A stretch of 59,923 nt of DNA, taken from assembly GCA_016869515.1 (NCBI GenBank), contig VGDZ01000011.1:1-59923 (forward strand). Direction: 5' to 3'. The notes under the pieces are model-generated. The model ran no database searches. It was not told the origin of the DNA and worked only from the letters and a program-made list of their open reading frames with translations. The position numbers were made by a program, and so were the translations under genes. Below are positions 1 to 59,923 of this stretch, in pieces (position 1 is the stretch's first letter; each line of letters opens with the position of its first letter). Origin of the DNA: Alphaproteobacteria bacterium. Its GTDB lineage: Bacteria > Pseudomonadota > Alphaproteobacteria > VGDZ01.

Positions 1-444
1 GATTTCGCCGCGCGCGACGCGCCCAGGCTTTCGATTCAGTTCGGCGGCGGCATGCGCGATCCGAAGCTGGCGCGCGGCGCCGATGTCGAGGCCATCCGCC
101 GCCGCTTCGCCCAAGGCGGAATCTGGACCGTCAACGATCATGCCGTGCTGGGCCACGTCCACCACCCGCTGTTCGAACTTGCGCGCGGGCGGTCCTACGT
201 CCTGGCGCTCGACAACGACACCGCCTTCCACCACCCGATCCACCTCCACGGCATGCCGTTCCTGGTGCTGGCGCGCGACGGCAGGCGCCTGCCGCGCGCC
301 GAATGGCGCGACACCGCGATCATGCGCCCGGGCGAGAAGATCGACCTCGGCCTGGTGGCCGAGACCCCGGGCGACTGGATGTTCCATTGCCACATCCTCG
401 AGCACCAGGATGCCGGCATGATGACCACGCTGCGGATCAGCTAG
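1..444 (+). CDS. Multicopper oxidase, C-terminal part (5' end outside window)
   Basis: The reading frame is open from the first base, so the gene starts upstream of the window. The visible 147 residues are the C-terminal cupredoxin domain of a multicopper oxidase. HPIHLHG carries copper ligands of the trinuclear centre. HCHILEHQDAGM supplies the Cys-His pair bridging type 1 and type 3 copper plus the axial Met. Such enzymes oxidise phenols, metals or Cu(I) while reducing O2 to water, usually in the periplasm. The substrate cannot be told from this fragment. The stop codon overlaps the 3' end of the convergent SDR gene by 8 nt. Confidence 0.9.
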   Translation, partial: DFAARDAPRLSIQFGGGMRDPKLARGADVEAIRRRFAQGGIWTVNDHAVLGHVHHPLFELARGRSYVLALDNDTAFHHPIHLHGMPFLVLARDGRRLPRAEWRDTAIMRPGEKIDLGLVAETPGDWMFHCHILEHQDAGMMTTLRIS

Positions 445-1153
445 AAGGTACGATCAACAGCTCGGCGATGGTTACGCGCTCGGGCTGGTCGAGCGCGTAG
501 AGCACCGCGCGCGCGATATCCTCGGGCTTCATCTTGGTCTTGTATTCGGCGTAGAACGCCGCCGCCTTGGCAGCATCGCCGCGATAGCGCACCTGGGCGA
601 ATTCGGTTTGCACCAGGCCGGGCAGGATGTTGGTCACCTTGATGCCGCGATCGGCCAACTCCATCCGCAGCACCTGGCCGAAGACGTGCACCGCCGCTTT
701 GGTCGCGGCGTAGGCGCTGGCGCCCTTGTAGGGCGCGCGCCCGGCCTGCGAGCCGATGTTGACGATCTGACCGCGCCCGCGCATCGCCGGCAGCACGGCC
801 TTGGTCGCGCGCATCAGCCCGGTCAGGTTGACGTCGACGGTCTGTTCGAAATCGGCGTTCGCCCAATTCTCGAACGGCACGCGGCCGCCGGTGTCGGATC
901 CGGCGTTGTTGACCAGCACCGCGATCTTGCGCCAAGCCGGCGGCAGGCGCTTGAGCAGCCTGGCGCAGGATTCGGCATCGGCCAGATCGAGATGCAGCGC
1001 ATGGCCGCCAATACGCTTGGCCAAGGCGCGGATGCGATCCAGCCGCCGCGCGGCGCAGATCACCCTGTAGCCGCGCTTGGCCAGAAGCTCGGCGGTGGCC
1101 TTGCCGATGCCGGCCGAGGCGCCGGTGACCAGCACGACGTCGCCCTTGTTCAC
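437..1153 (-). CDS. Short-chain dehydrogenase/reductase (SDR)
   Basis: A 238-residue classical SDR, an NAD(P)-dependent oxidoreductase of unknown substrate. It shows the cofactor motif TGASAGIG near the N-terminus, the NNAG structural motif and the catalytic SAYAATK (Tyr-x3-Lys). The GTG start at 1153 is chosen because it lies in a GTGA overlap with the stop of the preceding HMG-CoA-lyase-like gene and places TGASAGIG at the usual distance from the N-terminus. The frame stays open upstream, but that sequence is only the shadow of the preceding gene. It is the last gene of a long minus-strand operon, so it may act on a product of the upstream lyase; this is inference. Confidence 0.88.
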   Translation of the reverse strand: MNKGDVVLVTGASAGIGKATAELLAKRGYRVICAARRLDRIRALAKRIGGHALHLDLADAESCARLLKRLPPAWRKIAVLVNNAGSDTGGRVPFENWANADFEQTVDVNLTGLMRATKAVLPAMRGRGQIVNIGSQAGRAPYKGASAYAATKAAVHVFGQVLRMELADRGIKVTNILPGLVQTEFAQVRYRGDAAKAAAFYAEYKTKMKPEDIARAVLYALDQPERVTIAELLIVPSS

Positions 1154-2100
1154 GACCGCGCGCGCAGGCTTTGCAACGAACCGCCCTTCATCACCTTGCC
1201 GGGCAGCGGATGGCCGACGATGGTCTCGGCCAGGCGCGCGCATTCGATCAGGCGTTCGAGATCGATCCCGGTCTCGATGCCAAGCTCGTGGCACATGAAC
1301 ACCAGGTCCTCGGTGCAAATGTTGCCGGCCGCGCCCTTGTGGCCGGCGAAGGGACAGCCGCCCAGGCCGGCGCAGGAGCCGTCGAACCGCTCGATGCCCA
1401 TGCGCAGCGCGGCGTAGGCGTTGGCGAGGCCGGTGCCGCGGGTGTCGTGCAGATGCAATCCGATGCGCAGATCCGGCCAGCGCGAGCGCACCGCGCCGAC
1501 CGTGGCCTCGATGCCGTTGGGTGCTGCGAAGCCGACCGTGTCGGCCAGCAGCACGCCCTTGAGCGCGAAGCCTTCCTCGGCGACCAGGGCCAGCAGCTGG
1601 CCGATGCGCTCGACCGTCTTGGCGGGCGCGATGCGGCCCTCGAAATTGCAGCCGAAGGCGGTCATCACCGTGGCCCATTCGACCGCCATGCCCAGTTCGC
1701 GGTAGCTTTTCAGCCAGCCGCGCTGCTCGGCCAGGCTGGCGGCGTTGTCCTTGCCCGAGTTCTTGAGCGAGAACAGGTCCGAGGCCGAGATCAGCGCCCT
1801 TCCGGAAAGATCGAGCTGGGTCTGGCGCGCGCGTTCGAAGCCGCGGGTGTTGAGCCAAAGCCCGGTGTAGCGCACGCCCGGCCGCTTGCGGATCGCGGCC
1901 GCGACCTCGGCGGCGTCGGCCTGGCCGGGCACGCGCTTGGGATCGACGAAGGAGACGCAGTCGATGCGCTTGAGGCCGGTCTCGGCCAGGGCCTCGATCA
2001 AGCGCACCTTGTCGGCGGACGCGATCGGCCCGGGTTCGATCTGGAAGCCCTCGCGCGGGCCTTCCTCGTGGATCTCGACGCGGCGCGGCAGGTCGCTCAT
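1150..2100 (-). CDS. Hydroxymethylglutaryl-CoA lyase family protein
   Basis: A 316-residue TIM-barrel protein of the HMG-CoA lyase/DRE-TIM family. The N-terminal EEGPREGFQIE matches the DRE-type metal and substrate loop. HLHDTRGTGLAN contains the metal-binding His pair. GLGGCPFAGHKGAAGN resembles the HMG-CoA lyase signature with its catalytic Cys. Members cleave HMG-CoA to acetoacetate and acetyl-CoA or perform related C-C cleavage. Length fits bacterial HMG-CoA lyases. It is 56 nt downstream of the ABC permease gene and overlaps the next SDR by 4 nt, so it is probably co-transcribed with a peptide importer. Its own substrate could differ from HMG-CoA. Confidence 0.85.
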   Translation of the reverse strand: MSDLPRRVEIHEEGPREGFQIEPGPIASADKVRLIEALAETGLKRIDCVSFVDPKRVPGQADAAEVAAAIRKRPGVRYTGLWLNTRGFERARQTQLDLSGRALISASDLFSLKNSGKDNAASLAEQRGWLKSYRELGMAVEWATVMTAFGCNFEGRIAPAKTVERIGQLLALVAEEGFALKGVLLADTVGFAAPNGIEATVGAVRSRWPDLRIGLHLHDTRGTGLANAYAALRMGIERFDGSCAGLGGCPFAGHKGAAGNICTEDLVFMCHELGIETGIDLERLIECARLAETIVGHPLPGKVMKGGSLQSLRARS

Positions 2101-2156
2101 GGCACTCCCTGGGGCGGTGACGGACCGGGCCATCCTATCGGCCCCGGCGCGGGCCC

Positions 2157-3041
2157 TCAATCGCGGTGGCGGGGATCGAGCGCGTCGCGCAACCCGTCGC
2201 CCAAGAGATTGAAGGATAGCACCACCAGGAAGATCGCCAGGCCCGGCCACACCGCCATCCACGGCGCCTGGCCGAGGAAGTTCTTGGCGACGTTGAGCAT
2301 CGATCCCCAGGACGGCGCCGGCGGCTGCTGGCCCAGGCCCAGGAAGCTGAGGCTGGCCTCGGCGATGATGGCGGCGGCGGTGGTCAGCGTCGCCTGCACC
2401 ATCAAGGGCGGGACGACGTTGGGCAATACGTGGCTCAGGGCGATGCGCCAATGCGGATTGCCGACCGCGCGCGCCGCCTCGACGAAGTCCTCGACCTTGA
2501 CCGCCTGCACCTGGCCGCGGCTCAAGCGGATGAAGATCGGCGTCGCCGAGATGCCGATGGCGATCATGGCGTTGGTCAGGCTGGGGCCGAGAAAGGCCGC
2601 CAGCGCGATCGCCAGGATCAGGAACGGACAGGCCAGCATGGCGTCGGTCATGCGCATCAGGAGGCCGTCGAGGAAGCCGCCGCGATAGCCCGCCAGCAAC
2701 CCGATCGGCAATCCGATCGCCATCGCGATCGCCACCGAGATCACGCCCGCCATCAGCGAGGCGCGCGCGCCCCAGATCACGCGCGCCAGCACGTCGCGGC
2801 CGATCTCGTCGGTGCCGAACCAATGCCGCGCCGAGGGCGCCTTGCGCACCGCGCTCCAATCGGTCGCCGCCGGATCGAAGGGCGCGATCCAGGGCGCCAG
2901 CAGGGCTATGGCGACGAACAGGATGACGACGATGCCGCCCACCACCGCGCCCTTGCGGCGGATCAGGCGCTTGAAGGCGCGCCGCGCCGGGCTGTCGACC
3001 GCGGGCGCGGCGGTCAGGGCGGTCTCGCTCGCCGCGCTCAT
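2157..3041 (-). CDS. Peptide-type ABC transporter permease, OppC/DppC family
   Basis: A 294-residue inner-membrane permease. An N-terminal cytoplasmic stretch of about 28 residues precedes a first membrane helix. The family region WFGTDEIGRDVLARVIWGAR and the EAA loop (EDFVEAARAVGNPHWRIALSHVLPN, quoted in part) for contact with the ATPases follow. The start at 3041 gives an ATGA overlap with the OppB-like gene. It should form the heteromeric channel with the 3038-3979 product for import of oligopeptides or similar compounds. The pairing is clear; substrate specificity is not visible. Confidence 0.92.
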   Translation of the reverse strand: MSAASETALTAAPAVDSPARRAFKRLIRRKGAVVGGIVVILFVAIALLAPWIAPFDPAATDWSAVRKAPSARHWFGTDEIGRDVLARVIWGARASLMAGVISVAIAMAIGLPIGLLAGYRGGFLDGLLMRMTDAMLACPFLILAIALAAFLGPSLTNAMIAIGISATPIFIRLSRGQVQAVKVEDFVEAARAVGNPHWRIALSHVLPNVVPPLMVQATLTTAAAIIAEASLSFLGLGQQPPAPSWGSMLNVAKNFLGQAPWMAVWPGLAIFLVVLSFNLLGDGLRDALDPRHRD

Positions 3042-3979
3042 GAGCGCAGCCTCGGATTGACCAGCATGTAGGCGATGTCGGCCAGGAAATTGAGCAGGAT
3101 GTAGGCGCTGGCGGTGCACAGCACCACGCCCTGGACCACGGCATAATCGCGGTTGAAGACCGCATCGACGATCAGCTTGCCGAAGCCCGGGATCGAGAAT
3201 ACCTGCTCGGTCAGCACCGCGCCCGACAGCAGCTGGCCGAATTCGAGCGCGCCCAAAGTGATCACCGGAATCGAAGCGTTGCGCCAGGCGTGCTTGCCGA
3301 TCACCGCGCGCTCGTACAGGCCCTTGGCGCGCGCGGTGCGGACATAGTCCGAGGACAGCACCTGCAGCATGGCCGAGCGGGTGTGGCGCATCATCACCGC
3401 GGCGATGGCGTTGCCCAGCACGAAGGCCGGCATCACCATCGCCGCCAGATTGGCGCCCAGGCCCTCGGCCGGCGGCACGTAGCCCGAGGCCGGCAGCCAA
3501 CCCAGCTCGACCGAGAACAAGAGGATCATCATGATCCCGAGCCAGAAATTGGGCGTCGACAGCCCCCACAGCGCGATGACGTTGGCGCCGTAGTCCCAGG
3601 CGCTGCCGTTCTTGACCGCCGACAGCATGCCCATCGGGATGCCGATCAGCAGCGCCACCAGCATCGCCATCGCCGCCAGTTGCAGGGTCACCGGCAGCTT
3701 CTGCAGCACCAACTCGCCGACCGGCTTTTGGATGCGCAGCGAGATGCCGAGATCGCCCTGCACCACGCCCGCCATCCAATAGGCGTAACGCATCGCGATC
3801 GGTTCATCGAGCCTAAGCGTCTTGCGGATATGGGCGATGGCGTCGGGATCGCGCTCTTCGCCCGCCATCGCCAGCGCCGGATCGCCCGGCAAGAGCTGCT
3901 GCAGGCCGAAGATGATGAACGACACGAACACCAGCGTCGGCAGGATGATCGCCAGCCGCCGCACCAGGAAGGTCATCAT
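3038..3979 (-). CDS. Peptide-type ABC transporter permease, OppB/DppB family
   Basis: A 313-residue inner-membrane permease beginning MMTFLVRRLA, the usual N-terminal helix of OppB/DppB proteins. The periplasmic LPGDPALAMAG segment is typical of the family, as are several later membrane helices. The EAA loop region (DYVRTARAKGLYERAV) contacts the ATPases. It lies 37 nt downstream of the substrate-binding protein gene and overlaps the OppC-like gene by 4 nt. Two adjacent ATG codons (3979 and 3976) could serve as start. Confidence 0.92.
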   Translation of the reverse strand: MMTFLVRRLAIILPTLVFVSFIIFGLQQLLPGDPALAMAGEERDPDAIAHIRKTLRLDEPIAMRYAYWMAGVVQGDLGISLRIQKPVGELVLQKLPVTLQLAAMAMLVALLIGIPMGMLSAVKNGSAWDYGANVIALWGLSTPNFWLGIMMILLFSVELGWLPASGYVPPAEGLGANLAAMVMPAFVLGNAIAAVMMRHTRSAMLQVLSSDYVRTARAKGLYERAVIGKHAWRNASIPVITLGALEFGQLLSGAVLTEQVFSIPGFGKLIVDAVFNRDYAVVQGVVLCTASAYILLNFLADIAYMLVNPRLRS

Positions 3980-4016
3980 GGCGGACCTCGCCGCCCCGAA
4001 CCGCTAGGGCAGGGCG

Positions 4017-5522
4017 TCAGTTGACCTTCAGCCCGTGCACCCGCACCAGCCCGTCGGGATATTCGACCAGCCCCGAGACCTTGTTGGCGTAGGCCCAGAA
4101 CCATTTGCGGTGGAACAGGTAGACGATCGGCCGATCGGTCAGGGTGACGCGCGCGATGGCGTGCCAGGCCTCGCGCCGCTTGGCGAGGTCGTTGGTCGAA
4201 CGCGAAGCCAGGATCAGCTTCTCGACCTCCTGGTTGCAATGGCCCGAATTGTTGTTGGGCGAGCCGCAGGTGATGAACTGGACCAGATTGCCGTCGGGGT
4301 CGGTGCGGCCGCTCCAGCCCAGATAGTAGATCTCAAAATCGCCCTGTTCGGCCAACTTGAGCGAGGAGGCGAATTCGGTGGCGCGGATCTTGAGATCGAA
4401 CCCGGCCTCCTTGGTCATCGACTGGATGACTTGGGCGACCTGCTGGGCCTCGCCGGTGGTGGCGACCATGAACTCGATGGTCGGGTTGGGATGGCCGGCC
4501 TCGCGCAGCAGCGCGCGCGCCTTGGCGACGTCGCGCTTGGGAACCGGAATCGCCTTGTTGTAGGCGGCGTTGCCGGGCGAGATCCACTGGTTGCCGACCT
4601 CGAACTCGCCGTTGAACACCACCTGGATCAGCGCCTGGCGGTCGAGCGACAGCTCCAGCGCCTCGCGCACCTTGGGATTGCCCATCGGCCCCTTGGCGCG
4701 CGCGCCGTTGCCCATGTTGATGGTGATGCCCTGATAGCCCAGCTCGACGATCGAGGACAGCTTGAAGCGCCGGTCCTTGCGCACGTCGTCGAGGTCGGTG
4801 GCGGCGACGCGCTCGATGAAGTCGAGCTGGCCGGACTTCAGATTGGCCAGCCGCACGGTGTTGTCGATGATCGGCCGGTATTCGATGCGCTGGAGATGGA
4901 TCTTGTCCTTTTCCCAGTACTGCTCGAAACGCTCCAGCACGATGCGGTCCTGGGCGACGCGCTCGACGAACTTGAAGGGTCCGGTGCAGACCGGGGCGGT
5001 GCCGAACTTGTCGCCCATCGCCCGCGCCGCCTTGGGGCTGACCATCATGCCGGCGCGGTCGGTCAGCTGCGCCACCAGCGGCGCGAACGGCGCCTCGAGG
5101 TCGATGCGGAAGGTTAGCGGGTCCAGCACCTCGATCGCCTTGATGCCGCGGATCTCGGCGCGCCGGAACGAGCCCGGCAGGGTGAGATGGCGCTCGAGCG
5201 AATACTTGGCGGCGGCGGCGTCCAGCTTTTCGCCGTCGTGGAACAGCACGTCCGGACGCAGCTTGACGGTCAGCGACTTCTCGTCGGCCGACCAGTTCCA
5301 TTCGGTCGCCAGCCGCGGCACCAGCTTGAGGTCGGGCGTGATGTCGATCAGCTTGTCGCACAGCGCCGAGAAGACGATGCGGCCGACGAAGGTCCGCGCC
5401 AGCGTCGGATCGAGGATGTCGGGGTCCTCGGCCAGGCCGATGCGCAAGGTCTGGGCCGGCGCCGCGCCGACGCCCGCCAACAGGGCCAGCGCCAACGCGC
5501 CGGCGGTCAAGGTCTTGTTCAT
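4017..5522 (-). CDS. ABC transporter substrate-binding protein, family 5 (peptide/dipeptide type)
   Basis: A 501-residue periplasmic solute-binding protein. The start at 5522 gives MNKTLTAGALALALLAG followed by a signal-peptidase site near APAQ-T, preceded by a purine-rich AGGGGGAA ribosome-binding site; the open frame further upstream belongs to a shadow. The mature protein has the SBP_bac_5 layout: DPDILDPTLART near the N-terminus, DEKSLTVKLRPDVLFHDGEKLDAA, and GTAPVCTGPFKF. It delivers ligand to the OppB/OppC-like permeases encoded immediately downstream. Ligands in this family include peptides, glutathione and opines; association with gamma-glutamyltransferase makes a gamma-glutamyl compound plausible but unproven. 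Confidence 0.92.
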   Translation of the reverse strand: MNKTLTAGALALALLAGVGAAPAQTLRIGLAEDPDILDPTLARTFVGRIVFSALCDKLIDITPDLKLVPRLATEWNWSADEKSLTVKLRPDVLFHDGEKLDAAAAKYSLERHLTLPGSFRRAEIRGIKAIEVLDPLTFRIDLEAPFAPLVAQLTDRAGMMVSPKAARAMGDKFGTAPVCTGPFKFVERVAQDRIVLERFEQYWEKDKIHLQRIEYRPIIDNTVRLANLKSGQLDFIERVAATDLDDVRKDRRFKLSSIVELGYQGITINMGNGARAKGPMGNPKVREALELSLDRQALIQVVFNGEFEVGNQWISPGNAAYNKAIPVPKRDVAKARALLREAGHPNPTIEFMVATTGEAQQVAQVIQSMTKEAGFDLKIRATEFASSLKLAEQGDFEIYYLGWSGRTDPDGNLVQFITCGSPNNNSGHCNQEVEKLILASRSTNDLAKRREAWHAIARVTLTDRPIVYLFHRKWFWAYANKVSGLVEYPDGLVRVHGLKVN

Positions 5523-5568
5523 GGCATTCCCCCTGAAGATCGTCAGTCTAACACGTTCGCGGCCGGAT

Positions 5569-6630
5569 TCATTCCCGCCCCTGCGAAAAGGCCGCTTGCA
5601 AGCGCGCCAGCCGCTCGGCGCCCGGGCCGCGCTCGGCGCGCGGCACCGGCGATTCCGCCGGCAACTCGTCGGCGCGGTGGCAGGCGACGGCGTGGCCGGC
5701 GCGCTCGACCAACGCCGGCGCCTCGGTCTTGCACCGCGGCACGGCATAGGCGCAGCGGGTATGGAAGCGGCAACCCGGCGGCGGGTCGATCGGGCTGGGC
5801 ACGTCGCCTTCGAGGATGACGCGGTTGCGGCGCGCCTTGGGGCTGGGCACCGGGATCGCCGACAGCAGCGCGCGGGTGTAGGGATGGCGCGGCGCCGCGA
5901 ACAGCGCCTTGGTCGGCGCCTGTTCGACGATCTTGCCGAGATACATCACCGCGACGCGGTCGGCGACATGGCGCACCACCGCCAGGTCGTGGGCGATGAA
6001 GACATAGGCCAGGCCGAAGCGCCCTTGCAGCGCCTTGAGCAAGTTCAGCACCTGGGCCTGGATCGAGACGTCCAGCGCCGACACCGGCTCGTCGCAGACG
6101 ATCAGCGCCGGCTCGACCGCCAGCGCCCGGGCGATGCCGATGCGCTGGCGCTGGCCGCCGGAAAACTCGTGCGGATAGCGCCGGGCGTGATCGGGCGCGA
6201 GGCCAACCTCGCGCAACAGGCGCTCGACCCGCGCCGGGCGTTCCGCCGCCGGCGCCAGGTCGTGCAGCGCCAGGGGTTCGGACAGGATCTCGCCCACGGT
6301 CATGCGCGGATTGAGCGAGGCATAAGGGTCCTGGAACACGATCTGCATCTTGCGACGCAGCGCGCGCACCTGGCCGTCCGACAGATCGAACACCGCCTGG
6401 CCCTCGAAGCGCACCTCGCCCGCGGTCGGCTCGATCAGCCGCAAGACCAGCCGGCCGGTGGTCGACTTGCCGCAACCGGATTCGCCCACCAGCGCCAGCG
6501 TCTCGCCCTTGGCCAGCGTGAAATCGATCTCGTCGACCGCGCGCACCTGGCCGCTGACCCGGCCGAACAGCCCGCGCCGCACCGGGAAGTGCTTGACCAG
6601 CCCGCGGGCTTCCAACAGCGGCGCGGTCAC
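5569..6630 (-). CDS. Peptide ABC transporter ATP-binding protein, OppF/DppF type
   Basis: A 353-residue cytoplasmic ATPase. Walker A is GESGCGKST, the Q-loop lies in [12 protein letters not shown], the ABC signature is [15 protein letters not shown], Walker B is [11 protein letters not shown], and the H-loop is in IAHDLAVV. The C-terminal oligopeptide-family extension with several cysteines ([19 protein letters not shown]) is present. The GTG at 6630 is chosen because it forms a GTGA overlap with the end of the OppD-like gene and begins the conserved [13 protein letters not shown]. It energises the importer with the partner at 6627-7598. Confidence 0.92.
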
Positions 6631-7598
6631 GGCAGCGGCGTCCGCCAACAGGCGGCGAAATGGGAGGGACCGACTGGGCCGAGCCCGGGCTCGGCCTCGC
6701 GGCAACGCGCCTCGGCAAAGGGACAGCGCGGATGAAAGCGGCAGCCGGCCGGCGGCGACAGCGGATTGGGCACCACGCCCTCGATCGCGTCCAGCCGCGC
6801 CTGCTCGCGTTCGAGCCGCGGGATCGACCCCAACAGGCCGATGGTGTAGGGGTGCTGCGGCGCCTCGAACAGCGCCTCGACCGGCGCGCGCTCGACCACC
6901 TTGCCGGCGTACATCACCGTCACGTCGTCGGCCAGTTCGGCGATCACCCCCAGATCGTGGGTGATGATCAGGATCGCCATGCCGCTCTCGGCGCGCAGTC
7001 GCCGCAGCAGGTCCAGGATCTGCGCCTGCACGGTGACGTCCAGCGCCGTGGTCGGCTCGTCGGCGATCAAGAGCTTGGGATCCAGCGCCAGCGCCATGGC
7101 GATCATCACCCGCTGGCGCATGCCGCCCGACAGCTTGTGGGGATAGTCGTGCGCCCGCGCCTCGGCCGCCGGGATGTGCACCCGCCGCAGCATCTCGACC
7201 GCCCGCGCCCAGGCCGCGGCGCGATCGAGGCCGCGATGGCGCTGGATCGCCTCGGCGATCTGGTCGCCGACGGTGAAGGCCGGGTTGAGCGAGGTCATCG
7301 GCTCCTGGAAGATCATCGCCAGCCGATCGCCGCGCAGATCGCGCATGGCGTCGGCCGACAGCGCCAGCAGATCGCGCCCCTCGAAGCGGATCTTGGCGGC
7401 AGCGACCTCGCCCGGCGGGCTCGCCACCAGCCCCATGATCGACAGCGCCGTGACCGATTTGCCGCAGCCGGATTCGCCCACCACGCCCAGCGTGCGGCCG
7501 GCCTCGAGCCGCAGGTCGATGCCGTCCACCGCCTGGAAGCGGCCGCTCTCGACCTTGAAGCTGGTCCTGAGGTCCTCGACCTCGAGCAGCGCCGTCAC
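6627..7598 (-). CDS. Peptide ABC transporter ATP-binding protein, OppD/DppD type
   Basis: A 323-residue ATPase with [13 protein letters not shown] (Walker A), [10 protein letters not shown] (Q-loop), [15 protein letters not shown] (signature) and [13 protein letters not shown] (Walker B). The C-terminal cysteine-containing extension ([14 protein letters not shown]) is the one found in OppD/DppD proteins. The GTG start at 7598 overlaps the TGA of the DUF1028 gene. The FSGGQ signature of the partner versus LSGGM here is the usual D/F difference. Together with 5569-6630 it forms the ATPase heterodimer. Confidence 0.92.
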
Positions 7599-8311
7599 GT
7601 GCCCTTGGCCGCGGCTTCGGCGGCCTCGACCGCGGGCCGGATCACGCTGCGGTCGAAGACGCCGACCGGGTCCTGCTTGGTGGCGATGAAGCGGCGATAG
7701 GCGCCATAGCCGGCCTGCGACAGGCGATGGAGCCGGCGCATCTCGGCCAGCGGCTCGGCATGGTCGTCGACCCGCAGCGACAGCGCCGGATAGTCCTCGC
7801 TGTCGTGGATCAGGATCGCGGCCGATTGCTTGCCGCGCATGTCGCCGCCTTCGGCCTGGCCGGCATCGAGCGCGTCGAGAAAGCGCTCGGCCAAGGACCG
7901 CCCGGCCGAGCGCCGGAAGCTTTCGAAGGTGGCATCGACCACGGCCTGGCCGGCCAGCATGTTGCCCGCGACCGAAAAGCCCTCGCCCACCCGATGCCCG
8001 CGCCAGCCGATGCAGTCGTCGCCAGTATGCGCGGCGACGGTACCCTTGGCGTCGACGATGTGTAGCTGGCGGGTGGCGCGGCCGGCATCCGAGGCCAGCA
8101 GCACCCGCGCCGTGTCCTCGGCCGTGGCGCCCGCCGTCAAGAGATCGATCCCGCGCGGGCCGTAGGTCGGATTAACCAGCGCCTGGGTCGACAGCGCGCC
8201 GACTCCGGCCCGGACCCAGGGACACAGCGCGCCGACGGCGAAGAACTTGGTGGTGACGGCCACGCCCAGCGCGCCGCTGGCGGGATCGCGGGCGACGATC
8301 GACCAGGTCAC
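7595..8311 (-). CDS. DUF1028 family protein (Ntn-hydrolase-like)
   Basis: A 238-residue protein of the DUF1028/COG3342 family, which is placed in the Ntn-hydrolase superfamily; no biochemical function is firmly established to my knowledge. The N-terminal block [31 protein letters not shown] and [12 protein letters not shown] are characteristic. The GTG start at 8311 sits 2 nt after the gamma-glutamyltransferase stop, and the 3' end overlaps oppD by 4 nt. That tight linkage to a second Ntn hydrolase and a peptide importer suggests a role in hydrolysing an imported amide; this is inference from context. Confidence 0.85.
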
Positions 8312-8313
8312 GT

Positions 8314-10134
8314 CTAGCGGCCGAGGGCGTAGTTCTGGGCGCCGCGCGGATTGGCCGCGGCCTTGAGGATGTCGCCCTCGGGCGTGCGCTCGATCGCCGC
8401 CGCGCACAGCCGGCCCTCGGACCAGGAATCGCCGACCGTCACGTTGTGCCCGCGACGGCGCAGTTCGGAGACGGCCACCTCGCCGAAGCGGTCCTCGACC
8501 GTCAGCGCGCCCGGCGTGAAGCGGCGCGGGAAGAACGAGCCCAGGATGTGATCGGTGTGGAAGGCCGGGCAGTCGATCGCCGCCTGCAGGTTCATGCCGT
8601 TGTCGATATGCCGCACCACCAGCTGCACCGACCACTGGTCCTGCTGGTCGCCGCCGGGGCTGCCGAAGGCCATCAGCGCCCGACCCTCGGCATCGAACGC
8701 CAGCCCGGGCGTCAGCGTCGTGCGCGGGCGCTTGCCGGGTTCGAGGCTGCAGGGCAGGCCTTCTTCCAGCCAGAACATCTGCGCCCGCGTGCCGAGACAG
8801 AATCCCAGTTCCGGGATCACCGGCGAGGATTGCAGCCAGCCGCCCGAGGGCGTCGCCGCCACCATGTTGCCGTGGCGGTCGATGACGTCGAGATGACAGG
8901 TATCGCCCGCCGCCATGCCAAGCCGGCCGACGGTCGGCTCGCCGGTGCCGGCGGTGGCCAGGATCGCCGCGCGGTCATAGGGAACGGCGGTGTCGACCAC
9001 GGTGTATTCCGCCAGACGCGGCTTGCGGCCGTCGGGTGAGCCCGGGCGCAGTTCGCGCGAGGCCTGGGCCGTCACCAGCTTGCGCCGCGCATCGGCGTAT
9101 TCGCGCGACAGCAGGGTCTTCAGCGGCACATCGACGAAATCGGGATCGCCGTACCAGGCCTCCCGATCGGCGAAGGCCAGCTTGGCGCATTCGACCACGG
9201 TATGGACCCATTCGGCGTCGGTCGGCTTGAGCCGCGCCATGTCGAAGCCTTCCAGCAGCGCCAATTGCTGCAGCGCCACCGGGCCCTGGCTCCAGGCCCC
9301 GCACTTGGCCACGGTGATGTCGCGATAGCGCCCGGTCACCGGTTTTTCGACATGCGATTGCCATTTCGCCATGTCGGCCCCGGTCAGAAGGCCGCGATGG
9401 CGCTGGCCCGAACTGTCCATCGCCTCGGTGCTGCGGCAGAACTTGTCGACGGTCTCGGCGACGAAGCCTTCGCGCCAGGCGCGGCGCGCGGCTTCGATCT
9501 GGGCGACGCGGTCGCCGCCGGCGGCGCGCCCGGCCTGCACCAGCCGGCGATAGGTCTCGGCCAAGGCCGGGTTGCGGAACAGCTTGAACGGGGTCGGCAG
9601 CTTCCCGCCCGGCAAATAGACCGCGGCCGAGGACTTCCATTCGTCGCGGAACAGCTGCTCGACCAGCGAAATGGTCTCGATGATGCGCGGCACCAGCGGA
9701 TAGCCGCCGCCGGCATAGTGGATCGCCGGCGCCAGCGCCTCTTCCAGCGCGATGGTGCCGTAATCGCGCAGCATCCGTGTCCAGCCGTCGAACGCGCCCG
9801 GCACGCAGGCCGCCATCAGCCCCGAGCCGGGCATGACGCTGTGGCCTTCCTTGCGGTAGCGGGCGATGGTGGCGGCGGCCGGCGCCGGGCCCTGGGCGCA
9901 GATCACCTCGCTGGCGCGGCGCTTGGCGTCCCACAGGATCGCCGGCATGTCGCCGCCGATGCCGTTGAGATGCGGCTCGACCACCTGCAGCGTGAATCCC
10001 GCCGTGACGGCGGCATCGAAGGCGTTGCCGCCTTTTTCGAGCACGCCCATGGCGGCGGCCGAAGCCAGCCAATGGGTCGAGGCGACGACACCGAAGGTGC
10101 CGCGGATTTCGGGACGGGTCTGGACCTGGCTCAT
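8314..10134 (-). CDS. ggt: Gamma-glutamyltransferase family Ntn hydrolase
   Basis: A 606-residue member of the gamma-glutamyltransferase family, which transfers or hydrolyses gamma-glutamyl groups (for example from glutathione) after autocatalytic cleavage. The N-terminal STHWLASAAAMGVLEKGGNAFDAAVT and NGIGGDMPAI are conserved. The likely nucleophile is Thr412 in AAGDTCHLDVIDRHGNMVAATPSGG, followed by the PGKRPRTTLTP region. There is no signal peptide, unlike E. coli Ggt, so a cytoplasmic location is expected, consistent with action on substrate brought in by the adjacent importer. It could be a cephalosporin-acylase-type paralogue rather than a true transpeptidase. Confidence 0.88.
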   Translation of the reverse strand: MSQVQTRPEIRGTFGVVASTHWLASAAAMGVLEKGGNAFDAAVTAGFTLQVVEPHLNGIGGDMPAILWDAKRRASEVICAQGPAPAAATIARYRKEGHSVMPGSGLMAACVPGAFDGWTRMLRDYGTIALEEALAPAIHYAGGGYPLVPRIIETISLVEQLFRDEWKSSAAVYLPGGKLPTPFKLFRNPALAETYRRLVQAGRAAGGDRVAQIEAARRAWREGFVAETVDKFCRSTEAMDSSGQRHRGLLTGADMAKWQSHVEKPVTGRYRDITVAKCGAWSQGPVALQQLALLEGFDMARLKPTDAEWVHTVVECAKLAFADREAWYGDPDFVDVPLKTLLSREYADARRKLVTAQASRELRPGSPDGRKPRLAEYTVVDTAVPYDRAAILATAGTGEPTVGRLGMAAGDTCHLDVIDRHGNMVAATPSGGWLQSSPVIPELGFCLGTRAQMFWLEEGLPCSLEPGKRPRTTLTPGLAFDAEGRALMAFGSPGGDQQDQWSVQLVVRHIDNGMNLQAAIDCPAFHTDHILGSFFPRRFTPGALTVEDRFGEVAVSELRRRGHNVTVGDSWSEGRLCAAAIERTPEGDILKAAANPRGAQNYALGR

Positions 10135-10146
10135 GGGGCGGGGATG

Positions 10147-11097
10147 CTAGACCGCAGGGGCGGCGGCGTCCACCTTGGCTTGTCGCGCCGCTTGGGCGAT
10201 GCGAATCCGTTCGCGGTGCAGCACGTAAAGCCCGCTGGCCACCACCAGCGCGATACCCCCGAAAGCCAACGCATCGGGCACGTCGTCCCAGATCGCATAG
10301 CCCAAGGCCAGCGACCACAGGATAAGGGCGTAGCGGAAGGGCTGGACCACGGCGATGTCGCCCGAGCGGGTGGCGACGATCAAAAAGAAATAGCCCAGCG
10401 CCAGGAACACCGACGCGCCGGCCACCAGCGCAAGGCCGCGCCCGTCCAGCGGCGCCCAGCCCTCGACCAGCGTCCAAGGGATGCCGAGCAGCGTCACCGT
10501 GGCGGCAGTAGTCAGGGTAATCACGCCCGAGCCGGTGCCGGGCGCGACGCGGCGGGTGACGATGTCGCGCAAGGCGACGAAGGCAAGCGACGTGACGGTG
10601 CTGAGCGACCAGACATTGAAGCCGGCGGGCGTCGGTCGCACGATCAAGAGCACGCCCACAAACCCGACCAGGATCGCGCTCCAGCGCCGCCAGCCGACCT
10701 GCGCCCCCAGCATCGGCACCGCCAGCGCGGTGATCAGCAAGGGCGCCGCCAGCATGATCGAAGAAGCGTTGGCCAGCGGGATGTGCACCAGGCCCATGAT
10801 GAAGAACACGGTCGCACCGACGTCGAGCAGCGCGCGGTGCAGGACCGGCCCCGCCAGCCCCTGGCCCAGCCGCCGCCAATCGCCCGTGGCCAGCACCGCC
10901 AGCCCCACCCAGGCGCAGGCGAACAGGCCGCGCACCAGCATGATCTGGCCGACCGGCAGGCCGGAGGTGGCCAGCTTGACCAACGCGTCGTTGCAGACGA
11001 ACACCGCCGAGGAGGCGATCATCGCCAGGATGGCGCGGGCGTTCGAACCTTTGGGGGGAAAGCTCATGGATCGCGGCGGGGACGAATGCGCGTTCAT
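10147..11097 (-). CDS. DMT-superfamily permease (EamA family)
   Basis: A 316-residue membrane protein with about ten hydrophobic helices arranged as two EamA repeats, a fold used mainly for export of amino acids and metabolites. The first repeat starts at ARAILAMIASSAVFVCNDALVKL, with MLVRGLFACAW in helix 2; the second repeat begins near SVFLALGYFFLIVATRSGDIAVVQPFRY. The gene ends 12 nt before ggt and probably heads the operon. Upstream lie the two large hairpins at 11168-11300. Substrate unknown. Confidence 0.88.
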   Translation of the reverse strand: MNAHSSPPRSMSFPPKGSNARAILAMIASSAVFVCNDALVKLATSGLPVGQIMLVRGLFACAWVGLAVLATGDWRRLGQGLAGPVLHRALLDVGATVFFIMGLVHIPLANASSIMLAAPLLITALAVPMLGAQVGWRRWSAILVGFVGVLLIVRPTPAGFNVWSLSTVTSLAFVALRDIVTRRVAPGTGSGVITLTTAATVTLLGIPWTLVEGWAPLDGRGLALVAGASVFLALGYFFLIVATRSGDIAVVQPFRYALILWSLALGYAIWDDVPDALAFGGIALVVASGLYVLHRERIRIAQAARQAKVDAAAPAV

Positions 11098-11167
11098 AGC
11101 ATCCGTCCCCGCCGGCGCAAGAAGCGAAATTGGAAACTGGCAATGCGGAAAGGCAGCGGTGTTCCTA

Positions 11168-11224
11168 GGGCATGATCAATCTGTCTTGAACCATAGAGTT
11201 CAAGACAGATCGTGAAACATGCCC
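11168..11224. repeat. Large imperfect hairpin, long copy of a dispersed element
   Basis: The outer arms GGGCATG (11168-11174) and CATGCCC (11218-11224) enclose a perfect 12-bp inverted repeat, ATCTGTCTTGAA (11179-11190) and TTCAAGACAGAT (11199-11210), with an 8-nt loop. On the minus strand the element continues 5' to GGATACGAGGGCATG (11232-11218). That 15-mer recurs exactly at 31036-31050, and the closing GATCATGCC recurs at 31057-31065. This indicates a repeated REP/MITE-like element rather than a one-off terminator. Lying downstream of the antitoxin gene, it may also stop transcription. Confidence 0.75.
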
Positions 11225-11239
11225 TCGTATCCTGCTCTG

Positions 11240-11300
11240 GACCGCGATTCACGGTTCATAGGGAATCGCGGCCGTGATTCCCTATGAACCGATCGCGGTC
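11240..11300. repeat. Second large hairpin, 15-bp perfect inner arms
   Basis: A perfect inverted repeat GGTTCATAGGGAATC (11253-11267) and GATTCCCTATGAACC (11276-11290) with an 8-nt loop is nested in outer arms GACCGCGAT (11240-11248) and ATCGCGGTC (11292-11300). It starts 8 nt after the first element's conserved 15-mer. The nonamer AAGCGAAAT occurs just outside the hairpin pair on both sides (11122-11130 and 11304-11312), possibly an imperfect target repeat. No transposase is nearby, so a non-autonomous element is the simplest reading. Confidence 0.7.
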
Positions 11301-11332
11301 TAAAAGCGAAATCGGCGGACTGGGTTGCGATC

Positions 11333-11695
11333 TCACTTTCCCCGCACCGATCCGGCCAGCAGGCGCAGCGTGGTCGCCGGGTCGCGATCGAGCACGGTCA
11401 AAAGCGCGATGGCCGCCGGGTCAGGCCGGACCCTCCCCTGCTCCCAGTTGCGGATGGTCGAGACCGGCACCTTAAGCCGGCGCGCCAACACCTCCTGAGT
11501 CATGGCCAGCCGCGCCCGAATCGTCCGCACGCTCGGTACCGGCGGCCCGAGGCGATCGAGCGGCGGCGCGGTATCGGGATCGGCCGCGATCTGCCGCGCG
11601 ATCGCGGCGCCGGTCGTCGCCCGCAGCCGCGCCCGGTCGACCGACCCCCCGCCGCGGCGCTTGATCTCCGCCAAGGTCGTTCGATAGGCCTTCAT
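11333..11695 (-). CDS. XRE-family HTH antitoxin/regulator paired with BrnT-like toxin
   Basis: A 120-residue protein with a C-terminal helix-turn-helix. MTQEVLARRLKVPVSTIRNWEQGRVRPDP (about residues 70-100) is a Cro/C1-type HTH of the kind in HigA/NadS antitoxins. The N-terminal half (residues 1-55) is basic and then Ala/Asp/Pro-rich, probably the toxin-binding region. The start at 11695 gives an ATGA overlap with the toxin frame, the usual toxin-first operon architecture. It probably represses its own promoter through the palindrome at 11953-11967. The usual BrnT partner BrnA is not an XRE protein, so this is a variant pairing. Confidence 0.8.
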   Translation of the reverse strand: MKAYRTTLAEIKRRGGGSVDRARLRATTGAAIARQIAADPDTAPPLDRLGPPVPSVRTIRARLAMTQEVLARRLKVPVSTIRNWEQGRVRPDPAAIALLTVLDRDPATTLRLLAGSVRGK

Positions 11696-11942
11696 GGTCG
11701 CTCCTTTCGATTGGCCCTGCGAGCCGAAATGATGCGGCGAGCGTCGCCGCGCCATGTGTAGACCACCACCACCCATTCGCCTTCGACCGAACCGAGCGCG
11801 ATGAGCGATTTTCGCCATAGTCGCGGCGCGTATCGATCCATTCGACGACATCGCCCTCGAAAATCCGCGCCGCCCAATCGAAGCCGATGCCGCGCTCGGT
11901 CAGATTGCGGCGATGCTTGGCGAGATCCCACTCGAATTGCAC
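11692..11942 (-). pseudogene. brnT: brnT-like toxin gene, frameshifted
   Basis: BrnT toxins are small RelE-fold ribonucleases. The first part, from the GTG at 11942, reads MQFEWDLAKHRRNLTERGIG, a standard BrnT start, through about residue 45 (DYGEN). The frame then runs out of register. The true C-terminal half, SLIALGSVEGEWVVVVYTW and RRIISARRANRKERP, lies in another frame and stops at 11692. Restoring one A in the run of four A residues (plus-strand T run 11809-11812) reconnects both halves into an 83-residue BrnT. Either a real inactivating deletion or a homopolymer sequencing error; the intact antitoxin and overlap suggest recent loss at most. Confidence 0.75.
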
Positions 11943-11952
11943 ATATCATGTA

Positions 11953-11967
11953 TACGCTTAGAGCGTA
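11953..11967. promoter_or_regulatory. Palindrome upstream of toxin-antitoxin pair, probable operator
   Basis: TACGCT and AGCGTA form a perfect 6-bp inverted repeat separated by TAG, 11 nt upstream of the GTG start of the BrnT-like gene. The minus strand just downstream contains a TATACA-like -10 hexamer. Toxin-antitoxin operons are typically autorepressed by the antitoxin at such sites; binding by the XRE protein is inferred. Confidence 0.5.
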
Positions 11968-12036
11968 GATAAGACAAATCGAATTGGACGTGCGGAATTA
12001 CCAGGGCGGAATGGATCGAGACCGCTTTCAGACAAC

Positions 12037-12192
12037 CTACAGAGGCTCCCGACGCAGCGCGTCGTCTATTGAGGCCAATTGAAGCAGTCTGTCGAGACGC
12101 GGCGTTGTGGCGAAAACGAGCGACCCATCCAAACTTCCCAAGTCCGCAATAACAAGACCTGTCCGCGTAACCGCGAAAGCACTTGCTTGTTA
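12037..12192 (-). pseudogene. Possible 3' remainder of the 12190-12720 gene beyond an in-frame TAA
   Basis: Fifty in-frame codons follow the TAA at 12190-12192 and end in TAG at 12037. The predicted residues (QASAFAVTRTGLVIADLGSL and onward to RREPL) have balanced hydrophobic and charged content. The length alone is not proof: fifty open codons can arise by chance about one time in ten. A homologue extending across this point would settle it. The rest of the gap to 11968 shows no other gene. Confidence 0.4.
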
Positions 12193-12720
12193 ATCCATGG
12201 GGCTGGCAAAAGGCTCCGGAACAAGCTTCTGAGTCAATAGTTTGAGCGCCTCCAAATTCTGCACTTGGACTTCGGCATTGTTTTGGCGCGTGTTAGCGAG
12301 GGCTCTATGCAGTTCGGCAACAAAAATAATCTCCTCCCGTTTCAATCCCGAAAGAATATCCGCGTAATAGAGAAACTCGTCGGCGATCAGATTGCCGCAA
12401 TGGGCTTGGCCGGCGATGACCTGGGCTAACAGGCGAAGATTGAGCCGAGCCGAGCCTTCCTGGGCCGCGCGGATATAGCGAAACAGCATCGCCGCAAGCG
12501 GATCGGCGGCGCTGGCCTCGGGAATCGAGATTGCTCCACGCTTCAGTTCTTCGGTTAAGACGTCACGCGCATGGCGCATTCGCTTTTCCATCACCGCCTT
12601 GAACGCCTCTCCGAGCAAAGCGCTGCCTGGAATCCCGGAAAGCGCAAAAGCATCCTGGGAAAATGCCAAAATCCAATTCGTCGCCGTGGTGGCGCCCGTC
12701 GGGACAATAGGGGCTGACAT
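12190..12720 (-). CDS. Hypothetical protein, possibly truncated by an in-frame stop
   Basis: A 176-residue protein of no recognised family, beginning MSAPIVPTGATTATNWILAF. It is mostly helical in appearance, with a charged central stretch (KRMRHARDVLTEELKRG) and no signal peptide or clear membrane helix. Base composition is less GC-rich than its neighbours, which points to transfer. The reading frame continues beyond the TAA at 12190-12192 for another 50 codons to a TAG at 12037-12039. The extension includes AFAVTRTGLVIADLGSLDGS and LDRLLQLASIDDALRREPL, which look like genuine protein. The original product may therefore have been 227 residues. The setting next to a toxin-antitoxin pair suggests an accessory gene. 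Function unknown. Confidence 0.6.
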   Translation of the reverse strand: MSAPIVPTGATTATNWILAFSQDAFALSGIPGSALLGEAFKAVMEKRMRHARDVLTEELKRGAISIPEASAADPLAAMLFRYIRAAQEGSARLNLRLLAQVIAGQAHCGNLIADEFLYYADILSGLKREEIIFVAELHRALANTRQNNAEVQVQNLEALKLLTQKLVPEPFASPMD

Positions 12721-12740
12721 CGCCTCAGCCTCGCTTGCCT

Positions 12741-14696
<1,956 letters not shown>

Positions 14697-14789
14697 GCCA
14701 TCCTCCCCCGCTTGACAGCCATCCTAATCTGCACGAATCGGGGCGCTTTCCAAGCCCGCGGCTTGAAGCGTAAGGTCGCCCGCCCGCCA

Positions 14790-15722
14790 ATGTCCGCCTT
14801 GCGATTCCTGCAGGTCCGCTTCCGCGCCGCGCCACCCCTGATCCGGGGTGCGCTATGGATGCTGGGCTCGTGTCTGGTGTTCTCGATCGCGGCCGCGCTG
14901 GTACGCAAGATGTCGGCCGAGTTCCACCCTTTCCAGCTGGTGTTTATCCGCAACGGCGTCGCACTGCTGATGATGCTGCCATGGCTGTGGAATGTGGGCC
15001 TCGGCGCCTTGCGCACCGCCAATCCCAAGGTGCATGGCGCGCGCGCTGTGTTCTCGCTGGCCTCGACCCTGGCCTGGTTCTATGCCTTGGCCACCGTGCC
15101 CCTGGCCGAAGCCGTGGCGCTGGGATTCAGCGCGCCCCTGTTCGCCACCCTGGGCGCGGTGCTGATCCTGAGCGAGCGCATGCGGGTGCGGCGTTGGACG
15201 GCGCTGGCGGTGGGCTTTGCCGGCGCCGCCCTGATTCTGCGGCCAGGCTTCGATACCGTCGACCTCGGCCAGGCCATGGCGCTCTTGTCCTCGGTGCTGA
15301 GCGCAGGCTCGATCCTGGCGATCAAATGGCTGACCCGGGGCGAGAATCCGACCGCGATCGTCACCTTGCAATTGCTGCTGATCACGCCGTTCGCACTGCT
15401 GATCGCGCTGTTTTATTGGCGGACGCCCGACGCCGGGCAGCTGGTCTGGTTGGTGGCGATCGGCATCTGCGCCGGCTTTGGTCAGTTGATGGTGGTTAGG
15501 GCGCTCAAGCTGGCCGACACCGGCGCGGTCATGCCGCTCGAATTTTCGCGCCTGATCTTCGCCGCCGTGTTCGGCTTCACCTTGTTCGGGGAGACGCCCG
15601 ATCTGTGGACCTGGATCGGCGGGCTGATCATCTTCGCTTCCGGCTTCTACATCGCCCGGCGCGAGGCCAAGCGGGGCGGCTCGGCGCCGGCCGGCGGCAG
15701 CGTCGCCGAACCCAAAAGCTAG
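14790..15722 (+). CDS. DMT-superfamily permease (EamA family)
   Basis: A 310-residue membrane protein with two EamA repeats and about ten helices. LIRGALWMLGSCLVFSIAAA starts repeat 1, FHPFQLVFIRNGVALLMMLP is helix 2, and FSRLIFAAVFGFTLFGETPDLWTWIGGLIIFASG is the conserved end of repeat 2. The ATG at 14790 (MSALRFLQ) is preferred over a TTG at 14712, which would add 26 non-conserved residues; no strong ribosome-binding site precedes either. It is divergent from acetoacetyl-CoA synthetase, and its TAG shares a CTAG with the stop of the convergent dioxygenase gene. Probably a metabolite exporter. Confidence 0.88.
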   Translation: MSALRFLQVRFRAAPPLIRGALWMLGSCLVFSIAAALVRKMSAEFHPFQLVFIRNGVALLMMLPWLWNVGLGALRTANPKVHGARAVFSLASTLAWFYALATVPLAEAVALGFSAPLFATLGAVLILSERMRVRRWTALAVGFAGAALILRPGFDTVDLGQAMALLSSVLSAGSILAIKWLTRGENPTAIVTLQLLLITPFALLIALFYWRTPDAGQLVWLVAIGICAGFGQLMVVRALKLADTGAVMPLEFSRLIFAAVFGFTLFGETPDLWTWIGGLIIFASGFYIARREAKRGGSAPAGGSVAEPKS

Positions 15723-16570
15723 ATCGAATCCAGCACCACGGTGCGGTGCATCACCCGCCGCTCGGCCCCCGTGTCGAAAGCAGTGGCGCGGTGCATGGTC
15801 GGTCGATTGTCCCACATCACCAGATCGTGCTGCCGCCAGCGATGGGACAGTACGAAGCGTGGCCGCGTGGCGTGCTCCATCAGCTCGGCCAGCAGGTCCC
15901 GGCTCTCCGCCGCCGGTAGGCCCTCGATGGCGGATATATGGTGGCTGATGTAAAGCGACTCGCGCCCGGTGACCTTGTGCCGCCGCACCATGGGGTGCAG
16001 CACCGGCGGCGCCGCGCGGCGCTGATCCTCGGTCATGCGCGCCGCCCCGGCGCGGCTGCGCGAATAGTCGAGATCGTGCAGCGCACGGCGCCCTTCCACC
16101 TTGCGCCTGAGATTGTCGGGCAGCGCGGCGTAGGCCGCCGCCATGTCGGCATATTGGGTGTCGGCGCCCTGCATCGGCGTCTCGCGACCGTAAAGGATGG
16201 TGGCCGAGGCGGTGCGCCGCTGGAACGAGAGGTCCGAATGCCATACCAGCGTGCCGGGATCGGGATGACGGCCGATCGGCCGGTCGGTCGCCGGATCGAC
16301 GTTAGAGATCACGTAGATCTCGGGAAACTGCGGGTGGCGGTATTCCTGCAGCACATGGACTTGCAGCTCGCCGAAGCGGCGGCTGAAAGCCACCTGCTGG
16401 GCCTCGCTCAGATGCTGATCGGGAAAGCACAGCAAAAGATGCTCGGCGAAGGCGCGCTCGATCTTGGCGAACGTCGCGTCGTCGAGCGGCCGCGCCAGCT
16501 CGACGCCGCGGATCTCGGCTCCGAACGCGCCGTCGATTGCGACGATTTCGATCTCGTCTGTCCGGTTCAT
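15719..16570 (-). CDS. TauD/TfdA-family 2-oxoglutarate-dependent dioxygenase
   Basis: A 283-residue non-haem Fe(II) dioxygenase. His111 and Asp113 in LVWHSDLSF and His260 in NRPTMHRATAF form the iron-binding facial triad, and the Arg pair at 271-272 is placed to bind 2-oxoglutarate. The N-terminal AEIRGVELARPLDDATFAKI is typical of TauD/TfdA enzymes, which release sulfite from taurine or cleave aryloxy acids. Length fits. There are no sulfonate transporter genes nearby, so the substrate is open. Divergent from the DMT gene at 16633, with a 62-nt shared upstream region. Confidence 0.92.
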   Translation of the reverse strand: MNRTDEIEIVAIDGAFGAEIRGVELARPLDDATFAKIERAFAEHLLLCFPDQHLSEAQQVAFSRRFGELQVHVLQEYRHPQFPEIYVISNVDPATDRPIGRHPDPGTLVWHSDLSFQRRTASATILYGRETPMQGADTQYADMAAAYAALPDNLRRKVEGRRALHDLDYSRSRAGAARMTEDQRRAAPPVLHPMVRRHKVTGRESLYISHHISAIEGLPAAESRDLLAELMEHATRPRFVLSHRWRQHDLVMWDNRPTMHRATAFDTGAERRVMHRTVVLDSI

Positions 16571-16632
16571 GGCTTGAAGCCTAGCACGCCGTCACCCTTG
16601 GCGGCAGGCTGCGATTTTGCCATGGTCGGGCG

Positions 16633-17562
16633 ATGCAGTGGTGGGATCGACTCGTTGCGCGCTGGCGCGGCCTCAGCCCTTATTGGCGCGCAGCCAGCAT
16701 GGCGCTGGCAAGCTGCGTGCTGTTCTCGTCCATGGGCGCATCGATCAAGCTGCTCGGCACCAGCCTGCCCAGCCACGAGGCCGCTTTCTTCCGCTCGCTG
16801 TTCGGCATGCTGGTGATCCTACCCTTCGTGCTGCGGCTGGGCGCAGCCGGCTTCGCCACCAACCGTCTGCCGCTGCATGCCAGCCGCGGCGTCACCGGCG
16901 GCATCGCCATGCTGTGCGGATTCTATTCGGTCACCCATCTGCCGCTGGCGACCTCGGCCGCGCTCAGTTTCACCAAGCCCCTGTTCTTGATTCCGTTGGC
17001 CGCCCTGTTCCTGGCCGAGCCGGTGCGGCTTCGCCGGACGCTGGCCACCGCCGCCGGCTTCCTCGGCGTGTTGGTGATCTTGCGTCCGGGTCAAGTGCCG
17101 TTCGATCCGACGCTGCTGGTGGCACTGGCCGGAGCCATGACGCTGGCGGTGGTCAACGTCCAAGTGAAAATGCTGGCAGCGACCGAAAACCCGGCGACGC
17201 TGATCCTCTACGCCAACCTGTTCGCCACGCTGACCACCTGCGTGCCGGCGATGCTGGTGTGGCGGGCGCCGACCCTGGACGAGCTCGGCCTGCTGGTGGC
17301 GATCGGCGCGCTGGCGGCGGGCGGACAGTCGCTGTGGATTCGCGCCATGGCGCTGGTCGACGCCACCGCCATCACGCCTTACGACTATGGCCGCATGGTG
17401 CTGTCGACCGGCTTCGGCTATTGGCTGTTCGGCGAGTTGCCCGATGGCTGGACGATGATCGGCGCCGCCATCATCATCGGCTCGACGCTCTACATCGCCC
17501 ATCGCGAGGCCCAGCTCGGCAAAAAGCCGGTGTCCGGACCGACCCCGCCCGAGGCCGGGTAG
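16633..17562 (+). CDS. DMT-superfamily permease (EamA family)
   Basis: A 309-residue ten-helix protein related to the one at 14790-15722 (similar layout and the closing GFGYWLFGELPDGWTMIGAA). Repeat 1 starts at AASMALASCVLFSSMGASIKLLG; SFTKPLFLIPLAALFLAEPVR is the conserved segment at the end of the first repeat. It is divergent from the dioxygenase gene, so the two may share a promoter region. Substrate unknown. It is the third of four EamA genes in this window. Confidence 0.88.
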   Translation: MQWWDRLVARWRGLSPYWRAASMALASCVLFSSMGASIKLLGTSLPSHEAAFFRSLFGMLVILPFVLRLGAAGFATNRLPLHASRGVTGGIAMLCGFYSVTHLPLATSAALSFTKPLFLIPLAALFLAEPVRLRRTLATAAGFLGVLVILRPGQVPFDPTLLVALAGAMTLAVVNVQVKMLAATENPATLILYANLFATLTTCVPAMLVWRAPTLDELGLLVAIGALAAGGQSLWIRAMALVDATAITPYDYGRMVLSTGFGYWLFGELPDGWTMIGAAIIIGSTLYIAHREAQLGKKPVSGPTPPEAG

Positions 17563-17619
17563 CAGCCCCGGGCGTCTTCTGCTACACCCGGCGCCGATTT
17601 CCGCGACGGGAGACGAGCG

Positions 17620-18381
17620 ATGGATCTGAAGGGCGTAGCTGCATTGGTGACCGGCGGGGCTTCGGGCCTCGGCCGCGGCACCGCCGAGTGCCTGATCAAG
17701 GCCGGCGCCAAGGTGGCGCTGTTGGACCTCAACAAGGATCAAGCCGAGAAGACCGCCAAGGAGATCGGCGCGTTGGGCCTGGCGTGCGACGTGGCCTCGG
17801 CCGATTCCGCCGCCGCCGCCATCGCCCAGGCGGCATCCGCCCACGGCCCCGCGCGCGTGCTGGTCAACTGCGCCGGCATCGGCGTCTCGGCGCGCACCGT
17901 CGGCCGCGACGGGCCGCACAAGCTGGAGCTGTTCGCCAAGACCATCGCCGTCAACCTGATCGGCAGCTTCAACATGATCCGCCTGGCGGCGGCCGAAATG
18001 CAGAAGCTGCCGCCGCTCGAGCACGGCGAGCGCGGCGTGATCGTGAACACCGCGTCGGTGGCGGCGTTCGACGGCCAGATCGGCCAGGCGGCCTATTCCG
18101 CCTCCAAGGGCGGCATCGTCGGCATGACCCTGCCGATCGCGCGCGAGCTGGCCGCGACCGGCATCCGGGTTCTGACCATCGCCCCCGGCATCTTCTCGAC
18201 GCCGATGCTCTATCAGCTGCCCGACGAGGTGAAGAAGTCGCTGGCCGCCAGCGTGCCCTTCCCGCAGCGCCTGGGCGAGGCCAGCGAGTACGGCGAGATG
18301 GTGCTGGCGATCTGCCGCATCCAGATGCTGAACGGCGAGGTCATCCGGCTCGACGGCGCCATCCGCATGGCGCCGCGCTGA
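17620..18381 (+). CDS. 3-hydroxyacyl-CoA dehydrogenase-like SDR (HSD10 type)
   Basis: A 253-residue SDR resembling type II 3-hydroxyacyl-CoA dehydrogenase (HSD17B10). It has TGGASGLGRGTAECLI for NAD binding, LLDLNK with the NAD-selective Asp, VNCAGIG, NTASVAAFDGQIGQAAYSASKGG with catalytic Ser, Tyr and Lys, and IAPGIFSTPML. HSD10-type enzymes oxidise short 3-hydroxyacyl-CoAs, including intermediates of isoleucine breakdown. A GGGAGACGAGCG ribosome-binding site precedes the ATG. The Acd-GNAT gene follows 25 nt downstream on the same strand, so they are probably co-transcribed. Confidence 0.9.
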   Translation: MDLKGVAALVTGGASGLGRGTAECLIKAGAKVALLDLNKDQAEKTAKEIGALGLACDVASADSAAAAIAQAASAHGPARVLVNCAGIGVSARTVGRDGPHKLELFAKTIAVNLIGSFNMIRLAAAEMQKLPPLEHGERGVIVNTASVAAFDGQIGQAAYSASKGGIVGMTLPIARELAATGIRVLTIAPGIFSTPMLYQLPDEVKKSLAASVPFPQRLGEASEYGEMVLAICRIQMLNGEVIRLDGAIRMAPR

Positions 18382-18396
18382 GCGGGGTGTAAGATC

Positions 18397-18418
18397 GCGG
18401 ACGGTCATGACCGTCCGC
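18397..18418. promoter_or_regulatory. 22-bp perfect palindrome centred on the start codon of the Acd-GNAT gene
   Basis: The arms GCGGACGGTCA and TGACCGTCCGC are exact reverse complements with no spacer, and the ATG at 18407-18409 sits at the centre. In mRNA this would fold into a 9-bp GC-rich stem (GCGGACGGT with ACCGTCCGC) with CATG in the loop, hiding the region around the initiation codon. In DNA it could be a repressor operator. No good Shine-Dalgarno sequence lies just upstream. Function is inferred; the symmetry is seen directly. Confidence 0.6.
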
Positions 18419-21058
18419 AACCTCGAATATCTGTTTCGCCCGCGGTCGGTGGCGGTGCTGGGCGCATCGGCGCGGCCGGGTTCGGTCGGCGCGGTGTTGA
18501 CCCGCAACGTGCTGGAGGGCGGTTTCAAGGGGCCGGTCTGGCCGGTCAATCCCAGGCACGATGCCGTCGCCGGCACGCGCTGCTATCGCGAGCTGGCGGC
18601 GCTGCCCGAAGCGCCCGAGCTGGCTGTGATTTGCACCCCGGCCGCAAGCGTGCCCGGGCTGATCGCCGAGCTTGGGGCGCGAGGCACCAAGGCCGCGATC
18701 GTCATCACTGCCGGGCTGGACGCCGCCGCGCGCCGCGCCATGCTCGAGGCCTCGCGGCCGCATACCTTGCGCGTCTTGGGTCCGAACTGCCTTGGCCTGC
18801 TGGCGCCGGGCATCGGTCTCAATGCCAGCTTCGCCCATCGCCCGGCGCTGTCCGGCAAGATCGCCTTCGTCTCGCAATCGGGGGCGCTGTGCACCGTGGT
18901 GCTGGATTGGGCGGCGGCGCGCGGCATCGGCTTTTCGGCCTTCGTCTCGCTGGGCGAGGCGGCCGACGCCGATTTCGGAGACCTGATCGACTATCTCGGC
19001 GCCGATCCCGACACCCGCGCCATCCTGCTTTACATCGAGGCGGTGACGGCGGCGCGCAAGTTCATGTCCGCCGCCCGCGCCGCCGCGCGCAACAAGCCGG
19101 TGCTGGCGATCAAGGCCGGCCGCGCCCCCGAGGGCGCCCGCGCCGCCGCCTCGCATACCGGCGCCATGGCCGGGGCCGACGCGGTCTACGACGCGGCCCT
19201 GCGCCGTGCCGGCATCCTGCGCGTGTTCGAGACCGAGGAGCTGTTCGCCGCGGTCGAGACCCTGGCCCGCGCCCGGCCGCTGGCTGGCGACCGCTTGGCC
19301 ATCGTCTCCAACGGCGGCGGGCCGGGCGTGCTGGCGGCCGATGCCGCGGTGCTGGGCGGAGCGCGTCTCGCCACCCTGTCGCCGGCCACGGTCAAGGCGC
19401 TGGACGAGGCGTTGCCGGCGATCTGGAGCCGCGCCAACCCGGTCGACCTGATCGGCGACGCGCCGGGCGGGCGCTATCGCCGGGCGATGGAGGTCGTGCT
19501 GGCCGATCCCGAGGTCGATGCGGTGCTGGCGATGCATGCCCCGGTGGCGGTGGCCGATGCGGTTGATGCCGCCGAGGCGGTGATCGCCGCCGCCAAGACC
19601 TCGCCGCGCTGCGTGCTGACGGCGTGGCTGGGCGCCGACTGGGTGGTGCCCGCCCGCAAGCGCCTGGCCGAGGCCGGCCTGCCCGGCTACGACACGCCCG
19701 ACCAGGCGGTGCGCGCCTTTCTGCATCTGGTGCATTACCGCCGCAACCAGGAACAGTTGATCGAGACCCCGCCGGCGCTTCCGGCCGAGTTTCGACCGGA
19801 TGCGGCAACCGCCCGGGCCGCGATCGCGACGGCGCGGGTCGAGGGCCGCGATCTGCTGACCGAGATCGAGGCCAAGGCGGTGCTGGCGGCCTATGGATTG
19901 CCGGTGGTGACGACGCGCGAGGCCGCCGATGTCGAGAGCGCGCGTACCATCGCCGCCGAGATCGGCTACCCGGTCGCGCTCAAGATCCTGTCGCCCGACA
20001 TCAGCCACAAGAGCGATGTCGGCGGCGTGGCCCTCGACCTGGCCGCGCCCGAGGCGCTGCAATCGACGGCGCACGCCATGCTCGAACGGGTCCGGCGCTT
20101 GCGGCCCGAGGCGCGGCTGCGCGGCTTCTCGGTCCAGGCCATGGCCAAGCGCCCGGGCGCGCACGAACTCATCCTCGGCTTGGCCTGCGATCCGGTGTTC
20201 GGTCCGGCGGTGCTGTTCGGCCAGGGCGGCATCGCGGTCGAAGCGATCGGCGACCGCGCCGTCGGCCTGCCGCCGCTCAACCTGGCGCTGGCGCGGGCGC
20301 TGATCGAGCGCACCCGCATCTTCCGCCTGCTGCGCGGCTATCGCGACCGCCCGCCGGTCGATCTTGCGGCGCTGGCGCTGGCGCTGGTGTGGGTGGCGCA
20401 GATCGCGGTCGACCTGCCGGAAATCGCCGAACTCGACATCAACCCGCTGTGGGCCGATCCGGAGGGCGTGCTGGCGTTGGATGCGCGCGTCAAGCTTCTG
20501 CCCGAGGGCCGCCGGGCGGTGCCCGCCATCCGGCCCTATCCGACCGGATTCGAGCGCAAGACGCGGCTGGGCGAACGCGAAGTGCTGATCCGGCCGATCC
20601 GTCCCGAGGACGAGCCCGGCCATTTCGCCTTCTTTTCGCGGCTTGCGCCCGAAGAAATCCGTTTCCGCTTTTTCGGCCTGGTGCGATCCTTCGACCATGG
20701 CCAGATGGCGCGCTTCACCCAGATCGACTACGACCGCGAGATGGCCTTCGTCGCCATCGACCCGGATTCGGGCGAGACGCTGGGCGTGGCGCGCGCCGTG
20801 GCCGATCCCGACAATGTCGACGCCGAGTTCGCGGTGGTGGTGCGCTCGGACCTCAAGGGCCACGGCCTCGGCCGCGCCTTGATGGAGACCTTGATCGGCT
20901 ATTGCCGCGGTCGCGGCACGCGCACGCTGTCGGGCCAGGTGCTGGGCGAGAACCGCCGCATGCTCGATCTGGCCGCCGAGTTGGGCTTCTCCCGCCGCAT
21001 CCTGTCCGGCGGCGAGGCGGTGGCGGTTCGCCTCGATCTGCAAAAGCCGCTAGGATAG
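18407..21058 (+). CDS. ADP-forming acyl-CoA synthetase fused to GNAT acetyltransferase (Pat/Acd type)
   Basis: An 883-residue multidomain protein. Residues 1-460 are the NDP-forming acyl-CoA synthetase alpha region: a CoA-binding Rossmann segment (SVAVLGASARPGSVG), GPNCLGLL, VSQSGAL and the phospho-His motif SHTGAMAG with His250. Residues 480-700 are the beta/ATP-grasp part (AYGLPVV, KILSPDISHKSDVGGV, ELDINPLWAD). From about residue 720 a GNAT domain follows (EREVLIRPIRPEDEPGHFAFF; acetyl-CoA loop in LKGHGLGRALMETL). Proteins of this shape include Pat, which acetylates acetyl-CoA synthetase. In Salmonella Pat the synthetase part lacks the catalytic His, whereas here it is kept, so ligase activity is possible. 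The start codon lies inside a palindrome. Confidence 0.9.
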   Translation: MTVRNLEYLFRPRSVAVLGASARPGSVGAVLTRNVLEGGFKGPVWPVNPRHDAVAGTRCYRELAALPEAPELAVICTPAASVPGLIAELGARGTKAAIVITAGLDAAARRAMLEASRPHTLRVLGPNCLGLLAPGIGLNASFAHRPALSGKIAFVSQSGALCTVVLDWAAARGIGFSAFVSLGEAADADFGDLIDYLGADPDTRAILLYIEAVTAARKFMSAARAAARNKPVLAIKAGRAPEGARAAASHTGAMAGADAVYDAALRRAGILRVFETEELFAAVETLARARPLAGDRLAIVSNGGGPGVLAADAAVLGGARLATLSPATVKALDEALPAIWSRANPVDLIGDAPGGRYRRAMEVVLADPEVDAVLAMHAPVAVADAVDAAEAVIAAAKTSPRCVLTAWLGADWVVPARKRLAEAGLPGYDTPDQAVRAFLHLVHYRRNQEQLIETPPALPAEFRPDAATARAAIATARVEGRDLLTEIEAKAVLAAYGLPVVTTREAADVESARTIAAEIGYPVALKILSPDISHKSDVGGVALDLAAPEALQSTAHAMLERVRRLRPEARLRGFSVQAMAKRPGAHELILGLACDPVFGPAVLFGQGGIAVEAIGDRAVGLPPLNLALARALIERTRIFRLLRGYRDRPPVDLAALALALVWVAQIAVDLPEIAELDINPLWADPEGVLALDARVKLLPEGRRAVPAIRPYPTGFERKTRLGEREVLIRPIRPEDEPGHFAFFSRLAPEEIRFRFFGLVRSFDHGQMARFTQIDYDREMAFVAIDPDSGETLGVARAVADPDNVDAEFAVVVRSDLKGHGLGRALMETLIGYCRGRGTRTLSGQVLGENRRMLDLAAELGFSRRILSGGEAVAVRLDLQKPLG

Positions 21059-21062
21059 ACCG

Positions 21063-22877
21063 ATGCGAGCGTTGATCAGTTGCATGCTGGCGCTGGCCGC
21101 ATCGGCCGCGTCCGCGGAACCCCGCCACGGCCTGTCGACCTTCGGCGATTTGAAATACCCGCCCGACTTCAAGCATTTCGAATACGTCAATCCCGACGCG
21201 CCCAAGGGCGGAACGGTGCGGATGCACGACGTGCGGCCGTTCGACACGCTCAATCCCTATACCCTGCGCGGCGTGGCGGCACCGGGCGTGGGCGTGATCG
21301 ACGAGGCGCTGATGGCGGGCTCGGCCGACGAGCCCGACGCCGCCTACGGGCTGGTGGCGGAATGGGCCGATCTTGCGGCCGATCGCCGTTCGATCGTCTT
21401 CAAGCTGCGTGCGATCGCGCGCTGGCACGACGGCAAGCCGATCACTGCCGACGACGTGGTCTACAGCTTCGCCGTCCTCACCACCAAGGGCCACCCCCAG
21501 TACCGGCTGCTCTACAAGGACATCGCCAAGGTCGAGGCGCTGGCGCCCGATCGGGTGCGGTTCGAATTCAAGCCCGATGCGCTGTTGCGCGACTTGCCGC
21601 TCTTGGCCGGCGGCATGCCGATCCTGCCCAAGCACTATTGGGAAGGCCGCGAGTTCGACCGCACCACGCTCGAGCCGCCGCTCGGCTCGGGTCCCTATCG
21701 CATCGACAAGGTCGACCAGGGCCGCTCGATCGCCTATGCCCGCGTGCCGGACTATTGGGGGCGCGACCTGCCGGTCAATCGCGGCCGGAACAACTACGAC
21801 GTCATCCGCTTCGACATCTATCGCGACCGCGATGTGGCGTTCGAGGCCTTCAAGGCCGGCGAATACGATTTCCGCGGCGAGTTCACGGCGCGGGTGTGGT
21901 CGACCGGCTACGACTTCCCGGCGATCAAGGACGGCCGGGTCAAGCGCGATTCCATTCCCGACCGCACGCCTTCGGGCGTGCAGGCCTGGTTCTTCAACCT
22001 GCGCCGACCCAAATTCCAGGACATCCGCGTGCGCGAGGCCATCGCCGCGGCCTACGACTTCGAATGGGCCAACAAGACGCTGTTCTTCGGCCTCTATCGC
22101 CGCACCTATTCGATGTTCCAAAACTCGGACATGGAAGCCGAAGGCCCGCCGCCGCCGGGCGAGTTGGCGATGCTGGAACCGTTCCGCGGCAAGATACCGG
22201 ATTCGGCCTTCGGCCCGGCGATTCGGCCGTTGGCTTCCGACGGCTCGGGTCAGTACCGCGAGGGCCTGCGGCGCGCGCGCGATCTCCTGCTGGAGGCCGG
22301 CTACAAGGTGGTCGACGGCAAGCTGCTCGACCCCCAAGGCAAGCCGTTCGAAATCGAGTTCCTCAACTGGGAGCCGTCGTTCGAGCGGGTCAACGCGCCC
22401 TATATCCAGAACCTCGGCCGGCTGGGTATCAAGGTCAATCAACGCATCGTCGACGTGCCGCAATACAAGAGCCGCACCGACGCCTTCGACTACGATGTCA
22501 TCACCGCGCGCTTCGCCATGCCGCTGACGCCCGGCATCGAGCAGATCAACTACTGGCATACGAGTTCGGCCGACACGCCCGGCTCGAACAACGTCACCGG
22601 GTTGAAGAACCCGGCGGTCGATGCGCTGATCGACCGCATCATCAAGGCCGAGTCCCGCGACGAGCTGCGCACCGCCGCCAAAAGCCTGGATCGCGTGCTG
22701 ATGACCCTGCACCTGTCGGTGCCGCAGTGGAACAGCGGCATGAACTACATCGCCTTCTGGGACCGCTTCGCGCGCCCGACGGTGGCGCCGCGTTACGGCG
22801 TCGGCTTCGCCGATTCCTGGTGGATCGATCCGGCCAAGGACGCGGCGCTGCAGCGCAAGGGTCGCGGCGGGGGCTGA
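21063..22877 (+). CDS. yejA: YejA-like ABC transporter substrate-binding protein
   Basis: A 604-residue periplasmic protein of the SBP_bac_5 superfamily, YejA subgroup. The signal peptide is [18 protein letters not shown], cleaved before [20 protein letters not shown]. That stretch and the following [19 protein letters not shown] are characteristic of YejA (usual length about 600). Later come [18 protein letters not shown] and [11 protein letters not shown]. YejABEF imports peptides such as microcin C and, in some alphaproteobacteria, peptidoglycan-derived or antimicrobial peptides. The gene starts 4 nt after the preceding stop and leads directly into yejB. Confidence 0.92.
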
Positions 22878-22899
22878 GCCCGGCCGGATCGCGCCCGCC

Positions 22900-24015
22900 A
22901 TGCTGGCCTATATCGTCCGCCGCCTGCTGCTGATCATCCCGACCCTGCTCGGGATCATGGTGGTCAATTTCATCATCATCCAGACCGCGCCCGGCGGTCC
23001 GGTCGAGAAGCTGTTGGCCGAGCTGACCGGGACCGCGGTCGACGCCACCGCACGGCTGATGTCGGGCGGCAGCGAGGTCGGCGGGCTGGGTCAGCAAGGA
23101 CTGGCCCCGGGTGCGTCCGGCGACGTCACCTCGAAATATCGCGGCGCGCGCGGGCTCGATCCCGAATTCGTCAAGGAGATCGAGCGCCTGTTCGGCTTCG
23201 ACAAGCCGCTGCACGAGCGCTTCCTGCACATGCTCGGCAACTATCTGCGCTTCGATTTCGGCACCAGCTATTTCCGCGACCGCGGGGTGGTGCAGCTGGT
23301 GATCGACAAGATGCCGGTGTCGATCTCGCTGGGCGTCTGGACGACGCTGATCGTCTACCTGGTTTCGATCCCGCTCGGCATCCGCAAGGCGGTCAAGGAC
23401 GGCAGCCGCTTCGACATCTGGAGTTCGGCCGCGATCGTGGTCGGCTACGCCATCCCGGGATTCCTGTTCGCGGTGCTGCTGATCGTTCTGTTCGCCGGCG
23501 GCAGCTTCCTGGCCTGGTTCCCCTTGCGCGGGTTGACCTCGGAATATTGGGACACGCTTTCGGCCTGGGGCAAGGTCAAGGACTATCTCTGGCACATCGT
23601 GCTGCCGGTGACGGCACTGGTGATCGGCGGCTTCGCCACGCTGACCATGCTGACCAAGAACTCGTTCCTCGACGAGATCGGCAAGCTTTACGTCGTCACC
23701 GCCCGCGCCAAGGGCCTGAGCGAACGCCGCGTGCTTTACGGCCACGTCTTCCGCAACGCCATGCTGATCGTGGTGGCGGGCTTCCCCGCCGCCTTCGTCG
23801 GCGTGCTGTTCACGGGCTCCTTGCTGACCGAGGTGATCTTTTCGCTCGACGGTCTCGGCCTGCTGGGCTTCGAGGCCGCCATCAACCGCGACTATCCGGT
23901 GATGTTCGGCACGCTTTACATCTTCACGATGCTCGGCCTGATCTTGAACTTGATCGGCGATTTGACTTACGTCGCGGTCGATCCGCGGATCGATTTCGAG
24001 AGCCGCGAGGTCTAG
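22900..24015 (+). CDS. yejB: YejB-like ABC transporter permease
   Basis: A 371-residue inner-membrane permease starting [20 protein letters not shown]. It is longer than OppB proteins because of the YejB-type periplasmic insertion after helix 1 ([14 protein letters not shown] through the Gly-rich [17 protein letters not shown]). [21 protein letters not shown] and the EAA loop ([20 protein letters not shown]) follow. It pairs with YejE. 22 nt separate it from yejA and 2 nt from yejE. Confidence 0.93.
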
Positions 24016-24017
24016 GC

Positions 24018-25060
24018 GTGGCGACGGGCTGGTTCGGATACCGCGTCACGCCGCTGGATCGCCGGCGCTGGGCCAATTTCAAGGCCAACCGGCGCGGCTT
24101 CTGGTCGCTGTGGATCTTCCTCGGCCTGTTCGTCTTTTCGCTGTGCGCCGAGCTGTTCGCCAACGACCGCCCGATCCTGGTGCGCTTCGAGGGCGCGTTC
24201 TACGTTCCCGTGCTCAAGGACTATCCCGAAACCGCCTTCGGCGGCGATTTCGAGACCGCGGCGGTGTACCGCGACCCCGAGGTCGCCGGGCTGATCGAGG
24301 CCAAGGGTTGGATGCTGTGGCCGCCGATCCGTTATTCCTATCGCACCATCAATCTCGGCCTCAACCGGCCGGCGCCGGCGCCGCCCTCGACCGAGAACTG
24401 GCTGGGCACCGACGATCAGGGCCGCGACGTGGTCGCGCGCCTGATTTACGGCTTCCGCATCTCGGTGCTGTTCGGGCTGACGCTGACCGTGCTGTCCTCG
24501 CTGATCGGCATCGCCGCCGGCGCGGTCCAAGGCTATTTCGGCGGCCTCACCGACCTGATCTTCCAGCGGGTGATGGAGATCTGGTCGGGCATGCCGACGC
24601 TTTATTTGCTGATCATCCTGGCCAGCGTGGTCGAGCCCAATTTCTGGTGGCTGCTGGGCCTGATGCTGCTGTTCAGCTGGATGGCGCTGGTCGGCGTGGT
24701 GCGGGCCGAGTTCCTGCGGGTGCGCAATTTCGATTTCGTCCGCGCCGCGCGCGCGCTGGGCGTGTCGGACGTGCGCATCATGTGGCGCCACATCCTGCCC
24801 AACGCCATCGTCGCCTCGCTGACCTTCCTGCCCTTCATCCTCAACGGCTCGATCACCACCCTCACTTCGCTCGACTTCCTCGGCTTCGGCCTGCCGCCGG
24901 GTTCGCCTTCGCTGGGCGAGTTGTTGCAGCAGGGCAAGACCAACCTGCAGGCGCCGTGGCTGGGCATCTCGGCCTTCGTCGTGCTGGCCACCATGCTGAC
25001 GCTGCTGATCTTCGTCGGCGAGGCGGTGCGCGACGCCTTCGATCCCAAGAAGACCGGGGC

Positions 25061-25064
<4 letters not shown>
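24018..25064 (+). CDS. yejE: YejE-like ABC transporter permease
   Basis: A 348-residue permease with GTG start at 24018, 2 nt after the yejB stop. TPLDRRRWANFKANRRGFWSL is the N-terminal cytoplasmic segment and WIFLGLFVFSLCAELFAND the first helix. A large periplasmic region with DYPETAFGGDFETAAVYRDP distinguishes YejE from OppC. ENWLGTDDQGRDVVARLIYG and the EAA loop (FDFVRAARALGVSDVRIMWRH) are conserved. Its TGA overlaps the yejF ATG. Confidence 0.93.
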
Positions 25065-26691
<1,627 letters not shown>

Positions 26692-26695
<4 letters not shown>

Positions 26696-27624
26696 CGGTA
26701 TTGGGTTTCGTGTCGACCTGGGACCGGGCGCCGGACTGGAAAGCGGCGCTGACGGCGCTTGAGCCGGGCCTGGATTTCCGCATCGACCCCGAACTGGGCG
26801 ATGCGCGCCAGATCGAGGCGGCGCTGGTGTGGAAGCCGCGGCCGGGCGCGCTGGCGACGATGCCCAATCTCAAGGTCATCGTCAGCCTGGGCGCCGGTGT
26901 CGATTCGCTGCGGCGCGAGGAGATGCCGGCCGATGTGCCGGTGGTGCGCATGATCGATCCGCAATTGACCCGCGGCATGGTCGAGTACGTGCTCTACGCC
27001 GTCCTGCGCCAGCATCGCTATTTCCCGTTTTTCGAGGACAAGCAGCGCGCCTCGGCCTGGGACCAGGGCGGGCCGGTGCCTGACACCGCCCGGACCACAG
27101 TGGGCGTGATGGGCATCGGCGTGATCGGCGGGGCGATCGCGCGCGCATTGCGCGAGGTCGGCTTCGCGGTGCGCGGCTGGAGCCGAACGCCGCACGCGGT
27201 CGAAGGCATCGAAGGCTTTCATGGCGCCGACGGCCTGGCGCCGTTCCTGGCCGAGTGCCGGCACGCGGTCTGCGTCCTGCCCTTGACTCCGGCGACGCGC
27301 GGCCTGATCGACGCGCGTTTTCTATCCCTGCTGCCCAAGGGCGCGCATCTGATCAATATCGGCCGCGGCGGCCACGCCGACGAGGCGGCGATCCTGGCGG
27401 CGCTCGATTCCGGCCGCCTCGGGCACGCCACGCTGGACGTGTTCCATCAGGAACCGCTGCCGGCCGAGCATCGCTTCTGGCGTCATCCCGGCGTGACGCT
27501 GACGCCGCATGTCGCCTCGCTGACGCTGGCGCGCACCGGCGCACCCCACGTCATCGCCGCCGTCCGCGCCGTGCGCGAGGGCCGCCGGCCCGACGGCCTG
27601 GTCGACTGGGCGCGCGGTTATTGA
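26692..27624 (+). CDS. D-2-hydroxyacid dehydrogenase, GhrA-like (glyoxylate/hydroxypyruvate reductase)
   Basis: A 310-residue NAD(P)-dependent reductase. The Rossmann motif VGVMGIGVIGGAIARAL is followed by the cofactor-selecting WSRTPH segment, with INIGRGGHADEAAILAALDSG and LDVFHQEPLPAEHRFWRHPGVTLTPHVAS giving the catalytic Glu and His. The arrangement and length match GhrA, which reduces glyoxylate and hydroxypyruvate. The GTG start overlaps the yejF stop, so it is translationally coupled to the transporter, an unexplained partnership. The 3' end overlaps the convergent marR-type gene by 7 nt. Confidence 0.9.
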
Positions 27625-27983
27625 GGCCGGGTGGTCTCGGCCACGCCAGGCGTCGACTGCGCCACCAGATCGGCGAATTCCGACAGCCAGACCGATCCCG
27701 GCACGGTGCGCTGGACCAGAACGCTGCGCCGATCCAGCTCGTCGACCTTGCGTCGCACCAGATCGAACTTGGCGAGCGTATCGAGCGCGCGGGTGACCGC
27801 CGGCTTGCCGACCCGCAGCCGCTCGGCGAGGCCGCGCACGGTGTGCGGCGGCGGATCGAGATAGACCATCATCAGCACCGCCATCTGGCGGGCCGAGAGA
27901 TCGGGCCCGTCCCGGCGCACGCTTTCGACCAGCGTGCCGCGCCACATTTCCAGCGCCTCGCGCATCGACAGCGAAACCGACAT
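27618..27983 (-). CDS. MarR-family transcriptional regulator
   Basis: A 121-residue winged-helix protein. DLSARQMAVLMMVYLDPPP, TVRGLAERLRVGKPAVTRALDTLAKFDLVRRKVDELDRRSVLV cover helix-turn-helix and wing in the MarR order. It is a little short for the family (about 140), with abbreviated dimerisation helices at both ends. The start at 27983 (MSVSLSMREALE) is chosen as the first Met with family-like sequence. It lies downstream of the aminopeptidase gene, separated by 50 comparatively AT-rich bases that probably hold its own promoter and operator. Target unknown. Confidence 0.85.
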   Translation of the reverse strand: MSVSLSMREALEMWRGTLVESVRRDGPDLSARQMAVLMMVYLDPPPHTVRGLAERLRVGKPAVTRALDTLAKFDLVRRKVDELDRRSVLVQRTVPGSVWLSEFADLVAQSTPGVAETTRPQ

Positions 27984-27990
27984 GGCGCGG

Positions 27991-28003
27991 AACCTAAACG
28001 GTT
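27991..28003. promoter_or_regulatory. Possible MarR-type operator
   Basis: The short inverted repeat AACC-TAAAC-GGTT lies 8 bp upstream of the MarR-type gene start, in a comparatively AT-rich stretch (27984-28033) that also contains TTGTCC on the minus strand as a weak -35 candidate. MarR proteins usually bind such imperfect palindromes next to their own start. The arms are only 4 bp, so this is tentative. Confidence 0.25.
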
Positions 28004-28033
28004 TCGCCCTGTGGACAAAATAATTTCTGCCCT

Positions 28034-29407
28034 TTATCGGGCCGGATAGCGCCGGGCCAAAAGCGCGAAAATCGCCCGCAGCGTAAGGGTTTCCCCGCCT
28101 TTGGGACGACCGGGCGCTTCGCGGTCGTTCCAGGCGAAGGTGTCGATATGGGCCCAGGACTTGGTCTGCTTGACGAAGGCCTTGAGGAACAAGGCGGCGG
28201 TCACGGCCCCGGCCATGGGTCCGTCGGAGACGTTGTTCATGTCGGCGACGGGGCTGTCCAGCCGCTTGGCATAGGGCGCGTGCAGCGGCATGCGCCAGAG
28301 CGGATCCTGCACCTCGCGTCCGTGGCCGAGCAGCCCGTCGGCCAGGCTGTCGTCGTCGGTGAACAGCGCCGGCAACTCGGGCCCCAGCGCCACCCGCGCC
28401 GCGCCGGTCAAGGTGGCGATGTCGATCATCAGATCGGGCCGCTCGTCGTCGGCCAGGGTCAGCGCGTCCGACAGGATGATGCGGCCTTCGGCATCGGTGT
28501 TGCCGACTTCGACCGAAAGCCCGCGGCGGGTGCGGATCACGTCGCCCGGACGGAAGGCCCGCCCCGAGACGCTGTTCTCGACCGCCGGAACGAGACAGCG
28601 CAGCCGCACGGCGAGGCGACTTTCGGCCACCAGCCGGAACAGCGCCAGCACCGTGGCGGCGCCGCCCATGTCCTTCTTCATCAGCCGCATGCCTTCGGCG
28701 GTCTTGAGATCGAGCCCTCCGGAATCGAAGCACACGCCTTTGCCGATTAGCGTGACGCGCGGATGAGCGGGATCGCCCCAAGCGAGATCGATCAGCCGCG
28801 GCGCCCGCGCCGAGCCCTTGCCGACGGCGTGGATCGAGCCGAAATCGCGCTTCAGCAGATCATCGCCCACGACCTGATCGAAGCTGGCGCCGACCCGCGC
28901 CGCGGTCTCGGCCGCGGCCCGCGCCAATTCCTCGGGACCGAGATCGTTGGCCGGGGTGTTGATCAGGTCGCGGCCGAAATCGATCGCCGCCGCCATGCGT
29001 TCGACCGACTCGCCCGCGGCCACCGAAGGCGGTTCGAGTTCGGGCAAGGGCTTGGCGTCGGTCTCCTGGCGATAGCGCGCGAAACGATAGGCGCCCAGCC
29101 GCCAGCCGAGCTGGACCAGTTCGGGATCGATCCCCGACGGCGGCTCCGCGAAGCGCCAGCGCCCGAGCGGCAATTGGTGGCGCAAGGCGGCGAAGCGCCA
29201 GAGCTTGGGGGATTTTTCGACGCCCACCACCGCGCCGGCGATGCCGCCGGCAGCGGTCGGCAGCACCAGACAGTTTTCCGCCTTGGGCACGAAGCCATTG
29301 GCCTCGATCCAAGCTCGCTGATGCGGTTCCAGCATCTGCTTGAACGCGGCGAAAGTCTCGCCGTCGACCGCATGAAGGGGCCACGCCCCGCCGTCACCCG
29401 CCGACAT
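28034..29407 (-). CDS. Leucyl aminopeptidase family protein (M17)
   Basis: A 457-residue two-metal aminopeptidase that removes N-terminal residues from peptides. Metal and catalytic residues are all present by alignment to the family: Lys223 and Asp228 in IGKGVCFDSGG, Lys235, Asp246, and Asp305 with Glu307 in the signature NTDAEGRIILSDAL, with Arg309. The N-terminal domain is shorter and divergent compared with PepA. Cytosolic. Its first 14 nt overlap the end of the TAXI-type gene upstream. Useful partner for the peptide importers encoded elsewhere in the window, though not adjacent. Confidence 0.94.
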   Translation of the reverse strand: MSAGDGGAWPLHAVDGETFAAFKQMLEPHQRAWIEANGFVPKAENCLVLPTAAGGIAGAVVGVEKSPKLWRFAALRHQLPLGRWRFAEPPSGIDPELVQLGWRLGAYRFARYRQETDAKPLPELEPPSVAAGESVERMAAAIDFGRDLINTPANDLGPEELARAAAETAARVGASFDQVVGDDLLKRDFGSIHAVGKGSARAPRLIDLAWGDPAHPRVTLIGKGVCFDSGGLDLKTAEGMRLMKKDMGGAATVLALFRLVAESRLAVRLRCLVPAVENSVSGRAFRPGDVIRTRRGLSVEVGNTDAEGRIILSDALTLADDERPDLMIDIATLTGAARVALGPELPALFTDDDSLADGLLGHGREVQDPLWRMPLHAPYAKRLDSPVADMNNVSDGPMAGAVTAALFLKAFVKQTKSWAHIDTFAWNDREAPGRPKGGETLTLRAIFALLARRYPAR

Positions 29408-30392
29408 CCAATCCGATCTCCTGGTAGTAGCGCAGCGCGCCGGGATGCAAAGGTATGCCGATGCCCGACAGCGCGGTTTCGAGCGCGATCGCCGTCGCCG
29501 GCCCGGGCTTGGAGGTCAGCACGCGGCGATTGGTCGGGTGCCACAGCGCCCGCGTCACGGCATGGATCAGTTCAGGATCGGCCGCGGCCGAGACGATCCA
29601 CAAGGCGCCGACGCCCAATGTCTTGGTCGCGCCCACGCCTTCATAGCTGCCCGCCGGAATCACGGTCTCGGTGAAGAAACGATCGGTGCGGCGCAAGCGC
29701 TGCATGGCGGCGCGGCCCTCGATCGGCACCAGATCGAAGGCGATGCGCTCGGCCAGGCGCTGGAACACCGGCGCGCCGGGTGCGCCGACATAGAACGTGG
29801 CGTCGATCTCGCCCGAGGCCAGCTGGTCGACCGCGGGGCCGATGCCGATTTGAAGCTGGGTCGTGGTCCGTTCGTTCAGGCCGAAGGCGCGCAGGATGGC
29901 GCCGGCCATCACCAGCGTGCCCGAGCCGGCGACGTCGACCGCTACCCTTTGGTCCTTGAGATCGCCGACGGTGCGGACGGAAGATCCCTTGCGCACCACC
30001 AAGTGGACGTATTCTGGATAGAGGTTGGCGATCGCGCGCAGGTTCTCGAGCTTGGCTTTGCCGCGGAACAACTCGATGCCCTGGTGAGCCCAATTGACGA
30101 TATCGGCCTGGGCGAAAGCGGAATCGAGCGTGCCGTTCGACACCGCTTCGACATTGGCCACGGCGCCGGCGCTGGAACTGGCCACCACCACCAGGCCGGG
30201 CACGCCGCAGCTGCCGCCCTGGGCGCAGGACGGCGCGCCGGGCGGGCTCGACAGCACGGTCGCCAACGCGGAACCGACGGCGAAGGCCGACGATGAGGGC
30301 TCGCCGGTGCCGATGCGGAAATACCTGAGCTGCTGGGCATCGGCCGAAGCCGCGACCAGGGCGAACAGGCCAAGCGCCGCGATCGCGCGCAT
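29394..30392 (-). CDS. TAXI-family TRAP transporter solute-binding protein
   Basis: A 332-residue periplasmic binding protein of the TAXI type. The start at 30392 gives the signal peptide MRAIAALGLFALVAASADAQ. RYFRIGTGEPSSSAFAVGSALATVLS is the family's N-terminal motif. SSAGAVANVEAVSNGTLDSAFAQAD, LYPEYVHLVVRKGSSVRTVGDLKDQRVAVDVAGSGT and the region near IEGRAAMQRL follow. TAXI proteins deliver carboxylates such as glutamate or 2-oxoglutarate to a fused TRAP membrane component, but no TRAP permease gene is in the window, so it is an orphan here. Confidence 0.9.
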   Translation of the reverse strand: MRAIAALGLFALVAASADAQQLRYFRIGTGEPSSSAFAVGSALATVLSSPPGAPSCAQGGSCGVPGLVVVASSSAGAVANVEAVSNGTLDSAFAQADIVNWAHQGIELFRGKAKLENLRAIANLYPEYVHLVVRKGSSVRTVGDLKDQRVAVDVAGSGTLVMAGAILRAFGLNERTTTQLQIGIGPAVDQLASGEIDATFYVGAPGAPVFQRLAERIAFDLVPIEGRAAMQRLRRTDRFFTETVIPAGSYEGVGATKTLGVGALWIVSAAADPELIHAVTRALWHPTNRRVLTSKPGPATAIALETALSGIGIPLHPGALRYYQEIGLDVGG

Positions 30393-30393
30393 G

Positions 30394-30987
30394 TCAGCGC
30401 GCCTCAATTCGGCGGTAGACCTGGCTGCGTTCGCCGAAGATCAGGGTCAATCGGTCGCGCTCCAGCCGATAATTGGCGTGCAGCGGCGTGCCATGTCCGG
30501 TCAAGGTCATGGCGCCGCGCGCCGCCTCGAACTCGTAGCGCTTGCCTTCGAGCATCAGCGTGCCGTCCCCGGCAATGGTCATCTCCCCCGTCACGCCCCG
30601 CCAGCGCCCGACCAGTCCCGGGACGGAAGCCGTCACCGGCGGGCCGAAATCCGGCAGCCTGGGGGCCTGGGCGATTCGATTGAACGCCAAGGGCTCGGCC
30701 AGATCGCCGCCGGAAACGGTCATGCGCGCGCCATCGACGGCGTAGCGATAGGTGGCGGGATGGCCGCCATCGCCGCGCATGGTCAGTTCGTCGAGTCGGG
30801 TCTCGCAGCGGCCGAGTTGATGATCCAGGCCGCAGCGGCCCTGTTCGTCGATCCACAGCGTCAGTTCGACGCCGCTGGCGGCATCGCGTGCCAGCCAAGC
30901 GCCGATCACCGCGCGATCCAGCACGGGCGCGGTCTGCGCCCAGGCTTGGCCGCCAAGAATCGTCAATGCCAACAGCACGCGCCGCAT
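30394..30987 (-). CDS. Secreted hypothetical protein
   Basis: A 197-residue protein with a clear signal peptide (MRRVLLALTILGGQAWAQ) and probably periplasmic. No family recognised. It contains two similar beta-rich segments, AVIGAWLARDAASGVELTLWID and LVGRWRGVTGEMTIAGDGTLM, suggesting a repeated lipocalin-like half-barrel; two Cys residues in the first half could form a disulfide. The ATG at 30987 is preferred to a GTG two codons upstream. It ends 1 nt before the TAXI start, so they are one transcription unit and it may assist that protein. Confidence 0.75.
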   Translation of the reverse strand: MRRVLLALTILGGQAWAQTAPVLDRAVIGAWLARDAASGVELTLWIDEQGRCGLDHQLGRCETRLDELTMRGDGGHPATYRYAVDGARMTVSGGDLAEPLAFNRIAQAPRLPDFGPPVTASVPGLVGRWRGVTGEMTIAGDGTLMLEGKRYEFEAARGAMTLTGHGTPLHANYRLERDRLTLIFGERSQVYRRIEAR

Positions 30988-31035
30988 GGCCACGACCCTA
31001 GACCAAGCCGCGCGCCCTGGGAATCAGCCAGAACG

Positions 31036-31065
31036 GGATACGAGGGCATGATCGGCGATCATGCC
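31036..31065. repeat. Short copy of the dispersed hairpin element
   Basis: GGATACGAGGGCATG (31036-31050) matches the minus strand at 11232-11218 exactly, and GATCATGCC (31057-31065) matches the other end of that element. The interior here is only 6 nt, against about 40 nt in the long copy. GGCATGATC and GATCATGCC form a perfect 9-bp stem with a GGC loop. The TGA of the 31059-31586 gene lies inside the right arm, so the element forms that gene's 3' end and may act as its terminator. Confidence 0.65.
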
Positions 31066-31586
31066 ATCGGCACCGGCACGCGATAGGCGTTCAGCATCAG
31101 CGCCACCATCTGATACCAGCCGACGATGCCCAGGATCTCGACCCGTCCCTTGTCCCCGAAGCGCGCGCCGACCGCATCGAACGCCGTGTCCTCGATCCGG
31201 CCGCCCTCCAGCGCCTGGCGGACGAAGGGATAAAGCAGCGTCTCGTCGGCGTCCATCGCCGGCGACTCGCCCTGCCGCAGCGCTGTGATGGTTGCCTCGG
31301 GCACCCCGGCCTTGCGCGCTTCCTGCTCGTGGACGTGGCGTTCATAGGCGCTGTCCCAGTGATTGGCGACGATCAGGATCACGAATTCCGACAGCCGCGG
31401 CGGTAAGACGGTGCGATAGCGGGCAAAGGCGCCCAAGGCCTGCGCCGGCGCGGCCAAGCCCGGGCTGCGCAGCAGGATATGGAACGGCGCCGGCACCAAT
31501 TTCCGCGGTCCCGCGGCGATCTGGTCGTAGACCTGCTTCTGTTCCGCATCCAATGCAGCGGGATCGAGCGGTCGAAAGCGTGACAT
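31059..31586 (-). CDS. Carboxymuconolactone decarboxylase family protein
   Basis: A 175-residue all-helical protein of the CMD/AhpD family. The core is ARYRTVLPPRLSEFVILIVANHWDSAYERHVHEQEARKAGV, with the typical helix pair. It lacks the CxxC of AhpD peroxidases, so a thiol peroxidase role is unlikely; relatives include decarboxylases and proteins of unknown function. The start at 31586 follows GGAGG at an 8-nt-range spacing; an earlier ATG at 31619 is upstream of that site. Its last codons fall in the repeat at 31036-31065. Confidence 0.82.
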   Translation of the reverse strand: MSRFRPLDPAALDAEQKQVYDQIAAGPRKLVPAPFHILLRSPGLAAPAQALGAFARYRTVLPPRLSEFVILIVANHWDSAYERHVHEQEARKAGVPEATITALRQGESPAMDADETLLYPFVRQALEGGRIEDTAFDAVGARFGDKGRVEILGIVGWYQMVALMLNAYRVPVPMA

Positions 31587-31786
31587 GCGGTGAGGTCCTC
31601 CAAAAAATCCAGCCACCATCTCGCTGCGGGCACTTTGCCGATGCGGTGCTTCGCCTTCGAACGCCCGCCCCCAACCGGAACCGATTTGGCGGGCGGCTGC
31701 CGGATTCTCGTTACGGAGATCGATCTGTCGGCATGAGATCGCGGGAACTTGAACTCACGCCGCCTGCCCCGCGCCCGCGGCTCGGT

Positions 31787-34111
<2,325 letters not shown>

Positions 34112-34115
34112 GGCC

Positions 34116-34505
34116 TCAGTCCTTTTCCAGCGTGCAGTTCAGCGGGTGCTGATTCTTGCGCGCGAAATCGACCACTTGCGTCGCCTTGGTCTCGGCCACT
34201 TCGTAGGTGTAGACCCCGCACACGCCGATGCCGCGCTGATGGACGTGCAACATGATGCGGGTGGCTTCCTCGGCGCTCTTGGCGAAGAAACGCTGCAGGA
34301 CATGGACGACGAACTCCATCGGCGTGTAGTCGTCGTTCATCAACAGGACCTTGTACATCGACGGCTTCTTGGTCTTGGGCTTGACCCGGGTGACGACCCC
34401 CGTGGCCGGACCGCCGGGGCCACCGCCACCCGGACCGCGCACGTCATCGCCGCCGCCGGCCTGCGGCGGGCGCGCTGTGATTCCTTGGCGATCGGTCCTG
34501 CCCAT
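34116..34505 (-). CDS. clpS: ClpS, N-degron adaptor of ClpAP
   Basis: A 129-residue adaptor that binds proteins with destabilising N-terminal residues and hands them to ClpA. The core begins at [28 protein letters not shown], with Asn-Asp-Asp and the Thr-Pro-Met-Glu segment of the binding pocket. [25 protein letters not shown] follows with the conserved His. About 45 residues of Gly/Pro-rich, disordered N-terminal sequence precede the core, longer than in E. coli ClpS. The flexible tail is the part that engages the ClpA pore. Confidence 0.95.
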
Positions 34506-34556
34506 GGTTGGAATAATAAGGGAAAGCCGGGCTTCCCTCTAGCCCTTCCGAAACGA

Positions 34557-35612
34557 CTACCCCGGCGCGACCACAACCCGGCCGATGATCTTGCCTTCGC
34601 GCAGATCGGCGATGGCGGCCCCGGCCTGGTCGAGCTTGCGCTGGGCCACCGGCATCGGCGGCAGGCGCCCCGAAACCGCCAGCTCGCGGAGCTCGGCCAT
34701 GTCGCCCGGGCTGCCGACATAGCTGCCCTGGATGGTGATGGTGCGCAGCACGAACATCGGCACCGGCAGCTTGAAGGCGCCGCCGAACAAGCCGACGATT
34801 ACCAGCTTGCCGCCGCGGCGCAGGATGGCCTGGCCGAGATTGGACGAGGTCTCGGAACCGACGAAGTCCAGCGCCACCGCCACGCCCTTGGTCGCGGCCA
34901 GGATCTGCTTGGCGCAATCCGGCGCCGAGGCGTCGAAAAAGGCCTGGGCGCCGGCCGCCAGCGTCGCCTCGCGCTTGGCGGCGCTGATATCGGCGACGAT
35001 CGGTTTCACGCCGGTCACGGCCTCGGCCAGCCGTACCGCGGCAAGGCCGACACCGCCCGCGCCGACGATCACCAGGGGATCGCCGGAACTCAGCTTGCCC
35101 GCCTTTTTCAGCGCGCCATAGGCGGTCAACCCCGAACAGGCGAAAGTGCAAGCCATGGCGTCGGGCACGCCCGCGAAGTCGAACAGGTAGCGCGCATGCG
35201 GCACCAGCACGTGATCGGCATAGCCGCCATCCTTGTTGATGCCCAGCGCCTGCGGCTTGGCGCAAAGCTGCTCCTCGCCCGATTTGCAGACCGAGCATTG
35301 GCCGCAGCCGATCCAGGGATAGACCACGCGCTTGTCGCCGAGCTTGACGCCCTGGGCCTCCGGCCCCAGCGCCGCCACCGTGCCGATGATCTCGTGTCCC
35401 AGCACGATCGGCAGGACGTTGCGGCCGCCGCCGAAGGCCAGCTTGTTGCCGCCGCCGAGATCGAAATAGCCTTCCCACAGATGCACATCGGAATGGCACA
35501 CCCCGCAGGCCGCGGTCTTGATCAGGACCTCGGCGCCCTTGGGTTCGGGCAACGGCCGCTGCTGGCGTTCGAGCGGCTGGCCGAAGGCGGTGACCGGGTA
35601 ACAGATCATCAT
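34557..35612 (-). CDS. Zinc-dependent alcohol dehydrogenase family protein
   Basis: A 351-residue MDR-family enzyme. CGVCHSDVHLWEG holds catalytic-zinc ligand Cys, GHEIIGTV the His-Glu, and CGQCSVCKSGEEQLC the four structural-zinc cysteines. The cofactor motif is VIVGAGGVGLAAV. Oxidises alcohols or reduces aldehydes with NAD(P). Two consecutive Met codons start the gene, 10 nt after the stop of the dienelactone-hydrolase fusion gene, so the two are co-transcribed and may handle successive steps on one compound; that is inference. Confidence 0.93.
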   Translation of the reverse strand: MMICYPVTAFGQPLERQQRPLPEPKGAEVLIKTAACGVCHSDVHLWEGYFDLGGGNKLAFGGGRNVLPIVLGHEIIGTVAALGPEAQGVKLGDKRVVYPWIGCGQCSVCKSGEEQLCAKPQALGINKDGGYADHVLVPHARYLFDFAGVPDAMACTFACSGLTAYGALKKAGKLSSGDPLVIVGAGGVGLAAVRLAEAVTGVKPIVADISAAKREATLAAGAQAFFDASAPDCAKQILAATKGVAVALDFVGSETSSNLGQAILRRGGKLVIVGLFGGAFKLPVPMFVLRTITIQGSYVGSPGDMAELRELAVSGRLPPMPVAQRKLDQAGAAIADLREGKIIGRVVVAPG

Positions 35613-35622
35613 GGCGAGGACC

Positions 35623-37302
35623 TCAGGGAATCATCACGGTCGAACCCGTGGTCTTGCGGCTTTCGAGATCGCGATGGGCCTGGGGGGCGTCGGTCAGCTT
35701 GTAGGTCTGGTTGACCCGGATCTTGACCTTGCCCGACTTGACCATCTGGAACAGCGCCTTGGACGAGGCCTCGAGATCGGCCCGCGACGCGGTATAGGCC
35801 ATCAGCGAGGGCCGGGTGACGAACAGCGAGCCCTTGAGCTGGGTCAGCGGCACCGGCGGCACCGGGCCCGAGGCGTTGCCGAAGCTGACCATCGTGCCCA
35901 TCGGCGCCAGGCATTCGATCGAGCCGGCCCAACTGTCCTTGCCGACCGAATCGTAGACCACCGGCACGCCCGCGCCCTTGGTGATGCGCTTGACCTCGGC
36001 CACCCAGTCCTTGGTGACGCTGGTGTCGATCGTCCAGGCGAAGCCGTGCGCCTTGGCCAGCTTGGCCTTGGCCGGCGAGCCGACCACGCCGATCGCCTTG
36101 ACGCCGATCGCCTTGGCCCATTGGCCGAAGATCAGCCCGACGCCGCCGGCGGCGGCGTGGAACAGCACGATCTGGCCCTTCTTGCAGGGATAGGTGCGGC
36201 GCAGCAGGTATTCGACCGTCATGCCCTTGAGCAGCATCGCCGCCGCCGATTTGTCGTCGATGCCGTCGGGCAGCGCCACCACGCGCTCGGCCGACATGGT
36301 GCGCTTCTCGGCATAGGCGCCGATGTCGCGGCAATAGACCACGCGCTGGCCGGCCTTGAAGCCCTTGACCCCGGGACCGACCGCCTCGATCACGCCCGCC
36401 GCCTCCATGCCGATGCCCATCGGCATGGCCGAGGGGTAGAGGCCGCTGCGGTAATAGGTGTCGATGAAGTTGAGGCCGACCGCGGTATGGCGGACGGTAA
36501 TCTCGCCCTTGCCCGGCGCCGGCAGCGGCACCTCTTCCCACTGCATCACCTCGGGGCCGCCGGCGCGGTGCATGCGGAAGGCGTGCGTGGTCTTGGTCGA
36601 GCCGCCGGCCAAGTGAAGCGCGAAGGCGGCATAGGTGCGGCCATTGGCGGTGTCGGCCGCGGTCTTGTTGTAGTGCTGGCCGCCGATGCGGGCGAAGGCG
36701 TGGCCCATGCCGGCATAGCCGTGGATGGCGACGTGCGGATTGCCGCGCAGCGCTTCCTTGATCTTGGCCTGGGCGTCGGGCTTGCAGTAGTCGTCGGCCG
36801 CGGCGATGTGCAGCAGCAAGGCGCCCTTGATGTTGGCGGCCTCCGCCAGCTTGCCCTCGATGCCGACGCCGTAATAGCCGACCGAGACGTCGGCGTCGGT
36901 GCGGCAGGCGGTGAGATAGGCCAGAAGGCCGCCCAGGCAATAGCCGACCGAACCCACCTTGCCCGAGCAGCCGGGCATGGCCCGCAGGGTCTTGATGGCG
37001 GATTGGATGTCGACGATGCCGAGATCGACGTTGAAGCCCTTGTAAAGCTCGAAGGCACGGGCCCATTCGGCTTCGGTCTTATCGGTCAGTTCGATGCCCG
37101 GCTGTTGGCGCCAGAACAGGTCAGGCACCAGCGCGATGTAACCCTGTGCCGCCAGATCGTCGGCGATGTCGCGCATCACCTTGTTGACGCCGAAGATCTC
37201 CTGGATCACCACCACGCCCGGGCCCTTGCCCGCTGCCGGCTTGGCGAGGTAGGCGGAATAGGACCCGCCTTGGGTCGAGACGGTGATGCGCGTGCCGGCC
37301 AT
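35623..37302 (-). CDS. Dienelactone hydrolase fused to NADPH:quinone oxidoreductase
   Basis: A 559-residue two-enzyme fusion. Residues 1-232 are a complete dienelactone hydrolase (alpha/beta hydrolase): Glu36 in IQEIFG, nucleophile Cys122 in GYCLGG, Asp171 and His201 in GMGHAF. After a short linker (AGGSTK) residues 238-559 are a complete zinc-free quinone oxidoreductase: THAFRMHRAGGPEVMQWEEV, the family stretch RHTAVGLNFIDTYYRSGLYP, and the NADPH motif AAAGGVGL at 383-390. The quinone reductase's own start Met is replaced by Thr. The start at 37302 follows GGGAGG. Hydrolase members open lactones in aromatic degradation; the reductase domain lacks zinc ligands. I know of these only as separate proteins. 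Confidence 0.93.
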   Translation of the reverse strand: MAGTRITVSTQGGSYSAYLAKPAAGKGPGVVVIQEIFGVNKVMRDIADDLAAQGYIALVPDLFWRQQPGIELTDKTEAEWARAFELYKGFNVDLGIVDIQSAIKTLRAMPGCSGKVGSVGYCLGGLLAYLTACRTDADVSVGYYGVGIEGKLAEAANIKGALLLHIAAADDYCKPDAQAKIKEALRGNPHVAIHGYAGMGHAFARIGGQHYNKTAADTANGRTYAAFALHLAGGSTKTTHAFRMHRAGGPEVMQWEEVPLPAPGKGEITVRHTAVGLNFIDTYYRSGLYPSAMPMGIGMEAAGVIEAVGPGVKGFKAGQRVVYCRDIGAYAEKRTMSAERVVALPDGIDDKSAAAMLLKGMTVEYLLRRTYPCKKGQIVLFHAAAGGVGLIFGQWAKAIGVKAIGVVGSPAKAKLAKAHGFAWTIDTSVTKDWVAEVKRITKGAGVPVVYDSVGKDSWAGSIECLAPMGTMVSFGNASGPVPPVPLTQLKGSLFVTRPSLMAYTASRADLEASSKALFQMVKSGKVKIRVNQTYKLTDAPQAHRDLESRKTTGSTVMIP

Positions 37303-37367
37303 GGTGGCCTCCCTTGATCTGGCGGACGGATGACGGGGGCGCAATGTAGCGGGGCCGAGCCCCGGAG

Positions 37368-38153
37368 TCAGCCCGGTTCGAAAGCCGCGATCACGACCTT
37401 GCCCTCGGCCAGGGTCAGCAGCATGCCTTCCTCGACCGCGGACCAGTGCGAGACGTCCTCGTCCAACGGCTCGGACAGGATCAAATGCGAATCCTCGCCC
37501 GGCCCGGCGGTCGAGCCGAAGAACAGCGACGGCGCGGCGCCGTCCGAGGAATGGCGCAAGGCGATGACGCGCTGGCCGTCGGTCAGCGCGCAGGTCAAGC
37601 GCAGGGGCGCCTCGATCCGGTGCCCGCGCATGCAGCTTTCGACTGCCGCCACTGTGCGACGCATCGCCGCCACCGGATCCTTGGCCAGGCCGAAGGTGTG
37701 CATCAGCAAAAACAGGGTCTCGGAATCGGTCGTGCCCGAGCGTTGGCGATAAAGCTCGGGCGCGATCATGAAGTCGAGCTCGCGCGCCACCCGATCGAAG
37801 CCGCCGATCTGGCCGTTATGCATGAACAACCAATTGCCCAGCCGGAAAGGATGGCAGTTGGAGCGGCTGACCGCGGTGCCGGTCGAGGCGCGGACATGGG
37901 CGAAGAACAGGCGGGTGCGGATCTGTTCGGCCAGGCTGCGCAGGTTCTCGTCGTTCCAGGCCGGGCGCAAATCGCGATAGACCCCGGGCTCGATGCGATC
38001 GCCGTACCAGCCGACGCCGAAACCGTCGCCGTTGGTCACCACCTGGCCGCCGCGGCGCGCGCGCAAGGACTGCGCGATCAGCGAATTCGCCGGCTTGAAC
38101 AGATAGTCGTCGAGATAGGCCGGCGCCCCGCTATAGGCCAGCCAACGGCACAT
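37368..38153 (-). CDS. Class II glutamine amidotransferase (YafJ/EgtC-like)
   Basis: A 261-residue Ntn-type glutamine amidotransferase domain protein. Cys2 (MCRWLAYSG) is the nucleophile after Met removal; GDGFGVGWYG, FFAHVRASTG, NCHPF and FMHNGQI are the conserved active-site blocks, and SGTTDSETLF is the glutamine-binding segment. It resembles YafJ and EgtC. No ergothioneine genes (egtB, egtD) are near, so YafJ is the safer comparison; the physiological substrate of such stand-alone proteins is uncertain. It lies 65 nt upstream of the fusion gene on the same strand. Confidence 0.9.
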   Translation of the reverse strand: MCRWLAYSGAPAYLDDYLFKPANSLIAQSLRARRGGQVVTNGDGFGVGWYGDRIEPGVYRDLRPAWNDENLRSLAEQIRTRLFFAHVRASTGTAVSRSNCHPFRLGNWLFMHNGQIGGFDRVARELDFMIAPELYRQRSGTTDSETLFLLMHTFGLAKDPVAAMRRTVAAVESCMRGHRIEAPLRLTCALTDGQRVIALRHSSDGAAPSLFFGSTAGPGEDSHLILSEPLDEDVSHWSAVEEGMLLTLAEGKVVIAAFEPG

Positions 38154-38180
38154 CGGCGCGCGGGCCGCGCCCGCTTAGGC

Positions 38181-39875
38181 TTAGGCCTTGGCCTTCTTCC
38201 TGTCCTCGTGCTTCTTCTTCTCTTCCTCGACCAGTTCCTTCTTCGACAGCTTGCCGATCATGGTCTTGGGCAGGGCGTCGCGCACCTCGATGAAGCGCGG
38301 CAGTTCGTGCTTGCCCAGCCGATCCTTGAGGAACTCCATCAGCGATTCGGTCGAGATGTTGTTGCCGGCCTTGAGCTTGAGGAAGGCCTTGGGCACCTGG
38401 CCGAGATAGTCGTCGGGAATGCCGATCACGGTGCATTCCTCGACCGCCGGGTGCTGGTAGATCGCCTCCTCGACGTTGCGCGGGAAGACGTTGAAGCCGC
38501 CGACCAGGATCATGTCCTTCATGCGGTCGATGATGAAGGTATAGCCGTCCTCGTCCATGTAGCCGACGTCGCCGGTCAGCAGCTTGCCGTCGATCACGGT
38601 GGCGGCGGTGGCCTCGGGCTTCTGCCAGTAGCCGGCCATGACCTGCGGCCCGCGGATGCAGATCTGGCCGGGCTGGCCGATCGGCATCGGCTTCATCGGA
38701 TCGTCGCGGTCGACGATCTCGATCGAGGTGCCGGGCATGGGAATGCCGATCGAGCCGGCCTTGCGCACCCCGACCAGCGGGTTGCACGACGCCGTCGGCG
38801 AGCTTTCGGTCAGGCCGTAGCCCTCGATCAGCGTGGCGCCCGAGGTCTTCTCGAAGGAATCGCGCACCTCCAGCGGCATCGGCGCGCCGCCGGTGATGCA
38901 GCCCTTGAGCGAGCGCAGGTCGAATTCCTTGAGCCGGGGATGGTTGTTGATGGCGACGAACATGGTCGGCACGCCCGGCATCAGCGTCGGCTTCTTGGTG
39001 TTGATGTCCTTCAGCACCGCCTCCAGCTCGAAGCGCGGATGCATCACGATCTCGGCGCCGATGTTGAGGCCCATGTTCATCACGCCGGTCATGGCGAAGA
39101 CGTGGAAGAAGGGCAGCACGCCCAGCACCCGCTCGCGGCCGAGATCGACGTTGGTGAACCACATCGTCGACTGCTGGGTGTTGCAGTAGAGGTTGTAGTG
39201 GGTCAGCATCGCGCCCTTGGGCACGCCGGTGGTGCCGCCGGTGTATTGCAGCAGCGCCACGTCCTTGCGCGGATCGATCGCCGGCGTGGCGAAATTGCCG
39301 TCGTTCTCGGTCAGCCACTTGAACGACAGGTGCCGGTCGTCGGGCGCGTAGGTCTGGATGTCGCCGCGCTTGACCAGCGGGAACAAGAGGTTCTTGGGGA
39401 AGGGCAGCACCTCGCTCATGGTGCCGATGATCAGCTTCTTGAGGCGCGACTGGACCAGCATCTGCTCCATCTTCGGCAGCAGCGCCTTCAGGTTCAGCGT
39501 CACCATGATGTCGGTGTGGCTGTCCTCGATCTGGTGAATCAGCTCGCGCTCGGCATAGAGCGGGCTGTAGTTGACCACCGTGCCGCCGGCCTTGAGGATG
39601 CCGTAATAGCTGACGACGTATTGCGGGCAGTTGGGCAGGAACAGGCCGACCTTGACGCCTTTGCCGACGCCCAGCCGCTGGAAGCCGGCCGCGGCCCGCG
39701 CCACCAGATTGCCGACCTCGCGATAGGTCAGGCGCTTGCCCATGAAATCCAGGCACCAGTTGTCGGGATAGTTGGCGACCGCGTCATCGAGGACGGCGTA
39801 GAGCGGCTTGGCCTCGATCGCCACGTCCCATTTCAGGCCGGGCGGATAGCTTTTGATCCAGGGTTGGGCGGACAT
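38181..39875 (-). CDS. fadD: Long-chain fatty acid-CoA ligase
   Basis: A 564-residue adenylate-forming ligase that makes acyl-CoA from fatty acid, ATP and CoA. YTGGTTGVPKGAMLTH is the P-loop, EGYGLTESSP the adenine-binding motif, GYMDEDGYTFIIDRMKDMILVGGFNVFP the hinge and fatty-acid signature, and KTMIGKLSKKEL the catalytic Lys. NLKALLPKMEQML and PLYAERELIHQIEDS are typical of FadD. The C-terminus ends in a Lys/Glu-rich tail. The start at 39875 is chosen because GGAGGAACC stands correctly before it. Inner-membrane associated. It supplies acyl-CoA for beta-oxidation (thiolase at 48635). Confidence 0.94.
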   Translation of the reverse strand: MSAQPWIKSYPPGLKWDVAIEAKPLYAVLDDAVANYPDNWCLDFMGKRLTYREVGNLVARAAAGFQRLGVGKGVKVGLFLPNCPQYVVSYYGILKAGGTVVNYSPLYAERELIHQIEDSHTDIMVTLNLKALLPKMEQMLVQSRLKKLIIGTMSEVLPFPKNLLFPLVKRGDIQTYAPDDRHLSFKWLTENDGNFATPAIDPRKDVALLQYTGGTTGVPKGAMLTHYNLYCNTQQSTMWFTNVDLGRERVLGVLPFFHVFAMTGVMNMGLNIGAEIVMHPRFELEAVLKDINTKKPTLMPGVPTMFVAINNHPRLKEFDLRSLKGCITGGAPMPLEVRDSFEKTSGATLIEGYGLTESSPTASCNPLVGVRKAGSIGIPMPGTSIEIVDRDDPMKPMPIGQPGQICIRGPQVMAGYWQKPEATAATVIDGKLLTGDVGYMDEDGYTFIIDRMKDMILVGGFNVFPRNVEEAIYQHPAVEECTVIGIPDDYLGQVPKAFLKLKAGNNISTESLMEFLKDRLGKHELPRFIEVRDALPKTMIGKLSKKELVEEEKKKHEDRKKAKA

Positions 39876-39999
39876 GACAGGTTCCTCCGACACGCGGCTG
39901 GAATTGCGTCTTTGGCCGCAGAATGGCCCGAACCGCGGACGGCGGCAAGCGGCGCGAAGTCAAGCTCGGGACGACGGGCCGCCACCGGCCCCGATCGGA

Positions 40000-40476
40000 T
40001 CAGGCCGCTCGATCGCCGCGATAGCGCGCGAAGACCACACGGGTCGAAGCGCCCGGCCCGAACAGGATCACGGCATAGCTGTCGGGCGCGGTGCCCGGCA
40101 CTTCCATCCCCGGCGAGCCGATCGGCATGCCGGGAACCGCCAGGCCGCGGGCCTTGGGCCGCGCCTGCACCAGGCGCTTGATCTCGGCCGCCGGGACATG
40201 GCCTTCGATGGTGTAGCCGGCGATTTCGGCGGTGTGGCACGAGGCCAGGTCGCGCGGCACACCCAGCCGCGCCTTGATCGGCTGCATGTCGGCGACATCG
40301 CGCGCCGTGACCTCGAACCCGGCGCCAAGCAGATGGTCGATCCAAAGCCCGCAACAACCGCAGCCGGCATCTTTATGCACCACCATGGCGGGCAGGCCGC
40401 CGGCGGCAAGGCCGAGACGCGGCAAGGCCAGCGCGCCCATCAGGGCGAGCAGCGGGCGGCGTGCGAGCACAGGCAT
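40000..40476 (-). CDS. DUF411 family protein, probable exported metal-binding protein
   Basis: A 158-residue DUF411 protein. It has a hydrophobic leader (MPVLARRPLLALMGALALPRLGLAAGG) and the family motif VVHKDAGCGCCGLWIDHL with Cys39, Cys41 and Cys42, followed by VPRDLASCHTAEIAGYTIEGHVPA and the end YAVILFGPGASTRVVFARY. DUF411 proteins often sit with copper-handling genes, and CHTA/GH residues fit metal binding; no copper gene is adjacent here (the multicopper oxidase is 40 kb away). Downstream, GGGCCG/CGGCCC (39976-39991) forms a short hairpin without a T-run. Confidence 0.85.
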   Translation of the reverse strand: MPVLARRPLLALMGALALPRLGLAAGGLPAMVVHKDAGCGCCGLWIDHLLGAGFEVTARDVADMQPIKARLGVPRDLASCHTAEIAGYTIEGHVPAAEIKRLVQARPKARGLAVPGMPIGSPGMEVPGTAPDSYAVILFGPGASTRVVFARYRGDRAA

Positions 40477-40626
40477 GGCGCGGTCCTCCATCGGCCGCAA
40501 TGATAGCGGCCATTCGGGCCAAGCCGAAGCAGGATCGGCCGCCGAATCGCGCCCCGCGACCCTCTTCCGCTTGACGGAGCGTGGGCAGCGACGCGAGACT
40601 TGTCCTTTCTATCCAGGGAGGGGCGC

Positions 40627-41586
40627 ATGAGGCTCGATCGGCGCGGCGTGTTGGCAGGCATGGCGGCCCTGCCCTTGGCGGCGCGGGCGCAGGACAAATA
40701 TCCGTCCAAGCCGCTCACGCTGGTCGTTCCGTTCGATGCCGGCGGCGGCACCGATCAGGTCGGCCGCGCCTTCGCCGAGGCGCTGAAGGCGCAGCTCGGC
40801 CAGCCGATCGCGGTGCAGAACATCGGCGGCGCCGGCGGCGCGGTCGGGCTGACGCGGCTTTCGGGCATGGCGGCCGACGGCTACACGCTGGGCATGGGCG
40901 GCGGCTTTCTGGTCAGCGCCAGCCTGCGCGGCGCGCTCAAGCTGCCGGCCAACGAATTCAGCCACCTGGCGCGGCTGAGCCAAGAGGCCTTCGTGCTGGG
41001 CGTGCCGGCGGCCTCGCCCCTCAAGACCATGCAGGATTTCCTGGCGGCGGCGCGCGCCAAGCCCGAAGCGGTGTCGATCGGCACCGCCGGCGCCGGCGCG
41101 CTGACCCATCTGGCAGCCCAGGCCCTGGGCGACGCCGCCAAGGCCAAGCTCAATATCGTTCACTTCGCCGGCGGAGCGAAACTTCTGACCGCGGTGCTGG
41201 GGGCGCATGCCGATGCCGGCGTGTTCTCGCAAGTCGAGGTGCTGCCGCAATTGAATCAGCCCAATGGCGTGCGCGTGCTGGCGACCTTCACCCGCGCGCC
41301 TTCGGCCAAGCTGCCGGGCGTGCCGACGCTGGCTTCGCTCGGCCTTGGCGGCGTGCCGGAAGGTCCCTGGCAGGGAGTTCTCGCGCCCAAGGGCCTGCCG
41401 GGTCCGGTGCGCGCGGTGCTGGCAGGCGCGGTCGCCAAGGCGCAAAGCGATCCGCAATGGCTGGCCTTCCTCGACAAGAACGGGCTGGCGCCGTCGCCTT
41501 TGACCGGCGCGGCCTATGACACTTTCCTCGAGGACGAGGTCAAGACCATCGGCGCGCTGTTGAAGGCGGTCGGCTTGTCGCAATGA
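40627..41586 (+). CDS. tctC: Tripartite tricarboxylate transporter substrate-binding protein (TctC/Bug family)
   Basis: A 319-residue periplasmic binding protein. The start at 40627 follows GGGAGGGG and gives the leader MRLDRRGVLAGMAALPLAARAQ, with a twin Arg that may be Tat-like. DKYPSKPLTLVVPFDAGGGTDQVGRAFAEAL is the Bug-family hallmark, with GGAGGAVG and GYTLGMGGGF following. It catches a carboxylate and passes it to the TctB/TctA membrane complex encoded next; overlap with tctB is 4 nt (ATGA). The exact ligand is not visible. Confidence 0.92.
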   Translation: MRLDRRGVLAGMAALPLAARAQDKYPSKPLTLVVPFDAGGGTDQVGRAFAEALKAQLGQPIAVQNIGGAGGAVGLTRLSGMAADGYTLGMGGGFLVSASLRGALKLPANEFSHLARLSQEAFVLGVPAASPLKTMQDFLAAARAKPEAVSIGTAGAGALTHLAAQALGDAAKAKLNIVHFAGGAKLLTAVLGAHADAGVFSQVEVLPQLNQPNGVRVLATFTRAPSAKLPGVPTLASLGLGGVPEGPWQGVLAPKGLPGPVRAVLAGAVAKAQSDPQWLAFLDKNGLAPSPLTGAAYDTFLEDEVKTIGALLKAVGLSQ

Positions 41587-42020
41587 CCGCGCGCGGCCGC
41601 GCGATCCTGGGCGGCCTTTCGCTGATTGTCCTCGCCGCGCTTTCGTATTGGAGCGCGGCCGATCTGCCGGTCGGAAGCCTGCGCCAGCCGGGCCCGGGTT
41701 TCCTGCCGCGCGTCCTGGCAGCGGCGTTGGCGGTGCTGGCGGCGCTGCATGCCTGGCGCGGGCAGGTCGAGGCCGAACCCGGCGAAACGCAACAGCGCCC
41801 GGTGATTTTGGTGCTGGGGCTGATGCTGGCCTGGGGCGCATTGCTGACTCTGCTCGGATTCTTGCCCACGACCGCGCTGTTGCTGATCGGTTTGATGCGT
41901 TTGGTCTGGCAGGTTCCGGCAGCGCGCGCGGCGCTTTACGGTAGTGCCGCCGCGCTCGGGCTTTGGCTGCTGTTCGTCAAGCTACTGGGCGTCAGCTTGC
42001 CGGCGGGGTTGCTGGCGTGA
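41583..42020 (+). CDS. tctB: Tripartite tricarboxylate transporter small membrane subunit TctB
   Basis: A 145-residue protein with four membrane helices in the TctB order: ILGGLSLIVLAALSYWSA, then FLPRVLAAALAVLAALHAW, VILVLGLMLAWGALLTLLGFL and the C-terminal AALGLWLLFVKLLGVSLPAG. LRQPGPGFLPR between helices 1 and 2 is a family motif. It is flanked by ATGA and GTGA overlaps with tctC and tctA, so the three subunits are translated together. Confidence 0.9.
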   Translation: MTARGRAILGGLSLIVLAALSYWSAADLPVGSLRQPGPGFLPRVLAAALAVLAALHAWRGQVEAEPGETQQRPVILVLGLMLAWGALLTLLGFLPTTALLLIGLMRLVWQVPAARAALYGSAAALGLWLLFVKLLGVSLPAGLLA

Positions 42021-43498
42021 CGCCGTTCGACGGCCTGTTGCACGGGCTTTTGGTCGCGGTCCAGCCGCTGCATCTGGGATTTTGTCTGTTGGGCGTGCTG
42101 GTCGGCACCGCCGTCGGAGTGCTGCCGGGCCTGGGACCGGCGGCCACCATCGCGCTGCTGTTGCCGGCGACCTATCGGCTTGATCCGGTCGCGGCGGCGA
42201 TCATGCTGTCGGGCATCTATTACGGCAGCCAATATGGCGGTTCGACCACCGCCATCCTGGTCAAGGTGCCGGGCGAGTCCTCGTCTCTCGTCACCTGCTA
42301 CGACGGCCACGAAATGGCGCGGCGCGGGCGCGCGGGCGCGGCGCTGGCCATCGCCGCGCTGGCCAGTTTCGCCGCCGGCACGCTGGCGATACTCGGCCTC
42401 GGCCTGGTCGCGCCCTTGGTCGGCCGCATCGCCCTGGCATTCGGTCCGGCCGAATACGCCATGCTGATGCTGCTGGGCCTGGTGCTGGTGGCGAGGCTGG
42501 GCCAGGGCCCGGTGGTGCCGGCGCTGATCATGGTGGTGCTGGGGCTGATGCTGGCGACCGTCGGCCAGGACCCGGTCTCGGGACTCGAGCGCCATACTTT
42601 CGGCATCCAGGAACTGATCGACGGCATCGATTTGGTACCGGTGTTCCTGGGCATGTACGGCGTGGCCGAGGTGCTGGCCCAGATCGAACGCCGCGAGCCC
42701 CCGCCGCGGCCGGTGCCGACAGGTAGGCTATGGCCGAGCCGCGAGGAGGCCCGCGCCGCGGTGCCGGCCGCCGCGCGCGGTGGGGCGATCGGGTTCGTGC
42801 TCGGCGTCCTTCCCGGCGGCGGGGCGACGCTGGCCTCGATCGCGGCCTATCTGGCCGAAAAGCGCTTCGCCGCCGGGCGCGACCGGCTGGGCCAGGGCGC
42901 GGTCGAAGGCGTGGCCGCGCCCGAGGCGGCCAACAACGCCGCCGCGACTTCGGCCTTCGTTCCGCTCTTGACCTTGGGCATTCCCGCCAACGGCGTGATG
43001 GCCATGATTTTGGCGGCGTTGACCTTGCATGGCCTGCGGCCGGGGCCGCAATTGGTAACCCAGCAGCCCGACCTGTTCTGGGGCGTGATCGCCAGCATGT
43101 ATGTCGGCAATCTGGCGCTGCTGGTGCTGAACCTGCCCTTGGTCGGGCTGTTCGTGCAGCTTCTGCGCCTGCCCTATGCCGCGCTCGGGCCGCTGATCCT
43201 GGTCACCTGCCTGATCGGCGCCTTCGCCGTCACCGGCCATGCCGGCGAGGCGGTGCTGGCGGTGGCGTTCGGCGCGCTGGGGCACGGGCTGCGCAAGCTG
43301 GGTTTCGAGCCGACGCCCTTGGTGCTGGCGCTGGTGCTGGGCCGGCCGTTCGAGGAGGCGCTGCGCCAGGCGCTGCAGTTGGCGCGGGGCGACGCCACCG
43401 TTTTCCTGACCAAGCCGATCGCGGCGGTCCTGCTGGCGGCCGCCGTCCTGGCGCTGGTCGCACCCCTATTGCTGAAGGCGCGACCAAGGCACGGTTGA
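42017..43498 (+). CDS. tctA: Tripartite tricarboxylate transporter large membrane subunit TctA
   Basis: A 493-residue polytopic membrane protein. GTAVGVLPGLGPAATIALLLPATY and the mirrored GFVLGVLPGGGATLASIAAYLAEK are the two conserved TctA motifs; YYGSQYGGSTTAILVKVPGESSS and APEAANNAAATSAFVPLLTLGIP are signature loops. Length is typical (about 500). The GTG start at 42017 overlaps the tctB stop; the frame is open further upstream but that is tctB shadow. It is the main channel for carboxylate uptake with Na+ or H+. Confidence 0.93.
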   Translation: MTPFDGLLHGLLVAVQPLHLGFCLLGVLVGTAVGVLPGLGPAATIALLLPATYRLDPVAAAIMLSGIYYGSQYGGSTTAILVKVPGESSSLVTCYDGHEMARRGRAGAALAIAALASFAAGTLAILGLGLVAPLVGRIALAFGPAEYAMLMLLGLVLVARLGQGPVVPALIMVVLGLMLATVGQDPVSGLERHTFGIQELIDGIDLVPVFLGMYGVAEVLAQIERREPPPRPVPTGRLWPSREEARAAVPAAARGGAIGFVLGVLPGGGATLASIAAYLAEKRFAAGRDRLGQGAVEGVAAPEAANNAAATSAFVPLLTLGIPANGVMAMILAALTLHGLRPGPQLVTQQPDLFWGVIASMYVGNLALLVLNLPLVGLFVQLLRLPYAALGPLILVTCLIGAFAVTGHAGEAVLAVAFGALGHGLRKLGFEPTPLVLALVLGRPFEEALRQALQLARGDATVFLTKPIAAVLLAAAVLALVAPLLLKARPRHG

Positions 43499-43560
43499 CT
43501 CCGGCCGGTCGCCTCGGGCACGGTCGCTTCCGCAACGCCAATCCAGAGGGGGCCCCATCC

Positions 43561-44814
43561 ATGACCCATCGCACCGCCATCGTTGCCGTGCTCGGACTCT
43601 CGCTCGCGGCCGGTACCGCGCTCGCCCAGAGCCGCGGCACGGTCAAGATCGCCTATATCGACCCGCTGTCGGGGGCCTTCGCCAATGTCGGCGATCTCGG
43701 CCTCAAGCACTACACCTTCTTCGCCGACAAGCTGAACGCCGCCGGCGGCGTCAACGGCCAGAAGATCGAGATCGTGCCGCTCGACAACAAGGTCAGCCCG
43801 CAGGAAAGCCTGATCGCGCTGAAGAAGGCGATCGACGACGGCATCCGCTACATCACCCAGGGCAACAGCTCGGGCGTGGCGCTGGCGCTGACCGACGCGG
43901 TCGAGAAGCACAACGCCCGCAACAAGGGCAAGGAAATCCTCTACATCAATTACGCCGCGGTCGATCCGGCGCTGACCAACGACAAGTGCCATTACATGCA
44001 CTTCCGCTTCGACGCCGATGCCGACATGAAGATGCAGGCGCTGACCAATTACATGTCCGGCCGCAAGGAGATCAAGAAGGTCTACCTGATCAACCAGGAC
44101 TACGCCTTCGGCAAGGCGGTGGCGGCGGCCGCCAACACCATGCTCAAGGCCAAGCGCCCCGACGTGCAGGTGGTGGGCGACGAACTGCATCCGCTCGGTC
44201 GCGTCACCGACTTCTCGCCCTATGTCGCCAAGATCAAGGCGGCGGGCGCGGATTCGGTCATCACCGGCAATTGGGGCAACGACATGTCGCTGCTGATCAA
44301 GGCCGCCAAGGACGCCGGCATGGAACTCGACTGGTACACTTACTACGCCGGCGGCCTGGGTTCGCCCACCGCCATCGGCCAGGCCGGCCGGGATCGCGTC
44401 AAGCAGATCAGCGAATGGCACAAGAACGTGCCGAGCCCGGAGATGGAGGCGCTGGTGGCCGAGTACGAGCGCCGCTTCAACCCGCCCGGCGCCACCGGCA
44501 CCTACAACGAATACAGCTTCATGCGCCTCAAGACCGCGTTCGAGATGGTCACCCGCGCCATGGCCGAAGCCAAGTCGAACGACCCGGTCAAGGCCGCGGC
44601 CAAGCTGTCGGGCATGAAGCACCACACCGAGTTCGGCGAGGTGCAGATGCGCGCCGACAATCACCAGCTGCTGCAGCCGCTCTACGTCTCGACCATGGCC
44701 GCGGGCCTGAAATACGACATCGAGAAGACCGGTCTCGGTTTCCGCACCGACGACCGCATCGAAGCCAAGGACACGGCGCTGCCGACCACCTGCAAGATGA
44801 ACCGCATCGGCTGA
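43561..44814 (+). CDS. Branched-chain amino acid-type ABC substrate-binding protein (LivJ/K family)
   Basis: A 417-residue periplasmic binding protein with signal peptide MTHRTAIVAVLGLSLAAGTALAQ. VKIAYIDPLSGAFANVGDLGLKHYTFF is the Peripla_BP_6 start, with QGNSSGVALALTDAVEKHN and YLINQDYAFGKAVAAAANTML in the usual order. The family binds branched-chain amino acids but also aromatic acids and amides, so the ligand is uncertain. An AGAGGGGG site precedes the ATG. It is followed by a strong terminator and then the liv permease genes, which separates expression levels of binding protein and membrane parts. Confidence 0.92.
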   Translation: MTHRTAIVAVLGLSLAAGTALAQSRGTVKIAYIDPLSGAFANVGDLGLKHYTFFADKLNAAGGVNGQKIEIVPLDNKVSPQESLIALKKAIDDGIRYITQGNSSGVALALTDAVEKHNARNKGKEILYINYAAVDPALTNDKCHYMHFRFDADADMKMQALTNYMSGRKEIKKVYLINQDYAFGKAVAAAANTMLKAKRPDVQVVGDELHPLGRVTDFSPYVAKIKAAGADSVITGNWGNDMSLLIKAAKDAGMELDWYTYYAGGLGSPTAIGQAGRDRVKQISEWHKNVPSPEMEALVAEYERRFNPPGATGTYNEYSFMRLKTAFEMVTRAMAEAKSNDPVKAAAKLSGMKHHTEFGEVQMRADNHQLLQPLYVSTMAAGLKYDIEKTGLGFRTDDRIEAKDTALPTTCKMNRIG

Positions 44815-44831
44815 GTCCGGTCTAGAACCCT

Positions 44832-44870
44832 GCCCCTCCCCCGCTCCGGCGGCGGGAGGGGCGCTGTTTT
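44832..44870 (+). terminator. Rho-independent terminator after the LivJ-type gene
   Basis: GCCCCTCCC (44832-44840) pairs with GGGAGGGGC (44854-44862), and CCGC/GCGG extend the stem around a TCCG loop with one bulged C. The stem is followed by GCTG and TTTT at 44867-44870. It lies 18 nt after the stop. Partial read-through would leave the downstream livHMGF genes expressed at a lower level than the binding protein. Confidence 0.8.
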
Positions 44871-44896
44871 CGCCGCCGCGCCGCGCTCGACCCGCC

Positions 44897-45847
44897 ATGT
44901 TCGATCTGATCGTGCTTTCGGTGTTCAACGGCCTGATCTACGGGCTGTTGCTGTTCATGTTGTCGAGCGGGCTGACGCTGATCTTTTCGATGATGGGCGT
45001 GCTCAACTTCGCCCATGCCTCGGTCTACATGGCCGGCGCCTATTTCGCCTATTCGCTGACGCCCTATCTCGGCTTCTGGGGCGCGCTGATCGCGGCACCG
45101 TTCCTGGCCGGGCTGGTCGGCGCCGCGGTCGAGCGCTTCGGGTTGCGCCACGTCCATGGTCACGGCCATGTCGCCGAGTTGTTGTTCACCTTCGGGTTGG
45201 CCTATCTGATCGAGGAGTTCGTCCATCTGGTCTGGGGCCGCAACCCGCTCGACCAGCGACCGCCGCCGCTGCTCGATTTCCCGCTGTTCACCTTCGCCGG
45301 CATCGATTTCCCGGCCTTTAAGGTGTTCATGATCGTGGTCGCGCTGGGCATGTTCGTGGCGCTGTGGCTGATCCTGACCCGCACCCGCATCGGCCTGATC
45401 GTGCAAGCGGCGCTGACTCATCCCCATACCGTCGGCAATCTCGGCCATGACGTGCCGACGGTGTTCACTTTGGTCTTCGCCACCGGCTCGGCGTTGGCCG
45501 GGTTGGCCGGGGTCATGGGCGGGATCCATCTGGTGACCAATCCCGGCATGGCCCAGGCGCTGGGACCGATCGTGTTCGTGGTGATCGTGGTCGGCGGGCT
45601 GGGCTCGCTGGCCGGCGCGCTGATCGCCTCGATCCTGATCGGACTGTTGCAGACCTTCGCCATCGCCGTCGATGCCTCGCTGGCGGATTTCCTGCGCCTG
45701 TTCGGCCTGCAGGTCACCCGCGCCACGCCGGGTTGGGAGGTCTGGTCGATCACCCTGGCCCAGATCGGGCCGATGCTGCCCTATCTCTTGCTGGTACTGA
45801 TGCTGATGCTGCGCCCGCGCGGGCTGTTGGGGAGCCGCGATTCGTGA
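44897..45847 (+). CDS. livH: Branched-chain amino acid-type ABC permease LivH
   Basis: A 316-residue inner-membrane permease. FNGLIYGLLLFMLSSGLTLIFSMMGVLNFAHASVYMAGAY is the LivH N-terminal hallmark, and FVVIVVGGLGSLAGALIASILIGLLQT the conserved late helix pair. Length matches the family. It forms the channel with LivM, whose GTG start overlaps its stop. Confidence 0.94.
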   Translation: MFDLIVLSVFNGLIYGLLLFMLSSGLTLIFSMMGVLNFAHASVYMAGAYFAYSLTPYLGFWGALIAAPFLAGLVGAAVERFGLRHVHGHGHVAELLFTFGLAYLIEEFVHLVWGRNPLDQRPPPLLDFPLFTFAGIDFPAFKVFMIVVALGMFVALWLILTRTRIGLIVQAALTHPHTVGNLGHDVPTVFTLVFATGSALAGLAGVMGGIHLVTNPGMAQALGPIVFVVIVVGGLGSLAGALIASILIGLLQTFAIAVDASLADFLRLFGLQVTRATPGWEVWSITLAQIGPMLPYLLLVLMLMLRPRGLLGSRDS

Positions 45848-47106
45848 CCGCCGAACGCCGCCGCGCGCTGATGCCATGGGGCATATTCGCCTTGGTGCTG
45901 GTGGTGCTGCCGCACCTGCCGGGCTTCGGTTCGGGCTATGCCGTGTCGCTGCTCTCGCAGATGGGCATCGCCGTAATCTTTGCCCTGTCCTACAACATGC
46001 TGCTGGGCCACACCGGACTGCTGTCCTTCGGGCATGCGGTCTATTTCGGTCTCGGCGCCTTCGTCGCCATGCATGCGGTGCGCTGGGCGGCGGCGGGCCT
46101 GTGGCTGCCGATCCCGCTGGTGCCCTTGGTCGGCGGCCTGGGCGGGCTGTTCTTCGCCGCGCTGTTGGGTTGGCCATCAACCCGCCGCGCCGGCACGGTG
46201 TTTGCCATGATTTCGCTCGGCATCGCCGAGATGGTGGTGGCGCTGTCCTACATGATCGTCAGCTTCTTCGGCGGCGAGGAAGGCATCAACGGCGACCGCA
46301 CCAAGGCGCCGTCCTTCCTCGGCTTCGGCTTCGGACCGCAGATCGAGGTCTACTACGTCATCGCCGCCTGGTGCTTCGCCTCGGTGGCGGCGATGTATGC
46401 CTTCACCCGCACGCCCGTCGGGCGGATGTGCAACGCGGTGCGCGACAATCCCGAGCGCGCCGAGTTCGTCGGCTACAACCCCCAGGTGGTGCGCTACGTC
46501 GCCTTCATGGCGGCCGGCTTCTTCGCCGGCATCGCCGGCGGGCTGAATGCCATCAACTACGAGATCGTCACCGCGATCTCGGTCGGCGCCGCCACCTCGG
46601 GCGCGGTGCTGCTGATGGCGTTCATCGGCGGCGTCGGTCATTTCGTCGGCCCGGTGCTGGGCGCGGTGGCGATCACCTATCTGCAGGTCAGCCTGTCCGA
46701 CTTCACCCATGCCTGGCTGCTCTATTTCGGTCTGATGTTCGTGCTGATGGTGCTGTTCGCGCCGGGCGGGTTGGCGGGGCTGTGGTTCATGCACGCGCCG
46801 ATCCTGCGCGCGGGCCTGGGCGCGCGGCTGATCGGACCCTATGCGCGAGCTGTGGGGCCAGCCTTGGTCCTGGCGCTGGGCGCCATCATCGCCATCGAGG
46901 TCAATTACCGCGTCTCGACCCGCCCCGATCTCGGCACCGCCTTCGAGTTCGCCGGCATCGCCTTCGATGCCTCCCAGCCTTGGGTGTGGCTGCTGGCGGG
47001 ATCGCTGGCGGCGGCGGGGTTCTGGGGGATGAGGCGCGGCCTCGGTCCGGCCTTCGAGCGCCATGCCAGCTTGATGGCCGAGGCCAAGGGCGGAGGCGCG
47101 CCGTGA
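45844..47106 (+). CDS. livM: Branched-chain amino acid-type ABC permease LivM
   Basis: A 420-residue permease. The GTG at 45844 overlaps the livH TGA. QMGIAVIFALSYNMLLGHTGLLSFGHAVYFGLGAFVAMHA is the LivM motif, and NPERAEFVGYNPQVVRYVAFMAAGFFAGIAGGLNAINY follows. Beyond the usual end (about residue 320) there is an extra region with two more hydrophobic helices (ALVLALGAIIAIEVNY and WLLAGSLAAAGFWGM), a C-terminal extension compared with E. coli LivM. It overlaps livG by GTGA. Confidence 0.92.
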   Translation: MTAERRRALMPWGIFALVLVVLPHLPGFGSGYAVSLLSQMGIAVIFALSYNMLLGHTGLLSFGHAVYFGLGAFVAMHAVRWAAAGLWLPIPLVPLVGGLGGLFFAALLGWPSTRRAGTVFAMISLGIAEMVVALSYMIVSFFGGEEGINGDRTKAPSFLGFGFGPQIEVYYVIAAWCFASVAAMYAFTRTPVGRMCNAVRDNPERAEFVGYNPQVVRYVAFMAAGFFAGIAGGLNAINYEIVTAISVGAATSGAVLLMAFIGGVGHFVGPVLGAVAITYLQVSLSDFTHAWLLYFGLMFVLMVLFAPGGLAGLWFMHAPILRAGLGARLIGPYARAVGPALVLALGAIIAIEVNYRVSTRPDLGTAFEFAGIAFDASQPWVWLLAGSLAAAGFWGMRRGLGPAFERHASLMAEAKGGGAP

Positions 47107-47855
47107 CCGCGCCCGCCATCCGCCTTTCGGATCTGCGCAAGAATTTCGGCGCCACCGAAATCATCCGCGGCGTCGATCTCGAAATCCGCCAGGGCGAGCG
47201 CCACGCCATCATCGGCCCCAACGGCGCCGGCAAGTCGACCCTGTTCAACCTCGTCACCGGGCGGCTGGCGCCGACCGAGGGCCGGATCGAATTCGAGGGG
47301 CAGGACATCACCGCCTGGCCGCCCTACCGCATCGCCCGCCTCGGCCTCGCCCGCAGCTTCCAGGTCACCAACATCTTTCCGCGGCTGTCGGTGTTCGAGA
47401 ACCTGCGCTGCGCGGTGCTGTGGCCGCTGCGCCAGGGCTATGCCTTCTGGCGCATGGTCGATACGCCGGCCGATGTGCGCGAGCGCACGCACGAGGTGCT
47501 GGGCAAGATCGGCCTCGCCGCCCGCGCCCAGGTGCCGGCCGGGCTGCTGTCCTATGCCGAGCAGCGCGCGCTCGAGATCGGCATCGCCATCGCCGGCGGG
47601 GCGCGCGTCATCCTGCTGGACGAGCCCACCGCCGGCATGAACCGGGGCGAGGCCGAGCGCGCGGTGGCGCTGATCCGCGAGGTCTCGGCCGGGCGCACGC
47701 TGGTCATGGTCGAGCACGACATGAGCGTGGTGTTCGACCTGGCCGACCGCATCACCGTGCTGGTCTATGGTCAGGTCATCGCCTCGGGCCCGCCGGCCGA
47801 GATCCGCGCCGACCGCGCGGTCAAAGAGGCCTATCTCGGCGAGGCGGCGGCATGA
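47103..47855 (+). CDS. livG: Branched-chain amino acid-type ABC ATPase LivG
   Basis: A 250-residue ATPase. Walker A is GPNGAGKST, the LivG-specific ARSFQVTNIFPRLSVFENL follows, the signature-position stretch is LLSYAEQRALEIGIAIAGG (LSYAEQ in place of LSGGQ, as often in LivG), and Walker B is VILLDEPTAGMN. The GTG start overlaps the livM stop and its own stop overlaps livF (ATGA). Cytoplasmic face of the transporter. Confidence 0.93.
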   Translation: MTAPAIRLSDLRKNFGATEIIRGVDLEIRQGERHAIIGPNGAGKSTLFNLVTGRLAPTEGRIEFEGQDITAWPPYRIARLGLARSFQVTNIFPRLSVFENLRCAVLWPLRQGYAFWRMVDTPADVRERTHEVLGKIGLAARAQVPAGLLSYAEQRALEIGIAIAGGARVILLDEPTAGMNRGEAERAVALIREVSAGRTLVMVEHDMSVVFDLADRITVLVYGQVIASGPPAEIRADRAVKEAYLGEAAA

Positions 47856-48565
47856 GCGCGCGCCCGAGCCTGCTGGAAGTCGAGGAGCTGCACGCCTTTT
47901 ACGGCAAGAGCCACATCCTGCAGGGCGTCAGCTTCCGGGTCGAGGAAGGCGAGATCGTCTCGCTGCTGGGCCGCAACGGCGCCGGCCGCTCGACCACGGT
48001 CAAGGCGATCATGGGCGAGGTGCCGCCGCAGGGCCGCATCCGCTTCAAGGGCCGGGACATCGCCGGCCTGCCGCCGCACCGCATCGCCCGGTTGGGCCTC
48101 GGCTACGTGCCCGAGAACCGCGACATCTTTCCCGGGCTGACGGTGCGGCAGAACCTGGAACTTGGCATCAAGGACCCGCGCCGGCAAGGGCGCTGGACGG
48201 TCGCCGACATGTTCAAGCTGTTCCCCAATCTGGAGGCGCGGGCCGACGTGCCGGGCGGCGTGCTGTCGGGCGGCGAGCAGCAGATGCTGACCATGTGCCG
48301 GACGCTGATGGGCGATCCGGCGCTGGTGATGATCGACGAGCCGACCGAGGGCCTGGCGCCGCTGGTGGTCGAACAGGTGGCCAGGCTCTTGGACGAGATC
48401 GCGCGCCGCGGCGTCGCCATCCTTTTGGTCGAGCAGAAACTGACCATCGCCTTGCGCATCAGCCGGCGGCTTTACGTCATGGGCCATGGCCGGGTGGTGT
48501 TCGAGGGCACGCCCGCGAGCTTGCGCGCCGATCCGGCGCTGCGCCGCGAATGGCTGGAAGTGTAG
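47852..48565 (+). CDS. livF: Branched-chain amino acid-type ABC ATPase LivF (Walker A Arg variant)
   Basis: A 237-residue ATPase of the LivF type: YGKSHILQGVSFRVEEGEIVSLLGRNGAG, LGYVPENRDIFPGLTVRQNLELG, LSGGEQQMLTMCRTLMGDP (signature) and VMIDEPTEGLAP (Walker B). The P-loop reads GRNGAGRST: the Lys that contacts ATP phosphates is Arg46 here. I believe related LivF proteins in some proteobacteria share this, so the protein is probably still functional in the LivG-LivF heterodimer. Last gene of the liv set. Confidence 0.93.
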   Translation: MSARPSLLEVEELHAFYGKSHILQGVSFRVEEGEIVSLLGRNGAGRSTTVKAIMGEVPPQGRIRFKGRDIAGLPPHRIARLGLGYVPENRDIFPGLTVRQNLELGIKDPRRQGRWTVADMFKLFPNLEARADVPGGVLSGGEQQMLTMCRTLMGDPALVMIDEPTEGLAPLVVEQVARLLDEIARRGVAILLVEQKLTIALRISRRLYVMGHGRVVFEGTPASLRADPALRREWLEV

Positions 48566-48589
48566 CGGCGGGGGCTTTCGCGCCCGCCG
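48566..48589 (+). terminator. Possible terminator/attenuator hairpin after livF
   Basis: CGGCGGG (48566-48572) pairs with CCCGCCG (48583-48589) around a short inner GGGCTTTCGC loop, beginning directly after the livF TAG. Only a mixed ATTTGTG follows, not a T-run, so termination would be partial at best. The thiolase gene begins 45 nt further on. Confidence 0.35.
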
Positions 48590-48634
48590 GATTTGTGCTG
48601 ATTATTCACCAGATACGAACCGGGAGCCCGCTCC

Positions 48635-49819
48635 ATGCGCGAAGCCGTCATCGTCTCCACCGCCCGCACGCCGATCGGCAAGGCCTATCGCGGCGCCTTC
48701 AACGCCACCCATGGCGCCACCATGGGCGGCCATGTCGTCAAGGCGGCGATGGCCCGCGCCAAGGTCGATCCGGGCGAGATCGACGACGTGCTGATGGGCT
48801 GCGCCAATCCCGAGGGCGCCACCGGCGGCAACATCGCCCGCCAGATCGCCATCCGCGCCGGCTGCCCGGTGACGGTGGCGGGCGCGACCGTCAACCGCTT
48901 CTGCTCCTCGGGCCTGCAGACCATCGCCATGGCGGCGCAGCGCGTCATCGTCGACGATGTCGACGTGATGGTGGCGGGGGGCCTGGAATCGATCTCGCTG
49001 GTGCAGACCCCGCAGATGAACCGCACCAACGGCAAGGAACAGTGGATCGTCGAGCACAAGCCCGAGGTCTACTGGACCATGATCCAGACCGCCGAACAGG
49101 TCGCCAAGCGCTATGGCATCAGCCGCGCCACCCAGGACGAATTCGGCCTCGAATCCCAGCGCCGCACCGCCGCCGCCCAGCAGGCGCGCAAGTTCGACGA
49201 CGAGATCGTGCCGCTGAAGACGGTCAAGAACCTGCTCGACAAGGAAGGCAAGGTCACCGGCCAGGAAGAGGTCACCCTGACCAAGGACGAAGGCAACCGC
49301 CCCGACACCACCAAGGAAGGCCTCGCCGGCCTCAAGCCGGTGGTCGGGCCGGACGGCTTCATCACCGCCGGCAACGCCAGCCAGCTTTCCGACGGCGCCT
49401 CGGCCTGCGTGGTGATGGAGCGCAAGGCGGCCGAGAAGCGCGGCCTCAAGCCGCTGGGCACCTTCCGCGGCTTCGCCGTCGCCGGCTGCGAGCCCGACGA
49501 GATGGGCATCGGCCCGGTCTACGCCGTGCCCAAGCTGCTGAAGAAGCACAATCTCAAGATGTCGGACATCGACATCTGGGAGCTGAACGAGGCCTTCGCC
49601 GTGCAGGTGGTCTATTGCCGCGACAAGCTGGGCATCCCCTGGGACAAGCTCAATGTCAGCGGCGGCGCCATCTCCGTCGGCCATCCCTATGGCATGTCGG
49701 GAGCGCGGCTGACCGGACACTTGCTGATCGAAGGCAAGCGACGCGGCGCCAAGCTGGGCGTGGTCACCATGTGCATCGGCGGCGGCATGGGCGCGGCCGG
49801 GCTGTTCGAAATCAACTAG
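48635..49819 (+). CDS. Acetyl-CoA C-acyltransferase (thiolase)
   Basis: A 394-residue thiolase that splits 3-ketoacyl-CoA with CoA, or condenses acetyl-CoA. Catalytic residues are Cys90 in [10 protein letters not shown], His350 in [12 protein letters not shown] and Cys380 in [16 protein letters not shown] is the further family motif. GGGAGCCC precedes the ATG. Length fits both FadA-type degradative and PhaA-type biosynthetic enzymes; the [19 protein letters not shown] segment favours the degradative FadA-like group. The stop interlocks with the convergent SemiSWEET stop in CTAG. Confidence 0.93.
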
Positions 49820-50085
49820 CTCCGACGGCCGAACAGCTTCAGCCACAGCATCGCGCCGACCAGCGCGAAGGTCACGGTATTGGAAAAGATCAGCGGCACG
49901 CTGCCGATCAGCAGGCCGTAGGTCAGCCACAGCGCGATGCCCAGCGTCAGCATCAGGTACATGATCAGCGAGACGTCGCCGGCGCTGCGCGTGCGCCAGG
50001 TCTTGATCACTTGCGGCAGGTAGGCGGCGGTGGTCAGGCAAGCGGCGATCAGGCCGAGGGCCTCGACCCAGAAGGACTGGTCCAA
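49816..50085 (-). CDS. SemiSWEET-type sugar transporter
   Basis: An 89-residue membrane protein with three helices, the half-unit that dimerises to form a SWEET-like sugar transporter. [31 protein letters not shown] contains the PQ-loop Pro24-Gln25, and [20 protein letters not shown] holds the conserved Asn69 of the substrate pocket. No ATG fits: the frame extends upstream only into non-conserved Arg-rich sequence. The TTG at 50085 is chosen because GGAG stands 8 nt before it and it gives the normal family length. Substrate not known. Confidence 0.85.
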
Positions 50086-50177
50086 GCGAGCGACTCCGGA
50101 AGGGCGGCATCGAGTATAGCGGGCTTGCGCCGCGCCCACCCGGACGCCACAGTACCGCTTTGCAACGGAGGAGCATC

Positions 50178-50525
50178 ATGACTGTCAAGCGTATCCAGGC
50201 CGGCCCGCGCATGAGCCAGGCCGTGGTCCACGGCAACACCGTCTATCTGGCCGGCGTGGTCTCGGACGACCTGGCCCCCAGCGTCACCGCGCAGACCAAG
50301 AACATCCTGGCCAAGATCGACAAGCTTCCGGCCGAGGCCGGCACCGACAAGTCCAAGCTGCTGTCGGCCAACATCTGGCTGACCGACATCGGCACCTGGG
50401 CCGAGATGAACACGGTGTGGGACGCCTGGGTCTCGCCCGGCAACACCCCGGCGCGCGCCACGGTCGAGGCCAAGCTGGCCAACCCCAAGCTGGTGGTCGA
50501 GATCATGGTGGTCGCCGCCAAGTGA
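50178..50525 (+). CDS. RidA family protein
   Basis: A 115-residue trimeric RidA/YjgF-fold protein. RidA hydrolyses reactive enamine/imine intermediates released by PLP enzymes. VVHGNTVYLAGVVSDD, TAQTKNILAKIDKLPAEAGTDKSKLLSANIWLTDI and TPARATVEAKLANPKLVVEIMVVAA follow the family pattern, with the Arg used in catalysis (PARATVE) present. GGAGGAGC precedes the ATG at 50178. Its TGA overlaps the polA GTG. Confidence 0.92.
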   Translation: MTVKRIQAGPRMSQAVVHGNTVYLAGVVSDDLAPSVTAQTKNILAKIDKLPAEAGTDKSKLLSANIWLTDIGTWAEMNTVWDAWVSPGNTPARATVEAKLANPKLVVEIMVVAAK

Positions 50526-53344
50526 CCAAAGCGACGAAGCCCGCCGCCAAGGACCCGGAACGGCTGATCCTGGTCGACGGCTCGGGCTTCATCTTTCGCG
50601 CCTATCACGCGCTTCCGCCGCTGACCCGGTCCGACGGCACCCCGAGCGGGGCCGTCGCCGGGTTCAGCAACATGCTGCTCAAGCTGATCGAGGACGCCGA
50701 GGACGCCGGCCGGCCGAGCCATCTCGCCGTCATTTTCGACACCGCACGCAAATCCTTCCGCAACGACATCTATCCCGAATACAAGGCGCACCGGCCCGAT
50801 CCGCCCGAGGATTTGCGGCCGCAATTCCCGCTGGTGCGGGATGCGGTGCGGGCCTTCAACCTGCCGGCGATCGAGCTGGCCGGCTTCGAGGCCGACGACA
50901 TCATCGCCACCTATGCCCGCCTCGGCCGCGAGGCCGGAATGGACGTCACCGTCGTCACCGGCGACAAGGACCTGATGCAGCTGATGCGGCTGGGCGTGAA
51001 GGTGGTCGATCCGCTCAAGAACCGGGTCCTGACCGAGGACGACGTCAAGGCCAAGTTCGGCGTCGGCCCCGAACTGCTGGCCGATGCCTTGGCGCTGGCG
51101 GGCGATTCCTCGGACAACGTGCCGGGCGTGCCGGGCATCGGCTTCAAGACCGCGGCCGAGTTGCTGACCACCTACGGCGATCTCGAATCGGTGCTGGCGC
51201 GGGCGAGCGAGATCAAGCAACCCAAGCGACGCGAATCGCTGCTGGCCAATGCCGAGCTTGCCCGCATCTCGCGCCGGCTGGTGACGCTCGACGACCACGT
51301 CAAGCTGCCGCTTGGGCTGCACGATCTCGACTACAAGAAGATCGAGCCCGCCAAGCTCCTGGCCTTCCTCACGACCATGGAGTTCCGGCGCCTGGCCGAG
51401 CGCGTGGCGGCGCGGGCCGGCAATGGCGCCGCGATCATGGCGGCGCCGGGATCGATCGCAGCCCCGGCCGCGGGCGAAATGCGCCGGCGCGAAGCGGCCC
51501 CCGCGCCCGATCCCAAATCCTATGCGCTGGTGACCGATCTCAAGGACTTGGAAGATTGGATCGCGCGCGCGCACCTCGCCGGCCGCGTCGCCTTCGATAC
51601 CGAGACCAATTCGCTCGACGCCGTCCAGGCCAAGCTGGTCGGTTTCTCCTTGGCGCTGGCGCCCGGCCAAGCCTGCTACGTGCCGCTGGCCCATGTCGCG
51701 CCCGGCGGCGGCGACGGCCTTCTGGCGGCGCCTGCGCCCAAGCAGGTGCCGCTCGAACACGCGCTCGCCCTGCTCAAGCCGCTGCTCGAGGACGATGCCG
51801 TGCTCAAGATCGGGCACAACATCAAATACGACGCGGTGGTGATGAACGGCCTCGGCATCGACCTGGCGCCGGTCGACGATTCGATGCTGATGTCCTATGT
51901 GCTGTCGGGCGGGGTGCATGGTCACGGCATGGACGAGCTGTCAGAGCTGCTGCTGGGCCACAAGCCGATCGCCTTCGGCGAGGTCGCCGGCAGCGGCAAG
52001 GCGGCGGTGACCTTCGATCGCGTGCCGCTCGACAAGGCCTGCGCATACGCCGCCGAGGACGCCGACGTGACGCTGCGCCTGGCCGGGCAGTTGAAGCCGC
52101 GGCTGCGCGAAGAGGGCCTGCTGGCGGTCTACGAGACGCTGGAGCGGCCGTTGATCCCGGTGATCCGCGACATGGAGCGCGCCGGGATCAAGGTCGACCG
52201 CGGCTTGCTGGCTTCGCTGTCGGCCGATTTCGGCCAGCGCTTGGTCGCGCTCGAACGCGACATCCACAAGCTGGCCGGGACCGAGTTCAACGTCGCCTCG
52301 CCCAAGCAGCTGGGCGAAATCCTGTTCGACAAGCTTGGTCTCCCCGGCGGCCGCAAGGGCAAGACCGGCGCCTATGCCACGCCGGCCGATCTGCTGGAGG
52401 AACTCGCCGGCCAGGGCCACGCGCTGCCGGCGCGGGTGCTGGACTATCGCCAGCTTGCCAAGCTCAAGGGCACCTATACCGACGCCCTGCAGCAGCAGAT
52501 CGATCCCAAGACCGGGCGCGTGCACACCTCCTATGCCATGGCCTCGGCCGCGACCGGCCGGCTGGCCTCGACCGACCCCAATCTCCAGAACATCCCGATC
52601 CGCACCGAGGAAGGCCGCAAGCTGCGGCGCTGCTTCATCGCCGAACCCGGGCATGTGCTGGTCTCGGCCGATTATTCGCAGATCGAGCTGCGGGTGCTGG
52701 CGGCGATGGCCGACATTCCGGCGCTGAAGGAGGCGCTCAAGCGCGGCGCCGACATCCACGCCCAGACCGCGGCCGAAGTGTTCGGCACGGCGCTCGACAA
52801 GGTGACGCCCGAGATGCGGCGCGGCGCCAAGTCGATCAATTTCGGCATCATCTACGGCATGAGCGCCTTCGGCCTGGCGGCGCAACTGGGCATTCCCCAG
52901 CGCGAGGCCCAGGCCTTCATCGACAAATATTTCGCCGCCTATCCCGGTATCCGCGCCTACATGGACCGGGTCAAGCGCGAGGCCCACGCCAAGGGCCATG
53001 TCGTCACCCTGTTCGGCCGGCGGGTGTGGCTTCCGACCATCAACGACAAGAACCCGGCGCGGCGCAATTTCGGCGAGCGCGCCGCGATCAATGCGCCGAT
53101 CCAGGGTTCGGCCGCCGACATCATCAAGCGCGCCATGATCCGCATTCCGGGCGCGCTGGCGGCCGCCGGACTGAAATCGCGCATGCTGCTGCAGGTCCAC
53201 GACGAGCTGGTGTTCGAGGCCCCGGCCAAGGAGGTCGAGCGCCTCACCAAGCTCGTCAAGGGCGTGATGGAAGGCGCCGCCGGCCTATCGGTGCCGCTGA
53301 CGGTCGAGACCGGCGCCGGCGCCAATTGGGACGAAGCCCACTAG
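50522..53344 (+). CDS. polA: DNA polymerase I
   Basis: A 940-residue three-domain repair polymerase. Residues 15-300 are the 5' nuclease (LILVDGSGFIFRAYHALPP, VTGDKDLMQL, GDSSDNVPGVPGIG). Residues 355-560 form a complete 3'-5' proofreading domain with Asp359 and Glu361 in FDTETNSLD, IGHNIKYD and YAAEDADVTLRL. The polymerase domain has motif A SADYSQIELR (Asp717), motif B RRGAKSINFGIIYG and motif C VHDELVFE (Asp894). The GTG start overlaps the ridA stop, so translation of polA is probably coupled to ridA. Confidence 0.97.
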   Translation: MTKATKPAAKDPERLILVDGSGFIFRAYHALPPLTRSDGTPSGAVAGFSNMLLKLIEDAEDAGRPSHLAVIFDTARKSFRNDIYPEYKAHRPDPPEDLRPQFPLVRDAVRAFNLPAIELAGFEADDIIATYARLGREAGMDVTVVTGDKDLMQLMRLGVKVVDPLKNRVLTEDDVKAKFGVGPELLADALALAGDSSDNVPGVPGIGFKTAAELLTTYGDLESVLARASEIKQPKRRESLLANAELARISRRLVTLDDHVKLPLGLHDLDYKKIEPAKLLAFLTTMEFRRLAERVAARAGNGAAIMAAPGSIAAPAAGEMRRREAAPAPDPKSYALVTDLKDLEDWIARAHLAGRVAFDTETNSLDAVQAKLVGFSLALAPGQACYVPLAHVAPGGGDGLLAAPAPKQVPLEHALALLKPLLEDDAVLKIGHNIKYDAVVMNGLGIDLAPVDDSMLMSYVLSGGVHGHGMDELSELLLGHKPIAFGEVAGSGKAAVTFDRVPLDKACAYAAEDADVTLRLAGQLKPRLREEGLLAVYETLERPLIPVIRDMERAGIKVDRGLLASLSADFGQRLVALERDIHKLAGTEFNVASPKQLGEILFDKLGLPGGRKGKTGAYATPADLLEELAGQGHALPARVLDYRQLAKLKGTYTDALQQQIDPKTGRVHTSYAMASAATGRLASTDPNLQNIPIRTEEGRKLRRCFIAEPGHVLVSADYSQIELRVLAAMADIPALKEALKRGADIHAQTAAEVFGTALDKVTPEMRRGAKSINFGIIYGMSAFGLAAQLGIPQREAQAFIDKYFAAYPGIRAYMDRVKREAHAKGHVVTLFGRRVWLPTINDKNPARRNFGERAAINAPIQGSAADIIKRAMIRIPGALAAAGLKSRMLLQVHDELVFEAPAKEVERLTKLVKGVMEGAAGLSVPLTVETGAGANWDEAH

Positions 53345-54195
53345 GCCTTACTCCGGCCGGCGACGAAGCCGCCGCCGACGATCAAGAGGCCCGCCAGCGC
53401 CACCCGCCAATCGGCCGTGCCCTGCCCGGTCGCGATCAGCAGCACGGTCGAGATCAGCGGCGCGGCATAGGCCAGCGTGCCCAGAAGCTGGATCGCGCCC
53501 CGCTTCATGCCGACATCCCAAAGATAGAACGCCGCGCCGACCGGCCCCGCGCCCAGGGCAATCAAAATCAGCCATTGCCCGGCCGTCGGTGCGACCCAAC
53601 TTTCGAACGCCCAGTGCGCCGGCCAGGCCAACAGCGCCGTGCCGCCGCAGAACCCGCCGATGGCGCTGCTGGGTACGGCGATCAGGCGGCGGCTCAGCAC
53701 CGAATAGCTCGACCATACCAGCGCGCAACCCAAGGCCAGGCCGTAACCCAAAAGGTGCTCGGCCCCGAACGCCACGCCATCGCCCAGCAGCACCGCCGTT
53801 CCGGCCAGGCCGGCCGCCGCTCCCAGCACATGCCGCGGGCGCAAACGCTCGCCCGGCAACAGGCCGGCCAACAGCACGATCAGGAGCGGCCAGAGATAGT
53901 TGATCAGGTTGGCTTCGACCGGCGGCGCGGTCTTGAGCGCGGCGAAGTAAAGCGCGTGATAGCCGAACAGGCCATAGAGCCCCAGCAGCCAAGCCCGCGC
54001 CGGAACCCGCAGCTGCGCCAGCGGCGATTCGCCGCGCGCCCGCCACAGCGCCAAGGCCAGCACGAAGGCGATGCCGAAGCTCAGCGCCAGCACCTGGAAG
54101 GGCGGAATGCCGCTCGTCGCCGCGGTCAGCGGCGCCAGCGCCGACCACAGCAGGATGGCGCCGACCCCGGCCAGCGTCGCCCGTGCCGGGGTCAC
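53341..54195 (-). CDS. DMT-superfamily permease (EamA, YddG-like)
   Basis: A 284-residue ten-helix exporter. ATLAGVGAILLWSALAPLTAATSGIPPFQVLALSF starts repeat 1; the segment ALKTAPPVEANLINYLWPLLIVLLAGLLPGERL and LGYGLALGCALVWSSYSVLSRR resemble YddG-type aromatic amino acid exporters. The GTG at 54195 lies 3 nt after the stop of the CoA ligase upstream, so it ends that operon. Its TAG shares a CTAG with the polA stop. Confidence 0.88.
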   Translation of the reverse strand: MTPARATLAGVGAILLWSALAPLTAATSGIPPFQVLALSFGIAFVLALALWRARGESPLAQLRVPARAWLLGLYGLFGYHALYFAALKTAPPVEANLINYLWPLLIVLLAGLLPGERLRPRHVLGAAAGLAGTAVLLGDGVAFGAEHLLGYGLALGCALVWSSYSVLSRRLIAVPSSAIGGFCGGTALLAWPAHWAFESWVAPTAGQWLILIALGAGPVGAAFYLWDVGMKRGAIQLLGTLAYAAPLISTVLLIATGQGTADWRVALAGLLIVGGGFVAGRSKA

Positions 54196-54198
54196 GGT

Positions 54199-55677
54199 TC
54201 AGATCTGGCGGTCGCGGCCGCGCCAATACTCGGCGCGGATGACATGGCGCTGGATCTTGCCGACCGCGGTGCGCGGCAGGCTCTGCACCAGCACGATGCG
54301 GCGCGGACGCTTGTGGCGGGCGATGGCGGCGGACACCGCGTCGATCAGCTCGGTTTCGCTGGGTACCGCGCCCGGCCGCGCCACGACATGCGCCGCCGGC
54401 ACTTCGCCCAGGCGCTCGTCGGGAATGCCGAAGGCCGCGCACTCGGCCACCGCCGGATGGCCGAACAGCGCGTTCTCGATCTCGGCCGGATAGATGTTCT
54501 CGCCGCCCGAGATGATCATGTCCTTGGAACGGTCGATCAGATAAAGAAAGCCGTCCTCGTCCAGCCTGCCGATGTCGCCGGTCCACAGCCAACCGTCGCG
54601 GATCGCGCGCCCGGTCTGGGCGGCATCGCCGTCATAACCCAGCATCAAGCCGGGCGAGCGGATCAGCACCTCGCCCGCCTGCCCGGTCGGCAGCGATCGG
54701 CCATGCGAGTCGACGACGCGCAGCTCGACTCCCATCAGCGGCCGTCCGACCGCGGCTTTCTTGTCGCCGTGCCGGCCGCGGCGCACGGTCACGGCGCCGG
54801 CCTCGGACTGGCCGTAGTTCTCGATGAACTCGACCCAGGGCAGCGCCGCTTCGGCTTCCGCCAGCAGGCCCTGCGCCATCGGCGCGCCGGCGAAGATGGC
54901 GCAGCGCAGCTTGGCAAGCCGCTCCGGCCGGAATTGGGCATGGCGGAGGAAGTCGCCGATTTGGGTCGGAACTAGAAACGTCGCAGTGGCCTCCTCTCGT
55001 TCGGCCAGATCGAGGAAGGCTCCGGCGTCCCAACGCGGCAGCAGCACGGTGCGCGAACCCGCCGCCAACGCCGGCAGGAAACAGACATGCTGGCCGGCGA
55101 TATGGAACAAGGGCGTCGCCACCAGCGTGCTGTCGCTCTCGCCCAAGCCGAAACCGAGCGCGGCTTGAAAGGCGGTGAAGACCCGCGCCCGGTGGCTGAC
55201 CATGACGCCCTTGGGCTGTCCGGTGGTGCCGCCGGTGAAGGTGATGCAATAGGGCGCATCGCCGTCGACCGGGGTCGCGGGCGGGCGGGCATCGCCGTCG
55301 GCAGGAATGGACAGCGCTTCGACCGCGACGCCGGAATCGGCGAAACGCGGATGCATCTCGACATCGGCCAGGACGCGCTCGACGCGCGCGGCGCGCATCA
55401 TGACGCCAAGCTCGCTCGCTGAGGCACGGGCCGAAAAATGGCACGCCACCCCGCCGATCCGCGCCAGCGCGAACAGCGACACGGCATAGGAGATCGAGTT
55501 GAATCCGCAGATTCCGATCCTGCGGCCGGCACTCACGCCCTCTGCCAGCAGCCGATTGGCTTGACGATTGACCGCCAGATCGAGCGCCGAAGCCGACAGG
55601 CAGCCGCGAGAGTCGGTAACGGCGACATGGCGCGGCCGGGCCGCCGCCAGCAGGCGCGGGATGTCGCCGATCAGCAT
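54199..55677 (-). CDS. Class I adenylate-forming acyl-CoA ligase
   Basis: A 492-residue AMP-binding ligase. The P-loop is ITFTGGTTGQPKGVMVSH, with ENYGQSEAG, GWLWTGDIGRLDEDGFLYLIDRSKDMIISGGENIYPAEIE (hinge) and LPRTAVGKIQRHVIR carrying the catalytic Lys. The N-terminal part is short. The carboxylic acid activated is not apparent. The ATG at 55677 overlaps the DUF1289 gene by 7 nt; the frame upstream is its shadow. The operon with a second CoA ligase and an SDR suggests degradation of an organic acid. Confidence 0.92.
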   Translation of the reverse strand: MLIGDIPRLLAAARPRHVAVTDSRGCLSASALDLAVNRQANRLLAEGVSAGRRIGICGFNSISYAVSLFALARIGGVACHFSARASASELGVMMRAARVERVLADVEMHPRFADSGVAVEALSIPADGDARPPATPVDGDAPYCITFTGGTTGQPKGVMVSHRARVFTAFQAALGFGLGESDSTLVATPLFHIAGQHVCFLPALAAGSRTVLLPRWDAGAFLDLAEREEATATFLVPTQIGDFLRHAQFRPERLAKLRCAIFAGAPMAQGLLAEAEAALPWVEFIENYGQSEAGAVTVRRGRHGDKKAAVGRPLMGVELRVVDSHGRSLPTGQAGEVLIRSPGLMLGYDGDAAQTGRAIRDGWLWTGDIGRLDEDGFLYLIDRSKDMIISGGENIYPAEIENALFGHPAVAECAAFGIPDERLGEVPAAHVVARPGAVPSETELIDAVSAAIARHKRPRRIVLVQSLPRTAVGKIQRHVIRAEYWRGRDRQI

Positions 55678-55868
55678 GGCACGAAGCCCACGCGTTCCGC
55701 GCGCCCGGCGCGCCGCCGCTCGCATTCCGCCATGATCGCCAACCTTTGCCCATCGTCGAGCCGGCTCCACGCCCCGATCTCTTGGCGCGTGCGTAAGCAG
55801 CCGAGGCAATAGCGGCCGCTGGGATCGAGCGCGCAGACCTTGACGCAGGGCGTGATCGGATCGCTCAT
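55671..55868 (-). CDS. DUF1289 family small Cys-rich protein
   Basis: A 65-residue protein. SDPITPCVKVCALDPSGRYCLGCLRTRQEIGAWSRL carries the four-cysteine pattern (C-x3-C, later C-x2-C) and the GW/AW motif of DUF1289, a family likely to bind a metal or iron-sulfur centre; its role is not established. Such small genes are often tucked beside oxidoreductases. It is joined to the SDR upstream (ATGA) and overlaps the CoA ligase downstream. Confidence 0.88.
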   Translation of the reverse strand: MSDPITPCVKVCALDPSGRYCLGCLRTRQEIGAWSRLDDGQRLAIMAECERRRAGRAERVGFVPC

Positions 55869-56665
55869 GCCACCTTGACCGAAAGCCCGCCATCGACTGC
55901 CAACTCGGCGCCGTTGACGTATTTGGCCTCGTCGGAGGCCAGATAGAGCGCGGCATAGGCCACGTCCCAGGCATCGCCCATCTTGCCGGTGGGCGAGACC
56001 TTGTCGCGCGTTGCGACCATGGCTTCGATCCCGCCCGGGCCATAGGTGTCCTTGAGCGCGGCGTGCACCATCGGCGTGTTGAGCAGCCCGGGCAGGATGG
56101 CGTTGCAGCGTATGCCTTGCGCCGCGTATTGCAGCGCGACCGATCGGGTCAGCCCCAGCACCGCCGCCTTCGAAGCCATGTAGGAGGCGCAGGGATAGCC
56201 GGGCGAGCGATAGGCCGCGAGCGAAGAGACGTTGACGATCGCGCCCTTGCCTTGGCGCTGCATCGTCGGCAGCACATGGCGGCAGGCCAAATACATGCCC
56301 TTGAGATTGACGTCGATCAGCCGGTCCCAGCGTGCCTCGTCGAGTTCGACCGGACCGCCGACCTCGACGATGCCGACATTGTTGTGCAGCACGTCGATGC
56401 GGCCGAAGCGGGCCAGGCACTCGGCCGCCATCGCCTCGACCCGAGCGGAGACCGTCCAGTCGGCGGCGAAGGGCGCGGCGGTGCCGCCTTCCCGCGCGAC
56501 GATGGCGCAGGTCTCCTCGGCCGCGCGCGGATTGATGTCGACGCACAGCACGCTTGCGCCCTCGCGCGCGAACAAGACGGCCGTGGCCTTGCCGTTGCCC
56601 CAGCCCGGGCCGATGGCGCCGGCGCCGATGACGATCGCCGTCTTGCCCGCCAGCCGCCCGCTCAT
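55865..56665 (-). CDS. Short-chain dehydrogenase/reductase (SDR)
   Basis: A 266-residue SDR. The nucleotide-binding motif reads IGAGAIGPGWGNGKA, longer and different from the usual TGxxxGIG; CVDINP is the NAD-selective Asp. HNNVGIVEVGGP takes the place of NNAG, VNVSSLAAY and YMASKAA give Ser, Tyr and Lys, and AILPGLLNTPM and VNGAELAVDGG follow. Between two CoA ligase genes with 4-nt overlaps on both sides, it probably oxidises a hydroxyacid or hydroxyacyl intermediate. Confidence 0.92.
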   Translation of the reverse strand: MSGRLAGKTAIVIGAGAIGPGWGNGKATAVLFAREGASVLCVDINPRAAEETCAIVAREGGTAAPFAADWTVSARVEAMAAECLARFGRIDVLHNNVGIVEVGGPVELDEARWDRLIDVNLKGMYLACRHVLPTMQRQGKGAIVNVSSLAAYRSPGYPCASYMASKAAVLGLTRSVALQYAAQGIRCNAILPGLLNTPMVHAALKDTYGPGGIEAMVATRDKVSPTGKMGDAWDVAYAALYLASDEAKYVNGAELAVDGGLSVKVA

Positions 56666-58173
56666 CGCCCGGTCTTGTCCTCGGCCGCCATGATTTCGCG
56701 CAGCCGGGTCTTGAGGATCTTGCCGTAGTTGTTCTTGGGCAGTTCGGCGACGAAGCGGTACCGCTTGGGTCGCTTGAAGCGGGCGATGTGATCGAGGCAT
56801 AGCTGGTCGAGTTCGACCTCGCGCGCCTGGCCGACGACGAAGGCCACCACCTCCTCGCCCCAGTCGGGATGCGGCCGGCCGACCACCGACACTTCGCGCA
56901 CCGCAGGATGGCGCAGCAGCACCTCTTCGACTTCGCGCGGATAGATGTTGGAGCCACCCGAGATGATCATGTCCTTGGAGCGGTCCTTGAGGGTGAGAAA
57001 GCCCTGCTCGTCGAACGCTCCCATGTCGCCGGTGTGTAGCCAGCCGCCGGCCAAGGTCTTGGCGCTGGCCTCGGGATTGTCCCAATAGCCCGCCATCACC
57101 ACCTCGCCGCGGCAGATGACTTCGCCGATCTCGCCGGCCGGCAGTTCGCGCTCGCGCTCGTCGACCACCTTGACCTCGACGTCGCTGCGCGCCTGCCCAG
57201 CCGAGCCCAGCCAAGCCCGCCAGCGCGGATGGTCGCGCAAGGCATGCTGGGCCTTGGTCAGGTGGGTGATGGTCATCGGCGCCTCGCCCTGGCCGTAGAT
57301 CTGGTGCAGCTTGGGTCCCAGCAGGTCGAGCGCCTTGACGCTGTCCTCGACATACATCGGACCGCCGCCATAGATCAGGGTCTTGAGCCGCCGCGTGTCG
57401 GCCGCGCCGGCCGCGCCGTGACCGATCAGCCGCGAGACCATGGTCGGCGCGGCGAAGAAGGTCGCCGACGCCAACTGCGGCATCAAGTCGAAGATCTCGG
57501 CCGGATCGAACCCGCCGCTGTCCGGGATAACATGGGTTCCGCCCTTGGCAAAGAACGGCATGCCGTAGCAGCCCGAACCGTGGCTGAGCGGCGCGGCATG
57601 GACAACGGCATCGCCGGGCGCGATGTGATCAATGTCGGCCAGATAGGACAGGACCATGACCAGCAGATTGCGGTGGCTGAGCATCGCCCCCTTGGGCCGT
57701 CCGGTAGTGCCCGAGGTATAGAACAGCCAAGCCAGATCGGTCGGCGCCGAGGGATAAAGATCCAGCGCATCGGCCTCGAAGCTCCGCCGCCAATCGGCCA
57801 AGCCGATCTCGATCACCGGCAGCGCGCCACCGACCGCGCCCGCCAGATCGGGCGTGGCGAAACACAGCCGCGCGCCGGAATGGCCGAGGATGTAGTCGAT
57901 CTCCTTGGCATGAAGCTTGGCGTTGATCGGCACCGCCGCCAGTCCGGCATGCCATACCCCGCACCAGGCTTCGAGATATTCCGGGCAGTTCTTCATCACC
58001 AGCCCGACGCGGTCGCCCGGCGCAAGCCCGTGGCGTTCGCGCAGGCTGCGGGCGAGGCGCGCCTGGCGATTGGCCAGGCCGCGATAATCCAGCACCGTGC
58101 GCGCCCCCCGCGCCAGCGCCGCGGCCGAAGGCGTGGCGGTCGCGGTCTTGAGGATCAGGCGTGCGAGGTTCAT
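56662..58173 (-). CDS. Class I adenylate-forming acyl-CoA ligase
   Basis: A 503-residue ligase with LFYTSGTTGRPKGAMLSHRN (P-loop), QIYGQGEAP, GWLHTGDMGAFDEQGFLTLKDRSKDMIISGGSNIYPREVEE (hinge) and LPKNNYGKILKTRLRE with the catalytic Lys. Related enzymes activate short-chain, cinnamic or aromatic acids. The first 14 codons plus upstream 25 nt (58131-58198) are repeated 384 bp away at 58515-58582, so something was inserted directly in front of this gene. higA now ends 12 nt upstream. Confidence 0.93.
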   Translation of the reverse strand: MNLARLILKTATATPSAAALARGARTVLDYRGLANRQARLARSLRERHGLAPGDRVGLVMKNCPEYLEAWCGVWHAGLAAVPINAKLHAKEIDYILGHSGARLCFATPDLAGAVGGALPVIEIGLADWRRSFEADALDLYPSAPTDLAWLFYTSGTTGRPKGAMLSHRNLLVMVLSYLADIDHIAPGDAVVHAAPLSHGSGCYGMPFFAKGGTHVIPDSGGFDPAEIFDLMPQLASATFFAAPTMVSRLIGHGAAGAADTRRLKTLIYGGGPMYVEDSVKALDLLGPKLHQIYGQGEAPMTITHLTKAQHALRDHPRWRAWLGSAGQARSDVEVKVVDERERELPAGEIGEVICRGEVVMAGYWDNPEASAKTLAGGWLHTGDMGAFDEQGFLTLKDRSKDMIISGGSNIYPREVEEVLLRHPAVREVSVVGRPHPDWGEEVVAFVVGQAREVELDQLCLDHIARFKRPKRYRFVAELPKNNYGKILKTRLREIMAAEDKTGR

Positions 58174-58198
58174 GGCCGCCGCAGTCTATGCCGCGCGC
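58131..58198. repeat. 68-bp direct repeat, copy A (5' end of CoA ligase gene)
   Basis: This stretch spans the ATG at 58173, the first 14 codons and 25 nt upstream of the CoA ligase gene. It matches 58515-58582 at 66 of 68 positions, offset 384 bp. The two differences are a C/T (58141 vs 58525) and a G/A in the TTGAGGATC segment. The repeats flank the higA insertion. Confidence 0.9.
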
Positions 58199-58464
58199 TG
58201 CACTTCGGCGGCCACCTTGGCGCCGACCGTGCGCTGCGCGCTGGCCAGATCGAATCGCACCTGCAGCGCCAGCCAGAACCTGCCGCCATTGCCGAAATAG
58301 CGCCCGAGGCGCAATGCCGTCTCGGCGCTTATCGCCCGCTTGCCGTTGAGGATGTCGATGATCCGGCCGGGCGGCACCCGCAAGGCCCTCGCCAGCGCAT
58401 TGGCCGACAATGTCCGCGCCGCAAGTTCGCGTCGGAGCTGCCGGCCGGGATGGATCGGGATCAT
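58186..58464 (-). CDS. higA: HigA-family antitoxin, without an intact toxin
   Basis: A 92-residue XRE-type antitoxin. MIPIHPGRQLRRELAARTLSANALARALRVPPGRIIDILNGKRAISAETALRLGRYFG covers the HigA N-terminal motif and helix-turn-helix. HigA neutralises the HigB mRNA-cleaving toxin and represses its operon. Here only a 3' scrap of higB remains upstream (58477-58514). A GAGGAG site precedes the ATG. The gene sits between the duplicated repeats and is the first full gene of the CoA ligase operon, so HigA could now influence that operon's expression; this is inference. Confidence 0.9.
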   Translation of the reverse strand: MIPIHPGRQLRRELAARTLSANALARALRVPPGRIIDILNGKRAISAETALRLGRYFGNGGRFWLALQVRFDLASAQRTVGAKVAAEVQRAA

Positions 58465-58476
58465 TGCCGCGTCTCC

Positions 58477-58557
58477 TCAGTGATAGTCGACGATTCTCAT
58501 GCCATACGTCGGGCGCGTGGCGGTTGCGGTCTTGAGAATCAGGCGTGCGAGGTTCAT
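58477..58557 (-). pseudogene. Chimeric mini-ORF: CoA ligase start fused in frame to a HigB tail
   Basis: The 26-codon frame MNLARLILKTATAT then RPTYGMRIVDYH ends 12 nt before higA. The first 14 codons are identical in protein to the start of the CoA ligase at 58173 (repeat copy B). The remainder, ending IVDYH, matches the usual HigB C-terminus. Thus most of higB has been lost and its last codons are joined to a duplicated gene start. It retains the CoA ligase's original upstream sequence, so it is probably translated and leads ribosomes to higA. Confidence 0.7.
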
Positions 58558-58582
58558 GGCCGCCGCAGTCTATGCCGCGCGC
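58515..58582. repeat. 68-bp direct repeat, copy B
   Basis: Second copy of the sequence at 58131-58198. Its end at 58582 is followed by the original-looking intergenic region before the divergent suhB-type gene, suggesting that copy B keeps the ancestral upstream junction and copy A the ancestral gene. Confidence 0.9.
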
Positions 58583-58648
58583 AATCCGCCGCAAGTGCCC
58601 AGAACTGCGATTGAACCCCCGGGGTCGCCCTGATAGGTTCCGCGCGCC

Positions 58649-59470
58649 ATGGCGCCCCGCTCACCGCTGATGAACGTCACCGTCAACGCCGTCCTCAAGG
58701 CGGCGCGCCAGCTGCGGCGCGACTTCGTCGAGGTCGAGCAGCTTCAGGTCGGCTTCAAGGGCCCGGCCAATTTCGTCTCCGAAGCCGACATGCGCGCCCA
58801 GGAAACGCTGTTCCAGGAGCTGACCCGCGGCCGTCCCGATTGGGGCTTCACCGGCGAGGAGAGCGGGCATGCGCGGTCGATGCCGGCCGGAGGCAGCCGC
58901 TGGATCGTCGATCCGCTCGACGGCACCACTAATTTCCTCCACGGCATCCCGCATTTCTGCATTTCGGTCGCGGCCGAGGTCGAAGGCGAACTGACCACTG
59001 CCGTGGTCTACGATCCGACCCGCGACGAGCTGTTCTGGGCCGAGCGCGGCCGCGGCGCCTTTCTCAACCAGCGCCGGCTGCGGGTCTCGGGCCGCCGCCA
59101 ACTGAAGGAGGCGCTGATCGGTACCGGCATCCCCTTCCTCGGCTGGGGCCAGCATGACCGCTTCCAGGGCGAGATCGGGCGCGTCATGGGCCAAGTGGCG
59201 GGCATCCGGCGCATGGGCGCGGCGGCGCTCGATTTGGCCTGGGTCGCGGCCGCCCGCTTGGATGGGTTCTGGGAGCGCGACCTGCATCCCTGGGACGTCG
59301 CCGCGGGCATCCTTTTGATTCGTGAGGCGGGCGGCTTTGCCACCGAAATCGGCGGCGGCAAGCAGGCGCTGGAGGGCGGCTCGATCGTCGCCGCCAATGA
59401 CCACCTGATCGGCCCCTTGGACACGCTGTTGGCCGGGCCTCAAATAACCGAAAAACGAGCGGTGGGCTGA
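58649..59470 (+). CDS. suhB: Inositol monophosphatase family protein (SuhB-like)
   Basis: A 273-residue Mg2+-dependent phosphatase. TGEESG, WIVDPLDGTTNFLHGIPHFCISVA and, later, WERDLHPWDVAAGILLIREAGG are the metal-binding and substrate motifs of the family. SuhB acts on inositol phosphates and, in E. coli, also as a transcription factor for rRNA operons. Start at 58649; an internal ATG at 58670 (MNVTVNAVLKAARQ) is equally consistent with family alignments. Divergent from the higA/CoA ligase operon. Confidence 0.92.
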   Translation: MAPRSPLMNVTVNAVLKAARQLRRDFVEVEQLQVGFKGPANFVSEADMRAQETLFQELTRGRPDWGFTGEESGHARSMPAGGSRWIVDPLDGTTNFLHGIPHFCISVAAEVEGELTTAVVYDPTRDELFWAERGRGAFLNQRRLRVSGRRQLKEALIGTGIPFLGWGQHDRFQGEIGRVMGQVAGIRRMGAAALDLAWVAAARLDGFWERDLHPWDVAAGILLIREAGGFATEIGGGKQALEGGSIVAANDHLIGPLDTLLAGPQITEKRAVG

Positions 59471-59923
59471 TGTTGTCGACGCGCGGACGACCGGCTAAAG
59501 TCACCAGGATGTTGGGGATTCACGTACTGCGAGTTGCGGGGGGAGCGCTCGGAGCGGCGCTGGTTTGCGGTGCCGCCCTGGCCCAAGACTTCCAAACCGT
59601 CATCATCGGCGGCAGCGGCCGGCCGGCGGTCGAGGTCAATCTCGACGTGCTGGGCGGCTATTACGGCGGCTATGGCATCGGCGGACCGGTGCAGTTGCGG
59701 CCACCGCGCGGCGTGCGCCCGCGTCCCGCCCAGGCTACGGCTTCCGCTTCGCCGGCTGCCGCGCCGCGCGCAGCGCCGGCACCCCGCATGCGCCCCCCTG
59801 TCGCAAGCCCGCCTCCAGAGCCTACCGGACCGCGGCCGACTCCGATCGCGCGTACACCGAGGCCGGCTCCCGCGGCACCCGCGCCTGGGACCGTCGCCAA
59901 CCTGACGCCGCCCCGTAGCTCCG
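59470..59923 (+). CDS. Secreted Pro/Ala-rich protein, 3' end outside window
   Basis: The frame is open to the last base. The ATG at 59470 overlaps the SuhB-type stop (TGATG); a second ATG at 59509 starts MLGIHVLRVAGGALGAALVCGAALAQ, a clean signal peptide, and may be the true start. Mature sequence DFQTVIIGGSGRPAVEVNLDVLGGYYGG is followed by a long Pro/Ala/Arg-rich linker (from about residue 78). The N-terminal stretch recalls secreted OmpA-type envelope proteins in which a C-terminal peptidoglycan-binding domain follows a proline linker, but that domain would lie beyond the window. Function unassigned. Confidence 0.65.
   Translation, partial: MLSTRGRPAKVTRMLGIHVLRVAGGALGAALVCGAALAQDFQTVIIGGSGRPAVEVNLDVLGGYYGGYGIGGPVQLRPPRGVRPRPAQATASASPAAAPRAAPAPRMRPPVASPPPEPTGPRPTPIARTPRPAPAAPAPGTVANLTPPRSS

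Follow-up and report, generated by a model that had tools for sequence, protein, structure and literature searches.

The Caulobacter CcrM-associated intergenic repeats (CIR), reportedly introduced by Chen and Shapiro in 2003, are said to number up to about 20 copies. A 2007 review (PMC2229807), in the part that concerns them, describes CIR as elements of Alphaproteobacteria with two long arms, a linker, 5'TA3' termini, and GANTC sites, enters their target duplication as "?", and notes that the mechanism of their mobility calls for further information. The same part of the review covers RUP, Correia/NEMIS, and ERIC, which like the element studied here are small, noncoding, and folded, with TA termini, but which form stem-loops by pairing of their 5' and 3' ends rather than two arms and a linker (PMC2229807). 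Excerpts of two further reports describe dispersed intergenic palindromic repeats from other Alphaproteobacteria, namely, RIME (Rhizobium-specific intergenic mosaic elements) and Bru-RS of Brucella (PMC2573895, PMC2266754), and by description the present element resembles both in being such a repeat of this class. The literature searched, which took in few subscription papers, yielded no TA duplication for CIR, RIME, or Bru-RS and no parent of the IS630 family for any of them.

Here, we describe an alphaproteobacterial element with two independent arms joined by a linker, TA termini, GANTC sites, and a size similar to that given for CIR in the same part of the review (PMC2229807). It is a known kind of repeat, two-arm and CIR/RIME-like, and a new family within that kind, as judged by setting it beside the description of CIR. 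We consider it probable that the element is a nonautonomous two-hairpin MITE moved by an IS630 (Tc1/mariner) transposase.

The window analyzed, a 59,923-nucleotide stretch of one contig, holds a full-length copy on the minus strand whose 133-bp core lies at 11168 to 11300 between two TAs and is matched by covariance model R1 at 11166 to 11303 (160 bits). The core ends were set from 46 aligned copies in the same genome and from the empty sites of related elements; TA is duplicated upon insertion (see below), and the core is therefore what lies between the two TAs. The flanking dinucleotides, at 11301 to 11302 on the left (preceded by T in this copy) and at 11166 to 11167 on the right, are putative target duplications (row L010, TTA-GACCGC...ATGCCC-TAG). 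Fold z scores and pair counts place the left hairpin at 11240 to 11300, with a 3-nucleotide TGA bulge on its inner side (11249 to 11251); the alignment of genomic copies places the linker, which holds the conserved CAGAGCRGGATACG, at 11226 to 11239; and fold z scores together with an inverted repeat place the right hairpin at 11168 to 11225, with a 5-nucleotide bulge at 11212 to 11216. Compared with shuffled sequences, the DNA folds with a z of −8.8 in the left half (11233 to 11310) and −7.4 in the right half (11160 to 11240). A preliminary description had bounded the element at 11168 to 11232, which captures the right hairpin plus the end of the linker, but the unit runs on through the second hairpin at 11240 to 11300; the stem noted inside is present and perfect, though of 13 rather than 12 bp (11179 to 11191 with 11198 to 11210).

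This copy is flanked by two minus-strand genes, one for an EamA-type transporter and one for a helix-turn-helix protein. A further hairpin (11074 to 11114; 16-nucleotide arms, 94% complementary) lies over the start of the transporter gene, and a 68-bp direct repeat, 97% identical, occurs at 58131 to 58198 and 58515 to 58582 with a spacing of 384 bp. The whole window gave no Rfam match at the gathering score, an Rfam family at the element was rejected after a lax scan of 10900 to 11600 returned weak matches to unrelated families only, and a search for intrinsic terminators found no site at the window copy.

A relic that has lost most of both arms lies on the plus strand at 31001 to 31068 (R1 match at 31004 to 31068, E of 0.006), with a TA beside it at 30999 to 31000, the relic start and this TA being read from the sequence. 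The two sites share a 15-mer, exact at 11218 to 11232 (minus) and 31036 to 31050 (plus), as the preliminary description had claimed, and at the opposite end of each lies GATCATGCC. In the relic, the two end motifs are six letters apart, in agreement with the 6-nucleotide interior reported for it. The TGA stop codon of an open reading frame at 31059 to 31619 (minus) is furnished by this relic.

The window sites are two of many. The exact 15-mer occurs at 56 places on both strands of the 3.69-Mb genome, against none for the reversed control and a chance expectation of about 0.007, and deleted copies (such as L017, L018, L022, and L025) and the 31-kb relic are among the family; the dispersed family with internally deleted members that the preliminary description proposed is thereby borne out. 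Model R1 gives at least 150 matches in this genome, at least three pairs among those listed overlapping on opposite strands, whereas CIR were reported at up to about 20 copies. The 15-mer places align over approximately 138 bases, and the repeating unit is the two-hairpin element. Our alignment took 46 of the 56 places, leaving out the relic (L011), a deleted copy (L025), copies at contig ends (L051 and L053), and copies with one half divergent or lost (L012, L014, L020, L027, L040, and L054). The family consensus reads (C)TA-GACCGCGATCGG..arm..CCGTGAATCGCGGTC-CAGAGCRGGATACG-AGGGCATGA..arm..GATCATGCCC-TA. Flanks differ among the copies, which are thus near-identical short sequences at unrelated sites, as in MITEs. 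Terminal inverted repeats are weak in this family (GACCGCGATC versus GGGCATGATC) and clear in its relatives, which carry CTAGAGCnnGATCG at both ends. GANTC occurs 2.7 times per element, compared with 0.35 expected from the flanks, and ranges from 1 to 4 per copy.

Several features of the genomic setting were also seen. L006, L026, L032, and L056 have members of another palindromic repeat family (GCTTGGAACGGCC..GGCCGCGCGCCTTRTGGCGCG..GCCAAGGGC) beside or around them. The L026 copy sits in the loop of such a repeat, which we considered as an in-genome empty site and rejected as not clean, L026 having TA at one side and TT at the other. Close tandem copies (L047; contigs C78 and C80) begin at the end of another copy or within about 70 bp of it. 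Two contigs, C131 at its end and C134 at its start, terminate inside a copy, so the repeat may break assembly.

Pairing within the arms is retained through sequence change. Across the 46 genomic copies, 97.0% of cells pair, compared with 26 to 44% for slid structures, and 16 of 48 pairs show two-sided change, compared with a shuffled mean of 7.0. In a set of 20 elements from many genera (12 of the 31 pattern-found rows, L088, four from the genome under study, and three from G058/G059), 89.6% of cells pair and two-sided change appears at 36 of 55 pairs; in both sets the structures come from single rows of the same alignments and are flattered by this. The covariation score of this set is 0.465, compared with 0.158 for shuffled alignments and at most 0.105 for slid ones. 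The inner side of each hairpin bears a short bulge, which reads TGA in most elements and CGG in some of the genomic copies, and this placement makes the two hairpins mirror units.

Elements of the same architecture with different arms occur across Alphaproteobacteria. A relatives search of 58 genomes, the source genome and 57 related to it no more closely than by class, found matches in the source genome and two others, and a left-hairpin architecture pattern recovered at least 116 stretches from a named genome collection. Among the 80 stretches listed, 76 are presumably alphaproteobacterial, judging from titles and names, and four are titled simply "bacterium" or "Proteobacteria"; class membership was looked up for Peiella and Magnetovibrio, both among the pattern matches. 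Phenylobacterium and Brevundimonas elements share the left-hairpin pattern. With eight candidates scored per genome, model R2 matched at least 43 of 387 genomes of the class. In the genus of G028, matches were present in all three genomes. In a phylum-wide draw, all genomes among the matches listed were of the same class, so this draw holds no control from outside it. Searches with the family itself were negative: positions 1 to 50 kb of Sinorhizobium meliloti pSymB gave no R1 match better than an E of 0.5, plasmid BLAST with the window element gave none, and an exact 24-mer of the linker region was absent from the named collection, which possibly lacks the source genome. Plasmid BLAST with another element returned partial Azospirillum matches only. 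Other Alphaproteobacteria carry single hairpin units in which a second is not visible (L131, L132, L142, and others), and L199 appears to be a hybrid of two units.

Eight copies of these related elements were compared with related genomes, and four clean empty sites were found in two genera, each with TA in the empty allele and TA-element-TA in the filled one. For the copy in G130 on contig C21, the empty site in G213 reads CGCAGCT-TA-AGCACTGG and the filled site CGCAGCT-TA-element-TA-GGCACTGG; for the copy on C6 of G130, the corresponding sequences are GGCGCC-TA-GTTCC in G213 and GGCGCC-TA-element-TA-GTTCC. The G445 copies on C23 (empty in G680, TCACTC-TA-GCGG) and C12 (empty in G677, CC-C-TA-AGGG) have TA on both sides when filled. 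A third G445 copy, on C76, is not clean, the empty allele in G697 having TT rather than TA; the copy on C5 of G213 is absent from G130 with a junction that does not align; and those on C14 of G213 and C19 of G445 had no usable empty site. Insertion thus duplicates TA in elements of this architecture carried by relatives, from which all of the empty sites come, the source genome having no near relatives among the genomes compared. These sites support the MITE half of the "REP/MITE" assignment in the preliminary description. They also distinguish the elements from CIR, for which the relevant part of the review leaves the duplication as "?" (PMC2229807).

The copies in the source genome favor a particular target. 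TA is present on both sides of 33 of the 46 copies, and the outer bases are C and G in 29 of the 46, compared with 13 CTAGs among the 159 window TAs that lie in stop codons or noncoding DNA (P = 1e-20). The position before TA is occupied by C or T in 45 copies and the position after it by G or A in 43. Within the core, G follows TA on both strands; a copy inserted into the TA of a stop codon therefore leaves TAG, and the gene keeps its stop. A coding frame with strong third-position bias enters an element end on 28 of 92 sides, with TA+G in frame on 22, although gene calling by third-position GC is crude and a slightly stricter rule gives 21 sides. Seventeen of the 46 copies are placed at stop codons, five of them on both sides. 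At the C23 site of G445, three relatives without the insertion have a 314-codon frame that terminates in TAG, and the filled copy keeps TAG in the same frame. We looked for stop-codon enrichment beyond CTAG targeting and saw none, since 8 of the 17 CTAGs in the window are themselves stops, compared with 17 of 46 copies; CTAG targeting and avoidance of genes account for the stop-codon position, and no extra preference is needed. Even convergent genes that share a CTAG both keep their stop after insertion.

TA duplication and CTAG preference liken the element to IS630, copies of which in G028, G055, and G213 have TA-GAG[CT] ends; the element differs from IS630 in being 133 bp long without a transposase gene, IS630 elements measuring about 1,060 bp. 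A CTAG preference of IS630 was reportedly the subject of Tenzen and Ohtsubo in 1991, going by the title. ISY100, a member of the IS630 family, inserts at TA and duplicates it, according to a portion of the report on that element (PMC2170065). Two IS630 elements, each in several copies, are present in G028; the NCBIfam IS630 model matches their proteins, and their ends, with borders taken from aligned copies, are TA-GAGC in four of four cases, a sequence shared with the two-hairpin elements of that genome. The TA-GAG[CT] ends of the IS630 copies in G055 and G213 were found by deliberately looking for the motif. Ends of the window family are GACC and GGGC, unlike the GAGC of IS630, and beyond the first bases the likeness between IS630 ends and the element is weak, the best of eight comparisons being matched by 3 of 500 shuffles. 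The IS630 domain PF13358 is present in 7 of 12 genomes tested; it has no match in the source genome (a 97% complete draft of 166 contigs) and is absent from four others of the 12. Across the class, it occurs in 27 of the 43 genomes matched by R2 and in 85 of the remaining 344, an odds ratio of 5.1 uncontrolled for genome size and kinship. A search for an autonomous element with such hairpins as its ends found no facing pair of units around a gene among the 80 loci listed.

In the mechanism that we propose, the element would be a MITE devoid of coding capacity, formed of two foldback hairpins in inverted orientation with a short linker between them, and a DDE transposase acting in trans, most probably IS630, would cut it out and insert it at TA. 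The source genome would once have had an IS630, and its family would move as the relatives' elements do. The transposase may recognize the ends by the hairpins, or the hairpins may be inherited from the transposase's own ends; as a possible side effect, they may form the 3' ends of neighboring mRNAs.

The main rival reading, which we regard as unlikely, is the same MITE moved by an IS5-family (IS427-group) transposase targeting YTAR. The outer bases in the source genome fit Y-TA-R (45 of 46 before and 43 of 46 after), and Brucella IS711 is described, in the portion of the report concerned, as targeting YTAR and preferring Bru-RS palindromes (PMC2266754), but the matching TA-GAG ends come from IS630, the family for which insertion-sequence ends were compared. 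Slightly less likely again is a selected functional RNA or DNA element, acting in mRNA 3'-end protection or in CcrM/GANTC-linked regulation, with mobility secondary. Arm pairing kept through two-sided changes, the many copies at gene ends, and the excess of GANTC over the flanks would all fit such a role. Yet hairpin-templated repair of a DNA palindrome could also produce two-sided change and keep the arms paired, so that a role in RNA is not proven; the window copy has no terminator-like site, and the window has no Rfam gathering match; the stop-codon position is explained by CTAG targeting; and the number of GANTC sites varies among copies. Movement as a REP/BIME by a RAYT (Y1 tyrosine transposase), a type of enzyme that the preliminary description suggested looking for, is highly improbable: many copies and inverted hairpin pairs with asymmetric bulges resemble BIMEs, in which inverted hairpins with asymmetric bulges are paired, but PF01797 (Y1_Tnp) is absent from the source genome and the two other element-bearing genomes searched (one of the three a complete single contig; control positive in 5 of 14), which largely refutes this reading, and the TA duplication of the relatives' elements is unexpected from the single-strand mechanism of RAYTs.

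An IS630-driven MITE thus remains our preferred reading, with the TT in the empty allele of the G445 C76 copy and at one border of L026 counting against it. More tentatively, and with somewhat less than an even chance in our judgment, a single alphaproteobacterial superfamily of two-hairpin, TA-flanked, IS630-driven MITEs may include CIR, RIME, and Bru-RS; the arms would change quickly, with the bulge, the position of the linker, and the TA-G ends conserved, and ends that rebuild stops at CTAG, even at shared stops, would let the elements spread among gene ends with next to no cost to coding sequence.

The two-arm intergenic repeats of Alphaproteobacteria are long familiar, with no explanation of how they move, and the TA duplication and the link to IS630 are relevant to that question. 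Four empty sites with TA duplication, together with matching IS630 ends, make the mobility claim testable, and the elements can serve as insertion markers when strains of poorly sampled lineages are compared. That stop codons are rebuilt offers a simple explanation of how such repeats can accumulate where genes end.
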